The notes below the pieces were generated by a model. It saw only the letters and a list, made by a program, of their open reading frames with translations, was not told the DNA's origin and made no database searches. From Megasphaera stantonii (GTDB lineage Bacteria > Bacillota > Negativicutes > Veillonellales > Megasphaeraceae), in contig NZ_CP029462.1 of assembly GCF_003367905.1 (NCBI RefSeq), positions 2,170,001-2,234,000 on the forward strand: 64,000 nucleotides of DNA. Direction: 5' to 3'. Shown here piece after piece: positions 1 to 64,000 of the stretch (position 1 is the stretch's first letter; the number at the start of each line of letters is the position of its first letter). Both the position numbers and the translations under genes were made by a program.

Positions 1-692
1 CCGAATTTTTTGTCCTCGCTGGTCATGTAGATGCGCTGTTCAATTTGCTCCAGAGCGATGGTTTCGCCTTCTAATACGCGGAGCGACAGGGGATTCTGCA
101 TGTGTTTTTTAGCCAGACCCCTGATTTTGTCCGGTATGGTGGCGGAGAAAAACAGGAGCTGACGGCGCTTGGGCGTCATGCTGATGAGGATGTCGACGTC
201 TTCTAAAAATCCCGACTGCAGCATTTGGTCCGCTTCGTCGACGACGACCCGGCCGACGCCGCTTAAATCGAGGGAATTGCGGCGGCAATGGTCCAGGAGG
301 CGGCCCGGCGTGCCGATGATGACATGGGGATGGCGGTGCAGCTTCTGCAGCTGGTTTTCGATCGTCTTGCCGCCGATGAGGCTGAGGACGTCGACGCCGA
401 GAGCCGGGGCTAGGGCGTCGGCTACTTCGGCAATCTGCCGGGCCAGCTCGCGCGTCGGCGCGATGATAAGGACCTGCTCCATATGGACGTTCGGCTTGAC
501 CTGCTGCAATGACGGCAGGAGGAAGGCGTAGGTTTTGCCCGTGCCGGTCTGGGCCTGGGCCAGTATGTCGCGCCCTTTAAATACAGGCGGGATCGCCTGT
601 TCCTGTATGGCCGTGGCCTCACGGATGCCCTGCTTGCGCAGCAGTTCGCAAAGCTCCGGCGTAATGCCTAAGGATTGGAATGTTTTGGACAT
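1..692 (-). CDS. DEAD-box ATP-dependent RNA helicase, C-terminal part outside window
   Basis: The reading frame runs from ATG at 692 off the left edge, giving about 230 residues. Visible in order are a Q-motif region (TAIQEQAIP), Walker A (AQTGTGKTYAF), motif Ia (PTRELARQ), motif Ib (TPGRLLDH), the DEAD box (VVVDEADQML) and motif III (FFSATIP). This is the first RecA-like domain of a CshA/DeaD-type helicase, expected to unwind RNA duplexes in ribosome assembly or mRNA decay. The second helicase domain lies beyond the edge, so the subfamily cannot be fixed. Confidence 0.93.
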   Translation of the reverse strand, partial: MSKTFQSLGITPELCELLRKQGIREATAIQEQAIPPVFKGRDILAQAQTGTGKTYAFLLPSLQQVKPNVHMEQVLIIAPTRELARQIAEVADALAPALGVDVLSLIGGKTIENQLQKLHRHPHVIIGTPGRLLDHCRRNSLDLSGVGRVVVDEADQMLQSGFLEDVDILISMTPKRRQLLFFSATIPDKIRGLAKKHMQNPLSLRVLEGETIALEQIEQRIYMTSEDKKF

Positions 693-874
693 GATCGTGT
701 AAATACCTTTCTATGTAAATATTTGCGTAATTATTATCTATTGTACACAAGAGCCGTCTTTTTCGCAATAGAAGATTGCGCCGGCCGGCCATAACGACTA
801 CCCATGTATGCCCTGTATGTGGTATACTTAATTATTAAGCAAGAGAGTTCCTGTAATGGAGGTACAGAAAAGAA

Positions 875-1306
875 ATGAGTGGCTGTTGCGATGTAATTCG
901 TCAGTGCGTGTTCATGTGTTTTTTTATTATCCCGATTCCCATCGGGGCGTATACGATACATAACGGCTCCAGCGCCGTCGTGGCCCTGGTGAGCTATACG
1001 GTCTTGTCCTTCCTGGTTCCCTGGGCTTATTTAGGCAGCGCCGAAGCGCGGTTCGGCCCGGAACAGCGGAAGATAAGCCGGGCTGCCTTTGTCGTCATGT
1101 GGCTGGCTGTCGCCGCGGCCTTTGCCGTTTTCAGCGCCTGTATGGGCGATATCTGGAAATCGTCGTCCTTTTGGGAATGGCCGACTGTTGGACGGGATAT
1201 CGTATTCATCGTCGGCATGTACGGAAAGGTATGCGTCACGCTGCTGCTGGCCTATGGCCTGGCCTGCCTGACCGGGTCGGATACGGCGAAGGGAGGGAGC
1301 CTATGA
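875..1306 (+). CDS. Small multi-pass membrane protein, function unknown
   Basis: The product is 143 residues, with about four hydrophobic segments and a PIPIGAY motif early in the first. GGAGGT at 858-863 precedes the ATG. The stop overlaps the next gene's start (ATGA), so the two are translationally coupled. The next protein opens with the same layout and a PIPFGAF motif, suggesting an old duplication and possibly a two-subunit membrane complex. I recognise no family and no catalytic residues. Confidence 0.75.
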   Translation: MSGCCDVIRQCVFMCFFIIPIPIGAYTIHNGSSAVVALVSYTVLSFLVPWAYLGSAEARFGPEQRKISRAAFVVMWLAVAAAFAVFSACMGDIWKSSSFWEWPTVGRDIVFIVGMYGKVCVTLLLAYGLACLTGSDTAKGGSL

Positions 1307-2163
1307 CGGCGTCTGTGACAGATCGCGTGCGGGCTGTTCTGCGGCTGGCTCTTTGGACAGTCCCCATTCCCTTCGGCGCCTTTGCGTCCGATAAGGGCCT
1401 GTTCGTATCCCTGTCGGTCCTGGTGTTCATTTTGGCTTCGCTGAGCCTGCCCATTACGGTGCGCCGCCGCCAGATGAAGGGGACGGGAACGTCGCAATAT
1501 GCGTCCGTAGGTGCAATACTATACGGCGGCATCGTCGCCCTGTGCGTTGCCGTCGCCATTCTCAACGGCCTCATGGCGTATCCGTTTTGGCAGGAATACG
1601 CCTTGCGGGTCGCCTCCTTTTTCGCATGGATGGTGGGGACCCTGACGCTGCAGTCTCTGGCTGCCTGGGGCGTGGATTGGTGGCTGAAGCGCCGCCGGGT
1701 CTACTGGTTTTCCGAATTTCTGGATACGATTTTATATAGCCTGCCTCTGCCTTGCGCTGTCATGGGCATGCTCCTGTTTCCGTCTGTCGGCGACGGCGAA
1801 GTAACGACCAGCCTGGTCGTCGGCGTGATGGGCATCATGGGCTTTGGATTTATCGCTATGGGCATATGCGTCATCGCCGTGTTCGCCTTTTATTTTTTTC
1901 CGTCAAAGGGCCTGCCGGGAAAGGAACGGATTATTCAGTGCTTGCGCATCGTCGTGATGACGGCTGTCTGGCTGGGATCGAATTCGATCATCTTCGACAG
2001 CCGCCTGCAAATTTTCAGCTCCCTTATTTTCCAATGCATGCCTGTCGTGCAAAATAATTTTCTCGTATTCATTACGCCGTTTGTCGTAGAAAGCTGTTTG
2101 GTCGTCGCCTCTGTCGCCGTTGGAAACGTGTTCGTCATGGCTGTGTATAAATTCATAAAGTAA
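1303..2163 (+). CDS. Multi-pass membrane protein, function unknown, related to upstream gene
   Basis: The start is ATG at 1303, overlapping the upstream stop, with GGGAGGGAG just before it. The frame stays open further upstream but has no ribosome site there. The 286-residue product has roughly seven to eight hydrophobic helices and basic loops (VRRRQMKG, WLKRRR). Its first third mirrors the preceding 143-residue protein (PIPFGAF against PIPIGAY, then a helix ending in SLPI). A strong terminator follows at once, making this a two-gene unit. Function is unknown. Confidence 0.75.
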   Translation: MTASVTDRVRAVLRLALWTVPIPFGAFASDKGLFVSLSVLVFILASLSLPITVRRRQMKGTGTSQYASVGAILYGGIVALCVAVAILNGLMAYPFWQEYALRVASFFAWMVGTLTLQSLAAWGVDWWLKRRRVYWFSEFLDTILYSLPLPCAVMGMLLFPSVGDGEVTTSLVVGVMGIMGFGFIAMGICVIAVFAFYFFPSKGLPGKERIIQCLRIVVMTAVWLGSNSIIFDSRLQIFSSLIFQCMPVVQNNFLVFITPFVVESCLVVASVAVGNVFVMAVYKFIK

Positions 2164-2176
2164 TTACGACTGATAT

Positions 2177-2209
2177 AAAAAGAGCCGATCCGCAAGGATC
2201 GGCTCTTTT
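2177..2209. terminator. Bidirectional intrinsic terminator
   Basis: A perfect stem (AAAAGAGCCGATCC / GGATCGGCTCTTTT) with a GCAA tetraloop has an A-run before it and a T-run after it. It lies between the convergent membrane-protein unit and the potE-like gene and should stop transcription from both sides. Confidence 0.9.
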
Positions 2210-2217
2210 GCACGTGT

Positions 2218-3546
2218 TTATTTATTTTGCAGCGGCAAGGGCTGTTTCAGGATATTGAAACGGACCATGTAAATCATCCAGCCGATGAAGGCTGCCAGAC
2301 AGCCGCTGAAGAAGGTTACAGCGTCTGTCGTCGTCAGGGCGTAAATGCAGTAAATAATAGATACGCCGGACAGGAAAATAGACGTATTTCTGTTGCAGAC
2401 GGCATTGGAAATCTGTTCTTTTTCCAAGATAGATTTCAATGCGAAAGCGCAGAAGATGTAAGGAATAACGTTTGTCACGACGGCCAGGTTTGCCAGGAGC
2501 TCGAACTGTTTGGCCAGCGTCGGGCTGATGGTCATCAGGGCCAGGCAGCTTTGCATAGCCAGGATGAGGATCATGCCTTTGACCGGAACGTCGGCGTTGG
2601 TGACCTTGGCGAATACCTTCGGGAACAAGCCCCGCTGGGCGCTGGTCTTAAAGACGCGGGCCAGGGTAAACTGCCACGACAGGAGCGAGCCGGCGCAGGA
2701 GAAGACCATCAGGCCCATGACGACCTTGCCGGCCGTAGAGCCGAGCATGTACGAAAAGGCCAGGCCGAAGGGGGCGCTGGAGCTCAGGATTTCCGCATTG
2801 GGAACGATGCCGGCAATGACGTTCGTCGAGGCGACATAGATAAACGCTACGCCCAAGGTGCTGACGAAGGTTGCGATGGGAACGGAACGCTGCGGATTTT
2901 CTACGGCGTCCATGTTGACGGCAGCCGATTCCAGACCCAGGAAAGACCAGAGGGTCAGGGCAATGGAATTGCCGACGGCGTCGATGAACCCAACGTCGTT
3001 CGGATTCCACGAAGAAATCCACGTAGACGGTTCAAACCAGTACCAACCGATGAGCGAGATGCCCAGGACGGGAATAATCGCGCCCCAGATCGTTATCGTG
3101 CTGAGCTTGCCCGAATAGCGGGAGCCGCTGAAATTTAACGCGGCCGCGATCCAGAGCAAGGCGATTGTATATAAACATGTTTGCAGCGGCGTAAAGGAGG
3201 TTCCTAAGAACCCGGCGCCATATCCTACGGCAGAAATGGCGATAGCCACGTTTGCAATGACGATGGAAACTGCATAGGCATAATTTGCCATAAAATGTCC
3301 TATTCGCCCGAAGGCGTATTCGGAATAACCGCCCATTCCGCCAGGCTTCGTAGTAAACATGCCGCATCGGGCGAAAGTCATAGCCAGGGCGAGCGAGCCG
3401 AGAGCCGTAATTAACCACGAAATAATGGAAATCGTACCGACTTCAGCAAGTTTGGTCGGCAGCATGATGATGCCTGCCCCCAACATATTGGCTGCAGTGA
3501 CGAAGGTCAGCTGAACCAAAGACATTTTACGACGTGTAGTTTTCAT
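2218..3546 (-). CDS. potE: APC-family amino acid/polyamine antiporter, PotE-like
   Basis: The product is 442 residues with about twelve membrane helices. The opening (VTAANMLGAGIIMLPTKLAE) and the GGMGGYSEYAFGRIGHFMAN stretch are close to the E. coli putrescine:ornithine antiporter PotE, as are the NVIAGIVPN and APFGLAF segments. It probably exchanges putrescine for ornithine, or a similar diamine/amino-acid pair, at the cytoplasmic membrane. I chose ATG 3546 because AAGGA sits about six bases ahead; an ATG six codons upstream has no ribosome site. No ornithine decarboxylase gene lies nearby, so the substrate rests on family resemblance only. Confidence 0.88.
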   Translation of the reverse strand: MKTTRRKMSLVQLTFVTAANMLGAGIIMLPTKLAEVGTISIISWLITALGSLALAMTFARCGMFTTKPGGMGGYSEYAFGRIGHFMANYAYAVSIVIANVAIAISAVGYGAGFLGTSFTPLQTCLYTIALLWIAAALNFSGSRYSGKLSTITIWGAIIPVLGISLIGWYWFEPSTWISSWNPNDVGFIDAVGNSIALTLWSFLGLESAAVNMDAVENPQRSVPIATFVSTLGVAFIYVASTNVIAGIVPNAEILSSSAPFGLAFSYMLGSTAGKVVMGLMVFSCAGSLLSWQFTLARVFKTSAQRGLFPKVFAKVTNADVPVKGMILILAMQSCLALMTISPTLAKQFELLANLAVVTNVIPYIFCAFALKSILEKEQISNAVCNRNTSIFLSGVSIIYCIYALTTTDAVTFFSGCLAAFIGWMIYMVRFNILKQPLPLQNK

Positions 3547-3740
3547 TATCAGTCCTTCTTTCATTGTAAAATTTTAGTATGAACAACTATTTATTTTGGC
3601 TAGTTCATTCTATCATTTTTGTGAAGAAAATAAAATAGTTTTTGAAAAATAATTATATGAAAATAGTACGTATAGAGAACGTTATATACCGTAAAGATAT
3701 AGTAAAAAACTTTCCCATTTTTTACATTGTCAGAAGTGCA

Positions 3741-3773
3741 AAAAAACGCATGGACAAAGATGCCCATGCGTTT
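3741..3773 (-). terminator. Intrinsic terminator of the thiolase gene
   Basis: Read on the minus strand, the stem AAACGCATGG / CCATGCGTTT is followed by a run of T. It sits 24 bases beyond the thiolase stop codon. Confidence 0.85.
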
Positions 3774-3796
3774 AGTTACGACAATATCAATTGAAA

Positions 3797-4978
3797 TTAG
3801 TCGATGTTTTCTACGATGCAAGCCGTGCCCTGGCCGCCGCCGATGCAGAGGGTAGCCAAGCCGTATTTGCCGCCGACTTCTTTCAAGCCGTAGAGCAGCG
3901 TAACGAGGATACGAGCGCCGGAAGCTCCGATCGGATGGCCGAGAGCGATAGCGCCGCCGTGGATGTTGACTTTGCTCATGTCGAGGCCGAGTTCGCGAAC
4001 AACGTATACGGACTGTGCTGCGAACGCTTCGTTAGCTTCTACGAGGGAGAGATCGTCAGCTGTGAGGCCGGCTTTTTCCAAAGCTTTGCGGGAAGAAGGA
4101 ACAGGTCCGATACCCATGATGGAAGGATCAACGCCTGCGGAAGCGTAGCTTACGACTTTAGCCATCGGTTTGAGGCCGAGTTCAGCAGCTTTTTCAGCAG
4201 ACATTACGACGAATGCAGCTGCGCCGTCGTTGATGCCGGATGCGTTGCCAGCCGTTACGGTGCCGCCTTTTTTGAAGGCCGGTTTTAATTTAGCGAGGCT
4301 TTCAACCGTCGTGCCTTCACGCGGGAATTCGTCTGTATCGAAAACAGTGTCGCCTTTTTTGCCATGGATGACGACAGGAACGATCTGATCCTTGAATGCG
4401 CCGCTCTTAATAGCTTCGCAAGCTTTCTGCTGGGAACGAGCGCCCAAAGCGTCCTGATCTTCACGGGAAACGCCGAACTGTTCAGCTACGTTTTCAGCCG
4501 TGATGCCCATGTGGTAATCGTTGAAAGCGTCCCACAAGCCGTCTTTGATCATCGTGTCGACCAATACGCCGTTGCCCATACGGTAGCCATAACGAGCTTT
4601 AGGAATAGCGTACGGAGCTGCGGACATGTTTTCCATACCGCCTGCTACGATAACGTCGGCGTCGCCGGCTTTAATCATCTGAGCGGCGAGGGATACGCAG
4701 CGGAGACCGGAACCGCAGACTTTGTTGATCGTCATAGCCGGCGTTTCAACGGGGAGACCTGCTTTGATCATAGCCTGACGAGCAGGGTTCTGGCCCTGAG
4801 CAGCCTGGAGAACGTTGCCCATAACGACTTCGTCAACGATAGCTTTGTCGATGCCTGCGCGTTTGATGGCTTCTTCGATAACGATAGCGCCCAAATCTGC
4901 TGCAGGAACGTCTTTCAGGGAACCGCCAAATTTACCAATAGCTGTACGGCAAGCACTTACGATTACTACTTCTTTCAC
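3797..4978 (-). CDS. thlA: Acetyl-CoA acetyltransferase (thiolase)
   Basis: This 393-residue protein is full length for biosynthetic thiolase. It carries the acyl-accepting Cys88 ([10 protein letters not shown]), the NEAFAAQ motif, His348 ([12 protein letters not shown]) and the second catalytic Cys378 (CIGGGQGTA). It condenses two acetyl-CoA to acetoacetyl-CoA, the first step of butyrate- and caproate-type chain elongation. Translation starts at GTG with AAGGAG about ten bases upstream. It is monocistronic, with its own terminator and a long AT-rich leader region. A second, divergent thiolase lies at 6717. Confidence 0.95.
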
Positions 4979-5521
4979 AGAAAATCACTCCTTATGGTTT
5001 GAATGTAATAGTATGTCCGGATAAGACATACATGTTGCAAATGTATCATCAGTATGAATGATATATTGTTATTATAATCATAACAAACTTTTCAACATAA
5101 ATGCAAGAGGGTATACAAAGTTATTACAAAAAATAATACCTTATACATATATTTTTGTTTGCTATGATTCATAATCGAAAAATAATTAATGATGACCTGA
5201 AACACTGCTACGGCTGATATGGCGTCACAGCCTATAGCAAATTTTGGAACATCATTGGTATAACGGGAAAGATGAGTTCTAAATTTCACAATCTCGTTAT
5301 ACATATAGTACATTTTTTCACAAATAAATGCAAGAGGAAAAAAGCGTTTGCTTATATTAAATACTCATATTTGAATATGATACAGCTAAAAAACGCATAA
5401 TACATGAATAAACTGAAGAAATATATTTATTATAATGTTTTAATTATAGATAAGGTAATAAGAGCATATTGCTCAAAGCGTATAGTTTGTTATGTGAAAT
5501 AAATAACGATAGTTCAATTTA
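4979..5521. other. AT-rich intergenic region without convincing gene
   Basis: About 540 bases between the divergently read thiolase and the biotin-type operon. It is very AT-rich with many stop codons in all frames; short open frames have no ribosome site. Part must hold the thiolase promoter (reading left), but no pair of boxes stands out. Confidence 0.5.
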
Positions 5522-5554
5522 TTGTTAACTTAAAATAATTTATATAGTTGACAC
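5522..5554 (+). promoter_or_regulatory. Probable BirA operator
   Basis: Half-sites TTGTTAACT (5522-5530) and AGTTGACAC (5546-5554) form an inverted repeat (7 of 9 positions match) separated by 15 bases. This matches the layout of Firmicute BirA (biotin repressor) sites, TTGTTAAC-N14-16-GTTAACAA. The right half overlaps the -35 box of the promoter that reads into bioY, so occupation would block RNA polymerase. Confidence 0.7.
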
Positions 5555-5576
5555 TGATAAATGAAATTGCTATAAT
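5548..5576 (+). promoter_or_regulatory. Sigma-A promoter of the bioY operon
   Basis: A perfect TTGACA (5548-5553), a 17-base spacer and a perfect TATAAT (5571-5576). It lies 28 bases before the first gene and overlaps the putative BirA site. Confidence 0.88.
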
Positions 5577-5609
5577 CCCATACATATTGAACAGAAGGAA
5601 GGGATGCCG

Positions 5610-6194
5610 ATGATGCAGCTGATTCAGCAGCTGGCTGCCTGTAAACGCTATGATTTTTCCGGCTGGTTTCTGGCAGAAGCCTCGCTGTGCCTGGAAGGAG
5701 AGGTTCGTTCGATTTCGCTGGAGGTCTGCCGGAAGACGGAGCGGCGGGCCGTGCTGCAAGTGCTGGGATGGGATGAAGGAGGAAGGTGCCGTCAGTCGCT
5801 GACGGTATTGCTGGTCAAGCCGCTCAGCCTTTCCCGGGAGATTGTATCGGCCGAGGCCGATGGTGCTCCTGACGGCGAAGTCCTGTGGCGTCATGTTTTT
5901 TCTGATGAGGAAATACAGGATTACCTGGCCGTCAGCGGCGATGCCAACGAAATACACCGAGGAAAGGGGGCCGTCGTCCCCGGATTGTGCTTTCTGGAAC
6001 GGCTGCTGTCGTCGATGGATGAGGACGACCTTCGCTGGCGCTGCAAATTCCGAAAGCCCGTATATGCCGGCGAAGAGCTCTGCCTCGTGGAGACGGCTGG
6101 CGGTATGGAAGGCTATGTCGGCGGCCGCCTGGTCAATACGATAGAACGATTATCCTATAAGGAGCGTGTACATGATGAAATCAACAACATATGA
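5610..6194 (+). CDS. MaoC-like hot-dog fold protein (putative hydratase/dehydratase)
   Basis: The product is 194 residues. The C-terminal half carries the MaoC/(R)-hydratase signature SGDANEIH, including the Asp and His expected at the active site, after FSDEEIQDYLAV and before a VPG turn. The N-terminal half may be a second, degenerate hot-dog. It probably hydrates or dehydrates an acyl-CoA or acyl-ACP. It is first in an operon with bioY, a thiolase and an acyl-CoA ligase. The ATG at 5610 is favoured (GAAGGG six bases ahead); ATG 5604 or 5613 are possible. The assignment is moderately sure; the substrate is unknown. Confidence 0.7.
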   Translation: MMQLIQQLAACKRYDFSGWFLAEASLCLEGEVRSISLEVCRKTERRAVLQVLGWDEGGRCRQSLTVLLVKPLSLSREIVSAEADGAPDGEVLWRHVFSDEEIQDYLAVSGDANEIHRGKGAVVPGLCFLERLLSSMDEDDLRWRCKFRKPVYAGEELCLVETAGGMEGYVGGRLVNTIERLSYKERVHDEINNI

Positions 6195-6720
6195 TGCCGG
6201 AACGCTGACGCGGCTGGCCCTGCTCATCGCCATGAACTGCGTATCAGCGTATATGATTATTCCTCTGCCCTTTTCTATGTCGCCTATATCGCTGCAGACG
6301 CTGGTCGTCAATTTGGTGGCCTATCTGCTGCCGCCGAAGCAGGCCTGTGCCGCGATGCTGGCGTACGTCTGCATCGGCCTTATCGGCATCCCCGTGTTTA
6401 CGGGCGGCGCGTCCGGCCCGGGAAAAATGTTCGGCCCTACAGGCGGCTATATTTGGGGGTATGTCGTCGCCGTGACGCTCATTGCCTGGCTGAAGGGGAA
6501 GGAGTACAATTTCAAGCGCTTCGCCCTTGTCGGCGTCTGCATCGGCCTGCCGGTCATCGACGTGCTGGGATGCATCCAGCTGAAGCTCATCACTGGCATG
6601 ACATGGGAGGCGGCCGTGCTCAGCGGCGTGCTCCCCTTTATCCCCTTGGATATCGTCAAGTGCCTGGGGGCGGCGGCTTTGGTCCGGCCCTTGTATAAGA
6701 TCCTGGGTGCGATGCGATGA
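6172..6720 (+). CDS. bioY: Biotin transporter substrate-binding subunit BioY
   Basis: The 182-residue membrane protein has about six helices and the BioY features: SPISLQTLVV, LPPKQACAAMLAYVCIGLIG, GGASGPGKMFGPTGGYIWG and PFIPLDIVKC. BioY binds biotin as the S-component of an ECF transporter or acts alone. AAGGAG at 6159-6164 sets the ATG at 6172. It overlaps the end of the hot-dog gene and the start of the next gene (ATGA), so this is a tightly coupled operon. The BirA-like site upstream supports biotin control. Confidence 0.93.
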   Translation: MMKSTTYDAGTLTRLALLIAMNCVSAYMIIPLPFSMSPISLQTLVVNLVAYLLPPKQACAAMLAYVCIGLIGIPVFTGGASGPGKMFGPTGGYIWGYVVAVTLIAWLKGKEYNFKRFALVGVCIGLPVIDVLGCIQLKLITGMTWEAAVLSGVLPFIPLDIVKCLGAAALVRPLYKILGAMR

Positions 6721-7853
6721 ACGACGTGTATATTATCGGCGGCCTGCGCAGCTACATCGGCGTGTATAACGGCATGTACCGCCATGTGCCGGCAGAGAAG
6801 CTGGGCGCAGCCGTTTTGCAGGAAGTGATCTGCGCATACGGGCTGGTCCGCATCGACGAAATCATCGGCGGCAACAGCGTAGGCTGCGGCGGCAACATTA
6901 CCCGGCTGGCCGCGCTGGAAGCGGGATTGGATGTATCCGTACCGGCCGTGACCGTCGACATGCAGTGCTGCAGCGGCCTGGAAAGCATTGCCATCGCGGC
7001 GGCAAAGGTGGCTTCGGGACAGGCGGAATGTATTCTGGCCGGCGGCTTTGACAGCGCGTCTACCCAGCCGCGGCGAAGCTGTCATCCCAATCATCCGGCC
7101 TACCGCGGCGATGGGGACTGGTACATGACGGCGCAATTCAGCCCGCAGGTATGGAGCGAAGACTCTATGCTCCGCTGCGCCGAATACACGGCGGAACAAT
7201 TCCATATTACGCGGGAGATGCTGGATGCCTGGGTCCTTCGCAGCCATGCTCTGGCCGGAGAGGCCGTGCGGGAAGGCGTGTTTCAGCCGTGCATTGCCCC
7301 TGTATGGGGCGGCGCGCGGGATGAAGGCATTCGCCCAGCCATGCGTCCGCAGCTGCTGCGGCGTTTGAAGCCGGTATTGCCCGATGGAACAGTGATTACA
7401 GCGGCCAATGCCTGCCTCACCAACGACGGTGCAGCCTTTGTGATCGTGTGTTCTCCTGCGTACGCCCGCCGGTATGGACTGCAGCCGGCCGTTAAAATAC
7501 GCGGCGTCGTCTCCTGCGGCACAGACCCGCTGCTGAGTCCCGTCGGAGCGGTGCAGGCCGCAGAAGCCGTGCTGACACGATGCGGTTTGCGCGGCGAAGA
7601 CATAGATATTTTTGAAATCAATGAGGCTTTCGCCCTGATTGGCGAATTATTTGCCCGCCAGTTTCCACGCTGCGTGGCGGCTTACAATCCCTTCGGCGGA
7701 GCCTTGGCATACGGCCATCCTTACGGGGCGACTGGCGCCGTGCTGCTCCTGCACGCTATCGAAGGGCTGCGGGCCCGGGACGGCGCGCTGGGCTGCTGCA
7801 GTATTGCCGGCGCCGGCGGCCTGGGCAAGGCTATGATTATAGAAAGAGTGTAG
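6717..7853 (+). CDS. Thiolase-family protein of the biotin-linked operon (YhfS-like)
   Basis: This 378-residue thiolase keeps the nucleophile (MQCCSGLES, Cys84 by alignment), NEAFALIGELF, the catalytic His (AYGHPYGATGA) and a C-terminal Cys (GCCSIAGAGG). It is clearly divergent from the housekeeping thiolase at 3797. In Bacillus subtilis the BirA-regulated yhfUTS genes pair BioY with a thiolase and an acyl-CoA ligase, which is the same set as here. It may condense acyl-CoA units towards a pimeloyl-type biotin precursor, but this is inference. Confidence 0.88.
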   Translation: MNDVYIIGGLRSYIGVYNGMYRHVPAEKLGAAVLQEVICAYGLVRIDEIIGGNSVGCGGNITRLAALEAGLDVSVPAVTVDMQCCSGLESIAIAAAKVASGQAECILAGGFDSASTQPRRSCHPNHPAYRGDGDWYMTAQFSPQVWSEDSMLRCAEYTAEQFHITREMLDAWVLRSHALAGEAVREGVFQPCIAPVWGGARDEGIRPAMRPQLLRRLKPVLPDGTVITAANACLTNDGAAFVIVCSPAYARRYGLQPAVKIRGVVSCGTDPLLSPVGAVQAAEAVLTRCGLRGEDIDIFEINEAFALIGELFARQFPRCVAAYNPFGGALAYGHPYGATGAVLLLHAIEGLRARDGALGCCSIAGAGGLGKAMIIERV

Positions 7854-7856
7854 ACT

Positions 7857-9101
7857 ATGGATTACTTATCGCTTATTAAAGAACAGGACGCTGAAAAAAC
7901 GGCCCTCGTTACGGAAACCTGCCGGTATACCTACGGCCAGCTGGCGCGCCGGGCTCAGGCGCTGCGGGATGCCGTCGGCGGAGAACGCGCCTGCCAGTGG
8001 ATTTATGCCGATACGATTGCCGAACAACTGATTCAGTTTTTGGCTTACGCCGGCACGAACTGGGTACCGGTCATCGCTCCGCAGACAAGATACGGCCGAC
8101 ATGATTGTTCGCAAGTCCCGCCGGAAGCTGCCTGTATGGGTGTGATGACGTCCGGATCGTCAGGCCGGCCGAAGCTGTGGTGGCGGACCTATGACAGCTG
8201 GGCATCCTTTTTTCCCGCGCAGAACGGCGTATTCGGCGTCGATAAAAACACGGTCATGTTTTGCCAGGGGAGCTTGGCCTTTACGGGGAACTTAAACATG
8301 TATCTCGGCGTATTTTCCGCCGGAGGCACTGTCATAGGAGCCGACGGCTTCCATCCTAAGCAGTGGCTGACGATGATAGAAACGTACCGGGTCAACGCGT
8401 TATATATGATTCCGGCGAAGCTGTTTCTCTTGATGAAGCAGATGAAAGCCTCCGGCTGTGATGCCGATACGGTGACGCACATGATCAGCGGTTCCCAGGC
8501 CTTGGGAAAACGGCAGGCTGGTCAGCTGAAGCAAGTCTTTCCGATGGCAGAGATTGTCTTGTACTACGGTTCCAGCGAATTGAACTATATCACTTACATC
8601 AGGGATGAGGACATGACCGATGACGACACCCTCGTAGGCCGGCCCTTCGCAGGGGTTCATATCGCCATGCAGGAGGACACGCAGGAAATTACCGTCTCCA
8701 CGGCAGGCCATGTGTTGGGGCTTTCCATGCCCTACGCGACCCATGACCGGGGATATATAGACGACGGCCTGCTCCATTACCTTGGCCGCAGCGACGATAT
8801 CTGCCGGGTTAACGGCGTCAGTATATCGGCCTATAAAGTGGAAAGGGCGCTGCGGGAATGCATTCCCGACGCAGAGGGGGCCGTCGTCGTCCTGCGCCGG
8901 CCTCACAGAGACGAGCTCATCGCTTATATTTCTTCATCCGATGTATGGAAACAGGATAAAACGCGTTGCATAGCGGCGCTGCGGCGACGGCTGCTGCCTC
9001 AGGAGGTTCCGGACCGTTTTATTGAAACAGCGAATTTGCCTAAAAATGAAAGCGGAAAAATTGATAAAGGACGTCTATTATCTATGACGAGCTCTTTGTA
9101 A
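7857..9101 (+). CDS. AMP-forming acyl-CoA ligase of the biotin-linked operon (YhfT-like)
   Basis: The 414-residue ANL-superfamily enzyme has the P-loop MTSGSSGRPKLWW, the YYGSSELNY motif, THDRGYIDDGLLHYLGRSDD (the hinge region) and the catalytic lysine near the end (NLPKNESGKIDKGRL). It is shorter than typical fatty acyl-CoA synthetases (about 500) because the N-terminal domain is compact. It activates a carboxylate with ATP to an adenylate and then a CoA thioester. It follows the thiolase gene by three bases and ends the operon. The substrate is unknown; a dicarboxylic acid would fit a biotin-precursor role. Confidence 0.87.
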   Translation: MDYLSLIKEQDAEKTALVTETCRYTYGQLARRAQALRDAVGGERACQWIYADTIAEQLIQFLAYAGTNWVPVIAPQTRYGRHDCSQVPPEAACMGVMTSGSSGRPKLWWRTYDSWASFFPAQNGVFGVDKNTVMFCQGSLAFTGNLNMYLGVFSAGGTVIGADGFHPKQWLTMIETYRVNALYMIPAKLFLLMKQMKASGCDADTVTHMISGSQALGKRQAGQLKQVFPMAEIVLYYGSSELNYITYIRDEDMTDDDTLVGRPFAGVHIAMQEDTQEITVSTAGHVLGLSMPYATHDRGYIDDGLLHYLGRSDDICRVNGVSISAYKVERALRECIPDAEGAVVVLRRPHRDELIAYISSSDVWKQDKTRCIAALRRRLLPQEVPDRFIETANLPKNESGKIDKGRLLSMTSSL

Positions 9102-9113
9102 TTGTGATATAAT
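9085..9113 (+). promoter_or_regulatory. Extended -10 promoter of deoD
   Basis: TGATATAAT (extended -10, TATAAT at 9108-9113) with a weak -35 (TGACGA, 9085-9090) 17 bases upstream. It begins inside the end of the acyl-CoA ligase gene. Confidence 0.6.
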
Positions 9114-9172
9114 AGAGACGATATTCGATTATAGACTAACAGCGATAGGGCTGTACAGAGGAGGTCCTTGTT

Positions 9173-9880
9173 ATGAGTTTGCACATTGAAGCCAAGACAG
9201 GCGATATTGCCGAGAATATCCTGCTTCCCGGCGACCCGCTGCGGGCTCAGTATATAGCGGAGCATTTTTTAGACGGCGCCGTCTGCTACAACCGGGTCCG
9301 CAATATGCTTGGATATACGGGAACCTATAAGGGGCACGCCGTTTCCGTCCAGGGCACGGGGATGGGGATTCCTTCTATTTCCATATACGCGACGGAGCTC
9401 ATGCGTGATTACGGCGTCAAAAAGCTGATCCGCGTCGGTACCTGCGGCGCGATGCGCGAGGATATCCGGCTGCGCGACGTCGTCATCGCCCAGGGGGCTA
9501 CGACGGATTCGTCTATTATACGCAACATCTTCGGCCCGTCCATCAATTACGCGCCTCTGGCAGATTTCGAGCTGCTCCGGAAGGCCTACGACGCGGCGGC
9601 GCGGCAGAACATCCCCGTCCGCGTCGGCAATATCGTCTCAGTAGACCGGTTTTATGATGATGAAATCGATAATGACAAATTGACGGCGTACGGCATCATG
9701 GCTGTGGAAATGGAAACGGCAGGGCTATACGTGCTGGCGGCGAAATACGGCGTTCAGGTCTTGGGCTTGTTTACCGTAAGCGATCATTTGCTGACCAAGG
9801 AAGCCTGCACGGCAGAAGAACGGCAGACGTCCTTTGACGACATGATCCGCATTGCTCTGGAAACGATCACAGCCGAGTAG
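9173..9880 (+). CDS. deoD: Purine nucleoside phosphorylase DeoD-type
   Basis: The 235-residue product fits the hexameric bacterial enzyme. Motifs include [44 protein letters not shown] and TVSDHLLT (the catalytic Asp). It cleaves purine (deoxy)nucleosides with phosphate to base and (deoxy)ribose-1-phosphate. GAGGAGG precedes the ATG. An amidohydrolase follows 12 bases after the stop, probably in the same transcript, which hints at a nucleobase- or amide-salvage role for that gene. Confidence 0.95.
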
Positions 9881-9892
9881 GGAGCGCAGACG

Positions 9893-10723
9893 ATGAAGGG
9901 CAATACATTGAAAATTATCGATAGTCATTTCCATTTCCGCGATTTCAAGGGATTTAATGAGCTGGCCCTGGCGGCAGGCCACGTCAACTCAGCCGAGCAC
10001 CTGCGGCAGGCCTATGCCCAATATCATTACGTTCACGGCGTAGTCATGGGCAACGGGACGCTGGACCCGGAGGGGCACGTCTATCCCGAATTCATGAGCT
10101 ACTGCATCGGCTTGGACAGCAGCGGCTGCAACGATCATATCGAGGAATCCCTCCCGCTGCTTGAGGAAAACCTGAAGCGGAAGCAGTGCTGCGGCATCAA
10201 GCTCTACCCGGGGTATAACCACGTCTATATTTATGATTCCGTATACGACCCCGTATACGAGCTGGCGAAACGATACGACAAGCCCGTAGCCGTTCACACG
10301 GGCCTTACGGCGACGGCCAACGCCCTGCTCAAATACAGCCATCCCCTGACGCTCGATGAAGCGGCCGTCAAGCACCCAGACGTGCAGTTCGTCATGTGCC
10401 ATATCGGCAACCCATTCCTGCAGGACGCCATCGCCGTGCTGGAAAAGAACCGCAACGTCGCCGTCGACTTGTCGGGGCTGCTTGAAGGAAAGATTCATGA
10501 CATGAACGGCTTTTTGAAGGCCAAGGAAGGATATATTTCGATGCTGCGCGACTGGCTGTGCTATTTGAACCGCTACGACAGCGTTATGTTCGGCACGGAC
10601 TGGCCGTTGGCCAATTTAGGCGATTACGTCGCCTTTGTCAAAGCCTTTATTCCCGAGCAGTACTGGCAGGCCGTCTTTTTCGACAACGCCAACCGCTTGT
10701 ACCGCCTGGGGCTGGAAGCGTAA
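9893..10723 (+). CDS. Amidohydrolase-2 family metal-dependent hydrolase
   Basis: The 276-residue TIM-barrel hydrolase has the metal-binding DSHFHF near the N-terminus, GIKLYPGY, AVHTG, MCHIGNPF and FGTDWP with the terminal Asp. This is the Amidohydro_2 pattern (members decarboxylate or hydrolyse small acids and lactones). A GGGAG ribosome site lies ahead of the ATG. It follows deoD closely and a terminator follows it. The substrate is unknown. Confidence 0.85.
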   Translation: MKGNTLKIIDSHFHFRDFKGFNELALAAGHVNSAEHLRQAYAQYHYVHGVVMGNGTLDPEGHVYPEFMSYCIGLDSSGCNDHIEESLPLLEENLKRKQCCGIKLYPGYNHVYIYDSVYDPVYELAKRYDKPVAVHTGLTATANALLKYSHPLTLDEAAVKHPDVQFVMCHIGNPFLQDAIAVLEKNRNVAVDLSGLLEGKIHDMNGFLKAKEGYISMLRDWLCYLNRYDSVMFGTDWPLANLGDYVAFVKAFIPEQYWQAVFFDNANRLYRLGLEA

Positions 10724-10747
10724 ATCATTTATTAACCGCATAAGAAC

Positions 10748-10787
10748 GACCGGCAGACAGAAAATGCAACGTCTGCCGGTCATTTTT
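10748..10787 (+). terminator. Intrinsic terminator after deoD-amidohydrolase
   Basis: A perfect 11-bp stem, GACCGGCAGAC / GTCTGCCGGTC, with a 12-base loop is followed by ATTTTT. Confidence 0.9.
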
Positions 10788-10829
10788 GTATTGACGAGAG
10801 TATACTTTAATGTGCATAATTAAGTTGAT

Positions 10830-12188
10830 ATGGAACAAATCAAACAAGAAAAACGAACAAGAAAAGTGAATATGCTGGAAGGCTCGCTGTGGGATAAAAT
10901 CCTCATCGTAGCCTTGCCCTTCGCCTTTACGGGTATTATGCAGCAGCTGTTTAACGCCGCCGACATCGCCATGCTCGGCCAGTTTGTCGGAAAGGAGGCT
11001 ATGGCGGCCGTCGGCAGCAACAGCCCGATTATCGCCATGGTGCTGAGTTTGTTTATCGGCGTGTCCCTGGGGGCAAACGTCGTCATCGCCCGGTTTATCG
11101 GCAAGAAAAATATCCACGGCGTCCATGCTGCTGTCCACACGGCCATACTCGTCGCCCTGGGAAGCGGCGTAGTCATGACGATTCTGGGGGAAATCGCGGC
11201 GGCTCCCCTGCTGCGGGCCTTGTCGGTGCCCGATGAAATTTTCGACATGTCCGTGCTGTACCTGCGGATTTTTCTCTTAGGCATGCCGGTCATCCTGCTG
11301 TATAACTTCGAATCGTCGATTTTCCGCAGCCAGGGAGATACGCGGACGCCCTTGTACTGCCTGATCGTTTCCGGCGTAGTTAAATTCTTTTTGAATCTCT
11401 TTTTTATCCTCGTCCTCGACATGTCTGTCGAAGGCGTGGCCATCGGCACAGTCGTTGCCAGTACGATCAGTTCGGGACTGCTCTTTTATTTCCTGTGCCG
11501 CAGCACGACGGATATCCGCGTCCATTTGCAGGATTTCCACGTAGATAAGCGGATACTCATGCCCATGCTGCGTATCGGCCTGCCGGCAGGCGTGCAGGGC
11601 ATGGTCTTCGCCTTGTCGAATCTGTGCATCCAGTCGGCGATCAACGGCTTAGGGCCCGACGTCATGGCCGCCTCAGCGGCGGCGTTCAACGTAGAAATTT
11701 TCATCTTTTTCATCGTCAACGCCTTCGGACAGGTCTGTACGACCTTTGTCAGCCAGAATTACGGCGCCCGCAAGCTGGACCGGTGCAAGCAGGTGCTGAA
11801 ATGGTGCCTTGTGCAGGATATTATCATCGGTGTAGCCTGCGGCGCTTTCGTGTACGCCTTCGGCATACCGATTTTAAGTATTTTCAACAGCGACGCCGCC
11901 GTCATTGCTTACGGCATGATACGGGTGACCTACGTCGGCTGCCTGGAGGTCATCGAGTCGCTTATCGACGTATTTTCCGGGGCCATGCGCGGCTACGGCA
12001 GCTCGCTCATACCGGCTCTCATCACGCTGTTCGGCATCTGCGGCACCCGCATTGCCTGGGTATACACGGTCTTTTCCTGGGAGCCTGATTTTGAAACGCT
12101 GATGATGGTCTTTCCTATCAGCTGGGGCGTCTCGGCAGTCATTCTCATCGCAGCGTATCAATGGTTTGTCAAGCATCTGCGGGCATAG
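10830..12188 (+). CDS. MATE-family multidrug efflux transporter (copy 1)
   Basis: The 452-residue protein has about twelve membrane helices in two homologous halves, as expected of MATE (NorM/MepA-type) Na+- or H+-coupled exporters. Typical stretches are LPFAFTGIMQQLFNAADIAM, NFESSIFRSQGDTRTPLY and SQNYGARKLDRCKQ. It is the first of two very similar copies in tandem. The ribosome site is weak (start region AAGTTGATATGG). The exported compound is unknown. Confidence 0.9.
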   Translation: MEQIKQEKRTRKVNMLEGSLWDKILIVALPFAFTGIMQQLFNAADIAMLGQFVGKEAMAAVGSNSPIIAMVLSLFIGVSLGANVVIARFIGKKNIHGVHAAVHTAILVALGSGVVMTILGEIAAAPLLRALSVPDEIFDMSVLYLRIFLLGMPVILLYNFESSIFRSQGDTRTPLYCLIVSGVVKFFLNLFFILVLDMSVEGVAIGTVVASTISSGLLFYFLCRSTTDIRVHLQDFHVDKRILMPMLRIGLPAGVQGMVFALSNLCIQSAINGLGPDVMAASAAAFNVEIFIFFIVNAFGQVCTTFVSQNYGARKLDRCKQVLKWCLVQDIIIGVACGAFVYAFGIPILSIFNSDAAVIAYGMIRVTYVGCLEVIESLIDVFSGAMRGYGSSLIPALITLFGICGTRIAWVYTVFSWEPDFETLMMVFPISWGVSAVILIAAYQWFVKHLRA

Positions 12189-12240
12189 CGGTGTGCTGCG
12201 GAGGGCTCTGTTTCATCCGTAAGGTCAGGTGTGCGGCAAT

Positions 12241-13590
12241 ATGAATAGAAAGAACAATACGAGAAGCGTCAACATGCTCGAAGGCTCGCTGTGGGATAAG
12301 ATCCTCGTCGTGGCCTTGCCTTTCGCCTTTACGGGCATCATGCAGCAGCTGTTCAACGCCGCCGACATCGCCATGCTCGGCCAGTTTGTCGGCAAGGAGG
12401 CCATGGCGGCCGTCGGCAGCAACAGCCCAATCATCGGCATGGTGCTGAGCCTGTTTATCGGCATATCGCTGGGAGCGAACGTCATCATCGCCCGCTTTAT
12501 CGGCAAGAAGAATATCCACGGCGTCCACGCCGCCGTCCATACGGCTATCCTCGTCGCCCTGGGATGCGGCGTCGCCATGGCCATCGCAGGCGAGCTCCTG
12601 GTCGAGCCGCTGCTGCGCCTCTTATCGGTGCCGGAAGAAATTTTCGATCTGGCCGTCTTGTATCTGCGCGTTTTTTGGCTGGCCATGCCGTTTATCTTGC
12701 TGTATAATTTCGAATCGTCGATTTTCCGCAGCCAGGGCGATACGCGCACGCCCCTGTATTGCCTGATTGCGTCGGGCATTACTAAATTTTTCCTGAATTT
12801 ATTCTTCATCCTCGTTCTGGACATGTCCGTTGAAGGCGTGGCAATCGGCACGATCGTCGCGACGGCCCTGAGTTCGGCCATGCTGTTTTATTTCCTGTGC
12901 CGCAGCCAGACGGAAATCCGCGTCCGCCTGACGGAGTTTCATGTGGATAAACGGATTCTCCTTCCTATGCTGCGCATCGGCCTGCCTGCAGGGATGCAGG
13001 GCATGGTCTTCGCCTTGTCCAATCTCTGCATCCAGTCGGCTATCAATGAATTGGGCCCCGACGTCATGGCGGCCTCGGCAGCGGCCTTCAACCTGGAAAT
13101 CTTTACCTTCTTCCTGATCAACGCCTTCGGACAGGTCTGCACGACCTTCGTCAGCCAGAATTACGGGGCCCGGAACATAAGACGGTGCAAACAGGCGATG
13201 AAGTGGTGCCTGTTTCAGGACCTGCTGCTGACGGCCTGTATTTGCGCCCTGCTGATCCTGTTCGGCGTGCCCTTGCTGCATATTTTCAGCGACGACAGTA
13301 CGGTCGTCGCCTTGGGCTTTATCCGCCTGAAATACGTGGCCGGCCTGGAATTTATCAACGCCGTCATCGAAGTGGTGTCCGGAGCGATGCGCGGCTACGG
13401 CAGCTCGCTCATACCGGCGCTGATTACCCTCTTCGGCATCTGCGGCACCCGCGTGACCTGGGTGTATACCGTCTTTGCCTGGGAACCTGATTTTGCGACG
13501 CTCATGATGGTATTTCCCGTCAGCTGGGCCGTCACGGCAGTGATTCTCTGTGCGGCCTATGCCTGGTTTGTTAAGCAGCTGAAAGCTTGA
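12241..13590 (+). CDS. MATE-family multidrug efflux transporter (copy 2)
   Basis: At 449 residues this is near-identical in long stretches to the preceding MATE protein (for example LPFAFTGIMQQLFNAADIAM and FESSIFRSQGDTRTPLY in both), with most differences in the last quarter. ATG 12241 aligns with the start of copy 1; an in-frame GTG at 12229 is an alternative. It follows copy 1 after about 50 bases with no terminator, so co-transcription is likely. This is a recent-looking tandem duplication. Confidence 0.9.
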   Translation: MNRKNNTRSVNMLEGSLWDKILVVALPFAFTGIMQQLFNAADIAMLGQFVGKEAMAAVGSNSPIIGMVLSLFIGISLGANVIIARFIGKKNIHGVHAAVHTAILVALGCGVAMAIAGELLVEPLLRLLSVPEEIFDLAVLYLRVFWLAMPFILLYNFESSIFRSQGDTRTPLYCLIASGITKFFLNLFFILVLDMSVEGVAIGTIVATALSSAMLFYFLCRSQTEIRVRLTEFHVDKRILLPMLRIGLPAGMQGMVFALSNLCIQSAINELGPDVMAASAAAFNLEIFTFFLINAFGQVCTTFVSQNYGARNIRRCKQAMKWCLFQDLLLTACICALLILFGVPLLHIFSDDSTVVALGFIRLKYVAGLEFINAVIEVVSGAMRGYGSSLIPALITLFGICGTRVTWVYTVFAWEPDFATLMMVFPVSWAVTAVILCAAYAWFVKQLKA

Positions 13591-13612
13591 CAGCTTGCCG
13601 TCTGCATATTTA

Positions 13613-13653
13613 AAAGAGCCCCTCGGCGCGTTGGATAGCGTCGAGGGGCTTTG
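13613..13653. terminator. Bidirectional intrinsic terminator
   Basis: The stem AGCCCCTCG / CGAGGGGCT is flanked by AAAAG and TTTG. It lies between the convergent MATE and MFS genes. Confidence 0.75.
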
Positions 13654-13675
13654 CTGTATCTGGCATCGTTTTTCC

Positions 13676-14857
13676 TTACTTCATGCCGTTTTGCTTCCAT
13701 TGCTCCGGCGTGGGAACGAGGAAGGTGAAGATAGCGCCGATGAGAGCGCAGACCCATAATACCTGCAAGGCTGAGGTCAGGCCCCATGTGTCGGCTCCCC
13801 AGCCGACGAGGGGAGAGAAGAGGCCGCCCATCGTCGTGCTCAGGCCCAGGGTGACGCCGGAGGCGAAGCCGACATTTTTGCCCAAGAAGGTTTGCCCCAA
13901 AATGACGATAGGGCTGTATGGGGCGAAGAGGGAGAAGGCCACGGGTATGAGGAGCAGCGTCGACAGCCATAAATCGGTGCTGTTGACGAAGAAGAACATG
14001 GCCGGTACCATGATGAGGAAGGAACCCCGCATGATGCGGATAAAGCCGAAGCGGTCGGCCAAAATGCCGCCGATAAAGGTGATGACTACGCCCATGAAAA
14101 ACAGTATGGACAAGGCGAAGCTGCCTTGGGACGGCGAAGCCTGCAGGACGTGAATCCAATAGATCGGAATAAAGGTATTGCAGAGAGTAAAGCCGATGGA
14201 ACGGACGAAGATGACGACGGTAAGCTTGCTGAACGAGCGCCAGTCGTTGTGCTTTTCTTCGTTCGGATGGGCTTTTGTTTCGGCGATGTCGGCGTCGCTT
14301 ACCTGATGGAGCACCTTCGGCATGAAATGATAAATCAGCGCAGCGATGATGAAGTTGATAAGGCCGAAAATGACCAATCCATAAATGTGGAAGGTATAGG
14401 CGCAGAAGCCGGCAACGATGGGGCCGACGGCAAAGCCGGCGTTGCCGCCGACGGAAAAGCTTCCCATAGCCTGGCCTTTTAAGGGGCCGGAAATCTTATT
14501 GACCATGCGCGCCGCTTCGGGATGGTAAATAGAAGAGCCGAAGCCGCAGAACATGGAGCAGAGGAAGATGAGCCAGTAATTGTCCGTAATTCCCAGCAGG
14601 GTAATGCAGATGCCGCAGAGGACCGGCCCGAGAGGGACGAACCAGGGCTTGGATATCTTATCGGAATAATAGCCGAAAATGGGCTGGGAAATAGAGGATA
14701 ACAGCATGTTGGCGAAGATGAGCGTCGCCGCGTCCTGATAGCTGAGATTATACGTTGCGATAAAATACGGCAGCAGGGCGGGGATAGCGCCTTGCGACCA
14801 GTCTACGGAAAAATGACCCATCGTAAATAAATACACGTAAGGGTTCAATTTCTTCAT
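13676..14857 (-). CDS. MFS transporter, fosmidomycin-resistance (Fsr) family
   Basis: The 393-residue product has twelve predicted helices and Fsr-like signatures: GHFSVDWSQGAIPALLPYFI, SQPIFGYYSDK, GFGSSIYHPEAARM and FSVGGNAGFAVGPIVAG. E. coli Fsr has the corresponding GTGSSVFHPESSR and FQVGGNFGSSLGP. It is likely a proton-driven drug exporter. ATG 14857 is chosen for AGGAGG seven bases upstream. It is transcribed divergently from the aminotransferase. Confidence 0.88.
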   Translation of the reverse strand: MKKLNPYVYLFTMGHFSVDWSQGAIPALLPYFIATYNLSYQDAATLIFANMLLSSISQPIFGYYSDKISKPWFVPLGPVLCGICITLLGITDNYWLIFLCSMFCGFGSSIYHPEAARMVNKISGPLKGQAMGSFSVGGNAGFAVGPIVAGFCAYTFHIYGLVIFGLINFIIAALIYHFMPKVLHQVSDADIAETKAHPNEEKHNDWRSFSKLTVVIFVRSIGFTLCNTFIPIYWIHVLQASPSQGSFALSILFFMGVVITFIGGILADRFGFIRIMRGSFLIMVPAMFFFVNSTDLWLSTLLLIPVAFSLFAPYSPIVILGQTFLGKNVGFASGVTLGLSTTMGGLFSPLVGWGADTWGLTSALQVLWVCALIGAIFTFLVPTPEQWKQNGMK

Positions 14858-15067
14858 ATAGAGACCTCCTGATGATAATATATGTTGGAACATCTTATTA
14901 TGCCACAAGACGCAGGCCTTTTCAAATCGCAGAGAAGAAAATTTTTGCGTTTCTTTGAAATAGTTTACGGACTCTCGCCTCGTACGCCTAATTTTTTACG
15001 ATACGTTGCCGTATACACTCACGAGTTGTGGTATAATAAAACCATTACGAAAAAGGGGTTGATGATT

Positions 15068-16255
15068 ATGCCATCAAAAGAAATGTACGCCTTGGGCTCG
15101 CAGGCTTCGGTCATCCGCGATTTGTTTGCCTACGGGCAGGAACAGGCGGCCGTCGTCGGCAGGGAAAACGTCTTTGACTTCAGCATTGGAAATCCGACGG
15201 TTCCGGCTCCGGCGTGCGTCAAGGAAGCGATTGAAGAAATCGTCGCGACCCGCCAGTCCGTCGACGTGCACGGCTATACGGCTGCTGCCGGCGATTTGGC
15301 GGTACGCCGCGGCCTGGCCGACTACATGAATCAAACCTACGACGCCGGCGTTTCGGCCGATAATTTTTATATGACCTGCGGCGCGGCGGCGTCCCTGACG
15401 GTCACGCTGAAAGCCCTCGTCGAAAGTCCGGAAGACGAGGTAATCGTCGTGGCTCCGTTTTTTCCGGAATATACTGTCTTCATTCATAACGCCGGAGCGA
15501 AAGAGGTCGTGCTGCCTCCTGATACGGAGCATTTCCAGATTTCATTGGAAGCGATGGAACAGGCCATTACGCCTCATACGCGGGCGATTATTGTCAACTC
15601 GCCGAACAATCCGGCCGGCACGGTGTATTCGGCCGATACGTATACGAAGCTGGCAGCCTTGCTGACGAAAAAATCGGCCGATATAGGCCATTCCATTTAT
15701 TTGATTTCCGACGAACCGTACCGCGAAATCATTTACGACGGCCTGCCGATTCTGTACGTGCCGAAATTCTACGCCAATACGATCATCTGCTATTCCTACA
15801 GCAAGTCCTTGTCGCTGCCGGGCGAACGCATCGGATACATCCTCGTGCCGGACTGCGCCGCCGACGCTAAGGCCGTGTATACGGCGGTGTGCGGCGCCGG
15901 CCGGGCGATGGGCTTCGTCTGCGCGCCTCATCTGTTTCAGGACGTCGTGCTGAAATGCATGGGCAAGCTGTCGGATATGAATATATACGACGAAAACCGC
16001 AAGCTGCTGTACAACGGGCTGAAGGAGATGGGCTACGAATGCGTCTATCCCAGCGGCGCGTTCTACTTGTTTGTCAAATCGCCGGAACCCGACGCCAACG
16101 CCTTTTCCGAAAAGGCCAAGAAGCTCAACCTGCTCATCGTACCGGCCGACAGCTTCGGCTGCCCCGGTTACGTCCGCATTTCCTACTGCGTAGACCCCGA
16201 TATGATCAGGCGCTCCTTCGCGGCCTTCAAGACCTTGATAGAAAGCTATGCCTAA
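15068..16255 (+). CDS. PLP-dependent class I/II aminotransferase
   Basis: The 395-residue fold-type I aminotransferase has FSIGNPTVPAP at the N-terminus, VNSPNNPAGT, ISDEPYREI, the Schiff-base lysine in YSYSKSLSLPGERIGY, and a C-terminal arginine (YVRISYCVD). It is likely an aspartate or related amino-acid transaminase. AAGGGG at 15053-15058 favours ATG 15068. An extended -10 (TGGTATAAT, 15029-15037) lies upstream. The exact substrate cannot be read from the sequence. Confidence 0.88.
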   Translation: MPSKEMYALGSQASVIRDLFAYGQEQAAVVGRENVFDFSIGNPTVPAPACVKEAIEEIVATRQSVDVHGYTAAAGDLAVRRGLADYMNQTYDAGVSADNFYMTCGAAASLTVTLKALVESPEDEVIVVAPFFPEYTVFIHNAGAKEVVLPPDTEHFQISLEAMEQAITPHTRAIIVNSPNNPAGTVYSADTYTKLAALLTKKSADIGHSIYLISDEPYREIIYDGLPILYVPKFYANTIICYSYSKSLSLPGERIGYILVPDCAADAKAVYTAVCGAGRAMGFVCAPHLFQDVVLKCMGKLSDMNIYDENRKLLYNGLKEMGYECVYPSGAFYLFVKSPEPDANAFSEKAKKLNLLIVPADSFGCPGYVRISYCVDPDMIRRSFAAFKTLIESYA

Positions 16256-16273
16256 GACGAGACGTTAATTTGT

Positions 16274-16312
16274 TTTCCCCCTTGCCAGCAAAACGTGCCG
16301 GCAAGGGGGAAA
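16274..16312. terminator. Strong hairpin after aminotransferase, possible terminator
   Basis: A perfect 13-bp stem (TTTCCCCCTTGCC / GGCAAGGGGGAAA) with a 13-base loop lies just past the aminotransferase stop. There is no clear T-run on either strand, so it may act as a processing or stability element rather than a classical terminator. Confidence 0.5.
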
Positions 16313-16355
16313 TCCATAAGGAAACAGAAATTTTAAAAGAATTTGCGGAAAAATC

Positions 16356-16383
16356 TTGACACTTCGGTGAAATGTGGTATACT
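16356..16383 (+). promoter_or_regulatory. Promoter of tRNA-Ile copy 1
   Basis: TTGACA (16356-16361), a 16-base spacer and TATACT (16378-16383) preceded by TGG. It lies about 20 bases ahead of the tRNA. Confidence 0.85.
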
Positions 16384-16402
16384 AAGCAAGTCACAAAGAT
16401 AT

Positions 16403-16479
<77 letters not shown>

Positions 16480-16484
16480 TTATC

Positions 16485-16512
16485 TTGACATTTGACAACT
16501 GTATGGTATACT
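16485..16512 (+). promoter_or_regulatory. Promoter of tRNA-Ile copy 2
   Basis: TTGACA (16485-16490), a 16-base spacer and TATACT (16507-16512), the same architecture as the first copy. It starts only six bases after the CCA of copy 1. Confidence 0.83.
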
Positions 16513-16523
16513 AAATACGTCAT

Positions 16524-16600
<77 letters not shown>

Positions 16601-16699
16601 AATACGCCATCGTTAAGGAGAAATTCCGATACGATGGTTTTTTTTTGCCAAACCTATGCTATAATAGCACGAAGAGAAGGACTACAAGGGGGGAAATCT

Positions 16700-17629
16700 A
16701 TGACGGAAAGCGAGCTTCGCTTGGAACAGCTGGCCGCGTCAATCGGGCGGGCCAGGCAGCGGGCCGGATGCGCCGTCCTGCCGGCGGAAGGGCAGCGGGA
16801 GGATATTCCGGTCATGGGCGGTGAAGCGCGCCACAGAGACTGCTTAGTCAGCATGCTGGCCAGCGGGAGCAAGGGAAACGCCGCGTTTATCCGCTGCGGC
16901 CATACGAAAATACTTATCGACGCAGGCATCAGCTGCCGCCGCATCGAAAAGGGATTAAAAGCGTATGGATGCTCCCTGTCCGAGCTGGACGCCGTCTTTA
17001 TTACCCACGAGCATGCCGACCACGTAAACGGCCTGGCGACGCTGCTGAAAAAGACGGATATTCCCGTGTATACGACGCGGGAGACGTGGAGCTGCCTGGG
17101 CAGAAAAGCCGGCGAATATGCCGGCCGGTTTGTCCGCCTGCCTCGCCGCGTGGGCTTGAAAGAAATACAAATCGTGCCGTTTTTGATTTCCCACGACGCA
17201 GCCCGCCCCGTAGGCTATACGATTTATCACGGCGACAGCAAGATTACCCTGGCTACGGACTTGGGATATATCAGCCATGACGTGGAGCTGGCAGCGGCCT
17301 ATTCGGATATCTTGATTTTAGAAGCCAATCACGATGAGGAAATGCTGAAAAACGGGCCTTATCCCTACGCCTTGCAGAACCGCATCTTGAGCCGGTGGGG
17401 CCATCTGTCCAACCGCGATGCGGCGGAATTTCTGGCCCGTATCCCCTTGAAAGGGCTGATGAAGGTACTGCTGGCGCATCGCAGTGAAAAAAATAATACG
17501 CCCGCCCTGTCCCTGCACACGGTACGGACCGTGCTCAGCCGGGGCGGCCGCGTCGTCGGACAGGATATATTGCTGCGCCTGGCCTGTCAAAACGGCCATG
17601 TCCGCTTTCAAGAAGGAGGTAATGCCTGA
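16700..17629 (+). CDS. walJ: WalJ/YycJ-type metallo-beta-lactamase-fold hydrolase
   Basis: The 309-residue protein has the MBL core: MLASGSKGNAAFI, the metal ligands HEHADH, LISHDA, ATDLGYI, LEANHDEEML and LLAHRSEKNN. This is the YycJ/WalJ pattern, linked in Firmicutes to cell-wall and DNA-replication control. About 45 residues precede the core, more than usual. GGGGGG precedes ATG 16700. It overlaps htrA (TGATG) and is followed by rlmH, the conserved end of the wal operon, but walRK are not here. Confidence 0.9.
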   Translation: MTESELRLEQLAASIGRARQRAGCAVLPAEGQREDIPVMGGEARHRDCLVSMLASGSKGNAAFIRCGHTKILIDAGISCRRIEKGLKAYGCSLSELDAVFITHEHADHVNGLATLLKKTDIPVYTTRETWSCLGRKAGEYAGRFVRLPRRVGLKEIQIVPFLISHDAARPVGYTIYHGDSKITLATDLGYISHDVELAAAYSDILILEANHDEEMLKNGPYPYALQNRILSRWGHLSNRDAAEFLARIPLKGLMKVLLAHRSEKNNTPALSLHTVRTVLSRGGRVVGQDILLRLACQNGHVRFQEGGNA

Positions 17630-18738
17630 TGCAGCGCAAACACATGCTAACCGCCGCCGTAGGGATCATACTGATTGCCGTCGGTGTCGCCGGCGGATTT
17701 AAAATTCACGACGTTTTCTTCGCGCCTAACCGCACGTACCAGGGAACGATAGAGCAGCTGGCCGAGCCGGCCCCGTCCGGCGATATTTCCGACGCCCGCA
17801 ATACGGCCGTCGTACGGGCGGCTAAAAAGGCGTCGCCTGCTGTCGTCGGCATTACGACGAAGGTCTATGACCGCGATATTTTCAACCGCCGCGTCCTGGT
17901 CGGCGAAGGCGTCGGCTCCGGCATTATTTTTGATAAAGCCGGCTATATTGCTACGAATCAGCACGTCGTAGGCAACAGCAAGACCGTCATCGTATCGCTG
18001 GCCGACGGGCAGAGTACGGAGGGCACAGTCATCGGCCGCGATGAAAAGACCGACTTGGCCGTTGTCAAGATCAATGTGGATAACCTGCCCGTCGCAGAAT
18101 TCGGCGACAGCGACGCCCTGCAGGTCGGTGAGCCGGCCATCGCCATCGGCAATCCCTTGGGATTGGAATTTCAGGGAACCGTTACGGCCGGCGTCATCAG
18201 CTCGATGAACCGGACCCTGGGCGCCGAAGGACAGAGCATGAAGCTGATTCAGACCGACGCGGCCATTAACCCGGGCAATTCAGGCGGAGCGCTGGTCGAC
18301 GCCGACGGCAAGGTCATCGGCATCAACAGCGCGAAGATTTCCAAGGAAGGCGTAGAGGGCCTGGGCTTTGCCATTCCCATCAATGCGGCCCGGCCGATCC
18401 TCGACGCGCTGATTAAAAACGGCAAGGTCGTCCGGCCCTATCTCGGCTTGTATGGGCTGGATCAGCAGATGGCAGCCCGCTTCGGCATGAAAATCGACGT
18501 AGAAGGAATTTTCGTCTATAAAGTAGTGGCCGGCGGCCCGCTGGATCAGGCCGACATTGGCCGCGGCGACATCATCCTGTCGATTAACGGCACGAGAGTC
18601 AAAGATTTTACAGTACTGCAGAATGTGCTGGACAGCTGCCAGGTCGGCGAGTCTGTTTCCATTACCTACATGCGCGGCCAATCGGAACAGACGGCGACGG
18701 TCGTTTTGCAGGCAAGCCCGGAGAATGAAGAAAGCTGA
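17629..18738 (+). CDS. htrA: HtrA/DegP-like serine protease
   Basis: The 369-residue S1C protease has an N-terminal membrane anchor (residues about 7-23), then the trypsin-like domain with catalytic His112 (TNQHVVG), Asp142 (KTDLAVVK) and Ser218 (NPGNSGGAL), then one PDZ domain (about 265-360). It degrades misfolded proteins outside the cytoplasmic membrane. It overlaps walJ upstream by one base and shares one base with rlmH downstream, so all three are translationally coupled. Confidence 0.95.
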   Translation: MQRKHMLTAAVGIILIAVGVAGGFKIHDVFFAPNRTYQGTIEQLAEPAPSGDISDARNTAVVRAAKKASPAVVGITTKVYDRDIFNRRVLVGEGVGSGIIFDKAGYIATNQHVVGNSKTVIVSLADGQSTEGTVIGRDEKTDLAVVKINVDNLPVAEFGDSDALQVGEPAIAIGNPLGLEFQGTVTAGVISSMNRTLGAEGQSMKLIQTDAAINPGNSGGALVDADGKVIGINSAKISKEGVEGLGFAIPINAARPILDALIKNGKVVRPYLGLYGLDQQMAARFGMKIDVEGIFVYKVVAGGPLDQADIGRGDIILSINGTRVKDFTVLQNVLDSCQVGESVSITYMRGQSEQTATVVLQASPENEES

Positions 18739-19217
18739 TGAAATATCATATTATTACCATTGGAAAAATAAAAGAGAAGTACCTGACGGCGGGCATCGAT
18801 GAATTTCTCAAGCGGTTGCGGCCGTACGGGCAGGTAGAAATTACGGTGCTGCCGGAAGAAAAGATGCCCGATAATCCCTCGGAAGCCCAAAAGCGGCAGG
18901 TATTGGAAAAGGAAGGGGAAAAAATGCTGCGCCACGTCCGCCAGGGATCGTACGTATTCGTGCTGGACGTGCAGGGGACGCTGATTTCGTCGGAAGACAT
19001 GGCGGCGAAATTCTCCGAAATAGCCCTCCACGGATGCAGCGAGCTGACCTTCATCATCGGCGGCCCCTTCGGCTTGTCCGACGGCGTGCGCCGCCGCGCC
19101 GACAGCCGCATATCCTTCGGGCGGATTACGCTGACCCACCAGATGATCCGCATGATCTTGCTGGAGCAAATTTATCGGGCTGTCAAAATTCAGCGCCATG
19201 AGCCATATCATTGGTAA
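18738..19217 (+). CDS. rlmH: 23S rRNA (pseudouridine1915-N3)-methyltransferase RlmH
   Basis: This 159-residue SPOUT methyltransferase is full length. It shows MKYHIITIGKIKEKY, FVLDVQGTLISSEDMA, the knotted SAM site FIIGGPFGLSDGV and the C-terminal QIYRAVKIQRHEPYHW. It methylates pseudouridine 1915 in helix 69 of the 23S rRNA. The start overlaps the htrA stop (TGATG). Confidence 0.97.
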   Translation: MKYHIITIGKIKEKYLTAGIDEFLKRLRPYGQVEITVLPEEKMPDNPSEAQKRQVLEKEGEKMLRHVRQGSYVFVLDVQGTLISSEDMAAKFSEIALHGCSELTFIIGGPFGLSDGVRRRADSRISFGRITLTHQMIRMILLEQIYRAVKIQRHEPYHW

Positions 19218-19366
19218 AGGCGAGTAAAAAATTTCCTTGTCAAGCAGGAATTTCCCTTGCGTATGTGTAATACTTATTATATACGATATATCATATAGCA
19301 TTTATACATACTCGATTTGTAAGCTAGGATATGGTTGGCATTACATCGGAAAAAGGGGTTGAGCTT

Positions 19367-19849
19367 ATGGAAGAACGTACTGCGTCTGATATCATGGAAA
19401 AGAATTTTGTGACGGCAAGTCCGTCTACGTCCGTCTTCAGTTTGGTTCACATGTTTGTAAAAAATAAGGTGGCGGCGATTCCTATCGTAGACGAAGAAGA
19501 GCAGCTTATCGGCATCATTACCGACGCAGATTTGCTGTACAAAAAAATCAAGCCTCACGTTCCTCACTATGTCAACTTACTGGGAGCCAGCATTTATTAC
19601 AACGGCATCAGCGAGTACGACAAGGGCTTTAAAAAGCTGATGGCCTGCACGGCAAAGGAAATGATGACCAAGAACGTCATCATCGCGGCTCCCGACGCCG
19701 ATGTAGAACAGCTGGCCGGCGTCATGGTAGCGGAACATTTGAAGGTCATTCCCATCGTAGACGGCCGCCGCGTCGTGGGAATTGTCACGCGGTATAATAT
19801 TTTGGATGAATTGTACAAGGAATACGGCGCTTCGGAAGAAAATAAGTAA
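19367..19849 (+). CDS. Two-CBS-domain protein
   Basis: The 160-residue protein is made of two CBS domains, each with the VxAIPIVDxxxxLIGIIT-type motif (AAIPIVDEEEQLIGIITDAD and KVIPIVDGRRVVGIVTRYN). Such stand-alone pairs bind adenosine nucleotides and sense energy state. AAGGGG precedes ATG 19367. It is monocistronic with a strong terminator. The partner protein is unknown. Confidence 0.9.
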   Translation: MEERTASDIMEKNFVTASPSTSVFSLVHMFVKNKVAAIPIVDEEEQLIGIITDADLLYKKIKPHVPHYVNLLGASIYYNGISEYDKGFKKLMACTAKEMMTKNVIIAAPDADVEQLAGVMVAEHLKVIPIVDGRRVVGIVTRYNILDELYKEYGASEENK

Positions 19850-19870
19850 GTAATATCGGAGATACGCAAA

Positions 19871-19914
19871 AAGCAGTCCGGCAGACAGGAGATGCTCTGC
19901 CGGACTGCTTTTTT
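19871..19914 (+). terminator. Intrinsic terminator after CBS protein
   Basis: A 15-bp stem, AAGCAGTCCGGCAGA / TCTGCCGGACTGCTT, with a 10-base loop, followed by TTTT. Confidence 0.92.
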
Positions 19915-20032
19915 GACGTATCTTCTCTGATTGCCTCTTTTTCTGCGCGTCCATTCATGATATAATAACAGAATCATAAAACCATGACTGCACTGCAGCT
20001 TGGGAGATTTTATCGTAAATGAGGAGGAAGAA

Positions 20033-21568
20033 ATGGATAACAAAGAACTCGTTATTGTTGTCGATTTTGGCGGTCAGTATAATCAGCTTATTGCGCGCCG
20101 CGTCCGTGAAAACCACGTGTACTGCGAAGTATACCCGTATCAGAAGGCTCTGGCAAAAATAAAGGAAATGCAGCCTCAAGGCATTATCTTTACAGGCGGC
20201 CCGGCCAGCGTGTATGAGGACAATGCGCCGAAGATTGAAGAAGAAGTATTTCACTTGGGAATCCCTGTCCTCGGCCTGTGCTACGGCATGCAGTTTATGG
20301 CTCAGACCCTGGGCGGCAAGGTGCAGTCTGCGGAAATGCGCGAATTCGGCAAGACGCCGGTTACCGTCAACACGTCTTCCCCGTTGTTTAAAGGCCTGCA
20401 GGAAAAGGAAATCGTATGGATGAGCCATACGGACTATGTATCGGACATTCCCGAAGGCTTTGAAATCGTCGCCTATACGGATAACTGCCCCGTAGCGGCT
20501 ATGCAGAATCCGGCGAAAAAGCTTTATGCCATGCAGTACCATCCGGAAGTGCTCCATTCGGAACACGGCAAGGAAATGCTTCACAATTTCCTCTTTGAAG
20601 TCTGCGGCTGTACCGGCACCTGGACGATGGCTAACTATGCTAAGACGGCCATAGAAACGATCAAGCAGACCGTCGGCGACGGCAAGGTCGTGCTAGCTCT
20701 GTCGGGCGGCGTAGACAGCTCCGTTGCGGCGGCTCTTATTTCTAAGGCCGTAGGCAGCCAGCTGACTTGTATCTTTGTCGACCACGGCCTCATGCGCAAA
20801 AACGAAGGCGACGAAGTCGAAGCGGCGTTCCAAGGCTCGGGCATGAATTTTATCCGCGTCGACGCGTCGGAACGCTTCCTGTCGAAGCTGGCCGGTGTCA
20901 GTGAACCGGAACGGAAGCGCAAGATTATCGGCGAAGAATTTATCCGTGTATTTGAAGACGAAGGCCGTAAAATCGGCGCCGTCGATTTCCTGGCTCAGGG
21001 CACGATCTACCCCGACGTCATCGAATCGGGCGCCGGCGACGCCGCTGTCATCAAGAGCCACCACAACGTAGGCGGCCTGCCGGCAGTCGTCGATTTCAAA
21101 GGCCTTATCGAACCGCTGCGCAACCTCTTTAAGGACGAAGTCCGCGAACTGGGCGAAGAACTGGGCCTTCCCGATTACCTCGTATGGCGTCAGCCCTTCC
21201 CGGGACCGGGCCTGGCTATCCGCGTCATGGGCGAAATCACGAAGGAAAAACTCGCTATCCTCCGCGATGCCGATGCGATCTTCCGCGAAGAAATTGCCAA
21301 CGCCGGACTGCAGCGCTCCATTAATCAGTACTTTGCTGTCCTCACGAGCAACCGTACCGTCGGCGTTATGGGCGACTTCCGTACCTACGACTATACCTTA
21401 GCCCTCCGCGGCGTTACGACGACGGATTTCATGACTGCCGACTGGGCCAGAATCCCCTACGACGTCCTGGATAAAATCTCCAGCCGCATCGTAAACGAAG
21501 TAGACCACATCAACCGCATCGTGTACGATATTACGAGTAAACCGCCCGCGACGATTGAGTGGGAATAA
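20033..21568 (+). CDS. guaA: GMP synthase (glutamine-hydrolysing)
   Basis: The 511-residue product is full length. The class I amidotransferase domain has GLCYGMQ with the nucleophilic Cys and the YHPEV His. The PP-loop ATP pyrophosphatase domain has [13 protein letters not shown], and the protein ends in KPPATIEWE. It converts XMP, ATP and glutamine to GMP. GAGGAGG sets ATG 20033. The 3' end is the attachment site of the island that follows, a known integration hotspot. Confidence 0.98.
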
Positions 21569-21569
21569 T
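21553..21569 (+). repeat. Candidate attL at the 3' end of guaA
   Basis: The last codons and stop of guaA (GATTGAGTGGGAATAAT) recur at 36496-36512 with 15 of 17 matches, including 11 consecutive identical bases. The integrase pseudogene ends 23 bases away, the usual arrangement. Confidence 0.7.
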
Positions 21570-21575
21570 AGCATT

Positions 21576-21620
21576 AAACTCCATAAAACGCTTAAAATAG
21601 CGGCTTATGGAGTTTCTTTT
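21576..21620 (+). terminator. Terminator after guaA, on the island side
   Basis: The stem AAACTCCATAA / TTATGGAGTTT is followed by CTTTTT. It is carried by the island, since it lies inside attL. It overlaps the last codons of the integrase pseudogene. Confidence 0.8.
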
Positions 21621-22748
21621 TCATATCGGTGTACCAAATTTCCTGTTTTTGCTTTTTTGGAACTGACATTTTACCTAATTTTTCCATCACATCCAGAAGT
21701 TTTGTTTGTTGAGATGGATAAAGATGCGAATACGTATTCAAAGTTATTTCAATATTGTCGTGTCCTAGGCGTTTTTTGATGACCAATGGGGAAAAGCCTT
21801 GATTGACAAGAAAGGAAGCATGTGAATGGGCGCAGGTCATGAACTCTTATTTTTTGACGCCGGCTTTTTGACTGCCGTTGTGCAAATAACGCAAAATGCT
21901 ATGTTTAGTAATAGGGAATAGGCGGTCATGTTTGTGTAGTCTATAGATAGAATTCATGTAAGTTTGGACAATCGAACAGAGAAAAGGGGGAATCGTAATC
22001 GTACGGATACTTTTTGATGTTTTGGGCTTTTGAATCAAGTCTTGCCCGTTTAGGCGAGAATAACTTTTAGTGGTACTAATTGTTTGGGTGCTGAAATTAA
22101 AATCAGCTGCTGTAAGAGCCAGTAATTTGCCTTCGCGCATGCCTGTCCAGAAAAGCATCATAAAAATAGTATAATATAAAATATCATCCTTATAAACCAC
22201 AATAAAGGCGCGAAATTCATCGAGAGTCCAGAAACTTATTCGATCAGACCGTTTTTTTCCGATAGATCCGCAGAGACACGCTGGATTTTGCGGCAAGTGA
22301 TAGTATTTTACGGCAAAATTGAAAATTGCAGATACTTGATTGTTAATTGTTTTGAGATAAGTCTGTGTATAGTGTAACTGGCTTTTTTCGCGCGCGTATG
22401 TCGTACTAAAAAGCTGATTCTGCCATTTACGGATTGTTGCCGGTGTGATAGAAGCAAGTGGGAGATCCTTGAAGAATGGAAGAACCTTGAGACTGATAAT
22501 ATATTCTTTGTTGCAGTATGTCGTTGGCTTCAGTCGTACTTTAGCATCTTCCATGTACAATTCATAAAGTTCGCCAAACGTCATCATGGTAGAGCCTGAA
22601 GCCTTGAACTTGAAGGATTCTTCAAAAGTCAAGGCGTCTCGGCGTGTCTTGAACCCTATCTTTTTTTGCGGTTTCGTTGGCTTGTCCAATCAGTATAGTA
22701 GAAGGAGATGCCCCAAGTATTTCGATTTTTGTCCTAAAATGTAGCCAT
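21592..22748 (-). pseudogene. Tyrosine recombinase (integrase), broken by several single-base indels
   Basis: Pieces of one phage/ICE-type integrase read in shifting frames. AAGGAG stands eight bases before ATG 22748. The Arm-binding start (WGISFYYTDW) follows an in-frame stop that vanishes if a TTTT run loses one T and a nearby A-run gains one. A one-base loss near 22688 shifts to the core-binding domain. The catalytic domain shows Arg (FWTGMREG), then TAA at 21847. The HDLR box is readable only in another frame between a six-A run and a CCC run. It then resumes with HSHASFLVNQGFSPLVIKKR and the LNTYSHLY tyrosine box. As written it cannot make active integrase. Confidence 0.85.
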
Positions 22749-22766
22749 TATATTTTCTCCTTCCTG

Positions 22767-23258
22767 TTATTGTTCGGCAGTACTTCGATTTCTGACATAA
22801 AGTTGGTGATTGGCAGCATCATACCAATACGCAGCATTTCTGCTCAGTGTATCATGTATCATCAGGAGAGCTTGCGTGTGATTTGCCAATTCGTCACGAA
22901 GCGAAGTAAAGCAAAAGGCTTGAAGTACTGTCAACATAAGTATACCTATGAGCAAATACCGTTGTATTTTCTTTTTGGCATGTTTTTGTTCTGCTCTCAT
23001 GTCGTCTACAAACTTAAACGTCCCCCGTATACTATATAACAAGGTGTCCATCGTAGGTGTCATCGTTTTCCCTAGTGCTTCTACTTGTGGCTGTAGCTGC
23101 TCTTGTATGGCTTTTATTTGTTGGGTCAGCTCCTCATGTTCTGCTACTTGATTCGGCGTCTGTATGCCATAGTGAATTTCTTCCTTGCATGCAGAGAACG
23201 TAAAATGGTTAGCAGAATTTGAAGAATTTGTTTTAGAAGCATATAAAATTACTGACAA
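22767..23258 (-). CDS. Putative small membrane protein of the mobile element, probably 5'-truncated
   Basis: The open frame is 163 residues. From about residue 30 it is convincing: a glutamine-rich coiled-coil-like part (EELTQQIKAIQEQLQPQVEA), a basic stretch (EQKHAKKKIQRY) and one membrane helix. This layout resembles small mobilisation-associated proteins of plasmids and integrative elements. The first 20 or so residues lie opposite the tail of a plus-strand gene remnant and look like read-through across a recombination junction near 23185. Function is unknown. Confidence 0.5.
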   Translation of the reverse strand: MSVILYASKTNSSNSANHFTFSACKEEIHYGIQTPNQVAEHEELTQQIKAIQEQLQPQVEALGKTMTPTMDTLLYSIRGTFKFVDDMRAEQKHAKKKIQRYLLIGILMLTVLQAFCFTSLRDELANHTQALLMIHDTLSRNAAYWYDAANHQLYVRNRSTAEQ

Positions 23259-23283
23259 ATATCCTAAGCATTATAAAAATTAA
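23185..23283 (+). pseudogene. Remnant: 3' tail of an unknown gene
   Basis: A plus-strand frame ending in TAA at 23281-23283 reads as a plausible helical protein tail (AENVKWLAEFEEFVLEAYKI onward) in the same AT-rich codon style as the following defence genes, but it has no proper start. It begins where the minus-strand gene at 22767 loses sense. I read it as the end of a gene whose front was deleted. Confidence 0.35.
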
Positions 23284-23334
23284 TTGTAAAAGTAAATCTA
23301 TGGTCTGATATATTAATTGGAATGGGGAATAAAA

Positions 23335-26300
23335 ATGAAGAATGTATTAGAAGCATGTGTGCCAAGAAAAAGTATCAAACAAGGAACATTTAATCCGGAA
23401 ATATTTACAGCTTCACTAGATCCGGTTATTCAGTACTATCACCATACTGGCAATGATTATATTGATAGTTTGTATACTGATGCTGAAATGTTTTTTCGAG
23501 AAGCTACTTATCCTACAGATGGATTGAGGCAAACTGTAGGTAGTGTTTTTAGGCGCATTAGTGGCGATTCGTCAGTGCCTGCTATTTACCGATTGGAAAC
23601 GTCTTTTGGAGGTGGCAAAACGCATACACTTATTGCTTGTGTACATATTGCATATAAGGGTAAAGAACTAAAAAATGTTACACGGGATATAGTGAATGAA
23701 AAATATTTACCTGAACCAGGAAGTGTTATTGTTGTTGGTATTGCAGGAGATAATTTATCTGTTCAGAAAGTTAAGGGTGAACAATTGATTCCCTATACTA
23801 TATGGGGAGAGATGGCATATCAAATAGGTGGAGAAACATTATATACGGAAGTTCAAGGTGAAGCAGAATCTATGGCTTCTCCTGGAAAGCCCTTTTTTGA
23901 TAAAGTATTAGGTAACAAAAAAATTATTATTATGTTGGATGAATTAGCTCAATATGCAGCACGTTTAGAAGCTGCGTTGCCTAGTAAAGGTGCTGATCAG
24001 CTTAGTGCGTTTTTGATGTCTCTAAATAATTATGCGAAAACACATACGGGTATCTCTGTTATCGTTACGTTGGCAAGCGCTGCTGATGCTTTTTCTAAAC
24101 AAACAAAAGCACTAACAGAAAAATTAAACGAAATTAGGGAAAAAGAATTGTCCGGAGATGAAGCCGTCGCTTTTGCAGAACGCGCCAATAAAAGTGTAAT
24201 GAGCGTTGTCAGTCGGGAAGCGACAGTTGTTACGCCTGTGCAAGCGAGTGAAATTTCTCGTGTATTAGGAAAACGTTTATTTGAATCTATTGATAGCGAG
24301 GCCGCACATGGCGTTATGCAAGCCTATACAGAGCTTTATCAAAGAAATATGACGTTATTGCCAGAAGAAGCAAATAACGTAAATTTTCAGCAACGAATTT
24401 TAGAAAACTATCCGTTCCATCCTAAATTAGTAGACTTTTTAAATCAAAAGTTAGCGCTGGCAGAAAACTTTCAGGGAACTCGTGGTGTTCTTCGCGTATT
24501 AGCATTAACTGTGCGTGCGATTTGGGAAAATAAACTTCCTGTATATTTAATTCATGCTAGTGACATTGATTTACGAAAGCCAGCCATTGTTGATGAAATT
24601 TTAGGGAAAACGGGAAGTTCTGATTTACGCAATGTCTTGAATACAGATATTGGTAGTATTGAAACGAAAAATCTTGTCGGTGGGAAAAGTCAAGCACAAT
24701 TAGCAGATGAAAGAAATCCTCATCCCGATGGTATACCGATGTACGAGTTGACTTGGAAAACCGTATTTTTAAATAGTTTAGTAGGAAGAGCCGAAGGAAA
24801 ACGATCTAAAGTATTTGGAATTAATCAGCGAGATGCTGTTTTTATGACTAGTTCTCCAAGGTTGACGCCTACACAAGTTAAAACTGCATTAGACGCTATT
24901 ACGCAGGATGCTTTTTATCTTCGATGTGAAGATGGGAAATATTTTGCTCATCAAGACCCAACTATTAATAGCGTATTAGCCAGAATTAGGCAAAATGTTA
25001 GTTCTGGAGAAGTTCATAATAAATTAAAAAGTATTGTTAGTCCTATGATACAAGATGACTCGATATTTCATATTGAGCATGACGTACATCTACCACAAGA
25101 TATTCCAGATAATCAAGAACGGTTAACGGTAGCTGTAGTTAGCTTAGATGTAGAAGAGATTGATCCAATGGTTTTTTATGAAACTAAAGGGCCTAATCTT
25201 CCTCGAACATATCAGAATATGATGGTCATGTTGATACCCAAAACCTCTCATGTATTGACAAATGGTAATGAGATGGATTTGTTTGAAAATGGTAATAGTA
25301 TTAGGGCGAATAAAAATAATGTGGAGGTCATTGCGAGACAAGTGATAGCTATGCAAAAATTGCAGGCTAACCCACAATCATTCGGTATTAATCCGAGCCA
25401 ACTGAATGATCCCGAGTTTATAGAACGGAAAAGAGATAGAGAATTGGGATTAGTTTCAGAAGTATCTAATTTATATAATAGTGTATATTTTGCCAAAGGA
25501 AATAACATCGAACATAGTGAGTTGCGAGGAACATCAACAGAAAGAGGCGCAGCGTTTTTAACGCAAATTGTGAATATTTTGCGAACTGAAGGACAGATTC
25601 TTTCGGATACAGAAGAATTTAAGACATCGGAATTACAATCTTTGGCACAACAGTTTTTCTTCCGTACAAAAGACCATATTAAAGTACGGGATGTATTGCA
25701 ATTTTTACGTACAAACCGCTCGTGGCCTATGCTTCCCCAAAAGAACATATTAGAAAAAATAGTAAGAGAAGGAGTGAAAAAAGGTTGCTGGGTTATTTAT
25801 AAGATGAGCCAACATGCCGAGGAAACGCAGCCAGAAGAAATATATACACAAGAAAAAACAGTTAGTTTAGACATTAGTCTATTTAATGATGGGTATTCAC
25901 TTATGCCAGTTGAAAAAGCAAAAATTCGGGGATGGCTAGATAAAGATAAAGTACCTAGTGAAAAAGTCAAAACAGCGCTTGAAGAAATCCTTCAATCTAA
26001 TGGGGATGCTACTGTTGGGTCATTGATTAGTGCAGTGCAGACAAAGTATAATAACGTTGGAGAAAATCAAGTAAAAGGTTGTCTGCGAGAAATGGTAAAT
26101 ACGTCAGCATATAGCGTGTATAATGGGCAAGCTGGGCAAACCGAACGTCCAGAATTTATTGATTCGTATGACATATCTTTCAATGATTTTGAGTCAACCG
26201 ATGTCATTATTACAAAAGATGCTGTAAGTGAACGCGGGTGGTCAACCACATTTACTGCGAATACATTGCTGTCTGGGATTAGTGCGAAGGATACAGCAAA

Positions 26301-26580
26301 AAAAATATACCCTCTGTTAAATAAATTAAGCAGTTGGTATACACGGGGAAAAGCGAAAACCAATATAAAATATTTAAGTTTTGGGGGGCTACAATTGCCA
26401 AGTGGAGCTACCTTGCGAGTAGATTTTGGAAATTTAACACCTAGGGATATTAAAGAATTAGATGAATTTTTTGCAATACTTACTCACGTGGCTAAGTTGT
26501 CAGATAGCACAGATGCAGAGATTGAGTTAGATGATACTACTGATGATTCAGATGAATTGATTAAACAATTAAAGATGTAA
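23335..26580 (+). CDS. DUF499-type P-loop ATPase of a helicase-methylase-ATPase system
   Basis: The protein is 1081 residues from ATG 23335 (GGGGA nine bases ahead). It has a Walker A-like FGGGKTHTLI at residues 91-100 and Walker B IIIMLDELAQY near 198-208. The start (EACVPRKSIKQGTFNPEIF) and the whole N-terminal part fit the DUF499 family of AAA+-like ATPases, found in defence islands beside DUF1156 methyltransferases. It probably powers DNA translocation or target selection. It is first of four tightly spaced, co-directional, intact genes. The AT-rich codon use differs strongly from guaA, a sign of transfer. Confidence 0.88.
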   Translation: MKNVLEACVPRKSIKQGTFNPEIFTASLDPVIQYYHHTGNDYIDSLYTDAEMFFREATYPTDGLRQTVGSVFRRISGDSSVPAIYRLETSFGGGKTHTLIACVHIAYKGKELKNVTRDIVNEKYLPEPGSVIVVGIAGDNLSVQKVKGEQLIPYTIWGEMAYQIGGETLYTEVQGEAESMASPGKPFFDKVLGNKKIIIMLDELAQYAARLEAALPSKGADQLSAFLMSLNNYAKTHTGISVIVTLASAADAFSKQTKALTEKLNEIREKELSGDEAVAFAERANKSVMSVVSREATVVTPVQASEISRVLGKRLFESIDSEAAHGVMQAYTELYQRNMTLLPEEANNVNFQQRILENYPFHPKLVDFLNQKLALAENFQGTRGVLRVLALTVRAIWENKLPVYLIHASDIDLRKPAIVDEILGKTGSSDLRNVLNTDIGSIETKNLVGGKSQAQLADERNPHPDGIPMYELTWKTVFLNSLVGRAEGKRSKVFGINQRDAVFMTSSPRLTPTQVKTALDAITQDAFYLRCEDGKYFAHQDPTINSVLARIRQNVSSGEVHNKLKSIVSPMIQDDSIFHIEHDVHLPQDIPDNQERLTVAVVSLDVEEIDPMVFYETKGPNLPRTYQNMMVMLIPKTSHVLTNGNEMDLFENGNSIRANKNNVEVIARQVIAMQKLQANPQSFGINPSQLNDPEFIERKRDRELGLVSEVSNLYNSVYFAKGNNIEHSELRGTSTERGAAFLTQIVNILRTEGQILSDTEEFKTSELQSLAQQFFFRTKDHIKVRDVLQFLRTNRSWPMLPQKNILEKIVREGVKKGCWVIYKMSQHAEETQPEEIYTQEKTVSLDISLFNDGYSLMPVEKAKIRGWLDKDKVPSEKVKTALEEILQSNGDATVGSLISAVQTKYNNVGENQVKGCLREMVNTSAYSVYNGQAGQTERPEFIDSYDISFNDFESTDVIITKDAVSERGWSTTFTANTLLSGISAKDTAKKIYPLLNKLSSWYTRGKAKTNIKYLSFGGLQLPSGATLRVDFGNLTPRDIKELDEFFAILTHVAKLSDSTDAEIELDDTTDDSDELIKQLKM

Positions 26581-26590
26581 GGAGCATATT

Positions 26591-27166
26591 ATGCCGGAAT
26601 TAACGCAAAAACAACGTCGTATTGTACACGAGATGAGTCCGTTACTAAAAACAGCGCCGTGGATTATGCGAGTTACGATGCGGAAGGAGTTTACAGGGCC
26701 AGTGCTGGAACTTTGCGAACGCTATACGACAGAACGGAATACAGCCAAATTACGTGACTATGGGCGAATTTATAACACAAGTTTACGAGCTTGTAAACAG
26801 GCAATTCGCGTGATGCTGACTCAAGTGTATGATACGGCAGGAAGACCACTGGGGCTTCAGGATTTGATTGATGATACGATTATTTTTCGAGGAAATATAC
26901 CTCTTAATGAGACGATCGGGGCGAAGCTGGCGTTATTGGCAAAGCTTCATCCACAAGTTCGGCGGCAGGATAGATTGGAACTTATGGCTTGGCGAATTGA
27001 GCGATTTAGTAGAGAAGAGACGTTGTATTGGCTAACAAAAGTCAGCGTTCCTACCTATGGCAAGCGAAGTATAGAATGGGCTAAGGCCGGATTGCGCCTT
27101 ATGTTGGCTGGTCGACAAAATGATGAAAAAGAAATACAGACCTTATTAGAAAGACTACGAAAGTGA
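26591..27166 (+). CDS. Small basic protein of the defence operon, function unknown
   Basis: The product is 191 residues and rich in Arg and Lys, starting 10 bases after the ATPase gene with AAGGAG before ATG 26591. It is mostly helical (WIMRVTMRKEFTGPVLELCE; LELMAWRIERFSREETLYWL). No known catalytic motif is visible. Its fixed place between ATPase and methyltransferase, and its intact frame, suggest a structural or nucleic-acid-binding subunit of the system. I do not recognise the family with confidence. Confidence 0.75.
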   Translation: MPELTQKQRRIVHEMSPLLKTAPWIMRVTMRKEFTGPVLELCERYTTERNTAKLRDYGRIYNTSLRACKQAIRVMLTQVYDTAGRPLGLQDLIDDTIIFRGNIPLNETIGAKLALLAKLHPQVRRQDRLELMAWRIERFSREETLYWLTKVSVPTYGKRSIEWAKAGLRLMLAGRQNDEKEIQTLLERLRK

Positions 27167-27176
27167 GGGATTTTGT

Positions 27177-30100
27177 ATGGAATATGAAGAAAAGTTGATT
27201 GAGGGAAATTTTCCTTGTCAACAAGTGGGAGCGGAAACAAAAAGAGAACGCGATACGGGAACGGCACCCCCGACTCATCGTCTTCATGTGTGGTGGGCTC
27301 GCAGACCGTTGACTCCAAGCCGCGCCGCTATTTTGGGAAGTATTTTACCTGCCAGCACTGATACGGAAATGTTTTTGAAAGAATTGGGAATTAGAAAATA
27401 TCAATTACATCTTAACGGGACGACAGTAGATATACCAAAAGCATTTATTGAAGAAAATGGAAGTAGTCTTAAATGGTCTAGGGAGTTGGAACGAATTTTT
27501 ACTAACGACAACAAAATTCGTGGACAATTAAGTGAAGCTTTAGATTCACTTTTTTCTGTTAATCCAGAATTTCGACACGTTGAAGCTATTGAAAAATTGC
27601 AAGAAAGAGCTCAATGTATTGATATTTCAGAAATAGATAAATTGCAAACATTTAAAGCAATAGAAGTGGCAGCTGATCCGGCTTGGTTCAATGAAGTACT
27701 TAATATTTTTAGTGCTAGTGGTATTCGTTTGCCGAACTTATATGGATATGATAGAGCTTATACGAATTGTGCAATAAAGTATTACCCTAACTATACTGTA
27801 TTAGATCCGACGGCGGGGGGAGGTTCCATTCCCTTTGAGGCAATGCGATTAGGCTGTAAAGTTATTGCAAATGATTTAAATCCAGTGGCTACAGGTATTG
27901 AATATGCTAGTCTAAAATATCCGGTAGTTTTGAAAGCTGATTTAATTAGTGAACTGAAGTCATATAGTGAAAAAATGATTATGCGCGTTTCAGAAAAAAT
28001 GAAGGAATTTTTTCAAGTAATGCGTGAAGATTCAATTCATGATTTGTCATACTTATATTGTCGCGAAGTAACGTGTCCTCATTGTGGGGAACGGGCACCA
28101 TTATTAAATTCATTTGCTTTATCGAAGAAAAAAGATGGTTGGATGGTACTCCCCAAAATTGAAGGATTACCTGGTCATAAAACCGTTCGATGGATTCCAG
28201 TGCGTTTACAAAATGGAAAAGGCCCTCATGGAGAAAATCCTGAAGAGGGGACTGTAAAGAATGGTGTCGGGCGTTGTATTCATTGTGGACAAGCGATTGA
28301 AAGCGAAGAAATTAAACGTCAGGCTCGTGGTGAGTCTGAATACGGTACATGGGCAGATAAATTATACTGTGTTGTTGCTGTTAGAATACAACCTAAAAAA
28401 GATAAGCAAGGCAATATTATGCGTTACGCGTCAGGTGCGCATAAAGGCGAAATTCGCACGGAAAAAGTTACTTTTTTCCGTGAACCGACAGCTGATGATT
28501 TTGCAGCGCTGAAAAGAGCAGAGCAAGCCCTTAAAGATAACTGGAGTCATTGGGAAGACATGGATTTAATTCCTACTGAAAAGATACCGGAAGGTCATAA
28601 AACTGTTGAATTATTAAAAGTAGGGGTTACTCATTGGTGTGACATGTTTACGCCGCGGCAATTAGTAGGCCACGTAACTGCCATGGAAACCTTACATGAT
28701 ATGATGCCCGAGATTTGGAATCATGAAGGTACGGAAAAAGGAAACGCTATTATTCATTATTTGCAATATATGATTGATAAGTGCATAGATTATAATAGCA
28801 GACAGACTCGATGGATTACGCAACGAGGAAGTGTATCTGGAACTTTTAGTAGGCATGATTTTTCATTAAAATGGACGTTCGGTGAACTCATTTATACAGG
28901 ACCTAATTCGGGATTAGCTTGGGGAATGAATCAAGTAATAGATGCCTATGCAGGTATTTGCAAATTGCTGAAGGGAAGTCAGGCAAAACCGGCTACCATA
29001 TTGCATGGCTCTGCAGCTAATATGGCTGTACAAGATAGAAGTGTAGATATTATTTGTGTCGATCCGCCGTATTATAATAACGTGCAGTATGCTGAGTTAT
29101 CCGATTATTTTTATGTTTGGGAGAAACGAACATTTAGGGCCATATATCCAGAAGTATTTAATCGACGGCTAACGAATAAGCGCGATGAAGCCGTTGCGAA
29201 TCCGGTTCGCGATGGCTCGGCTGCCAATGCTAATATGGCTTATGAACAACGAATGAGTGAGATATTCGCTGAATGTCGGCGAGTATTAAAAGATAATGGC
29301 ATATTAACAATGATGTTTACTCACAAAACACAAGCCGCTTGGGAAACGTTGACGCGGGCGTTAATTGAAAATGGATGGATTATTTCTTCTTCTTTTCCTG
29401 TAGATTCTGAATTTGCAGCAGCTTTAAACCAAAAAGATTTAGCGGCAGCTGCTAGTTCTATATTTTTAGCTTGCCGAAAACGGATTATGACGGAACGTGA
29501 ACCGGCAGTTTGGAATGGCTTTGGCGGGACAGGAGTGCGGCAAGAAATTCGGCAAGCTGTAGCAAAAAGTTTGCAGCAATTTTCTGTATTGCATTTAAAT
29601 GCTGTTGATGAGATGGTGGCTAGTTATGGCAGTGCTTTAAAAGTATTGTCAGAAAATTGGCCGGTTATCGACGGAGATGATGAAGTTACTCCAATACAAG
29701 CCATGCGTGAAGCTAGTGCTGTCGTAGCTCAATATCAAATGACGCATATAACAAATGGTCAATTAACGGTCAATGATTTACATTCAGAAGCTGGAATTAC
29801 GTTGACTTTATTAGGCATTTATGGTACAGAATATTTCCCATATGATGACGCGTTGAGTTTATCTCGCTCCTTGAATATACGGCTAGAAACTCGAAGTGGC
29901 GGATATAGCAATGAAGAGGCTATGATCGGCATTAATGATGAACGCAGTGGCAGAAGACAAAGTGGCGATGATGAAGAAGGGTATTATGCACCATTAGTCA
30001 AAAAGGGAAGTAAATTGCGACTTGTATTGCCAGAAGAACGAAATCGGCGGCGGTTGGAAAATCCGCAGCAAGAATGGGATATTATGCAGGGAATGATATG

Positions 30101-30263
30101 CAAATATAGAGAAGGAGATGCGCCTGTTGCACGGGCATACATGCAAAAATATGCTGCTGGTAAAGAGGCAATTCTCTTAGCGATGTTGAAAGTATGGGCC
30201 GAAAATTGTGGCAAAGAAGCGTTGCGCAAAGAGGCACAGCGAATGATATTTGATTTGAAATAA
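27177..30263 (+). CDS. DUF1156-type DNA methyltransferase
   Basis: The 1028-residue protein has the DUF1156 start (RLHVWWARRPLTPSRAA), SAM-binding motif I DPTAGGGSIPFEA (about residue 210) with motif II IANDLNPVA, and catalytic motif IV DPPYYNNVQYAEL (about residue 629). DPPY-type amino-methyltransferases make N6-methyladenine or N4-methylcytosine. Two CxxC pairs (CPHCGERAP; CIHCGQAIE) in an insert between them probably bind zinc. It lies 10 bases after the small protein gene. It presumably marks host DNA so that the helicase/ATPase acts on unmodified DNA; that role is inferred from context. Confidence 0.9.
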   Translation: MEYEEKLIEGNFPCQQVGAETKRERDTGTAPPTHRLHVWWARRPLTPSRAAILGSILPASTDTEMFLKELGIRKYQLHLNGTTVDIPKAFIEENGSSLKWSRELERIFTNDNKIRGQLSEALDSLFSVNPEFRHVEAIEKLQERAQCIDISEIDKLQTFKAIEVAADPAWFNEVLNIFSASGIRLPNLYGYDRAYTNCAIKYYPNYTVLDPTAGGGSIPFEAMRLGCKVIANDLNPVATGIEYASLKYPVVLKADLISELKSYSEKMIMRVSEKMKEFFQVMREDSIHDLSYLYCREVTCPHCGERAPLLNSFALSKKKDGWMVLPKIEGLPGHKTVRWIPVRLQNGKGPHGENPEEGTVKNGVGRCIHCGQAIESEEIKRQARGESEYGTWADKLYCVVAVRIQPKKDKQGNIMRYASGAHKGEIRTEKVTFFREPTADDFAALKRAEQALKDNWSHWEDMDLIPTEKIPEGHKTVELLKVGVTHWCDMFTPRQLVGHVTAMETLHDMMPEIWNHEGTEKGNAIIHYLQYMIDKCIDYNSRQTRWITQRGSVSGTFSRHDFSLKWTFGELIYTGPNSGLAWGMNQVIDAYAGICKLLKGSQAKPATILHGSAANMAVQDRSVDIICVDPPYYNNVQYAELSDYFYVWEKRTFRAIYPEVFNRRLTNKRDEAVANPVRDGSAANANMAYEQRMSEIFAECRRVLKDNGILTMMFTHKTQAAWETLTRALIENGWIISSSFPVDSEFAAALNQKDLAAAASSIFLACRKRIMTEREPAVWNGFGGTGVRQEIRQAVAKSLQQFSVLHLNAVDEMVASYGSALKVLSENWPVIDGDDEVTPIQAMREASAVVAQYQMTHITNGQLTVNDLHSEAGITLTLLGIYGTEYFPYDDALSLSRSLNIRLETRSGGYSNEEAMIGINDERSGRRQSGDDEEGYYAPLVKKGSKLRLVLPEERNRRRLENPQQEWDIMQGMICKYREGDAPVARAYMQKYAAGKEAILLAMLKVWAENCGKEALRKEAQRMIFDLK

Positions 30264-30289
30264 CAGTGGCAGATTGTGAGGTTGGTGAC

Positions 30290-33200
30290 GTGGAAACTTT
30301 TAAAAACTATCAGTGGGAACTTACCTATAGTACGAGTCAAATAAGAGGTGGAAAGCCTGTTGATATCCTTCATGATTTTTATATTCCTGCGTTGCAGCGG
30401 GCAGTACAATATGACCGTATGGCAGGATACTTTCGTTCTACGTCACTAGCCGCAGCATCTGAAGGGTACACGGCCTTTTTACAGCATGGCGGGAAAATGA
30501 GGTTAATAGTGGGAGCAGATATGGCTGTTGAAGATGTACAGGCCATTTTAGCAGGAAGTCATGAACGAATGACTGTTTGGCTATTAGCTCAATTGGAACA
30601 TGTTGAACAATGGCCGGAAGAGGTAGTAAATGGCGTTTCTCTGTTAGCACGAATGGTAGCGGAAGAGCGACTAGAAGTACGAGTTGCATTTCGTAAAAAC
30701 AGTAAAACCGGAGAAGCTATTTCTGTTGATTCTACAGAAGATGGATATGTACATGAAAAATGGTTTATTATGAAGGATGCAGAAGGGAATCGGCTTCGCG
30801 GTTCTGGCTCGTTGAATGAATCTAGGACGGCACTGGTGCTAAATGCGGAAAATATCGACGTTAATTGTGACTGGGAAGGAAATAGGGAACGGCAGCGCGT
30901 TGATATGTCTGCCGATGAGTTCGAGTTGCTATGGCATAATCGTAATCCCCATATGGTTGTTATACCTCTTCCACAAGCTGTTAAAAAACGATTGGTAAAA
31001 TTACGCACGTTACGGAGTAAACCAACAGAAATTGATGGGACTGTCCTTTCTGTATCGCAAGATCGTTTTCAAGATGCCATTCCAGAACCTACCGTAGAAG
31101 AACTCCTTCGTTTTGCTGTATTACATAACGCTCCCAAAATGCCGGGAGGAATCTATATTGGCATGTATTCAGCACCGGTCAAACCGTGGCCTCATCAGGA
31201 AATGGTAAGCCGGCGTTTAATAGAAAGCTGGCCGTATTCGTATTTACTGTGTGATGAAGTTGGGTTAGGAAAAACAATTGAAGCGGCTTTAGCAATCCGA
31301 AGTCTAGTATTATCTGGTAGAGTAAAAAATGTATTAATTGCTGCTCCAGCCAGTTTAACAGAACAATGGCAACGTGAACTTTCTGAAAAAGCCATGTTGC
31401 GTTTTGCCCGTAGCTTATCTAAACCCACTGGTGGTATTATGCATCAGTATTTGCAGCCTGAAGAAGAGATACTAGATGATACTTTGTATAGTCCCCAGTT
31501 GAATATTGTATCTACTGGATTGCTCAGTAGAAAAGAACGGCAGGAAATGCTTGAGAGAGCGAATGGATGGGACATTACGTTGATTGATGAGGCTCATTAT
31601 GCACGTCGTTCCAATCCTCAAAAAGGATATACTGAAGAACCTAAATATGGTCATTTATATACATGTATTGATAGTCTCCTCCATAAAAAAACGAAAAGTC
31701 TCTGGATGGCAACGGCGACGCCAATGCAAATTGATACTATCGAAGTATATGATTTATTGAAACTTACTGGCCGTGTCGGTCCCTTTCAATATGATCCATA
31801 TTTAACAGAAACGTATTTTGAGCTTTTAGGGAAACTAATACAGAAGAAATTTGATACATCGAATTTAACTAATGAAGAATGGCGTATATTAGGGCGAAGT
31901 TTTGATGAACTGAAAAGTAGCGATCCTTATTTAATGAACATATTAGAAAAAACAGTTATCGATTCACGTAATAAGCGTCCTTTAGAAAGTTTGGCATATA
32001 ATGGCCTACGTTTATCAAGCGACAGAAACTTTTTAGTAAAGCCATTTTTTTCTGCTTCACCATTATCCCGTGTCATGATGCGTCATACTAGAAAGTTATT
32101 AGAAGAATACAAAAAACATGGTCAGTTGACTAGTAATTTAGCAAGGCGACGTATATTACCGTTGGCAAGCATTGAATTTTCCCTTAAAGAACAGGAATTT
32201 TACGATGCTTTAGAAAAGTATTGTGCCGGATTGTCGCAACAAATACGTAAAAATAATTCCAAATCAGGACAAATGATGATATTTTTATTAAATTTCTTGC
32301 AGTTACGCTTTGCATCGAGTTTATATGCGATTCAAAAAACACTGGAAAGACGGCTAAAGCGTGTAAGAGATTCGTTGCAAGTTGAAGGAAAAACATTTAT
32401 CTCGCAAGATGAATTGGATGATTATTTAGCAGATATAGAAACGGATGAAGATACAAGTGAAAATGACTTTGCGGATATTACTATCGACATGTTATTAAAA
32501 GATCGTTCTAAAGCAGATTTAGAATGGGAAAAAGGATGCTTATGTAATATGTTGACACAGCTACAGTCTATATCTGAAACGCCTTCAAAAATAGAGCGGT
32601 TATTGCAAATTTTAGAAGGTCGGCGTATTGTTGGTTCCCATAATCGCATGTTGCAGACTGTAATTTTCACAAGGTTTTTTGATAGTCTTTCCAGCATAAA
32701 ACAATATTTGGATACTCGTGCTCCTGGTCTTCATGTAGGTGTCTTTTCAGGTATGGAAACATGTTATTTTGATGAAGATAAAAATGCCTATGTAAGAGTA
32801 ACTCGAGAAGCCATTAAGCATTTATTCTTGAAGGGATACATTGATGTATTATTGTGTACAGATGCTGCGGCTGAAGGATTAAATTTGCAAACAGCAGATT
32901 TATTGATTAATTTTGATTTAGGCTGGAATCCCATGAAAATTGAGCAACGGATTGGCCGAATTGATCGTATTGGACAAACACATGATGTAGTAAAAGTGTT
33001 AAATATGTGCTACTTGGGAAGTACGGAAGAAATTGTTTATGGCCGGCTAACTGAAAGATTACATGAAGCCAATAGTGTTGTTGGAACACAACAAATATCA
33101 ATGCTACCAATTGAACCTAATGAATTCAGGCAATTGCAAAATCATTCGCTTACGTTGGAAGAATTGACAAAGCGAGCTAAAAAACGTCTTAAAGAAAAGC

Positions 33201-34123
33201 AAGAAGCAACTGCTAAGATGGAACTTTCTGCGACACAGCAATATGAAATTTATGAAAAAGAACATCAATTTATGATGCAGAAGCATTTTCCTGCTACACT
33301 ATCTGATTTATGGGATGCACTTATAAAATCGTGTTATTTAAAAAGTTTAGGTGCCCATGTAGAAGATGAAGAGAAGTATGAGTTTTATATTCCTGCTACA
33401 GATCAATGGTGTGAAGTACGAGGTACTATGCAACGAGATCATATGAGTTCTGAATTGCCCTTTCTTACTTGGGGAAATTCGACGATAGATAAACTCTTAT
33501 GTTTTATGACGAAAAAGCTTCAAAACTATATTAGATATGTGCAAAAAATTGTAATTCCTATTGACACTTGGAGTATAGTAGGATATGTTGTTTCTACGAC
33601 AAATGGGGCAAGGTTAATCACTTCATATGGTGAGCTTGCTGACATAACAGTAGCTGATGAGCCATTGAGTGAGGAAGATATAAAAAAGGCAACAGAAGAG
33701 CTGCAAAAGATAGCTGAAGATGAAACTCGGCTATATCAAAGGTATGAACGCATACAACAGACGAATAAAGAGCTAGCCGTATTGCAAAGAGAATTAGTCA
33801 GAAATGTGGCAATAGGAATTCTTCAAAAAAAGAGAAAAGAACATGTAGAGAATTTCCAAGATGCGATAAAAGAATTAGAGGAAAATTATCGTAAGCCATA
33901 TATTATAGATTTGCCAGATACATTTAACTATAAAGAAGGACAATCCTTATTTCAAATTAACACGCAAAATAAAAAATCTAATATTGTAGCTACGCCGGTG
34001 CTAACGAGTTCAGCGATTTGGTTATGCCATCGTATTTCAGCAGCTTTACAGAAACATATCAAAAAAAAGGATCAGACATGTGAAAATATTATTTCGCGAT
34101 TAGAGAGGTTAGGAAAGGAATAA
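30290..34123 (+). CDS. PLD-domain SNF2-family helicase of the defence operon
   Basis: Reading from GTG 30290 (GAGG eight bases ahead; an upstream in-frame GTG at 30266 has no ribosome site) gives 1277 residues. The N-terminal quarter is phospholipase D-like, with HEKW near residue 155 followed by GSGSLNESRTAL. The SF2/SNF2 motor then shows DEVGLGKTIEAALA (about 323), LIDEAHYARR, ATATPMQ and, in the second lobe, AAAEGLNLQTADLLINFDLG and QRIGRIDRIGQ. The C-terminus is coiled-coil-rich. A nuclease-helicase of this form is the likely effector against unmodified foreign DNA. Last gene of the operon, with no terminator visible. Confidence 0.9.
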   Translation: METFKNYQWELTYSTSQIRGGKPVDILHDFYIPALQRAVQYDRMAGYFRSTSLAAASEGYTAFLQHGGKMRLIVGADMAVEDVQAILAGSHERMTVWLLAQLEHVEQWPEEVVNGVSLLARMVAEERLEVRVAFRKNSKTGEAISVDSTEDGYVHEKWFIMKDAEGNRLRGSGSLNESRTALVLNAENIDVNCDWEGNRERQRVDMSADEFELLWHNRNPHMVVIPLPQAVKKRLVKLRTLRSKPTEIDGTVLSVSQDRFQDAIPEPTVEELLRFAVLHNAPKMPGGIYIGMYSAPVKPWPHQEMVSRRLIESWPYSYLLCDEVGLGKTIEAALAIRSLVLSGRVKNVLIAAPASLTEQWQRELSEKAMLRFARSLSKPTGGIMHQYLQPEEEILDDTLYSPQLNIVSTGLLSRKERQEMLERANGWDITLIDEAHYARRSNPQKGYTEEPKYGHLYTCIDSLLHKKTKSLWMATATPMQIDTIEVYDLLKLTGRVGPFQYDPYLTETYFELLGKLIQKKFDTSNLTNEEWRILGRSFDELKSSDPYLMNILEKTVIDSRNKRPLESLAYNGLRLSSDRNFLVKPFFSASPLSRVMMRHTRKLLEEYKKHGQLTSNLARRRILPLASIEFSLKEQEFYDALEKYCAGLSQQIRKNNSKSGQMMIFLLNFLQLRFASSLYAIQKTLERRLKRVRDSLQVEGKTFISQDELDDYLADIETDEDTSENDFADITIDMLLKDRSKADLEWEKGCLCNMLTQLQSISETPSKIERLLQILEGRRIVGSHNRMLQTVIFTRFFDSLSSIKQYLDTRAPGLHVGVFSGMETCYFDEDKNAYVRVTREAIKHLFLKGYIDVLLCTDAAAEGLNLQTADLLINFDLGWNPMKIEQRIGRIDRIGQTHDVVKVLNMCYLGSTEEIVYGRLTERLHEANSVVGTQQISMLPIEPNEFRQLQNHSLTLEELTKRAKKRLKEKQEATAKMELSATQQYEIYEKEHQFMMQKHFPATLSDLWDALIKSCYLKSLGAHVEDEEKYEFYIPATDQWCEVRGTMQRDHMSSELPFLTWGNSTIDKLLCFMTKKLQNYIRYVQKIVIPIDTWSIVGYVVSTTNGARLITSYGELADITVADEPLSEEDIKKATEELQKIAEDETRLYQRYERIQQTNKELAVLQRELVRNVAIGILQKKRKEHVENFQDAIKELEENYRKPYIIDLPDTFNYKEGQSLFQINTQNKKSNIVATPVLTSSAIWLCHRISAALQKHIKKKDQTCENIISRLERLGKE

Positions 34124-34774
34124 AAATAAGCTGGATGGCGACAGCAACTTATAGTTAAATAATGATCGGATAAAGAATGGCACACTGGAAACGAAGCTAT
34201 GGAGATTATTTGATTTATGAGAAATGAAGTTCCCCTTGAAATCATGCGAGATGACGTTGCGTTGCCTCGCATGACTACTTTTTCAGGTAAATAATGGAGA
34301 GAGGGGGTATAAACGATAGTTGAACAAGAAATTGGTAAGTAATGGTAAGTTTGAATGTTTTGCATATATAATTTAATCGGCTGAAGTAGCCAAAACTATC
34401 TAAAATATCAGAATAATTGTATTGTAATGGAGAGCATAGCAATTGGGAAGCCCATTTTGGGCTGAATTATAAATTGGTAAGCGATGGTAAGTAGTGGTAA
34501 GTAAATGGCAAGTTAGAACATTTCAAATTATAGATTTGATAGGTATCATTAATATAGGATTTACATGGAGAATGATATAGTAGTATCCTTATGATAAGGC
34601 AAAATTTTAATTTGGCAAATTAATCATTTGCTTTGATAAATTACTAGGTAATACGTCTTTTGGTTTGTAGCATGTAATATGTAAAAATGGCGACAGAGTG
34701 TTTCAGAAAATTGTCCATCATTTTGTTAGATCAAAAAAATCCCATAAGGGAAAATTTTTCACGGAGAGTATGGC
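34124..34774. other. 650-base AT-rich gap with repeats
   Basis: Between the helicase gene and the AlbA-type pseudogene no gene is supportable. It holds a small hairpin (AGCCCATTTTGGGCT near 34450) and two clusters of a TGGTAAGTA-like repeat (annotated separately). Confidence 0.6.
34332..34514 (+). repeat. Iteron-like direct repeats TGGTAAGTA
   Basis: Two clusters: two units at 34332-34350 (ATTGGTAAGTA, ATGGTAAGT) and four units at 34474-34514 (TGGTAAGCGA, TGGTAAGTAG, TGGTAAGTAA, TGGCAAGTTA) spaced 10-11 bases, one helical turn. Such phasing suits a protein-binding array (replication initiator, excisionase or regulator). Confidence 0.5.
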
Positions 34775-36235
34775 ATGGTAAAATCTAAAATAAACCCTAT
34801 ATTGACACTGGATTATATGGTTCGTGAACCTGAAAATAAATATTTTGATCGAAAATCGGCTAAAATAAAACCGTCAGACTTAGCTCCGTTGATTTCTGCT
34901 TTTGCTAATGCGGAAGGTGGAACTATTGTCATTGGCATAAATGATAAGATATTGGAAATTGAAGGCGTTTTAGCGGCAGGGGCGGATCGTTTAAATGATT
35001 TTATTAACGCGGCTAAAGATTACTGTAAACCGATGCCTAAAAATGAATATGAATACTTGGACGTAGTGAATGGAAAGGGATTGCAAGATAAATTACTTCT
35101 TATCCATATTTTTCCTCCTCAAGAGCAAATTATTCAAACTCGCAAGGATGAAACTTGGTTACGCATTGGAGATCGGACAAAAGAAGTTGAAGGTTTGGAT
35201 TTACGGAATTTGGAATACAGTAAAACACGCGAAGATTTGAAGATGAATGTATGATGGATGCTACTGTCAATGACTTGGATCAAGGGCTTTTGACACAATA
35301 TAAGCATATTCTAAATGCTGAGCATTTGCCGATGGAACAAGTATTAAAAGCTCGCGGCTTGATGAAAACAGTTGAAGGACAAGATAAACTGACGAATGCA
35401 GCCGTTTTGTTATTTGCGGAAAATATCATGCAGTTTTATCCTAATTGTCGTGTTCGGTTTGTACGCTATGAAGGGAATACGGCTAAAGCAGGGACGCAAA
35501 TTAACATCGTGAAAGATAAAAGTATGGATCACTGTATTTTGAAGTTGGTTGATATTGCGAAGGAATATATTGCGACGCAGCTACAGGAATTTACAGCCCT
35601 TGATACGAAAACAGGAACCTTTAAAATCGTACCTGAATATCCTGAATTTGCCTGGCTTGAAGGCATTGTCAATGCTATCGTTCATCGCGAATATGCCTTA
35701 GCTGGCGATTATATTTTAGTATCTATGTATGATGACCGCTTGGAAATCAAGAGTCCGGGAAGGTTGCCAAATATCGTTACAGTAGAAAATATTAGGCATA
35801 CAAGATATGCTCTAAATCCTAAAATATCACGAGTTTTAACGGAATTTGGCTATGTTCGGGAGCTGAATGAAGGTGTCAAACGTATTTATAGCGATATGGA
35901 AGCGTTTTTCTTAGATGACCCGAAATATTCAGAACCGGGACAGCAGGCAGTCAAGCTGACACTAAAAAATAATATTGTAATGCGGAAAATTCGGCAAAAA
36001 GAGCAGGCCATAGGAAATATAGGTAATGATATATGGGAACAGTTAGATGATTTAGAGCGAGAAATATTAGTTTATATGGGAAGCAGAAGAGCAGTTAGCC
36101 GGAAGGAGCTAGAAGAGCAGACAAAAAAAAAGCCGTGGAACGATTCTAAAAAGGCTGAAGCATTTAAGCGATTTGGGGATCATTAAACAAAATGGCCGGC
36201 TCAGAGACCCACAACATTCGTATTCCTTAACGTAG
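34775..36235 (+). pseudogene. Schlafen/AlbA_2-type ATP-binding protein, split by two frameshifts
   Basis: The first piece (34775-35254) has the AlbA_2 domain (FDRKSAKIKPSDLAPLISAF, GGTIVIGIND). The second (35251-36186) has the RecG-like C-terminal HATPase region (NAIVHREYALAGDYILVSMY, LNPKISRVLTEFGYVRELNE). An intact relative would be one protein of about 480 residues. The frames join if one A is restored in the AAAA run near 35223. A surplus T in a TTT run near 36165 truncates the winged-helix end, which is legible in another frame (LGIIKQNGRLRDPQHSYSLT) up to TAG 36233-36235. Such proteins act as regulators or in phage defence; this copy is probably dead. Confidence 0.8.
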
Positions 36236-36495
36236 ACAAAAATAATAGTGAATTAGTAATGTAAGAAAGAAAACAGGGACAATTTTTATTAGTAATACTT
36301 GCGTTATAAATATAATATTGAATAGATATTTATCCATGTACTTGAAAATACTTTTTTAGATTACCTGAAGTGGGTAGGTGTACTAAAAATGTACCATTAT
36401 ATGATGAAACCAGTAGAAAAAGATATATTTTTACGAAAAGAATGTAGGAAAAAAGCGCATGGTCAAGCTATTTGAATTTGACGAAATAAAGAAAA

Positions 36496-36512
36496 GATAG
36501 GGTGGGAATAAT
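36496..36512 (+). repeat. Candidate attR of the guaA island
   Basis: GATAGGGTGGGAATAAT copies the guaA 3' end at 21553-21569 with 15 of 17 matches. A terminator hairpin starts 20 bases downstream, where the original guaA terminator would be expected. Confidence 0.7.
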
Positions 36513-36531
36513 GCGATAATAGATATACAGC

Positions 36532-36568
36532 CAGCAGACCGTGTATTTGCGCGGTTTGCTGTTTTTTT
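36532..36568 (+). terminator. Terminator, probably the ancestral guaA terminator
   Basis: The stem CAGCAGACCG / CGGTTTGCTG (one G-T pair) with a 10-base loop is followed by seven T. It does not serve any gene directly upstream now, but it lies at the right distance from the attR copy of the guaA stop. Confidence 0.8.
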
Positions 36569-36620
36569 GTTTTTGCATATATCAGTTGGCTCATGTCTAT
36601 GTATGTATCATGCATCGGCA

Positions 36621-37968
36621 AGATAAGGTACAATAAGTTTCGCAAAAATAAAAAGAGACATGGCTTGCAGAACTCTGGTAGAATGAAGTCGCGACACACC
36701 ATTCTGAAAGGAGCAAGCAAACCATGTCTGAAAAGATTGTACAGCTTAACGAGGAAGTAATCAAGGGACAGCTCAAGGATCTTGTGCGTGGCAGCGTAGA
36801 AGAAACACTCAACGAACTGCTGGAGGCCGAGGCGGAGAAACTGACTCAGGCGGCCCGATACGAGCGCAATGAGAAGCGTCAGGGCTATCGCAGCGGCCAC
36901 TACAGGCGCAGCCTCACTACCACTTCCGGGGACGTTACCCTCAAGGTACCCAAGCTCAAAGGGATCTCCTTTGAGACCGCCATTATTGAACGGTATCGCC
37001 GCCGTGAAAGCAGCGTAGAAGAAGCCCTCATCGAGATGTATCTGGCCGGTGTATCCGTCCGGCGTGTGGAAGACATTACAGAGGCGCTGTGGGGCAGCAA
37101 AGTGTCGCCCTCAACCATCAGTGAACTGAATAAGAAGGCATATGTCCACATTGAGGATTGGCGTAACCGCCCCTTACAGGGAGGGCATTACCCGTATGTC
37201 TATGTGGACGGCATCTACTTGCGTCGCAACTGGGGCGGAGAGTTTGAGAATGTGGCCATTCTGGTAGCGATTGCGGTAAATGAAGATGGATACCGTGAGG
37301 TTCTTGGGGCTGCCGAGGGCATGAAGGAGGACAAGGCTAGCTGGGTCAGCTTCTTTCAATGGCTGCGAGGCCGGGGCCTGGATGGAGTTAAACTGGTAGT
37401 TGGCGACAAGTGCCTGGGTATGCTGGAAGCTGTAGGAGAAGTGTTTCCAGAGGCCAAGTACCAGCGGTGTACTGTACACTTTTACCGCAATATCTTCTCT
37501 GTAACGCCTCGTTCCAAGGTGAAGCTGGTGGCCAAAATGCTCAAAGCGATCCATGCGCAGGAGAGCAAGAAAGCTGCCCGTGAGAAAGCCCGGGCCGTGG
37601 TAGAAGAACTGCGTTCCATGAAACTGAAAGAGGCTGCCAAGAAGGTGGAGGATGGCATTGAGGAAACGCTGACTTACTGCGATTTTCCCTGTGAACATTG
37701 GACCCGTATCCGTACTAATAACGTCATGGAACGGCTTAACCGGGAGATCCGCCGCCGTACCCGTGTGGTGGGCAGCTTCCCGGACGGCAACTCCGCCCTC
37801 ATGCTGGTCTGTGCCCGGCTGCGCCATGTGGCCGGTACCCAGTGGGGCAACAAGAAGTACATGAACATGAAGCACCTACAGGCGGCTCTGGAGGATACCT
37901 CCATTGCTGGGTGACTTCACTCATATCAGGGCCTGCAAACCATTTTGCGAAAAATACTTGACACTACC
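36621..37968 (+). mobile_element. IS256-family insertion sequence, complete
   Basis: 1348 bases bounded by 26-bp imperfect terminal inverted repeats (18 of 26 match; inner ten bases TTTCGCAAAA identical) and flanked by a direct duplication of ATCGGCAA (36613-36620 and 37969-37976). An 8-9 bp duplication is typical of IS256. It carries one intact transposase gene. It sits just outside the guaA island, in the region upstream of fic. The right end contains an outward TTGACA. Confidence 0.9.
36724..37914 (+). CDS. IS256-family (Mutator-type) transposase
   Basis: The 396-residue transposase matches the usual family length. It has GSVEETLNELLEAEAEKL at the start, PYVYVDGIYLRR with the first catalytic Asp, LVVGDKCLGMLEAVGEVFPE with the second, CTVHFYRNIF, and the C-terminal NVMERLNREIRRRTRVVGSF with the catalytic Glu. 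It catalyses cut-and-paste or copy-out transposition of the element. AAGGAG precedes the ATG. Frame and DDE residues look intact, so the element may still be active. Confidence 0.96.
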   Translation: MSEKIVQLNEEVIKGQLKDLVRGSVEETLNELLEAEAEKLTQAARYERNEKRQGYRSGHYRRSLTTTSGDVTLKVPKLKGISFETAIIERYRRRESSVEEALIEMYLAGVSVRRVEDITEALWGSKVSPSTISELNKKAYVHIEDWRNRPLQGGHYPYVYVDGIYLRRNWGGEFENVAILVAIAVNEDGYREVLGAAEGMKEDKASWVSFFQWLRGRGLDGVKLVVGDKCLGMLEAVGEVFPEAKYQRCTVHFYRNIFSVTPRSKVKLVAKMLKAIHAQESKKAAREKARAVVEELRSMKLKEAAKKVEDGIEETLTYCDFPCEHWTRIRTNNVMERLNREIRRRTRVVGSFPDGNSALMLVCARLRHVAGTQWGNKKYMNMKHLQAALEDTSIAG

Positions 37969-38006
37969 ATCGGCAATTTTACGAATAATTAAATTTATTA
38001 GAATTA

Positions 38007-38035
38007 TTGATATATTGCCGATATTGGCATATAAT
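38007..38035 (+). promoter_or_regulatory. Promoter of fic with internal palindrome
   Basis: TTGATA (38007-38012), a 17-base spacer and TATAAT (38030-38035). Within the spacer, TTGCCGATATTGGCA contains the inverted pair TGCC/GGCA. In addition ATTGCCGAT (38014-38022) is the exact reverse complement of ATCGGCAAT at 37969-37977, the site hit by the IS. Both could be operator halves. Confidence 0.7.
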
Positions 38036-38070
38036 TGTGGTACGTTGCATGTAGTAGGGAGGATTGGGCT

Positions 38071-38994
38071 ATGGAATATATGTCGGTAAAAGAAACGGCA
38101 GCACGCTGGGGAATATCAGAGCGGTCTGTTCGAAATTACTGCGCTGCCGGCCGCGTGAGGGGCGCTTTTTTGACGGGGAAAACTTGGAATATTCCCATAT
38201 CGGCAGAAAAACCGAAACGGAAGAAGCGTGCAGATAGTTATCCGAAATCGCTGCTGCAAATATTGCGGCGTGAGAAGGAAAGCCAGATGCCGGGCGGCAT
38301 ATATCATAAGCTGCAAATTGATATGACCTATAATTCGAACCACATAGAAGGCAGCCGGATGACTCATGAACAGACGAGATATATTTTTGAAACGAAAACT
38401 ATTGGCCCTGCCGGACAGGCCATACGCGTAGATGACATCGTTGAAACGGTTAACCACTTCCGCTGTATAGATATGGTTATAGACCATGCCTCATTAGGTT
38501 TATCCGAGCGGTTTATTAAAGTCTTGCACAGGACGCTGAAGACGGGAACGACTGATGCCAGCAAAGACTGGTTTGCCGTAGGGGAATACAAAAAATTTCC
38601 TAATGAAGTCGGCGGAAATCCTACGGCAGCGCCTCAGGAGGTGGAGGGCGAGATTAAGAAGTTGCTGCATACGTATGGCGCGTCAAAAGCCAAAGATTTA
38701 GACGATATACTGGAATTTCACGTCCGTTTTGAACGCATCCACCCATTTCAAGACGGCAACGGGCGAGTTGGCCGCCTGCTGATGTTAAGCGAATGCTTGA
38801 GGAATCATATTGTGCCGTTTATTATTACAGAAGAATTAAAGTTGTTTTATTATCGAGGGCTGCAGGAATGGGATCATGAGAAAGGCTTTTTGCGGGATAC
38901 GTGTCTGACGGCGCAGGATTATTTCAAAAAGGTAATGGAATATTTTAAAATACCCTATAGATCTGAGAATCAGCATAGCTTACGAGTATTTTGA
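38071..38994 (+). CDS. HTH-Fic family protein (putative AMP transferase)
   Basis: The 307-residue protein starts with an excisionase/MerR-like helix-turn-helix (MSVKETAARWGISERSVRNY), then a Fic domain. The active site HPFQDGNGRVGR (His224) matches the HxFx(D/E)GNGRxxR consensus, so AMPylation activity is expected. SNHIEG at 89-94 fits the inhibitory helix motif (S/T)xxxE(G/N), so the enzyme should be auto-inhibited with the inhibitor on the N-terminal side. GGGAGG precedes ATG 38071. The HTH suggests it may bind its own promoter palindrome. kptA follows 31 bases later. Confidence 0.9.
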   Translation: MEYMSVKETAARWGISERSVRNYCAAGRVRGAFLTGKTWNIPISAEKPKRKKRADSYPKSLLQILRREKESQMPGGIYHKLQIDMTYNSNHIEGSRMTHEQTRYIFETKTIGPAGQAIRVDDIVETVNHFRCIDMVIDHASLGLSERFIKVLHRTLKTGTTDASKDWFAVGEYKKFPNEVGGNPTAAPQEVEGEIKKLLHTYGASKAKDLDDILEFHVRFERIHPFQDGNGRVGRLLMLSECLRNHIVPFIITEELKLFYYRGLQEWDHEKGFLRDTCLTAQDYFKKVMEYFKIPYRSENQHSLRVF

Positions 38995-39025
38995 TTTATG
39001 GTATGTATATTGAAACGAGGACGGT

Positions 39026-39577
39026 ATGAAACGTAATACAAGTAAATTCATCGCTTTAATTTTACGGCACAAGCCGGAAGTCATCGGTATTTCTCTGGAC
39101 GATCATGGATGGGCTGAGGTCGATGCATTGGTTGCCGGTATTGCGAAGCGGCAGCCTTTTACGAGGGAAATGCTGGAAGACATCGTGCGGACTGATAGTA
39201 AAGGGAGATATTCTTTTAATGAAGACAAGACGTTGATTCGGGCCAATCAGGGCCATTCTGTTTCCGTCGACGTGGAATTGGAGCAGAAGCGGCCGCCCAG
39301 CGTATTATGGCATGGGACCGGCGAGAAATATGCGGCGGCTATCGACGGGCAGGGGTTGATTTCCAAGTCGCGTCTGTACGTGCATTTATCGGCTAATTAT
39401 GAAACGGCTGTCACCGTAGGCCGCAGGCATGGTCGGCCTGTTGTATATCAAATCGATACGAACGCCATGGCGGCGGACGGCTATATATTTTACCTGTCCG
39501 TCAACGGCGTATGGCTGACGAAGGCTGTTCCTGCAAAATACATAAAGCGCGTGCCGGATGGTAAAAAAACTAAATGA
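39026..39577 (+). CDS. kptA: RNA 2'-phosphotransferase, Tpt1/KptA family
   Basis: The 183-residue protein has the family's conserved Arg-His motifs: ILRHKPE near the N-terminus, IRANQGHS, LWHGTGEKY and RLYVHLSANYETA. KptA moves an internal RNA 2'-phosphate to NAD+, forming ADP-ribose 1'',2''-cyclic phosphate. In bacteria its natural substrate is uncertain, since tRNA splicing of the yeast kind is absent. It lies directly after fic, probably in one transcript, and before a shared terminator. Confidence 0.93.
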   Translation: MKRNTSKFIALILRHKPEVIGISLDDHGWAEVDALVAGIAKRQPFTREMLEDIVRTDSKGRYSFNEDKTLIRANQGHSVSVDVELEQKRPPSVLWHGTGEKYAAAIDGQGLISKSRLYVHLSANYETAVTVGRRHGRPVVYQIDTNAMAADGYIFYLSVNGVWLTKAVPAKYIKRVPDGKKTK

Positions 39578-39584
39578 TGATAGA

Positions 39585-39630
39585 AAAACTCTCCTCGTGA
39601 AGCGGGTTATCAGTTCACGAGGAGAGTTTT
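39585..39630. terminator. Bidirectional intrinsic terminator
   Basis: A 17-bp perfect stem (AAAACTCTCCTCGTGAA / TTCACGAGGAGAGTTTT) lies between convergent kptA and the flavodoxin-like gene. Confidence 0.92.
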
Positions 39631-39648
39631 GTATTAGGATGCAGCGTA

Positions 39649-40218
39649 TTAAATGGGGCTGTTTTTTATGTTTTCGATAGCTTGTTCCATAATGCCTTGC
39701 ACATCGGCGCCGACGATATCCAGATTTTCCGCCGTAAAGCAGAGGACTTGCGGAATGCCGTAGTAAAGCGTGGTCAGGGATTTTACGTAGTCGTAGCCTA
39801 GGTTGTATGGTCCGATGGGGCCGCCGGCTGTCGTCACGTAGAGAATGCGGCCGGCCCGGCACAGGCCGACGGGAATTCCTTCTGGAGAATACGTGAAAGT
39901 GATGCCCAATACGGTAATCTGCTCAAAGTATACGCGCAGGATAGAAGGGAAGGCCAAGTCCCAATAGGGGGCGGCAATGACGATGTCGTCTGCTGCGGCA
40001 AACTGATGGGCGTAGTCGAACATTGACGACGACATCGTATGAGAGGCGATAAGGGCGTCTCTTTCTTTCAGCTGTTCCCAGTCAAGGGGGCGAAGGGGTT
40101 CTTGATACAGATTGATTTCCGTTACCGTTCCGGATACTTTTTTCAATACTTCCTGAGCCAATGCAAGAGTACGGGATTGAGGGCGGGGGCAGGCATTGAT
40201 GAATAAAATGTTTTTCAT
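39649..40218 (-). CDS. Flavodoxin-fold NAD(P)H-dependent oxidoreductase
   Basis: The 189-residue flavodoxin_2-type protein has the FMN phosphate-binding start FINACPRPQSRT, then IVIAAPYWDLAFPSILRVYF and TTAGGPIGPYNLG (flavin-contacting loops), as in FMN-dependent azoreductases and quinone reductases. It likely performs two-electron reduction of quinones or azo/nitro compounds. The gene stands alone. The physiological acceptor is unknown. Confidence 0.85.
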   Translation of the reverse strand: MKNILFINACPRPQSRTLALAQEVLKKVSGTVTEINLYQEPLRPLDWEQLKERDALIASHTMSSSMFDYAHQFAAADDIVIAAPYWDLAFPSILRVYFEQITVLGITFTYSPEGIPVGLCRAGRILYVTTAGGPIGPYNLGYDYVKSLTTLYYGIPQVLCFTAENLDIVGADVQGIMEQAIENIKNSPI

Positions 40219-40305
40219 GAGATATCTCTCCTGTTCATAAGATTACCTTTACTATAGGATATGCTGCAGGCTGTGTATATGCCGGGGTATGCAAAACGCA
40301 GTGCG

Positions 40306-40848
40306 TCAGACCGAATCGGGAAACAGGCTGGCAATCAGTTCTTCGATTCGCTGGGCGTCCCTGGCTTTTTCCGCTTTCTTTTGCTGTTTGAGCAGGGCGC
40401 GCCGTTTATGGCGGCGCATATGCCGGTCCGGCCTTTCCATGCGGCGCTTCGTGTAGGTCAGGAAATCCTGCATGACCGGCGGCAGCTGCTCGAAGGGGAT
40501 TTCCTTTCTCGACGTGCACAGCTCGTGCAGATATACGTAACCCAGGGCGTAGCAAATCGATTCGACGTAGAAATCTTGAATATGGTAGCGGGCGTACTGC
40601 TCATATACAGCCGCCTTGGGCCGAGCCGGTATATCCTGCGTATTTTTGTGATACAAGAGAATCGTGTCGTCCAGGGCGGATTGATGGAGAACCCACGATT
40701 CCGCGGCAGTTTTTATGATGATAAATCCCAGCTTACAGCGGCACGTCACGCCCGTTTGCCGGCAAAAGAGGTCGATGTCGTCTTTTTCATGCTGAAAGAG
40801 AGCTGCTAACGATTCGGGATAGGATGCGTAAGTGGATCTGTACTGCAT
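40306..40848 (-). CDS. Hypothetical protein, possibly nucleic-acid associated
   Basis: The product is 180 residues, starting at ATG 40848 after an AGGGAGG sequence. The N-terminal part is mixed alpha/beta with FQHEKDDIDLFCRQTGVTCR. The end is strongly basic (TKRRMERPDRHMRRHKRRAL) and coiled. No family is recognised. There is no obvious operon partner; the flavodoxin-like gene lies 87 bases downstream on the same strand and may be co-transcribed. Confidence 0.7.
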   Translation of the reverse strand: MQYRSTYASYPESLAALFQHEKDDIDLFCRQTGVTCRCKLGFIIIKTAAESWVLHQSALDDTILLYHKNTQDIPARPKAAVYEQYARYHIQDFYVESICYALGYVYLHELCTSRKEIPFEQLPPVMQDFLTYTKRRMERPDRHMRRHKRRALLKQQKKAEKARDAQRIEELIASLFPDSV

Positions 40849-40957
40849 GGCCCTCGTTCCTCCCTATGGCATATTTTGGATTGGATATATTCTGATTTCA
40901 TCGTACCAGCCAGAGAAGAAAATAGCAAGGCCGGACCGGTTGTTTTTGAAAGCTAAA

Positions 40958-40997
40958 AGCCCGTACGTCGAGGAAGAAAACTCTTGACGTACGGGCT
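40958..40997 (-). terminator. Intrinsic terminator of the binding-protein gene
   Basis: The 12-bp stem AGCCCGTACGTC / GACGTACGGGCT, read on the minus strand, is followed by TTTTAGC, just past the stop at 41011. Confidence 0.85.
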
Positions 40998-41010
40998 TCT
41001 GCATGTCGGG

Positions 41011-41796
41011 TTACTGTAATTCTTCGGGCGTCGGTTCTACGCCGAACCATTTTTGATACAGCTTCGTATAGGTGCCGTCTTTTTTCATCGCTTGCAGCGC
41101 GGCGTTGATTTCTTTCAGTTCTTTTTCATTGCCTTTGTTGATTGCCATAGCGGAGCCGGCTAATTTCTTCGGTTCGCCGACGACTTTGAGATCGGAGAGG
41201 CCGCCTTTGGAAATATAGTACAAGGCTACGGCTTTATCGAGGGCCGCCGCTTCGCTGGCTCCTACCTGCAATTCCTGCAGGCATTGGTAGTTGGCGTCGA
41301 ACTGCTTCAGCAGGGCTCCCTGCTTTTCAGCGAAGTCCGCCGGCTTGGATCCTGCCTGGACGGCGACGGTTTTGCCGGTAATGTCATCCCAGCCGCGGAT
41401 GTCGGTGTTGTCCTTACGGACGACGATGACGGAGCCGCCGATATAATAGGGATCTGTAAAGTCTACCTGCTTTTTGCGCTCTTCCGTTGCGGACATGGCC
41501 GAGGCGATGAGGTCGATTTGGCCGCTCTTCAGGGCCGGAATCAGGGCGTCGAAGCCCATGGTCTTGATTTCCACTTTGCGGCCGAGTTTTTCGCCGATGG
41601 CGTTGGCCAAGTCGATATCAAATCCGACGTAGGTGTCGTTTTCCGTCATTTCGAAAGGCGGAAAGGAAGGCTCCGTGCCGACGATCAGCGGCTTGTCGGA
41701 ATGCGTTGCCGTTTCGCTGCCTCCGCAGCCGGTAAGGGCTGCTGCCGTTGTCGTGACCAGCAGCGCCGCAGTAATCCACTTTTTGTTTATCAACAT
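41011..41796 (-). CDS. Amino-acid ABC transporter substrate-binding lipoprotein
   Basis: The 261-residue protein has a lipoprotein signal peptide (ALTGC lipobox, Cys at about residue 24) and the family-3 solute-binding fold: VGTEPSFPPFEMTENDTYVG, FDIDLANAIGEKL, MSATEERKKQVDFTDPYY and GKTVAVQAGSK. It captures a polar amino acid outside the membrane for an ABC importer. No permease or ATPase gene adjoins it, so it either serves a transporter encoded elsewhere or is a spare specificity component. Confidence 0.93.
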   Translation of the reverse strand: MLINKKWITAALLVTTTAAALTGCGGSETATHSDKPLIVGTEPSFPPFEMTENDTYVGFDIDLANAIGEKLGRKVEIKTMGFDALIPALKSGQIDLIASAMSATEERKKQVDFTDPYYIGGSVIVVRKDNTDIRGWDDITGKTVAVQAGSKPADFAEKQGALLKQFDANYQCLQELQVGASEAAALDKAVALYYISKGGLSDLKVVGEPKKLAGSAMAINKGNEKELKEINAALQAMKKDGTYTKLYQKWFGVEPTPEELQ

Positions 41797-41829
41797 AGTT
41801 CATACACCCCTTTTTTAGAACATGAAATA

Positions 41830-41857
41830 ATTATACACTTATTTTGAAAAAATACAA
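41830..41857 (-). promoter_or_regulatory. Promoter of the binding-protein gene
   Basis: On the minus strand TTGTAT (41857-41852), a 16-base spacer and TATAAT (41835-41830), about 35 bases before the start codon. Confidence 0.65.
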
Positions 41858-42096
41858 TAGCCTGCGGCAGCTGTTTTGCCGTACAGCCCTTATTTTTCAA
41901 CGTAATGGGATGGCGCCCTTAAGAATTTGGTTTTATCGGCTCGCCGTTTCATAAGAAGATATTTCCAGAACGTAATGTATATGAAGATTTTTTGAATATT
42001 TTATCTCTGCCATGCGGCTGTATTGAAGAGTCATTCAGCAATATATGCCCCATTAATATGATAATAATTTTCTAAAAACGGCAAAATAGAGGCGCT

Positions 42097-42243
42097 ATGT
42101 TGATGAAAATAATGGAATATAATGAAAATACATGGGAGCATAAGTATGTGTACGAATATGACATATATCCCGTAGGCACATTTATGTGTATTTTTGAAAG
42201 AGACACAAAACTGAGAGAAAGTGTAAAAACTTTTAAATTTTAA
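42097..42243 (+). CDS. Possible 48-residue protein
   Basis: A short open frame from ATG 42097 (weak AGAGG about eight bases ahead) to TAA, in an otherwise empty stretch of about 600 bases (41858-42460). The translation (WEHKYVYEYDIYPVGTFMCI in the middle) has a mixed, protein-like composition, but there is no independent support. It may be part of the leader upstream of the threonine dehydratase promoter. Confidence 0.25.
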   Translation: MLMKIMEYNENTWEHKYVYEYDIYPVGTFMCIFERDTKLRESVKTFKF

Positions 42244-42342
42244 ACAGTATATACCTTAAAATAACGAATATAGGCCTTGAAACGTAAGATAATAAAGCAA
42301 TAACGAGCATATTTTGAGAATGTTAAAAATGGAACAAATCTG

Positions 42343-42371
42343 TTGACAGTGGACAGAAAAAAAGGTATAGT
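42343..42371 (+). promoter_or_regulatory. Promoter of the threonine dehydratase operon
   Basis: TTGACA (42343-42348), a 17-base spacer and TATAGT (42366-42371). The leader is about 85 bases. The AT-rich 400 bases upstream give room for regulator binding. Confidence 0.85.
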
Positions 42372-42460
42372 GAAGATGTAAAAAGCGAATTGCTCATTTC
42401 GGATAGATGTAATGAGCCTTATGCATATCTCATGTCTTTATATATTTAGGAGGAATAATT

Positions 42461-43681
42461 ATGAGTGAAGAACGAGTTACCCTTGCGATGGTCAAGGAAG
42501 CGCAGGAACGGTTGAAAGGCGTTGCCCAGAAGACTAGCTTGTCCTATGCGACCTCTGTCAGCGAAGTTGCTGGCTGCGACGTATGGCTGAAATTGGAAAA
42601 CTTACAGCGCACCGGTTCTTTCAAGCTGAGAGGCGCGTATAACAAAGTGGCTTCCTTGACGCCGGAAGAACGTGAAAAAGGCGTTATCGCCGCATCGGCA
42701 GGCAACCATGCACAGGGCGTTGCATTAGCTGCCAGCGTATACGGCTGCCAGTCGACGATCTGCATGCCTAAACATGCTCCGTTGATGAAAGTAGCTGCTA
42801 CGCGCGGTTACGGCGCAAACGTCGTTCTCCACGGCGATTTCTTCGACGAAGCTGCTGCGAAAGCCGTAGAATTGACGGAAAAATACGGCTACACCTTCGT
42901 ACATCCCTTCAACGATCCTCAGGTTATTGCTGGACAGGGCACGATTTCCCTGGAAATTCTCGACGAAATTCCCGATATCGACGTCATTGTAGCTCCTATC
43001 GGCGGCGGCGGATTGATTTCCGGCCTGGCTGTCGCAGCTAAAAACATCAACCCGAAAATCAAGATTATCGGCGTACAGACGGCTAACATGCCTTCCATGA
43101 AAGAATCTATTGAAAAAGGTCAGATTTTGACTGTCGACGGCAAAGCAAGCTTAGCTGACGGCATTACGGTAAAAACGCCGGGCGACTTGACCTATGAAAT
43201 CTGCCAGAAATATGTCGACGACATCGTAACAGTCGACGAAACGGAAATTGCCGCAGCAATCCTCTGGCTCATCGAACGCGTTAAGACCGTTGCAGAAGGC
43301 GCCGGCGCCGTACCGGTTGCAGCTCTCATGAACGGCAAGGTTTCCGGCATCCGCAACAAGAAGGTAGCGGCTCTGGTCAGCGGCGGCAACATCGACGTCA
43401 ACAGAATGTCCCGCGTCATCAACAGCGGCCTGCTCCGTTCGTGGCGCAAAGTCTTCTTCGAAACGGTCATTCCCGACCAGCCGGGCGAATTGGTTAAATT
43501 GATTTCCATCATTTCCAATTCCAACGCAAACATCCTCTCCATCACGCATGAACGCAGCCAGCACAACATCGGCATGGGCTACACGGCAGTTTCGTGCGAA
43601 CTGGAAACGGCTAACGAAAAACATGTAGAAACATTGTTTGAAACGCTGAAAGACAACCACTATCACGTTACGTTGAAATAA
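42461..43681 (+). CDS. tdcB: Threonine ammonia-lyase, catabolic type with ACT domain
   Basis: The 406-residue fold-type II PLP enzyme has Lys55 (GSFKLRGAY) as Schiff base, SAGNHAQGVALAA, the phosphate loop PIGGGGLISG and the C-terminal SGGNID. A single ACT domain (about 330-406, VIPDQPGELVKLISIISNSN) follows, as in the short IlvA/TdcB class of Firmicutes. It deaminates threonine (and serine) to 2-oxobutyrate, with 2-iminobutanoate as intermediate. TAGGAGGA precedes the ATG. An amino-acid permease follows 22 bases later and RidA further on: a threonine-fermentation unit feeding propionate. Confidence 0.95.
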   Translation: MSEERVTLAMVKEAQERLKGVAQKTSLSYATSVSEVAGCDVWLKLENLQRTGSFKLRGAYNKVASLTPEEREKGVIAASAGNHAQGVALAASVYGCQSTICMPKHAPLMKVAATRGYGANVVLHGDFFDEAAAKAVELTEKYGYTFVHPFNDPQVIAGQGTISLEILDEIPDIDVIVAPIGGGGLISGLAVAAKNINPKIKIIGVQTANMPSMKESIEKGQILTVDGKASLADGITVKTPGDLTYEICQKYVDDIVTVDETEIAAAILWLIERVKTVAEGAGAVPVAALMNGKVSGIRNKKVAALVSGGNIDVNRMSRVINSGLLRSWRKVFFETVIPDQPGELVKLISIISNSNANILSITHERSQHNIGMGYTAVSCELETANEKHVETLFETLKDNHYHVTLK

Positions 43682-43703
43682 GCCCTAAAAGGAGGACTTT
43701 ATC

Positions 43704-45098
43704 ATGGAAGACAACAGCAAATTAGAGCGTGGGTTAAAACCCCGCCACGTGGAAATGATCGCCCTGGGCGGTACGATTGGCGTCGGCCTGTTCATGGGCT
43801 CGGCCAGCACGATTCAGACTGCCGGTCCGTCCGTATTGCTCTGCTATGCATTGGCAGGTTTGGTTATGTTCTTCATCATGCGTATCATGGGCGAAATGCT
43901 CTATCTGGAACCGGTAACGGGTTCCTTCGCTACGTATGGTCATAAGTATATCTGTCCCTTTGCCGGTTACTTGACGGCGTGGTGCTACTGGTTCCTGTGG
44001 GTTACGGTAGGTCTTTCGGAAGTAACGGCCGTAGGCATTTACGTTCACTTCTGGTTCCCCGACGTTCCCCAGTGGATATCGGCCTTAGGCGGCATGCTCA
44101 TCGTAACCTTGGCCAACATGGCTGCCGTTAAATACTACGGTGAATTCGAATTCTGGTTTGCTATTATCAAAGTTACGACTATCGTCGTCATGCTCGTCGT
44201 CGGCGCGATGATTATCCTGTTCGGCTTCGGCAACAACGGCGTACCCCTCGGTTTCTCCAACCTCTGGTCTCACGGCGGCTTCTTCCCCAACGGCTTCGGC
44301 GGCATGATCAGCGCAATGTGCGTCGTCGCGGCAGCCTTCCAGGGCGTCGAACTCGTCGGGATAACGGCCGGGGAAGCGCAGAACCCGAAAGAAACGCTGC
44401 GCAAAGCTACGAAAAACATCGTTTGGCGTATTCTTATCTTCTACATCGGCGCTATCTTCGTCGTCATCACCTTGTATCCTTGGGATGAACTGGGCATGCT
44501 CGGCAGCCCCTTCGTAACGACCTTCGCTAAAGTAGGCGTTACCTCCGCCGCCGGCATCATCAACTTCGTCGTACTGACGGCTGCATTGTCCGGCTGCAAC
44601 AGCGGTATTTACAGCTCCGGCCGTATGTTGTACACTTTGGCTGAAAACGGCCAGGCTCCGAAATTCTTCGGCAAATTGTCCTCTCACGGCGTACCGCAGC
44701 ACGGCATCATGGTCACCTTGGCCTGCCTGCTCTTCGGCGTTGTTTTGAACTACCTCATTCCGGATTCCAAGCTGTTCCTGTACATCTACAGCGCCAGCGT
44801 ATTCCCCGGCATGGTTGCCTGGTTCGTACTGGCTTACTCGCAGAAGAACTTCCGCAAACGCTGGGGTGAAAAAGCGATGGCTGAACACCCGTTCAAATCG
44901 CCGCTCTTCCCGTACGCTAACTATTTCTGCCTTATCTTCCTCGTTCTCGTTACCATCGGCATGTGGGTCAACCCCGATACGCGTATGTCCCTCATCGCCG
45001 GCTGGACCTTCATGATCATCGTTACGGCCGGATATTTCCTGGCTGGATATCGTAAGAACGAATATAATGAAGACGGCACCTTAAAAGCAAAACACTAA
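43704..45098 (+). CDS. APC-family amino acid permease (AAT type)
   Basis: The 464-residue protein has twelve predicted helices and the AAT signatures [47 protein letters not shown] and [19 protein letters not shown]. It is likely a proton-coupled importer of neutral amino acids. Its position directly after tdcB suggests threonine or serine uptake; this is inferred from context. AAAGGAGG precedes the ATG. Confidence 0.92.
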
Positions 45099-45110
45099 TT
45101 CATACTAAAA

Positions 45111-45134
45111 GGAAGCATGCGTCTGCGTGCTTCC
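45111..45134 (+). terminator. Hairpin after the permease gene
   Basis: The stem GGAAGCATGC / GCGTGCTTCC (one G-T pair) with a 4-base loop is followed by TTCTGT, a weak T-tract. Confidence 0.65.
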
Positions 45135-45269
45135 TTCTGTATGATACTTGCTTTAATTGGATTTAAATTATGACAGATATATTTATTTTACTGTCTAGTC
45201 AAAACGGACAAAGTAAGATATAATATAGAATACTCACAGTAATAAATCAAAAGGAGATGTTGTATCATC

Positions 45270-45656
45270 ATGGCAGTAGAAGTTATTAGCACGACAAACG
45301 CTCCGGGCGCAGTAGGCCCGTACTCCCAGGCTATCAAAGCCGGTGATTTCCTCTTCGCATCCGGTCAGGTTCCCCTCGTTCCGGAAACGGGCAAAATCGT
45401 AGCAGGCGGCGTTACGGCTCAGGCTGAACAGAGCATGAAAAACGTCGGCGCTATCTTGGAAGCCGCTGGCCTTTCCTATGACGATGTCGTTAAAACGACG
45501 GTATACTTGGCTAACATCAGCTTCTTCGGCGCTGTTAACGAAGTATATGCTAAATATTTCAACAAAACGTTGCCGGCTCGTTCCTGCGTAGAAGTCGCTG
45601 AACTCCCGAAGGGCGCTCTCGTAGAAGTCGAAGTTATCGCATACTGCGGCAAATAA
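45270..45656 (+). CDS. ridA: RidA family 2-iminobutanoate/2-iminopropanoate deaminase
   Basis: This 128-residue YjgF/RidA protein is full length. It has GAVGPYSQAIKAGDFLFASG, LPARSCVEVAELPKGALVEV with the substrate-binding Arg, and the end EVEVIAYCGK. It hydrolyses the reactive enamine/imine released by PLP dehydratases such as TdcB, encoded just upstream. AAAGGAG lies before ATG 45270. It has its own likely promoter (TATAAT near 45221) and a strong terminator. Confidence 0.96.
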   Translation: MAVEVISTTNAPGAVGPYSQAIKAGDFLFASGQVPLVPETGKIVAGGVTAQAEQSMKNVGAILEAAGLSYDDVVKTTVYLANISFFGAVNEVYAKYFNKTLPARSCVEVAELPKGALVEVEVIAYCGK

Positions 45657-45679
45657 TCTGACATAGCCTTGAAAAAAAG

Positions 45680-45707
45680 TCTCCGGCGCGCAGCCGGAGA
45701 TTTTTTT
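45680..45707 (+). terminator. Intrinsic terminator of ridA
   Basis: An 8-bp stem, TCTCCGGC / GCCGGAGA, with loop GCGCA, followed by seven T. Confidence 0.92.
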
Positions 45708-45829
45708 GGTCAAAAGCGGAGAGGCATTTGGATGTGAGAAAAATTTTTTGACAAATTTTGAAAAAAGGCTTGCATTTTCTTATCAGATGGTGTAATATAT
45801 AAAACGTCCTTTGGAGAAAGAAATGACAT

Positions 45830-45905
45830 GGACCGTTAGCTCAGCTGGCAGAGCACCTGACTCTTAATCAGGGTGTCCAGGGTTCGATCCCCTGACGGTC
45901 CACCA
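45830..45905 (+). tRNA. tRNA-Lys (CTT anticodon)
   Basis: The acceptor stem is GGACCGT / ACGGTCC with encoded CCA, the D-arm TAGCTCAGCTGGCAGAGC, the anticodon loop CTCTTAA and the T-loop TTCGATC. It is 76 bases and is followed by its own terminator. Confidence 0.95.
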
Positions 45906-45911
45906 CATACT

Positions 45912-45947
45912 ACCTATGCAGAACATCACTGCATAGGTATTTTTTTT
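45912..45947 (+). terminator. Terminator of tRNA-Lys
   Basis: The stem ACCTATGCA / TGCATAGGT is followed by AT7. Confidence 0.9.
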
Positions 45948-45965
45948 GCAGAAAATGCTCTATTC

Positions 45966-45995
45966 TTGATTTTACAGGCGGCAGGACGGTATAAT
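45966..45995 (+). promoter_or_regulatory. Promoter of the aminopeptidase operon
   Basis: TTGATT (45966-45971), an 18-base spacer and TATAAT (45990-45995), 71 bases before the start codon. Confidence 0.7.
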
Positions 45996-46066
45996 GAATC
46001 TGTATATATAATGTTTATAATAAAATCATACGGACGGCTATATGATGGATTGAGGAGAGATATATC

Positions 46067-47518
46067 ATGATTACTTGCAACAGTAACGGCAGTATGGACG
46101 TCGTGGCGATCGGCGTCGATACGCGGATGCTGGCTTTATCCCGCATTCCTAAGGAAGACGGGGAACTGATTCGGGCCTATGTGGAAGCGCATGAAGACGT
46201 CATGCATTATACGTCCCTGCGCGTGTTTCACTGCCTGACGGAAGGCCGGAGTAAGACCTATTTCTTGATTGGATTGCATAAGAAACCCATACGGTACGCT
46301 ACGTATGAAGATTTTCTGACGGCGAAGCGCCTCATGGCCGCGGCGATGGCCGAAGGCGTGTCGGAGCTGGCCGTCATGGTCGACACGCTGGAAATGGATA
46401 TCGGCGCCTTAATCGACGGCTTATTATATCGGAACTACGAATTTCTGCATTATAAGAGCGATGCGAAGGGGCGGACCGTCCGCAGCATCAACCTGGTTAC
46501 GTCGAGCTTGGAAATCAAGGCCTTCAATACGATGTGCTATATGTATTCCGCCATATACGAAGGCGTATACATGGCCCGTAATTTGGTCAACATGCCGCCG
46601 AATGAGCTGACGCCGCGGCGATTTTCGGAAATCGTATCGGCCGTCGTCAAGGGCGACAATATTACCGTCGAGATGCTCAATAAATGGGCGCTGGAAAAGC
46701 GGAAGATGGGCGGTATCGTCGCTGTCGGCAAGGGCAGCATGAACCCGCCGCAGCTCATGACGATAACCTATAAGGGCGACCCGGACAGCAAGGACATGCT
46801 GGGTATCGTCGGCAAGGGCGTGACCTACGACAGCGGCGGCTTATCCATCAAGAGCCAGGCCAATCAGGAATTCATGAAGGACGACATGGCCGGCGCGGCT
46901 GCTGCTGTCGGTGTCATACGGGCCCTCATGCTGCTGAAATATCCCGTCAACGTCGTCGCTGTGATTCCGCTGGTGGAAAATATCCCGTCGGGTATGGCTT
47001 ACCACGTCGACGATATATTGACGATGTACGGCGGCAAGACGGTGGAAATCAAAAATACCGATGCTGAAGGCCGCCTGATCCTGGCCGACGCCGTGTCCTA
47101 TGCTCAGGAGCTGGGAGCGACGAAGCTCATCGATCTGGCTACCCTGACCGGTGCCTGCGTAACGGCCTTGGGAACGGTGCGTTCCGGCATGATCGGCAAC
47201 CATCAGGAATGGATGAACCGTTTCTTCGACGTAGCCGCGGCGGTTCACGAAAAGGTATGGCAGCTTCCGGCTGACCGGGAATATGAAGACCTCCTCAAAA
47301 GCGACGTGGCAGACCTCAAGAATACGGGCGGCCGCGACGGCGGCGCGATTACGGCGGGCTTGTTCATCAAGCAGTTTGTTCATCCCGATATTCCGTGGAT
47401 TCACCTGGATATTGCCGGTACGGCCTTTTGTGAGAAGAAGGATGAAACGGGCTTCTTCGGCGCGACCGGCGTGGGCGTCAAGTCCATTTTGGAATTATTG
47501 AAAGGAGGAGCCAAGTGA
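46067..47518 (+). CDS. pepA: Leucyl aminopeptidase, M17 family
   Basis: The 483-residue protein has the two-zinc active site of M17 peptidases: VGKGVTYDSGGLSIK, MKDDMAGAAAAVG and the signature NTDAEGRLILADAV, then TLTGACVTALG. It removes N-terminal residues from peptides in the cytoplasm, which suits an amino-acid fermenter. GAGGAGAG precedes the ATG. The stop overlaps the GTG start of the PHP gene (GTGA), beginning a co-directional run through to 51024. Confidence 0.95.
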   Translation: MITCNSNGSMDVVAIGVDTRMLALSRIPKEDGELIRAYVEAHEDVMHYTSLRVFHCLTEGRSKTYFLIGLHKKPIRYATYEDFLTAKRLMAAAMAEGVSELAVMVDTLEMDIGALIDGLLYRNYEFLHYKSDAKGRTVRSINLVTSSLEIKAFNTMCYMYSAIYEGVYMARNLVNMPPNELTPRRFSEIVSAVVKGDNITVEMLNKWALEKRKMGGIVAVGKGSMNPPQLMTITYKGDPDSKDMLGIVGKGVTYDSGGLSIKSQANQEFMKDDMAGAAAAVGVIRALMLLKYPVNVVAVIPLVENIPSGMAYHVDDILTMYGGKTVEIKNTDAEGRLILADAVSYAQELGATKLIDLATLTGACVTALGTVRSGMIGNHQEWMNRFFDVAAAVHEKVWQLPADREYEDLLKSDVADLKNTGGRDGGAITAGLFIKQFVHPDIPWIHLDIAGTAFCEKKDETGFFGATGVGVKSILELLKGGAK

Positions 47519-48321
47519 AAGTCGATTTGCACATGCATACGACCTGCTCCGACGGCGTGTATACTCCCGAGGAGCTGACGAATCTGGCTGTCCAGGCCGG
47601 GCTGGATGTCATGGCTATTTCCGACCACGACACGATTGATGCCTATACGACGGGGTGCCGGCTGAACCCTGGCGTCCGCCTCATTCCGGCGATGGAAATG
47701 AGCTCCGATTATGACGGCGAGGACGTCCACGTTCTGGGCTATTACCTCGATACGGAAAATGCTGCCCTGCAGGAGTACTGCGCGCAGTTTAAGCTGCGCC
47801 GTCAGATGCGGGCCATGGAAATCGTCGAGCGCTGTGAGTCCTTAGGCTATGTCCTCGACAGGGAGCAAATCGAAGGCGTATTAGCTCGCGGCGGCACTAT
47901 CGGCCGGCCCCACATCGCGCGTATGCTCGTGGCGAAGGGGTACTTTCCCGACGTGACGGCCGTCTTTGCTGCGATATTATACCGCGGCGGCCCGGCCTAC
48001 GTGCCCTATCGCCGCAAGTCGATTGACGAATGCATCGAGCTGATCCATCAGGCCGGCGGTTTGGCCGTGCTGGCGCATCCGGGGCTGCTTCACGCGGCGC
48101 TGCCCCACGTACTGACGCATTCCTTCGACGGCATCGAGGTATATCATCCGAAGAATCGGGGGCGCTATGAAGAATTTTTAGCCGTCGCCGAGGAAAAGGG
48201 CTGGTATGTCGGCGGCGGCTCGGATTTCCACGGCACGACGGGGCGCTATCCGGAGCAGGTCGGCATATTCTCCTTTGATACGGAGCGTGTAGAGCCTTTG
48301 CTGCAATATAAGAAGAAATAG
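47515..48321 (+). CDS. PHP-domain phosphoesterase (RNase AM/YciV-like)
   Basis: The 268-residue protein starts at GTG 47515, overlapping the pepA stop, with GGAGGAG before it. It carries the PHP metal ligands: DLHMHTTCSDG, ISDHDTID, IPAMEMSS, LAHPGLLH and GSDFHGTTG. Relatives include E. coli RNase AM (5'-3' exonuclease on short RNAs and rRNA 5' ends) and 3',5'-nucleoside bisphosphate phosphatases. Either role fits. Confidence 0.9.
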   Translation: MKVDLHMHTTCSDGVYTPEELTNLAVQAGLDVMAISDHDTIDAYTTGCRLNPGVRLIPAMEMSSDYDGEDVHVLGYYLDTENAALQEYCAQFKLRRQMRAMEIVERCESLGYVLDREQIEGVLARGGTIGRPHIARMLVAKGYFPDVTAVFAAILYRGGPAYVPYRRKSIDECIELIHQAGGLAVLAHPGLLHAALPHVLTHSFDGIEVYHPKNRGRYEEFLAVAEEKGWYVGGGSDFHGTTGRYPEQVGIFSFDTERVEPLLQYKKK

Positions 48322-48330
48322 GTGAACGCT

Positions 48331-49155
48331 ATGAAAGTCATCGGATTTATCGGAGCCAGCGGTACGGGAAAAAGTCATCACGCCCTGGACGTGGCGTACG
48401 ACCATCATATTTCCTGTATCATTGACGACGGCCTGCTGATTTATCAAAACCGCATCGTTGCCGGCCGCTCGGCCAAGGAAGAAACGAACCGCATGAAAGC
48501 CGTCCGCCGGGCGATCTTTCTGCAGCAGGAGCACGCCCAAAGCGTAAAAGACGCGCTGGACGAGCTGCAGCCGGACCAGCTCCTCATTTTAGGAACGTCG
48601 AAGCATATGATACACCGAATCTGCGAAGCCTTGGGGCTGCCCGAAGCGGACTCGTACATTCGCATAGAAGACGTGTCGTGTCCCGTCGAAATTGAAAAGG
48701 CCCGGACGATTCGCATCAACGAGGGAAAGCACATCATTCCCGTGCCGACGATGGAGCTCAAGCCGCGCTTCCGCGGGTATTTGCTGGCTCCCATCCATTC
48801 CCTGCTGACCCGGCGGAACCAAAAGGCTCCGGATTTCGAGCATTCTGTCGTACGTCCCGTTTTCAGCTATTATGGGAAATTGACCTTTTCCAACGAGATG
48901 CTGGAGCATCTGATTATCCACCGCCTGCGGCAGATAGACGGATTGGCAAAGGTCAACCGCCTGCGGATCGATAAGAACCGCGAATCGGAAGGGAACGGAC
49001 TGGCCGTATTTTTAGTCGTAACGGTATATTACGGAGAAAATCTGAAAAAACTCATGAGCACTATCAAAAAGGGACTGCAGCAGGATATAGAATATACGAC
49101 GGGCATGTCCTTTGAGATTTTGAAAATTACAGTTCGCGGCGTCGTACCGCGATAG
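48331..49155 (+). CDS. P-loop protein with C-terminal Asp23/Gls24-like region
   Basis: The 274-residue protein begins with a Walker A (GFIGASGTGKSHHALD) and IIDDGLLIY, a nucleotide-kinase-like P-loop. The last hundred residues resemble the alkaline-shock Asp23/Gls24 fold (VTVYYGENLKKLMSTIKKGL, then a stretch ending ITVRGVVP). AGGTGA before ATG 48331 decides the start over GTG 48322. It follows the PHP gene by nine bases. Function is unknown; an ATP-dependent cell-envelope or stress role is possible. Confidence 0.8.
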   Translation: MKVIGFIGASGTGKSHHALDVAYDHHISCIIDDGLLIYQNRIVAGRSAKEETNRMKAVRRAIFLQQEHAQSVKDALDELQPDQLLILGTSKHMIHRICEALGLPEADSYIRIEDVSCPVEIEKARTIRINEGKHIIPVPTMELKPRFRGYLLAPIHSLLTRRNQKAPDFEHSVVRPVFSYYGKLTFSNEMLEHLIIHRLRQIDGLAKVNRLRIDKNRESEGNGLAVFLVVTVYYGENLKKLMSTIKKGLQQDIEYTTGMSFEILKITVRGVVPR

Positions 49156-49168
49156 AAGGGGAGATAGC

Positions 49169-49987
49169 GTGTCAGGTACAGAATTATTGATGTTGGGAAC
49201 GGGAAATGCGATGGCTGTGCGCCGGTATAACACGTGCTTTGCCGTGCGTACGGCTGAGGGACAATGGTTTTTAACCGACGCCGGCGGCGGAAACGGCATT
49301 TTCCGGCGGTTGGAGGACGGTGGCGTTGCCTATGCGGATTTGCATTATATGTTTGTGACCCACGGCCATACGGACCATATCATGGGCGTCCTCTGGGTCA
49401 TGCGCAAGATCGCATCGCTGATGAGCTCCGGCGCATATGACGGGCAGTTTCATATTTATTGTCACGACGTAGTGAAGCAGATGCTGCTGTCTATGGCAGA
49501 AATGATGTTTAAGAAGAAGGATTTTGCCTGCATTGGCAAGGATATCTGCATTCACGAAGTGGCAGACGGCGACACTGTAACGTTTCTCGGCCTGTCCCTT
49601 ACGGCCTTCGATATCTGCTCGACCAAGGCCAAGCAATTCGGATACCTGTTGACCTTCCCCGATGGCATGAGGCTGACCTGCTTGGGCGACGAGCCGTATA
49701 ACGAGCGCTGCCGGCAGTACGCCGAAGGAACGGATTGGCTGCTGGCCGAGGCCTTTTGCTTATACGAGCATAGGGAAGCTTTCCGGCCCTATGAGAAGAA
49801 CCACAGCACCGTCAAGGACGCGGCGGAAACGGCGGCCGCTCTCGGCGCGGCGCGTTTGGTGCTGTACCATACGGAAGAAAAGACCGGCAGCAGCCGGAAG
49901 AGGCTGTACACGGAAGAAGCGAAGGCCTATTACGGTGGTTCCGTGTATGTCCCAGAAGATATGGAGCGGATTGCGCTCAGCCGCTGA
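49169..49987 (+). CDS. Metallo-beta-lactamase-fold hydrolase, RNase Z-like
   Basis: The 272-residue protein starts at GTG 49169 after AAGGGGAG. It shows LGTGNAMAVRRYNTCFAV, TDAGGG, the metal site THGHTDHIMGV, CLGDEPYN and KNHSTVKDAAETAAALG, with a final His (LYHTEEK). The pattern is that of RNase Z-like MBL proteins, but length and context do not tell tRNA 3' processing from another phosphoesterase activity. Confidence 0.85.
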   Translation: MSGTELLMLGTGNAMAVRRYNTCFAVRTAEGQWFLTDAGGGNGIFRRLEDGGVAYADLHYMFVTHGHTDHIMGVLWVMRKIASLMSSGAYDGQFHIYCHDVVKQMLLSMAEMMFKKKDFACIGKDICIHEVADGDTVTFLGLSLTAFDICSTKAKQFGYLLTFPDGMRLTCLGDEPYNERCRQYAEGTDWLLAEAFCLYEHREAFRPYEKNHSTVKDAAETAAALGAARLVLYHTEEKTGSSRKRLYTEEAKAYYGGSVYVPEDMERIALSR

Positions 49988-50024
49988 AGCGCAGACTGAT
50001 GGATTATATAAAAGGAGTCGTTCG

Positions 50025-50372
50025 ATGATACAGCTTATACTTTGCGGATTGGTAACGGGCTTGTTATATTTTTGGAATTATAAATACTGCAAACTCAGCG
50101 CGGACCCGGCCTATGCGCTGCAAAACCCGATTATGCTGCGCATCAGTTCGATAGCGCGCAGCGTCGGTACGCCGGCGGTTCTGGCCTTTCTCTTTTATAC
50201 CTTGGCGTGGAGCGCCGTCTATTATCTGGTCAGCTTGTTTGTTGGGATTGTTGCGGCCGGCTTGGCCTATAAAGGCGGCAAGGGAAAAGGCTTTATGCAT
50301 TTTATGGGGATTATCGCCTGGATTCCCTGGGTGTGCCTCAACGGAATGCTGTTATATTTGATTATGAAATAG
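50025..50372 (+). CDS. Small membrane protein, function unknown
   Basis: The product is 115 residues with about four hydrophobic segments (LILCGLVTGLLYFW; GTPAVLAFLFYTLAWSAVYY; YLVSLFVGIVAAGLAY; IIAWIPWVCLNGMLLYLIM) and a short basic loop (KGGKGKG). AAGGAG lies seven bases before ATG 50025. It sits 37 bases after the MBL gene and before the DUF1847 gene. No family is recognised. Confidence 0.75.
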   Translation: MIQLILCGLVTGLLYFWNYKYCKLSADPAYALQNPIMLRISSIARSVGTPAVLAFLFYTLAWSAVYYLVSLFVGIVAAGLAYKGGKGKGFMHFMGIIAWIPWVCLNGMLLYLIMK

Positions 50373-50400
50373 TATAGTAAACGGAAAGGTTGTGAAGACA

Positions 50401-51024
50401 ATGGCAGAACGAACCCTTTCCTGCGCCGACTGCGGCGTAGTGAACTGCAACGTCATGAACAAGGAATATCCCGATTTCTGCGTGACGACGCATATGAATC
50501 AAGAGGTGAAACGGGAAGCTCTGGCTCTGTATGAGGAAGAAGACAATCGTAAGGTCATGCAAACGGCGGCTGGCGTCGAATGCGACGGTTATTTGAAGTG
50601 GTGCCGCGTCCAAGAGACGATTGAATTTGCCAAACGCATGAATTTCCATAAAATCGGCATTGCGACCTGCGTCGGCCTGATACAGGAAACGCGGATGCTG
50701 GCAGGGATTCTGCGCAAGCACGGCTTTGAAGTCTTCGGAATGGCCTGCAAGGCCGGTGCCGTTCCCAAGGTAGAGCTGGGAATTGATGAAAAATGCAACG
50801 CCGTCGGCGTCAACGCCTGCAATCCCATCCTCCAGGCCAAGATGCTCAATGCCAAGCATACGGATATGAATATCGTCATGGGCTTGTGCGTCGGCCACGA
50901 CAGCTTATTTTACAAATATTCCGAAGCCCTGACGACGACGCTGGTCGTCAAGGACCGCGTGACGGGCCATAATCCCGTAGCGGCATTGTATACCAGCCAG
51001 TCCTATTATAAGACGAAATTATAA
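50401..51024 (+). CDS. DUF1847 cysteine-rich metal-binding protein
   Basis: The 207-residue protein has an N-terminal zinc- or iron-sulphur-type cluster of cysteines (LSCADCGVVNCNV), then FHKIGIATCVGLIQETRMLA, GMACKAGAVPK, VNACNPILQAKMLN and GLCVGHDSLF: the recurring Cys pattern of DUF1847. The function is not known; a metal- or redox-linked role is likely. ATG 50401 is preferred to the in-frame GTG at 50392, which is too close to AAAGG. Confidence 0.88.
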   Translation: MAERTLSCADCGVVNCNVMNKEYPDFCVTTHMNQEVKREALALYEEEDNRKVMQTAAGVECDGYLKWCRVQETIEFAKRMNFHKIGIATCVGLIQETRMLAGILRKHGFEVFGMACKAGAVPKVELGIDEKCNAVGVNACNPILQAKMLNAKHTDMNIVMGLCVGHDSLFYKYSEALTTTLVVKDRVTGHNPVAALYTSQSYYKTKL

Positions 51025-51071
51025 GTCGAGCGAGCATATCGCTAAAAGGTTCCGCCCTTGTCGGTTTCCCA

Positions 51072-51101
51072 TTGACACAGGGCGGCTGCGCCTTGTATAA
51101 T
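51072..51101 (+). promoter_or_regulatory. Promoter of the ZTP-riboswitch/purH transcript
   Basis: TTGACA (51072-51077), an 18-base spacer and TATAAT (51096-51101). It starts transcription right at the aptamer. Confidence 0.85.
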
Positions 51102-51108
51102 GAAACAG

Positions 51109-51176
51109 AAGCATGTGACTGACGGAAGTGGAGCTACCACGGGGAGCATGGTTCATTACAGCCGACCGTCTGGGCG
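51109..51176 (+). ncRNA. ZTP (pfl) riboswitch aptamer
   Basis: The conserved cores of the class are present: TGACTGACGGAAG, a GTGG/CCAC hairpin, CACGGGGAGCATGG and the 3' block GCCGACCGTCTGGGC. P1 pairs GAAGCATG (51109-51116) with CATGGTTC (one mismatch), and the pseudoknot pairs GACGG (51121-51125) with CCGTC (51166-51170). It senses ZTP/ZMP, which accumulate when 10-formyl-THF is short. The gene controlled uses exactly ZMP (AICAR) and 10-formyl-THF. Confidence 0.93.
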
Positions 51177-51207
51177 AAGGTTCCAGAAGTGTCGGTATTT
51201 TTATTTT
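51162..51207 (+). terminator. Riboswitch-controlled attenuator
   Basis: CCGAC (51162-51166) can pair with GTCGG (51191-51195) and CTGG with CCAG inside it, followed by TATTTTTATTTTT. The 5' arm is the aptamer's 3' core, so ligand binding should prevent termination and turn the gene on. Confidence 0.8.
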
Positions 51208-51243
51208 TGCCAGGAAATTTCTTATTTTCAGGAGGTAATACTA

Positions 51244-52419
51244 ATGAAAGAATTGCAATTGAAATACGGCTGCAATCCGAATCAATCATCGGCAAGAGTA
51301 TACATGAAAGACGGCAGCGAACTGCCCTTTGAAGTCATGAACGGCCGTCCGGGCTATATCAATCTGCTCGACGCCTTCAACAGCTATCAGCTGGTCAAGG
51401 AATTGAAGGAAGCGATAGGCCTTCCCGCCGCGGCGTCCTTTAAGCATGTCAGCCCAGCTGGTGCTGCCGTCGCGACCGACATGAGCGATACGCTGAAAAA
51501 AATCTATTATGTAGACGATTTGAAATTATCTCCCCTCGCTTCGGCCTATGCCTGCGCCCGCGGCGCAGACCGCATGAGCTCCTATGGCGATTTTGTCGCC
51601 TTGTCGGATATTTGCGACGCTGAAACGGCGACGCTGCTGAAACGGGAAGTATCCGACGGCGTCGTGGCTCCGGGATATACGGACGAAGCCCTGGCTATTC
51701 TCAAGACGAAGAAAAAGGGCAACTACTGCGTGCTGAAGATCGACCCCGATTACGTTCCCCAGCCTGTCGAATCGAAGGATGTGTACGGCATTACCTTTGA
51801 ACAGGAACGCAATAACGCCAAGATTACGGCCGACTTGTTCCAGAACCGCCCGACGAAAAATAAAGACATCCCCGAAGCGGCGCAGCGCGATTTGCTCGTA
51901 GCGCTGATTACCCTGAAATATACGCAGTCCAACTCGGTCTGCTACGTCAAGGACGGCATGACCATCGGCGTCGGCGCAGGCCAGCAGTCCCGCGTTCACT
52001 GCACGCGCCTGGCCGGCAATAAGGCCGATATCTGGTGGCTTCGCCAGAATCCGAAGGTATTGGCCCTGCCGTTCCGCGATGACGTGCGCCGCCCGGATCG
52101 CGACAACGCTATCGACGTCTATATTTCCGATGACTACGAAGACGTACTGGCCGACGGTGTATGGCAGAATCTGTTTACTCAGAAGCCGGAACCCCTTACG
52201 AGAGAAGAAAAGAAAGCCTGGATCGGTCAGCTCCACGGCGTAGCGCTAGGCAGCGACGCTTTCTTCCCCTTTGGTGATAACGTAGAACGGGCCCACCGCA
52301 GCGGCGTCGATTACATCGCTCAGGCCGGCGGCTCTATCCGCGACGACAATGTCATCGAAACATGTGACAAATACAATATTGCTATGGCAATGACCGGCTT
52401 GCGGTTGTTCCACCACTAA
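51244..52419 (+). CDS. purH: Stand-alone AICAR formyltransferase (PurH-like)
   Basis: The 391-residue protein corresponds to the AICAR transformylase part of PurH without the N-terminal IMP cyclohydrolase. It shows LKYGCNPNQSSARVYM, AAASFKHVSPAGAAV, TQSNSVCYVKDGMTIGVGAG with QQSRVHCTRLAGNKADIWW, GSDAFFPFGDNVERAHRSGV and AQAGGSIRDD. It formylates ZMP to FAICAR with 10-formyl-THF. GGAGG precedes ATG 51244. The ZTP riboswitch upstream supports this assignment. Cyclisation to IMP must be done by another protein. Confidence 0.95.
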   Translation: MKELQLKYGCNPNQSSARVYMKDGSELPFEVMNGRPGYINLLDAFNSYQLVKELKEAIGLPAAASFKHVSPAGAAVATDMSDTLKKIYYVDDLKLSPLASAYACARGADRMSSYGDFVALSDICDAETATLLKREVSDGVVAPGYTDEALAILKTKKKGNYCVLKIDPDYVPQPVESKDVYGITFEQERNNAKITADLFQNRPTKNKDIPEAAQRDLLVALITLKYTQSNSVCYVKDGMTIGVGAGQQSRVHCTRLAGNKADIWWLRQNPKVLALPFRDDVRRPDRDNAIDVYISDDYEDVLADGVWQNLFTQKPEPLTREEKKAWIGQLHGVALGSDAFFPFGDNVERAHRSGVDYIAQAGGSIRDDNVIETCDKYNIAMAMTGLRLFHH

Positions 52420-52429
52420 GATATGAAAA

Positions 52430-52457
52430 GAGCGTCCCCTTAGGGGACGCTTATTTT
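52430..52457 (+). terminator. Intrinsic terminator of purH
   Basis: The stem AGCGTCCCC / GGGGACGCT with a 2-base TA-type loop is followed by TATTTT. Confidence 0.88.
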
Positions 52458-52542
52458 ATAATTTTCTTCTCCTTGACTTAGAGCGTACTTCATGTGATAC
52501 AATGAAGATGTTTATGAGAATGAGTTTATCGGGAGGTAGGTT

Positions 52543-53667
52543 ATGGAAAAAGCAAAAGTATATTTTACGGATTTTCGCTGTAAAGTAGGTACAAATAATC
52601 TGATGAAGCTGCAGAAGCTGTGCAAGAAAGCCGGCATCGAAACAATTGACTTTGAAGGAAAATTTGTTGCCATCAAAATGCATTTCGGCGAATTGGGCTG
52701 TCTGGCGTCGATTCGCCCGCAGTACGTCAAAGCCGTCGCCGATTTGGTTAAAGAATTAGGCGGCAAGCCCTTCCTGACGGACTGCAATACCTTGTATCCC
52801 GGCAGCCGTAAGCATGCGTTGGAACATTTGGACTGTGCCAACCTGAACGGCTATAATACGATTACGACGGGCTGTCAGATTATCATCGGCGACGGCCTGC
52901 GCGGTACGGATGAAGTGGAAATTCCCGTTAAAAACGGCGAATACGTACAGAACGCCAAGATTGGCCGGGCTATTATGGACGCCGACGTATTTATCAGCCT
53001 GGCTCACTTTAAAGGCCATGAAATGACCGGCTTCGGCGGCGCCGTTAAAAACATCGGCATGGGCTGCGGCAGCCGCGCCGGTAAGATGGAACAGCATTCG
53101 TCGGGCAAGCCGGCTGTCAAGGCCAAGAAGTGCAAGGGCTGCCGCCGCTGCGCATCCGAATGCGGTTCCGATGCGATTACATACGAAGACAACATCGCCC
53201 ATATTCACGAAGATTTGTGCAAGGGCTGCGGCCGCTGCATCGGCGCCTGCGCCTTCGACGCCATTCACACGGTGCAGTGGGACGCCAGTGAAAAACTGGA
53301 TTACAAGATGGCCGAATATGCTCAGGCCGTCTGCCAGGACCGCCCGTGCTTCCATATCAACCTGGTCATGGACATTTCGCCGAACTGCGACTGCCATGGT
53401 GAAAACGATGCGCCCGTATTGCCGAATATTGGCATGTTCGCTTCCTTCGACCCGGTTGCCCTCGACCAGGCCTGCGTCGACGCCTGCTTAAAGGCCACGC
53501 CGCTGCCGAACAGCCAGCTGTCCGATAATCTGGCGAAACCCGATTGGGAATGCCACCACGACCATTTCCTCGACGTTCATCCGGATATCAACTGGGAAGC
53601 TACGCTGCGCCATGCTGAAAAAATCGGCCTTGGCGTAAGAGACTACGAATTAATTACGGTAAAATAA
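52543..53667 (+). CDS. DUF362 protein with two 4Fe-4S clusters
   Basis: The 374-residue protein has a DUF362 N-terminal region (AIKMHFGELGCLASIRPQYV, LTDCNTLYPGSRKHA, AHFKGHEMTGFGGAVKNIGM), then a bacterial ferredoxin domain at about residues 190-245 with CKGCRRCASECGSDAI and CKGCGRCIGACAFDAI (two CxxCxxCxxxC sets). The C-terminal part has PNCDCHGEN. Widespread in anaerobes and presumed to be an electron-transfer or cofactor protein; the reaction is unknown. The ribosome site is GGGAGG. It stands alone between terminators. Confidence 0.9.
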   Translation: MEKAKVYFTDFRCKVGTNNLMKLQKLCKKAGIETIDFEGKFVAIKMHFGELGCLASIRPQYVKAVADLVKELGGKPFLTDCNTLYPGSRKHALEHLDCANLNGYNTITTGCQIIIGDGLRGTDEVEIPVKNGEYVQNAKIGRAIMDADVFISLAHFKGHEMTGFGGAVKNIGMGCGSRAGKMEQHSSGKPAVKAKKCKGCRRCASECGSDAITYEDNIAHIHEDLCKGCGRCIGACAFDAIHTVQWDASEKLDYKMAEYAQAVCQDRPCFHINLVMDISPNCDCHGENDAPVLPNIGMFASFDPVALDQACVDACLKATPLPNSQLSDNLAKPDWECHHDHFLDVHPDINWEATLRHAEKIGLGVRDYELITVK

Positions 53668-53686
53668 GCCGAAGCCTATGCGGAAG

Positions 53687-53718
53687 GCCCCGCCTGCATT
53701 TGTACAGGCGGGGCTTTT
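53687..53718 (+). terminator. Intrinsic terminator after DUF362 gene
   Basis: A 10-bp stem, GCCCCGCCTG / CAGGCGGGGC, with an 8-base loop, followed by TTTT. Confidence 0.92.
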
Positions 53719-53729
53719 CGTTTATAATG

Positions 53730-54827
53730 GGCGAATTGTCAAGCTAAGTGCAACTTTTTAGAGTAATGTACTTCGTATGGCGTTTTGTATCCTAAACATT
53801 TTCGGGGACGGCGATTTAGTTCTGCAAAAACAGCTTGCACATAGGCTTCTGGAACGAGTGTGATGTCCGTCCCTTTCGGGAAATACTCTCGGACTAGGCC
53901 ATTGGTATTTTCGTTGCTTCCCCGCTGCCAGGGCTGATGCGGCGGCGGGAAATAAAACGGCACGCCGTTCAAGGCCTCCGTGACAGCGGCATGATGGGCG
54001 AACTCTTTTCCTCTGTCCGGCGTAAGGCTTTTTACAGGTTGCCCTTGCAGTACCTGAAGCAATACCGTATTGACGGCTTGTGCTGTCTTTTTGGCTGCTT
54101 TGCCTCCTACCAGATACCGGCTCTTTCTATCTACCAACGTAACCAGACAGGCTTTTCCTGTCTTTCCTGCTATGGTATCACATTCCCAATGTCCTCGCCG
54201 GGAGCGGTTAGCGGCTCCTGCTGGCCGTTCCGAAATATCGTGAGAGATGGGAATAGAACCCCGTCGTTCCTGATATTGCCGGGTATGCCGGGATTTTCCA
54301 TGATGCCGCAAGCGGCGGACCGCACCGCGGGACCCATGGGAGGACGACGTTTCATCAAACATACCGGCATATATGGCGCGGTAAATCGTTGCATAGCTAA
54401 GGAGTGCCTTCTGATGTTCCAGCTGCAAGCGTCCGGCAATTTCTTCTGGGGACCAATGATGCACCAGGAAGAGATTTTTAACCAATGCGAATAGCTCGGC
54501 ATTCTCTAACCGCTTGTGAGGCTTGCATGCCTTACGGCGGCGGGCATACTGTTGTTGTGCGGTGATGGGCAGATACTTGCCGTTCACTGTATTTCTGCGT
54601 AGTTCCCGTGAGATCGTGGATTTATCTCGGCCGAGGGCCGCCGCAATTCGAGAGATAGAATAGGACTGCGCGCGAAAAAAGAGTAGATTTTCTCGTTCAG
54701 ATAGAGTAAGATGATGATAGTGGCACATAGGTTTCCTCCGAGATATAGATTTTGTTTGGTAGCATTATTATATCAGAAACCTATGTGTCATTTTTTATAG
54801 GTGTTGCACTTGTATTGTAAATTCGCC
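53730..54827 (-). mobile_element. IS30-family insertion sequence, complete
   Basis: 1098 bases with terminal inverted repeats of about 25 bp (GGCGAATTGTCAAGCTAAGTG at the left; the right end read inwards starts GGCGAATTTACAATACAAGTG; GCAAC follows in both; five mismatches). A 2-base TG flanks both ends, compatible with the short duplications of IS30. It carries one intact transposase reading leftwards and has landed between the DUF362 terminator and the promoter of the zinc-ribbon gene. Confidence 0.88.
53739..54728 (-). CDS. IS30-family transposase
   Basis: The 329-residue protein has the IS30 N-terminal HTH (HHLTLSERENLLFF, ISRIAAALGRDKSTISRELR) and the DDE domain: GHWECDTIAGKTGK, SLTPDRGKEFAHH and GSNENTNGLVREYFPKGTD. 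Length and catalytic residues are complete, so it may be active. The stop codon lies inside the terminal repeat, as is usual for this family. Confidence 0.97.
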   Translation of the reverse strand: MCHYHHLTLSERENLLFFRAQSYSISRIAAALGRDKSTISRELRRNTVNGKYLPITAQQQYARRRKACKPHKRLENAELFALVKNLFLVHHWSPEEIAGRLQLEHQKALLSYATIYRAIYAGMFDETSSSHGSRGAVRRLRHHGKSRHTRQYQERRGSIPISHDISERPAGAANRSRRGHWECDTIAGKTGKACLVTLVDRKSRYLVGGKAAKKTAQAVNTVLLQVLQGQPVKSLTPDRGKEFAHHAAVTEALNGVPFYFPPPHQPWQRGSNENTNGLVREYFPKGTDITLVPEAYVQAVFAELNRRPRKCLGYKTPYEVHYSKKLHLA

Positions 54828-54875
54828 TGAAAAAAACGGCTTTTGAAGAATTTGTATTTATTTTATCAAAACCAA

Positions 54876-54904
54876 TTGATTTTTCCGGGCACTCTCTATA
54901 TAAT
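54876..54904 (+). promoter_or_regulatory. Promoter of the zinc-ribbon gene
   Basis: TTGATT (54876-54881), a 17-base spacer and TATAAT (54899-54904). It gives a leader of about 120 bases of AT-rich sequence in which I see no riboswitch. Confidence 0.7.
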
Positions 54905-55032
54905 GTAGTTATATATTAAAAAATATTATGAAACCATTAATGTAAATTATAAATATATTAAAACGTACGCTGGTAGTTGACGATGCGGCATGTCGCCGAC
55001 GGCGTATGACGAGAGAGCGAGGAAGTGAAGCG

Positions 55033-55494
55033 ATGAATTGTGTAATTTGCGGGAAAGAATTTACGCCGCGGCGATCTATTCAGAAATACTGCAGCGCCGA
55101 ATGCCGGCGGTATGCCAACCGTCATGGCGTCAACGATATCCGGGCCGCCGCTCCGGCTACGGCTCCGGTAATTCGTGAATTCCGCTGTCTGAAATGCGGT
55201 ACCATCGTCAGAGTACGGGATCATTCGGACGGCAGGATGAAGTTTTGCTCCCAGCATTGCGAAAAGCTGTACTGGAAACATTCGAAGAAAGTAAAGGCCG
55301 TCACGGTATACCGCAAGTTTTCCTGTCGGGAATGCGGAAAGCATGTCCTCGTTACGGACCCGCTGGACCGGCGGCGGATTTTCTGCAGCCGCGAATGCCG
55401 CATCCACTGGTTCGGCAAGCACAACGCGGAGAAGAGAGCTAAGATGGCTGCAGCTCATGCAGGGGGCGATGTACATGCCGGACAGATGCTGTAG
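55033..55494 (+). CDS. Triple zinc-ribbon protein, function unknown
   Basis: The 153-residue protein is built of three repeats of the form CxxC - about 13-16 residues - CSxxC: CVICGKEF...YCSAECRRYA, CLKCGTIV...FCSQHCEKLYW, CRECGKHV...FCSRECRIHWFGK. Each probably binds one zinc in a treble-clef-like finger. The linkers are basic, which suggests nucleic-acid binding. ATG 55033 is preferred (GAGGAAG about nine bases ahead) over the upstream frame start. The gene stands alone beside the IS30 copy. Its role is unknown. Confidence 0.75.
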   Translation: MNCVICGKEFTPRRSIQKYCSAECRRYANRHGVNDIRAAAPATAPVIREFRCLKCGTIVRVRDHSDGRMKFCSQHCEKLYWKHSKKVKAVTVYRKFSCRECGKHVLVTDPLDRRRIFCSRECRIHWFGKHNAEKRAKMAAAHAGGDVHAGQML

Positions 55495-55503
55495 GAAAAA
55501 AAG

Positions 55504-55544
55504 AAGGCACGCGAATCATATATAACGTTCGCGTGCCTTTTTTT
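55504..55544. terminator. Bidirectional intrinsic terminator
   Basis: A 12-bp stem, AAGGCACGCGAA / TTCGCGTGCCTT, with a 12-base loop and a T-run. It lies between the convergent zinc-ribbon and lysP-like genes. Confidence 0.92.
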
Positions 55545-55551
55545 GTTTGTC

Positions 55552-56997
55552 TTATTTATGGCGGGACAAGTCTACTTCGTCCAGCGGAATAATATTCGTA
55601 TGGTGTTTTACCTTGTGATACAGGTATACGGCGAGGAAGACGGGAATGCCGATGTAGGCGACACTGGCGCCGTACCAGTCAATTTCTGCTCCCGTAAAGG
55701 CCGAGTAGTTCTGACCGGCCGTAACGATGATGCACATGAGCAGGGCCAGCAGGGGGCCGAAGGGGAAGAAGGTTGCTCTGTAGGGCAATTCCTTTAAATC
55801 CTTGCCTTGGGCCACGTAGGCGCGGCGGAAGCGGTAATGGCAAATAGCGATGCCGATCCAGGTAATAAAGCCGGCCATGCCGCTGATGTTGACGAGCCAG
55901 TCGTAGGCCTTGCCTTCGCCGATGAGCGACGTAAGGAAGGCTGCCAGGCCAAAGATAACCGTTGCGAACAGCGCATACGACGGAACGCCGCGCTTATTCA
56001 GCTTGAGGAAACATTTTGGTGCCTGGCCGGTCTGGGCCATGGCGTAGAGCATACGCGTCGAGACGTACAGGCCGGAGTTGCCGGCAGATAATACGGCTGT
56101 TAAAATAACAGCGTTCATAATCGAGGCGGCGGCAGCCAGGCCGAAGCGTTCAAATACCAGCGTAAAGGGGCTGATAGAAATATTTTCTACGCTCGAATTG
56201 AGAAGATTCGGGTCCGTATAGGGAATGAGGAACCCAATGACGACGAAGGCTCCTAAATAGAATAACAAAATACGCCAGAAAATAGAGTGAACGGCACGGG
56301 GAACGTTTTTTTCCGGATTTTCACTTTCGCCGGCAGCGATACCGATCATTTCCGTTCCCTGGAAGGAGAAGCCGGCAACCATGAAGATGCTCAGCATGGC
56401 GGTAAATCCGCCGACGAAGGGCGCATCGCCGACCGTCCAGTTTACGAATCCCGGCGACGGCTCGGGCCCGAGTCCCAGAATGAGGAAGGCGCCGGCGCAG
56501 AGGAAAATTAATACTGTCAGAACTTTGATACCAGCAAAGATAAATTCGCTTTCACCGTACGAGCGGGTCGAAAGATAATTAAGGACAAATAAGATAATCA
56601 GGAAAATGCCGCTCCATACAGCTGCCGGGACATCGGGAAACCAGTATTTCATAATCAGGGCGCCGGCAACCAGTTCGGCTGCGACGGTAATAGCCCAGTT
56701 GAACCAATAGTTCCAACCCAAGGCAAATCCTAAGGATTTATCGACGTAGCGGTTGGCATACGTTTCAAAGGAGCCGCTGACCGGCAGGTACGCTGCCATT
56801 TCCCCTAAGCTGGTCATAAGGAAATATACCATGACGCCGATGAGGGAATAGGCAACGAGGGCACCGCCCGGACCGGCTGTGCTGACGGTCTCGCCGCCGG
56901 CGACAAACAGGCCTGTGCCGATAGCGCCGCCGATGGCGATCATATTCAGATGGCGGGCTTTTAAGCTACGGCGCAGCTGTTGTTGTTCTTCTTTCAT
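55552..56997 (-). CDS. lysP: Lysine-type amino acid permease (LysP-like)
   Basis: The 481-residue APC permease has twelve helices. Stretches LRRSLKARHLNMIAIGGAIG, AYSLIGVMVYFLMTSLGEMA, FALGWNYWFNWAITVAAELV and GFSFQGTEMIGIAAGESENP are close to E. coli LysP, as is the C-terminal ICHYRFRRAYVAQG region. It likely imports lysine with protons. No lysine riboswitch is visible upstream. It is divergent in neither direction: the IclR-type gene, on the same strand, is read towards it. Confidence 0.9.
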   Translation of the reverse strand: MKEEQQQLRRSLKARHLNMIAIGGAIGTGLFVAGGETVSTAGPGGALVAYSLIGVMVYFLMTSLGEMAAYLPVSGSFETYANRYVDKSLGFALGWNYWFNWAITVAAELVAGALIMKYWFPDVPAAVWSGIFLIILFVLNYLSTRSYGESEFIFAGIKVLTVLIFLCAGAFLILGLGPEPSPGFVNWTVGDAPFVGGFTAMLSIFMVAGFSFQGTEMIGIAAGESENPEKNVPRAVHSIFWRILLFYLGAFVVIGFLIPYTDPNLLNSSVENISISPFTLVFERFGLAAAASIMNAVILTAVLSAGNSGLYVSTRMLYAMAQTGQAPKCFLKLNKRGVPSYALFATVIFGLAAFLTSLIGEGKAYDWLVNISGMAGFITWIGIAICHYRFRRAYVAQGKDLKELPYRATFFPFGPLLALLMCIIVTAGQNYSAFTGAEIDWYGASVAYIGIPVFLAVYLYHKVKHHTNIIPLDEVDLSRHK

Positions 56998-57139
56998 TCA
57001 ATCACAACCTTTTTTATAGTATTACTATAGTAAAAAAAAACTTACCTGTATATTATAGCGAATGTTTTTCTTGTTGACAATTAAAGGTTTCATCAGGGTT
57101 TATACCAAATTTGAAAATAAAATACGCTGGAGCAGGCAT

Positions 57140-57910
57140 TTAACGCAATGTCCTGGACAATTCGTCAACCGTATGTTTCAACAGGACAATATGCGATTTT
57201 TTATGCGTTTTCATGCGCGTCGTCGGGCCGGAAATGCTGATGGAGGCGACAGCTCGTCCTGTTGCGTCGACGATAGGGACGGCAAAACAGGTCAGGCCGA
57301 GTTCGCTTTCTTCGTTGTCGCAGGCGTAGCCCTCTCTTTTTACCTGGTCGAGAAGGTGGAGGAGCTCGCCGGCATCGCCGAGAGACGCAGGGGTCAGCTT
57401 TTGGAAGCTGACTCTTTTTATATATTCTCGTATGACCTGGTCGGACTGAAATCCTAAAATCGCCTTGCCCGATGCCGTGTGGTGAGCGAGCTGACGATAG
57501 CCCAGGGCCGTTTCCATTTTCAGCTGCGACGTGCCTAAGGCGCGGTCGATGAACATGATGTGAATGCCGTCGTCGACAATGCCTAAATGACTCGTTTCTC
57601 CCGTCTGCCGGGCGATGTCCTGCAGGTAGGGATGGATGAGTGCAGCCAGCTCCATGCGGTTATAGGCCAGCATGCCTAGGGAAAACATGTTGAGGCCCAG
57701 ACGATAGGTGGCGTGGTCGGTCTTCGATAAAAAGCCGCGGTTTTCCAAGGTGACCATGAAACGGAACACTGTGCTGCGGCTGAGGCCCAGCAGCTTGGCC
57801 GCGTCGTTTACGCTGAGTTCTTCATAGTCGAAGAAGAGATTTAGGAGAGACAGCGTATTGTCTACAGAGGTGAGTATATATTTTTCTTTATTCGAGGCGT
57901 CTTCTTTCAT
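57140..57910 (-). CDS. IclR-family transcriptional regulator
   Basis: The 256-residue protein has a winged HTH at the N-terminus (LSVNDAAKLLGLSRSTVFRF, ENRGFLSKTDHATYRLGLNM) and the IclR effector domain (GETSHLGIVDDGIHIMFIDR, LGYRQLAHHTASGKAIL, LTCFAVPIVDATGRAVASIS). It is divergent from the porCDAB operon, about 240 bases apart, so it most likely controls that operon and itself in response to a small acid. A palindrome at 58105-58128 is a candidate operator. The lysP-like gene downstream may also be co-transcribed. Confidence 0.93.
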   Translation of the reverse strand: MKEDASNKEKYILTSVDNTLSLLNLFFDYEELSVNDAAKLLGLSRSTVFRFMVTLENRGFLSKTDHATYRLGLNMFSLGMLAYNRMELAALIHPYLQDIARQTGETSHLGIVDDGIHIMFIDRALGTSQLKMETALGYRQLAHHTASGKAILGFQSDQVIREYIKRVSFQKLTPASLGDAGELLHLLDQVKREGYACDNEESELGLTCFAVPIVDATGRAVASISISGPTTRMKTHKKSHIVLLKHTVDELSRTLR

Positions 57911-58058
57911 ATACAGTATCCTTTGCGGGGGTAGTTTTTATGTACAATGTATAAATCATTTTTATTATAGCATACTCACCGTAAGAGACCTATAGATATG
58001 ACGCGGGCACATCATAAAGAGGCGGAAAATATCGCTTTCTCATATATCATATTTTTCA

Positions 58059-58087
58059 TTGACACATAACTTTAATCATTCTAATAT
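58059..58087 (+). promoter_or_regulatory. Promoter of porCDAB
   Basis: TTGACA (58059-58064), a 17-base spacer and TAATAT (58082-58087), about 65 bases before porC. Confidence 0.82.
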
Positions 58088-58104
58088 AGAAATATAAAGT
58101 TCAC

Positions 58105-58128
58105 ATAAAGAAACTAAAGTATCTTTAT
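58105..58128 (+). promoter_or_regulatory. Candidate operator palindrome in the porC leader
   Basis: ATAAAGA (58105-58111) and TCTTTAT (58122-58128) are inverted over a 10-base gap, between the promoter and porC. Its position suits repression by the divergent IclR-type regulator. Confidence 0.45.
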
Positions 58129-58152
58129 ATGAATAAGCGAGGAGATGAAACT

Positions 58153-58689
58153 ATGAAGGAAATTCGTTTGCAGGGCCGCGGCGGCCAGGGCGTGGTCAAA
58201 GCGTCGCAGCTCGTCGTGGAAGCGGCCGTAGCCGAAGGGCTGTACGGACAGGCTATTCCCTTTTTCGGCGTAGAACGGAAGGGATCGCCGGTATTTGGGT
58301 ATCTGCGCTTGTCTCACAGTCCGATTCGCCGCCGTATGCAGGTCTATGAGCCGGATATCTTGATTATATTTGACGATTCCCTCGTGTCGGCGCCGGAGAC
58401 CTTCGACGGCTTGAAAGCAGGCGGTATGGTGATTCTCAATACGACTAAAACACGGGAAGAGCTGCCCCTTCCGCCTCAGGCCGGCAGCGTATGGCTCGTC
58501 GACGCCGCGGGAATTTCGGAAGGCCTGTTAGGCCGCAACATGCCGAATACGGCCATGCTCGGCGCTTTTGCCAAGGCGACAGGCTTGGTGGATAAGGATA
58601 CGCTGTTGGATAAGATTGAGCATACCTTTGGCGCAGAGAATAAGGAAGCAGCTGTCCGGGCTTACGACAGCGCTGCGGAATACAAGTAA
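58153..58689 (+). CDS. porC: 2-oxoacid:ferredoxin oxidoreductase, gamma subunit
   Basis: The 178-residue protein has the gamma-domain signature MKEIRLQGRGGQGVVKASQL, PFFGVERKGSPVFGYLRLS and NMPNTAMLGAFAKATG. It contributes to CoA and cofactor binding in the four-subunit enzyme. GAGGAG precedes ATG 58153. It is first in gamma-delta-alpha-beta order, standard for pyruvate (POR) and 2-oxoisovalerate (VOR) ferredoxin oxidoreductases. Confidence 0.94.
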   Translation: MKEIRLQGRGGQGVVKASQLVVEAAVAEGLYGQAIPFFGVERKGSPVFGYLRLSHSPIRRRMQVYEPDILIIFDDSLVSAPETFDGLKAGGMVILNTTKTREELPLPPQAGSVWLVDAAGISEGLLGRNMPNTAMLGAFAKATGLVDKDTLLDKIEHTFGAENKEAAVRAYDSAAEYK

Positions 58690-58701
58690 GGGGGAGAAAC
58701 T

Positions 58702-58968
58702 ATGAGCGAACGCCAGCATATTACGCCAGTCGGCGATACGGGGATGTACATTTTGGATACGGCGTCGTGGCGCGTATTCCGCCCGGTCATGGATAAGGAA
58801 CAATGCGTGGAATGCGGCATGTGCCTGACGTACTGTCCGGTGAACGCCATCGTCGGCCGTGAAGATAATACGTACGAAATTACCTATGACTACTGCAAGG
58901 GATGCGGCATCTGCGCCCAGGAATGCCCGCGCGGGGCGATTGAGATGGTACCGGAAGGAGGCTGCTAG
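58702..58968 (+). CDS. porD: 2-oxoacid:ferredoxin oxidoreductase, delta (ferredoxin) subunit
   Basis: The 88-residue 2[4Fe-4S] ferredoxin has CVECGMCLTYCPVNAI and CKGCGICAQECPRGAI. It passes electrons from the TPP site to external ferredoxin. GGGGGAG precedes the ATG; it lies 12 bases after porC and three bases before porA. Confidence 0.95.
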   Translation: MSERQHITPVGDTGMYILDTASWRVFRPVMDKEQCVECGMCLTYCPVNAIVGREDNTYEITYDYCKGCGICAQECPRGAIEMVPEGGC

Positions 58969-58971
58969 ACG

Positions 58972-60153
58972 ATGAGCAGAAAGGTAGTATTGACGGGGAA
59001 CGACGCGGCGGCGGAAGCGGCGGCCTTGTGCCGTCCCGATTTGGTAGCGGCCTATCCGATTACGCCGCAGTCGAAGGTAGTCGAACATTTAGCCGCGATG
59101 ATATACGACGGCAGGCTGGATTCGACGATGATTCAGGTAGAAAGCGAGCACTCGGCCATGAGCGCCGTCCAGGGCGCGTCTGCCGGAGGGGGACGGGTCT
59201 TTACGGCTACGAGCGCCCAGGGGCTGGCGCTGATGTTCGAACCCTATATGCGGCAGGCTACGCTGCGCCTGCCCATGGTCATGGCCTTGGCGACGCGGGA
59301 AATGACGTCGCCAGAAACGGTGTGGAGCGGCCAGCAGGACGCCATGTCCGTCCGCGAGGCCGGCTGGATGCAGGTATTCTGCGAGAGCAATCAGGAAATC
59401 ATCGACATGATCATTCAGGGCTACATGCTGGCCGAAGATCCGCGGGTCTTATTGCCTATTAACGTGTGCTACGACGGCTTTTACAGCTCCCATCTGACGG
59501 AAGGGGCGGAACTGCCCGCTCAGGAAGACGTCGACGCCTTCTTGCCGCATTACAGCGCCGATTGGAATCCTATTTTAAATCCCGACAAGCCGCTGGCCCT
59601 GGACCCGCTGACGGCCGGCCCGCTGCTGATGAAATACAGAAAGAGCCATTTGGATGCGATGGAACGGGCCCTAACCGTGCTGGAAGAGGTAGACGCGAAA
59701 TTTGCCGCCGCCTTCGGCCGGTCTTACGGCGGCGCGATTGAAGAATACCGACTCGACGACGCCGACGTCGTTTTGATTACCATTGCCGGCATGAGCGGCA
59801 CGGCGAAGGACGCCGTCGACATGGCCCGCGAAAAGGGCGTCAAAGTCGGCCTCATTCGCCTGCGCTTCACGAGGCCCTTCCCGGGAAAACGCATCGCCAA
59901 AGCCCTGCTGGGCAAGAAAGCCTTCTGCGTTCTCGACAGAAGCGTATCCTTCGGCTGGAGCCAGGGGCCGATGCACATGGAAGTCAAGGCGGCCCTTGCC
60001 GATCAGGGCGCGTCGTACTGTCATTTCTCGGCTATCGGCGGCTTAGGCGGCGCTGACATTTCTTTAACGGAAATCTCAGGACTTATAGATGAATTAGAAA
60101 CTCATAAAGAAGAAAATGGCGAACGGCCCGTCAAGTGGCTGCTGAAGGACTAA
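58972..60153 (+). CDS. porA: 2-oxoacid:ferredoxin oxidoreductase, alpha subunit
   Basis: The 393-residue protein has the pyrimidine-binding domain I start (KVVLTGNDAAAEAAALCRPD, VAAYPITPQSKVVEHLA) with VESEHSAMSAVQGASAGGGR, then domain II (GLIRLRFTRPFPGKRIAKAL). With the beta subunit it forms the TPP site. GGAGG precedes ATG 58972. Confidence 0.95.
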   Translation: MSRKVVLTGNDAAAEAAALCRPDLVAAYPITPQSKVVEHLAAMIYDGRLDSTMIQVESEHSAMSAVQGASAGGGRVFTATSAQGLALMFEPYMRQATLRLPMVMALATREMTSPETVWSGQQDAMSVREAGWMQVFCESNQEIIDMIIQGYMLAEDPRVLLPINVCYDGFYSSHLTEGAELPAQEDVDAFLPHYSADWNPILNPDKPLALDPLTAGPLLMKYRKSHLDAMERALTVLEEVDAKFAAAFGRSYGGAIEEYRLDDADVVLITIAGMSGTAKDAVDMAREKGVKVGLIRLRFTRPFPGKRIAKALLGKKAFCVLDRSVSFGWSQGPMHMEVKAALADQGASYCHFSAIGGLGGADISLTEISGLIDELETHKEENGERPVKWLLKD

Positions 60154-60166
60154 GGAGGGATCGTTT

Positions 60167-61075
60167 ATGAACTATATATCTTTGCTGAAAGAAGCCCCCG
60201 ATCAGATTACGCCGGGCATGTCGGCCTGCCAGGGCTGCGGCGGCGAGCTGATTCTGCGGCGGGTCATGCAGATTGCCGGAAAAAATACGATTATAGCGAT
60301 TCCGCCGGGATGTATGGCCGGCGCCGGCGTCGTCGGCTGGAAGTATGCCAACGGGCAGAAAACGCCGGTTCACATTACTCTTTTGGACAATACGGCGGCC
60401 TTTTTAAGCGGCTTATCGCGCATGTACGAGCGGAAGGGGCGGAGCGACGTCAACATCGTCGCCGTCGCGGGAGACGGCGCGACGGCCGACTGCGGGTTCC
60501 AGAGCTTGTCGGCGGCGGCGGAACGGGGCGAAAAGATGCTGTACGTCTGCTACGATAACGAAGGCTACATGAATACGGGCTATCAGCGCAGTTCGACGAC
60601 GACGCTGGGGTCCCGCACGTCGACGACGCCTTTGGGCAGCAAAATCAGCGGCAAGGAACAGCAGCAGAAGTACGTGCCCCTCATCATGGCCATGCATCAG
60701 ATCGAATACTGCGCTACGGCCTCGCCGTCCCACATGAAGGACATGGTGGAAAAAATCCAGAAGGGGCTGGCGGCCAGCAAGAAGGGCTTCGCCTACCTGC
60801 ATATTTTCTCTCCCTGCCCGACGGGCTGGGGGTATGGCAGCCACCTGAGTATTACAGTGGCTCGCCGGGCCGTAGAATCCAATCTGTTTCCTCTGTGGGA
60901 AATGGCTGACGGTAAGCTGACTGTAAACGTCAAGCCGGCCCATCCCCTGCCCGTAACCGACTTCGTCAAATCCATCGGCAAGTTTAAAGCCCTCAGCGAC
61001 GAAGCAATCGCGGCGATTCAACGGCGGACGGACCAACGGTTTCAGCTGCTGCTGACGTTGGCTGGAAATGAATAG
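60167..61075 (+). CDS. porB: 2-oxoacid:ferredoxin oxidoreductase, beta (TPP-binding) subunit
   Basis: The 302-residue protein has CQGCGGELILRRV (cluster-ligating Cys), IPPGCMAGAG and the TPP/Mg motif GDGATADCGFQ...CYDNEGYMNTGYQRSSTT. The YMNTGYQRSS loop is shared by POR and VOR types, so pyruvate or a branched 2-oxoacid is the likely substrate, converted with CoA to acyl-CoA, CO2 and reduced ferredoxin. AGGAGGG precedes the ATG; a terminator follows. Confidence 0.94.
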   Translation: MNYISLLKEAPDQITPGMSACQGCGGELILRRVMQIAGKNTIIAIPPGCMAGAGVVGWKYANGQKTPVHITLLDNTAAFLSGLSRMYERKGRSDVNIVAVAGDGATADCGFQSLSAAAERGEKMLYVCYDNEGYMNTGYQRSSTTTLGSRTSTTPLGSKISGKEQQQKYVPLIMAMHQIEYCATASPSHMKDMVEKIQKGLAASKKGFAYLHIFSPCPTGWGYGSHLSITVARRAVESNLFPLWEMADGKLTVNVKPAHPLPVTDFVKSIGKFKALSDEAIAAIQRRTDQRFQLLLTLAGNE

Positions 61076-61100
61076 AGACGCGTCATACGTATTTTATCTG

Positions 61101-61133
61101 CCTGAGGCAGCGCTGCGCTGCTTCAGGTTTTTT
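61101..61133 (+). terminator. Intrinsic terminator of porCDAB
   Basis: The stem CCTGAGGCAGCG / CGCTGCTTCAGG (one G-T pair) is followed by six T. Confidence 0.88.
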
Positions 61134-61219
61134 GCTGCCTATTTCCGCCTAGCCAGGGTATGACATATATCGTATAATAAGTACATATGTACCATTTATT
61201 TGCGTAGAAGGAGACACTT

Positions 61220-61489
61220 ATGAATTTGGAAGAATGCCGGAAGGAAATCGACAGGCTGGACAAAGAGCTGACGAATTTGCTGGAGCAGCGCATGCAGGTA
61301 GTGGCGAAGGTAGCCGCGTATAAAAAGGCAAATCACATGGAAATATTCGACCCGCGGCGGGAGCGGCAGGTCCTCGACAAGATTGCCGCCATGGCGCAGT
61401 ATAAGGAATTGGCTCCGTACTTGCAGAAGATTTATCAATGCATTATGGATGAAAGCAAAAACTATGAACGGGAGTATATGAAGTTATAA
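61220..61489 (+). CDS. aroQ: Chorismate mutase, AroQ class, monofunctional
   Basis: The 89-residue all-alpha chorismate mutase shows LEECRKEIDRLDKELTNLLE, QRMQVVAKVAAYKKAN and DPRRERQVLDKI, with the Arg, Lys and Glu residues of the AroQ active site. It converts chorismate to prephenate for phenylalanine and tyrosine. It is not fused to prephenate dehydratase or DAHP synthase, unlike many homologues. AAGGAGA precedes ATG 61220. recD2 follows two bases later with a weak ribosome site, so the two are probably coupled. Confidence 0.92.
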   Translation: MNLEECRKEIDRLDKELTNLLEQRMQVVAKVAAYKKANHMEIFDPRRERQVLDKIAAMAQYKELAPYLQKIYQCIMDESKNYEREYMKL

Positions 61490-61491
61490 AT

Positions 61492-63654
61492 ATGGCAGAT
61501 ATGGAAACGGTGCAGGGGGCGGTAGAACGCGTTTTGTTTGAGGCCCCCGATTCGGATTATATAGTCTTCCGCATTCGGCGCGAAGACGACGAGTCCCTGC
61601 TGACGGTTACGGGAAACGGCCCGAAGCCGCTGGTTGGAGACCGCATAGAAATCATGGGCCGGTGGACCCAGCATAAAAAGTATGGCCGCCAAATGGCGGC
61701 GTCGGCGTGGAAGCGCCTCATTCCCGATACGGCCGACGGCATCGAGCGGTTTTTGGCGTCGGGCGCCGTCAAGGGCATCGGGCCGTCTCTGGCTCGCCGT
61801 ATCGTATCGGCCTTCGGCAGCCAGACGATGGCCGTCCTGGAAAAGGAACCAAAACGCCTGCTGGAAATCGAAGGCATCGGCGCGAAAAAGCTGGCCGTCA
61901 TTACTGAATCGTTTTATGAAGAAAAGCAGGTCAACGACCTGGCCTTGGATTTGGAGACCCACGGCGTGTCGGGGCGCTATGCGGCGCGGCTCGTGCAGAA
62001 ATACGGCGAAGAAGCCCTGTATGTTCTGACAGAGGAGCCGTACCGCATGATTGCCGAAATAGACGGCATCGGCTTTAAAACGGCCGACCAGATTGCCTTG
62101 GCGTACGGCATGGACCCGCAGTCGCCGGAGCGGCTGGCGGCGGGCTTGACGTATGTCCTTCAAGACATGACACAGAACGGCCACGTATGTATTCCCGATA
62201 GGGAGCTCGTCTACCGGGCGTCCCTCATCTTGCGGGCGGAACAGCTGATGCTGCGGGATGTGCTGACTGAAGCGCTCGCCATGGGGCAGCTTTGTGCCGA
62301 TGACTACGGCGGCGAGACCTATGTGTATACGCTGCAGGCCTATGAAGAAGAACGGGGCGTTGCCGAGCGGATACGGGAAATGGCCGCGTATACGCCGCCT
62401 AAGCCGCGGCGGCATGTGGAATTGTTTTTAGACCGCTGGCAGGAGTCGTGCCAGTTCCAGCTGGCCGAGGGGCAGCGCGAAGCCGTATCCCAATCCCTGC
62501 AGTCGGGAATGCTGGTCATTACCGGCGGCCCGGGGACCGGCAAGACGACGGTCGTGCAGGCAATCATCCGCCTGGCCGAGCAGGAAGGGCTGCGCATCGT
62601 CTTGTGCGCGCCTACGGGGCGGGCGGCGAAGCGCCTGGCCGAAACGACGGAGCGCAAGGCTAAGACGATTCACCGCCTTCTCGTGCCGGAAGGCTTTGCC
62701 GGCGGCCGACAGGTCTTCGAATACAACGAAACGAAGCAGCTGCCCGCCGATTTGGTCATCGTCGACGAAGTTTCCATGCTGGATATGGAAATGCTGTATC
62801 ACTTGCTGCAGGCACTGAGCCCGCGCTGCCGGTGCATCCTCGTCGGCGACGCCGATCAGCTGCCGTCGGTCGGAGCCGGCGCCGTCCTTCACGATATTAT
62901 TCAGTCCGAAATACTCCCCGTCGTGCGGCTGCAGACGATTTTCCGCCAAAAAGAAGGGGGCCGCATCGTGACGAACGCCCATCTCATCAACGGCGGCCGC
63001 CTGCCCGTAGTCAATGAAGACGAGGAATTCCGCTTTGTGGAAATTGAACGGGAAGAGCAGGGAGCGGACGTGATCTGCCGGCTGTACGCGGCAGAAACGG
63101 CGGAGGCCGGCGACAAGTTCGCCGTACAGGTGCTGTCGCCGATGTATAAAAATCCCTGCGGCGTCGACAACTTAAACGCCGTCATCCAGTCCGCCGTCAA
63201 CGGGCCCCAAAAAGGAAAAGGCGAGCATAAGGCGGGAAAGGTGACCTTCCGTACAGGCGATAAGGTCATGCAGAAGCAGAACAACTATGACAAGGGCGTA
63301 TTTAACGGCGACATCGGTGAGATTTTTGCCGTGCAGGACGACATCGTGTACGTGCGCTATCCGGAGCAGGACATCAAGTACGAAGGGCAGGAAATCGATG
63401 AAATTACCCTGGCCTATGCCATAACGGTTCATAAGAGCCAGGGGAGCGAGTACCATACGGTTATCATGACGCTCGTCAACAGCCATGGCATCATGCTGCA
63501 GCGGAACTTGCTGTATACGGCGGTTACGAGGGCCAAGGGCAAGGTCATCCTTGTCGGTACGAAAGCGGCCCTGCGCACGGCCGTTCAAAACGTGCGGACG
63601 AGCCGGCGTTTTACCTTGCTGGCTCAGCGGCTGAGGGAGGAAGAAATATGCTGA
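61492..63654 (+). CDS. recD2: RecD2-type ATP-dependent DNA helicase
   Basis: The 720-residue protein matches the RecD2 length. An N-terminal OB-like domain is followed by helix-hairpin-helix repeats (GAVKGIGPSLARRIV, LEIEGIGAKKL, IAEIDGIGFKTADQIA), then an SF1B motor: GGPGTGKTTVVQAI (about residue 344), LCAPTGRAAKRLAE, VIVDEVSMLDMEM, GDADQLPSVGAG, and ITVHKSQGSEY near the end. It unwinds DNA 5'-3' without RecBC and aids repair. The start is ATG 61492; ATG 61501 is an alternative. It overlaps comF by seven bases. Confidence 0.95.
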   Translation: MADMETVQGAVERVLFEAPDSDYIVFRIRREDDESLLTVTGNGPKPLVGDRIEIMGRWTQHKKYGRQMAASAWKRLIPDTADGIERFLASGAVKGIGPSLARRIVSAFGSQTMAVLEKEPKRLLEIEGIGAKKLAVITESFYEEKQVNDLALDLETHGVSGRYAARLVQKYGEEALYVLTEEPYRMIAEIDGIGFKTADQIALAYGMDPQSPERLAAGLTYVLQDMTQNGHVCIPDRELVYRASLILRAEQLMLRDVLTEALAMGQLCADDYGGETYVYTLQAYEEERGVAERIREMAAYTPPKPRRHVELFLDRWQESCQFQLAEGQREAVSQSLQSGMLVITGGPGTGKTTVVQAIIRLAEQEGLRIVLCAPTGRAAKRLAETTERKAKTIHRLLVPEGFAGGRQVFEYNETKQLPADLVIVDEVSMLDMEMLYHLLQALSPRCRCILVGDADQLPSVGAGAVLHDIIQSEILPVVRLQTIFRQKEGGRIVTNAHLINGGRLPVVNEDEEFRFVEIEREEQGADVICRLYAAETAEAGDKFAVQVLSPMYKNPCGVDNLNAVIQSAVNGPQKGKGEHKAGKVTFRTGDKVMQKQNNYDKGVFNGDIGEIFAVQDDIVYVRYPEQDIKYEGQEIDEITLAYAITVHKSQGSEYHTVIMTLVNSHGIMLQRNLLYTAVTRAKGKVILVGTKAALRTAVQNVRTSRRFTLLAQRLREEEIC

Positions 63655-64000
63655 AGGAATGGCTGCTGAACCTGTTGTATCCGCCGCGCTGTCCTGGCTG
63701 CGGCGCTGCCGTAAGCCGTCATGGCCAATGGTGCTCTTCCTGTTTCGGGGCAGTCTGGCGTCCGCGCCGGCTCGCGCGGAAACGGGAAAGCCGCCTGACC
63801 GCCTGTTACTGCCTGTGCGATTACCGCGGGCCTGTCCGGACGATGCTGCAGCGGCTTAAATATGACGGGGCCGTGCGCTACGAACAGGCTGCGGAAGAGC
63901 TGCTGACGCAGTTTCCCTGGCCGGAGCGGCTGGGGCATATCGACTGCGTCGTGCCGGTGCCCCTGGTTCCAGAAAAAGAGCGCAAGCGGGGGTTCAACCA
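63648..64000 (+). CDS. comF: ComF-family protein, N-terminal part
   Basis: The first 117 residues run off the right edge. It begins LLNLLYPPRCPGCGAAV and CSSCFGAVW (zinc-binding CxxC pairs), then LKYDGAVRYEQAAEELL and VVPVPLVPEKERKRGFNQ, the start of the phosphoribosyltransferase-like domain of ComF (DNA uptake in competent cells). GGGAGG precedes ATG 63648 within the end of recD2. Confidence 0.92.
   Translation, partial: MLKEWLLNLLYPPRCPGCGAAVSRHGQWCSSCFGAVWRPRRLARKRESRLTACYCLCDYRGPVRTMLQRLKYDGAVRYEQAAEELLTQFPWPERLGHIDCVVPVPLVPEKERKRGFN

Follow-up and report, generated by a model that had tools for sequence, protein, structure and literature searches.

The window analysed here, a 64,000-nucleotide stretch of Megasphaera stantonii DNA, contains four genes, encoding a hydratase-like protein (ORF1), the biotin importer component BioY, a thiolase-fold enzyme and an acyl-CoA ligase, that appear to be under a biotin-sensing BirA-type switch. 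The explanation that we favor, with slightly less than even confidence, is a BirA-repressed cassette for the salvage of biotin vitamers, in which import would be coupled to restoration of the side chain via CoA thioesters, through putative reactions. The host is seemingly unable to make biotin; thus, the enzymes probably serve to restore biotin-like molecules that the cell scavenges, and not to make an early precursor of the vitamin.

The genes are arranged in the order ORF1, bioY, thiolase and ligase (Table 1). Adjacent genes overlap or lie 3 bases apart, and we infer that all four are co-transcribed. Judging by the alignment and by the ribosome-binding site, ORF1 is more likely to start at 5610 or 5613 than at 5604, and the start of bioY is uncertain (GTG at 6166, or ATG at 6172 or 6175). 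BioY has a single match in the M. stantonii genome.

Table 1. Features of the bioY operon of M. stantonii (positions in the window).
Feature	Position	Strand	Basis
BirA-type operator, TTGTTAAC-N17-GTTGACAC	5522..5554	+	Pattern match; kept ahead of related cassettes
Sigma-70 promoter, TTGACA-N17-TATAAT	5548..5576	+	12/12 consensus matches; -35 inside right operator arm
ORF1, double-hot-dog MaoC/hydratase-2 relative	5604..6194	+	Fold of predicted model; D113-x4-H118
bioY, S component of biotin ECF importer	6166..6720	+	PF02632, 134 bits
Thiolase-fold enzyme	6717..7853	+	Cys84/Asn302/His334 retained; Ala364 in place of the CxG cysteine
Short AMP-forming acyl-CoA ligase, 414 aa	7857..9101	+	Conserved catalytic residues

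The left operator arm, TTGTTAAC (5522-5529), is separated by a 17-base gap from the right arm, GTTGACAC (5547-5554), and the site differs from TTGTTAAC-N-GTTAACAA at two positions. The -35 element occupies 5548-5553, and the right arm therefore sits on it; the promoter has a 17-base spacer, with TATAAT ending at 5576. Across the genome (2.65 Mb, single contig), the pattern TTGTNAAC-N13-19-GTTNACA matches exactly only once, at this site, while the reversed control pattern has no match. The preliminary description, in which a palindrome fitting the BirA site overlaps the -35 box of a consensus promoter, is thus confirmed by the coordinates, the full consensus match and the uniqueness of the site; its assignment of the genes to BioY, thiolase, ligase and hot-dog hydratase families was likewise borne out. 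The only BPL-family match in the genome is a BirA of 322 aa with an N-terminal DNA-binding domain (Pfam HTH_11, residues 2–55, 55.3 bits; cut-off, 25). Two marks of a group II BirA regulon, an operator at the promoter and a BirA with a DNA-binding domain, are present. No site with at most one mismatch was found in the stretches around M. stantonii bioB or birA.

The operator recurs in related cassettes. In the host order, a site with at most 3/16 mismatches lies 5' of the first gene in 18/18 loci read, including L042, where a two-mismatch site appears once the gene start is corrected; equally good sites arise in 2 to 8% of shuffles for six of the 18. Of 237 confirmed thiolase matches, 80 loci were kept as a wider set. 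In 49 of 76 of these (four were left out, having no thiolase frame or a short upstream region), the upstream sequence carries a site with no more than one mismatch, compared with 2/341 downstream windows and 1/1520 shuffles of the same upstream sequences.

The thiolase-fold enzyme scores above the cut-off of the broad TIGR01930 subfamily (326.7 vs 240.55 bits). It shares with classical thiolases the nucleophilic Cys84 and the NEAF and GHP motifs, and the corresponding Cys, Asn and His are present in 96/96 thiolase-fold sequences; the wider loci were scanned with the patterns ALAYGHP[YF]G and [FVI]E[WY]NEAFA, so the invariance of these motifs there is partly by construction. In contrast, the acid/base cysteine of the CxG motif, on which classical thiolases depend, is replaced in all 96 cassette enzymes, by Ala in 92 and by Pro in 4. 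A canonical thiolase nearby (3797-4978) retains CIGGG.

The ligase matches PF00501 with 81.9 bits, and its top-scoring families are acyl-CoA synthetases. Residues S99, G100, E241, D297, R311 and K401 are invariant in 18 ligases and in 95/95 of the wider set; they presumably provide the P-loop, the catalytic Glu, Asp and Arg, and the C-terminal Lys that characterize ANL ligases.

No Pfam family matches ORF1 at 1e-3, and its score against the MaoC family (PF01575) is 14.8 bits, under the cut-off of 27. Its predicted structure (pLDDT 89), however, has the double hot-dog fold of MaoC/hydratase 2 proteins and superimposes on the dehydratase-type protein HtdX with a Z score of 17.3 and an rmsd of 2.4 over 168 residues. 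With HtdX (Rv0241c) and peroxisomal MFE-2, ORF1 shares the fold over nearly the whole chain, as well as an Asp-x4-His pair (D113 and H118) in the C-terminal half, which we take to be the hydratase 2 catalytic dyad. All 32 ORF1 sequences compared, the M. stantonii copy among them, keep D113, N115, H118 and G127. ORF1 differs from the HtdX/hydratase-2 group in its low identity (∼15%) and is shorter (196 residues, compared to 233 for HtdX chain 3wew). The fold and the invariant dyad support the earlier view that a MaoC-like hot-dog protein with an active-site motif leads the operon and, as its recurrence in 55/80 wider loci indicates, that the hydratase is part of the set.

These wider loci span Clostridia, Negativicutes and one spirochaete record. 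Thiolase and ligase occur together in 78 of the 80 loci, with BioY in 71 and with all four genes in 49; ORF1 was not found in 25, some of which end at contig ends. The position of BioY varies (first, second, last or divergent), but it remains near. Within ∼6.5 kb around the thiolase, no other gene cluster occurs in more than 8 loci, and neighbor clustering recovered no recurrent dedicated partner gene (reductase, esterase or dehydrogenase), in particular no ketoreductase or enoyl reductase. In six loci (L099, L100, L110, L112, L117 and L143), bioB lies upstream on the same strand. An operator with 0–1 mismatch lies between bioY and bioB in four of the five bioB-headed loci examined (L112 left out); the exception is L110, in which the start of bioY has probably been overcalled. 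BioY copies elsewhere also adjoin bioD or bioB, as if each BioY importer were paired with an enzyme for its cargo. Two host-order loci, L037 and L049, have ORF1 and BioY but, over the stretch that was read, neither thiolase nor ligase.

The M. stantonii genome is estimated to be 99.95% complete. Searches of it for bioF, bioW and bioD found none; bioB is present. From its gene content, the organism seems to be a biotin auxotroph. Among 73 genomes that carry the cassette, or ORF1 at the least (after removal of G082 and G085, duplicates of G055 and G060), BioF and BioW are both found in the same 30 and neither in the other 43. Eight of the 73, all from the host order, had no thiolase and ligase seen: the cassette region was left out for six (G040, where the ORF1 match contains a stop, G045, G047, G049, G051 and G052), and two (G041 and G046) have ORF1 and BioY only. 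All eight have BioF and BioW; hence a second count of the 65 genomes with thiolase and ligase seen, which gives both in 22 and neither in 43.

Fifty genomes from the 80 loci, 25 without MAG or uncultured in the title (6 with bioF) and 25 others, of unstated completeness, were classified by their content of bioF, bioB and bioD, with limits of 1e-30, 1e-50 and 1e-15 in the searches. Nine have all three genes, one has bioF alone of the three, 11 have bioB and bioD without bioF, 17 have only bioB, and 12 have none. The cassette thus persists with every pathway truncation tested among these genomes. The thiolase tree groups the M. stantonii enzyme with those of Phascolarctobacterium and Acidaminococcaceae in one clade (local support 0.99), which suggests acquisition of the cassette by horizontal gain. 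The recipient was probably a lineage without bioF, because the genome has only bioB, the cassette genes are intact, the thiolase belongs to this clade, and 14 congeners gave no match to ORF1. To see if Bacillus YhfS shares the loss of the CxG cysteine, it was sought in plasmid records: 1563 matched, all below 60% identity, with no Bacillus among the 25 matches listed.

The salvage cassette could operate as follows. When biotin is scarce, BirA would leave the operator and all four genes would be expressed. BioY, with a shared ECF motor, would take up biotin and related vitamers, among them a biotin or dethiobiotin vitamer whose side chain is altered. The ligase would convert a vitamer with a non-biotin side chain to its CoA thioester, the thiolase-fold enzyme would add or remove a two-carbon unit, and the hydratase would catalyze a 3-hydroxy/2-enoyl step, with general fatty-acid reductases supplying the remaining reductions. 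The end product would be biotin, or dethiobiotin to be finished by BioB. We infer repression in vivo, as well as the substrate, direction and product of the cassette. Bisnorbiotin is a known host breakdown product of biotin. A specific version, which we consider rather unlikely, is that bisnorbiotin or its dethio form is re-extended: imported by BioY, activated to the CoA ester, lengthened by two carbons by the thiolase-fold enzyme, dehydrated by ORF1 and reduced to biotinyl-CoA by enzymes of fatty-acid metabolism.

Counting for salvage are the conserved operator, the persistent proximity of BioY, the bioB-headed loci, an occurrence independent of BioF and BioW, the probable gain by a lineage without bioF and the BioY copies beside bioD or bioB. 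Counting against it, with a substrate that is putative, are the replaced CxG cysteine, the lack of a recurrent reductase, the 25 of 80 loci in which ORF1 was not found, the two loci with neither thiolase nor ligase, the presence of BioW and BioF in 30/73 genomes, and the M. stantonii bioB without a BirA site at up to one mismatch. Thiolase condensation is also thermodynamically uphill. A literature search for bacterial side-chain repair of biotin or use of bisnorbiotin returned nothing relevant, which neither supports nor refutes salvage.

Instead of acting on the vitamin, the enzymes could spare it. When biotin is scarce, so that acetyl-CoA carboxylase fails and malonyl-CoA runs short, they would use exogenous acids and acetyl-CoA to build acyl chains, or to extend them, with no need for malonyl-CoA. 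This alternative, to which we give only a minor share of our confidence, accounts for BirA control and for the independence from BioF, BioW and BioB, and it suits a ligase whose best families are acyl-CoA synthetases. It leaves unexplained the persistent proximity of BioY and the six operons headed by bioB, and it too is at odds with a thiolase without the CxG cysteine and with the lack of a recurrent reductase nearby.

The preliminary description proposed the building or recycling of a pimeloyl-type precursor by CoA-linked chain extension. Stated as a rival reading, CoA-linked lengthening of glutarate, or else the trimming of longer diacids, would give a pimeloyl precursor for BioW and BioF. 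BioW needs free pimelate and accompanies BioF in 30/30 genomes, and the source of this pimelate is described as unknown in a 2024 review (PMC11089781). Within the host order, moreover, bioF occurs in 22/25 genomes with ORF1 compared to 14/36 without detected ORF1 (the 36 genomes counted with bioF include five below the model cut-off, at 357–426 bits, and exclude G027 and G028, at 233–238 bits). This association may reflect descent only, and the 14 genomes with bioF and no detected ORF1 count against supply; the host-order search used ORF1 alone as the query, and absence of ORF1 is therefore not absence of the core cassette. The pimeloyl-CoA route needs BioW to make pimeloyl-CoA and BioF to use it. 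A check for bioW, as suggested earlier, shows that it is missing from M. stantonii; bioF and bioD are missing too, and the genome therefore has no recognised user of pimeloyl-CoA. Unless an unrecognised BioF exists, pimeloyl supply is already refuted for this organism. It was also rejected as a general function on the bioF, bioD, bioB and bioW counts, since neither BioF nor BioW is found in 43 of the 73 genomes (or of the 65), M. stantonii among them, and 12/50 have none of BioB, BioD and BioF. The pair, often with the hydratase, thus occurs in many anaerobes without detected BioF, so that the precursor idea cannot be general; overall we regard it as improbable.

A natural unsaturated biotin analogue exists, and detoxification of such an antimetabolite, unsaturated or otherwise chain-modified, entering via the induced BioY would fit co-expression of BioY in auxotrophs, the independence from synthesis genes and, given the predicted fold, a hydratase suited to 2,3-unsaturated side chains, but with a very broad distribution across anaerobes and no explanation for the six bioB-headed operons, we find it the least probable of these readings.

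If the salvage reading is true, biotin auxotrophy in gut communities has in part been misjudged and there is a route for repair of the vitamin; if it takes the bisnorbiotin form, auxotrophic gut and rumen anaerobes would regain a vitamin considered lost. A small testable list of substrates follows, namely biotin and dethiobiotin vitamers.

The closest known systems are yhfUTS of Bacillus (BioY, ligase YhfT and thiolase YhfS) and yhfT-yhfS of Staphylococcus aureus, which share the BirA operator and the set of BioY, thiolase and ligase. To our knowledge, what the BirA-controlled thiolase-ligase pair does has been an open question ever since the 2002 regulon paper. Among equivalog-type NCBIfam models, PRK06690 scores best for the thiolase and PRK07638 for the ligase; we take these models to correspond to Bacillus yhfS and yhfT. 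The scores are far under the cut-offs (250.9 vs 498 and 111.5 vs 518 bits, respectively), but these best models support the likeness to yhfUTS drawn earlier. The M. stantonii operon differs in being led by a hydratase and in its genome, without BioF, BioW or BioD. B. subtilis needs no external biotin. S. aureus is likewise described as a biotin prototroph (PMC12642757), and its BirA is reported to bind the yhfS-yhfT promoter and to repress it in a reporter strain (PMC6391492).

The BioZ pathway, as reviewed, converts glutaryl-CoA and malonyl-ACP to 3-ketopimeloyl-ACP and is similar in concept, in that a CoA-linked chain is extended for biotin (PMC11089781). BioZ, however, resembles FabH and is no thiolase, and further use of its product depends on BioF, which was not found in M. 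stantonii. The gut biotin auxotroph variant A1, described as having BioB and BirA only, with dethiobiotin salvage proposed (PMC6593275), fits the M. stantonii genes tested (BirA and BioB were found, BioF and BioD were not); the available text of that description makes no mention of a thiolase-ligase-hydratase cassette. Both bioY and yhfS-yhfT are already known to be controlled by BirA, and the M. stantonii operon is a variant of this in having a hydratase and in its auxotroph setting.

The cassette of ORF1, bioY, thiolase and ligase lies in this order downstream of a BirA-type operator (see table), with neighbouring genes overlapping or 3 bases apart. The promoter agrees with the consensus at each of 12 positions, and its spacer is 17 bases long. 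In the whole M. stantonii genome (one contig of 2,652,760 bases, completeness estimate 99.95%), the operator pattern has this single match, and its reversed control has none. The gene after the ligase is on the same strand; the site listing of the window gives no terminator-like site between the two, and a promoter-like site precedes that gene. The biotin protein ligase family has one match in the genome, a BirA of 322 residues with an N-terminal HTH_11 domain (Pfam scan), a form that, judged from its sequence, could repress. Expression of the cassette under biotin scarcity is predicted. Elsewhere in the window, two tandem MatE-family transporter genes look very similar.

Features of the window and of loci (L) read in this genome and in relatives
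Feature	Location	Strand	Remarks
Acetyl-CoA acetyltransferase-type thiolase, canonical	3797-4978	minus	Divergent from operon; CxG motif intact
BirA-type operator, TTGTTAAC-N17-GTTGACAC	5522-5554		Right arm holds promoter -35
Promoter-like site	9084-9113		10/12 matches; ahead of gene starting at 9173
MatE-family transporter	10830-12188		PF01554
MatE-family transporter	12229-13590		PF01554
bioB of M. stantonii	L032:10074-11075		Divergent from GntR/aminotransferase (MocR-type) gene at 11277-12680 (Pfam scan)
Extra BioY	L179:5800-7131		Stretch where BioY adjoins bioD or bioB
Membrane-like protein	L172:8579-9082		Adjoins bioW-bioF
Membrane-like protein	L177:6465-6950		Adjoins bioW-bioF

ORF1 matches no Pfam family at 1e-3 and scores only 14.8 bits against the MaoC family. 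Its predicted structure is confident (pLDDT 89); among solved structures, HtdX of Mycobacterium and enzymes of the hydratase-2 type come closest to it. The D-N-IH active-site motif assigned in the preliminary description is a sound call, since the model is a double hot-dog and Asp113, Asn115, His118 and Gly127 are the sole invariant residues among 32 aligned ORF1 sequences, this one included. The thiolase retains the nucleophilic Cys84, Asn302 and His334, while the CxG cysteine is replaced in all 96 aligned sequences (alanine in 92, proline in 4). This loss suggests an altered thiolase chemistry, perhaps with condensation driven another way. The ligase is short, yet its P-loop Ser99-Gly100, Glu241, Asp297, Arg311 and Lys401 are invariant in the aligned relatives. 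The thiolase scores above the cut-off of TIGR01930, a broad subfamily model. PRK06690 and PRK07638 are the best models of equivalog type for thiolase and ligase, and because both proteins fall far short of the cut-offs they are, by sequence, relatives rather than filed members of these families.

Of 61 Veillonellales genomes, 25 have a relative of ORF1, M. stantonii among them; none of 14 congeners does. Eighteen of the 24 other ORF1-bearing loci were read. The four genes follow one another in 16 of them, and an operator-like site (at most 3/16 mismatches) stands before the first gene in every one of the 18; in L037 and L049, ORF1 and BioY are present, and thiolase and ligase were not seen in the stretch read. 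When species genomes were scanned with the thiolase, 80 wider loci were obtained, containing thiolase and ligase (78), BioY (72), ORF1 (55) or all four (49), and neighbour clustering found no other gene cluster recurring near the thiolase in more than 8 of them. With no more than one mismatch allowed, 49 of 76 wider loci have an operator site upstream; among the controls, such a site was found in 2 of 341 windows taken downstream and in 1 of 1520 shuffles. At this threshold, 11 of the 13 stretches read near bioF, bioD or bioB in relatives hold BirA-type sites (none in L183 and L184), although some may be due to chance, as each stretch spans 11-17 kb; around the M. stantonii bioB there is none. 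Six loci have bioB ahead of the cassette enzymes, in the same orientation as these and divergent from bioY.

M. stantonii has bioB. A missing bioW, considered in the preliminary description, was borne out by profile searches, but bioD is likewise unmatched and the best bioF match reaches only 19 bits (25 bits at best across the genus, where the cut-off is 426). In 50 wider genomes, bioF was found in 10, bioB in 37 and bioD in 20; 17 have bioB alone of the three and 12 have none. Where thiolase and ligase were both seen (65 genomes), BioF and BioW are present in 22 and neither is in 43. BioY is present, in one or more copies, in all 73 distinct genomes that carry the cassette or at least ORF1, and the cassette copy is the only one in M. 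stantonii.

Extra BioY genes often adjoin bioD or bioB (L179, G030:C17, G003:C1, G066:C207, G066:C179, G100:C97 and G069:C7), as if each importer were paired with the enzyme for the vitamer brought in. Three genomes (G003, G006, G008) each have three full-length bioB matches within one stretch of ~3.1-3.9 kb, as if triplicated. In two relatives, a membrane-like protein of 161-167 residues resembles an ECF S component by eye and has no Pfam match at 1e-3; its gene in L172 follows a BirA-type site. It is a candidate pimelate importer.

In the tree, the thiolase groups with Phascolarctobacterium and other Acidaminococcaceae (local support 0.99; position within the clade unresolved), far from Veillonella and other members of its own order. 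Its best-segment identity to the four closest Phascolarctobacterium records is 55-60%, and two Veillonella records reach 46%. This grouping, together with the absence of ORF1 from congeners, suggests entry of the cassette into a lineage already without bioF, with operator and active sites retained. The building or recycling of a pimeloyl-type precursor, as originally proposed, is hard to reconcile with such a gain.

The cassette is tied to a biotin importer, and sometimes to biotin synthase, and is retained however much of biotin biosynthesis remains. An action on imported vitamers agrees with all of these features and with the predicted expression, a biotin-sparing role in fatty-acid metabolism with most of them. 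Pimelate supply, which 30 of the 73 genomes, having both BioF and BioW, could in principle use, and which gains from the positive association of ORF1 with bioF inside the order (bioF in 22/25 genomes with ORF1, 14/36 without), is opposed by the 43 genomes, M. stantonii included, in which both are missing. For the role on imported vitamers, we propose re-extension of bisnorbiotin, a known breakdown product (PMC10670868, PMC11203980), by two carbons, for which a ligase, a condensing enzyme and a dehydratase would be required on top of common reductases. Dethiobiotin salvage has already been proposed for gut auxotrophs with BioB alone (PMC6593275).

In S. aureus, BirA is established as the regulator of bioY and yhfS-yhfT (PMC6391492, PMC7235819), and a review lists this control for both B. 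subtilis and S. aureus (PMC11089781). The recurrent hydratase, the absent CxG cysteine and the independence from BioF and BioW are new, as far as the literature was searched.
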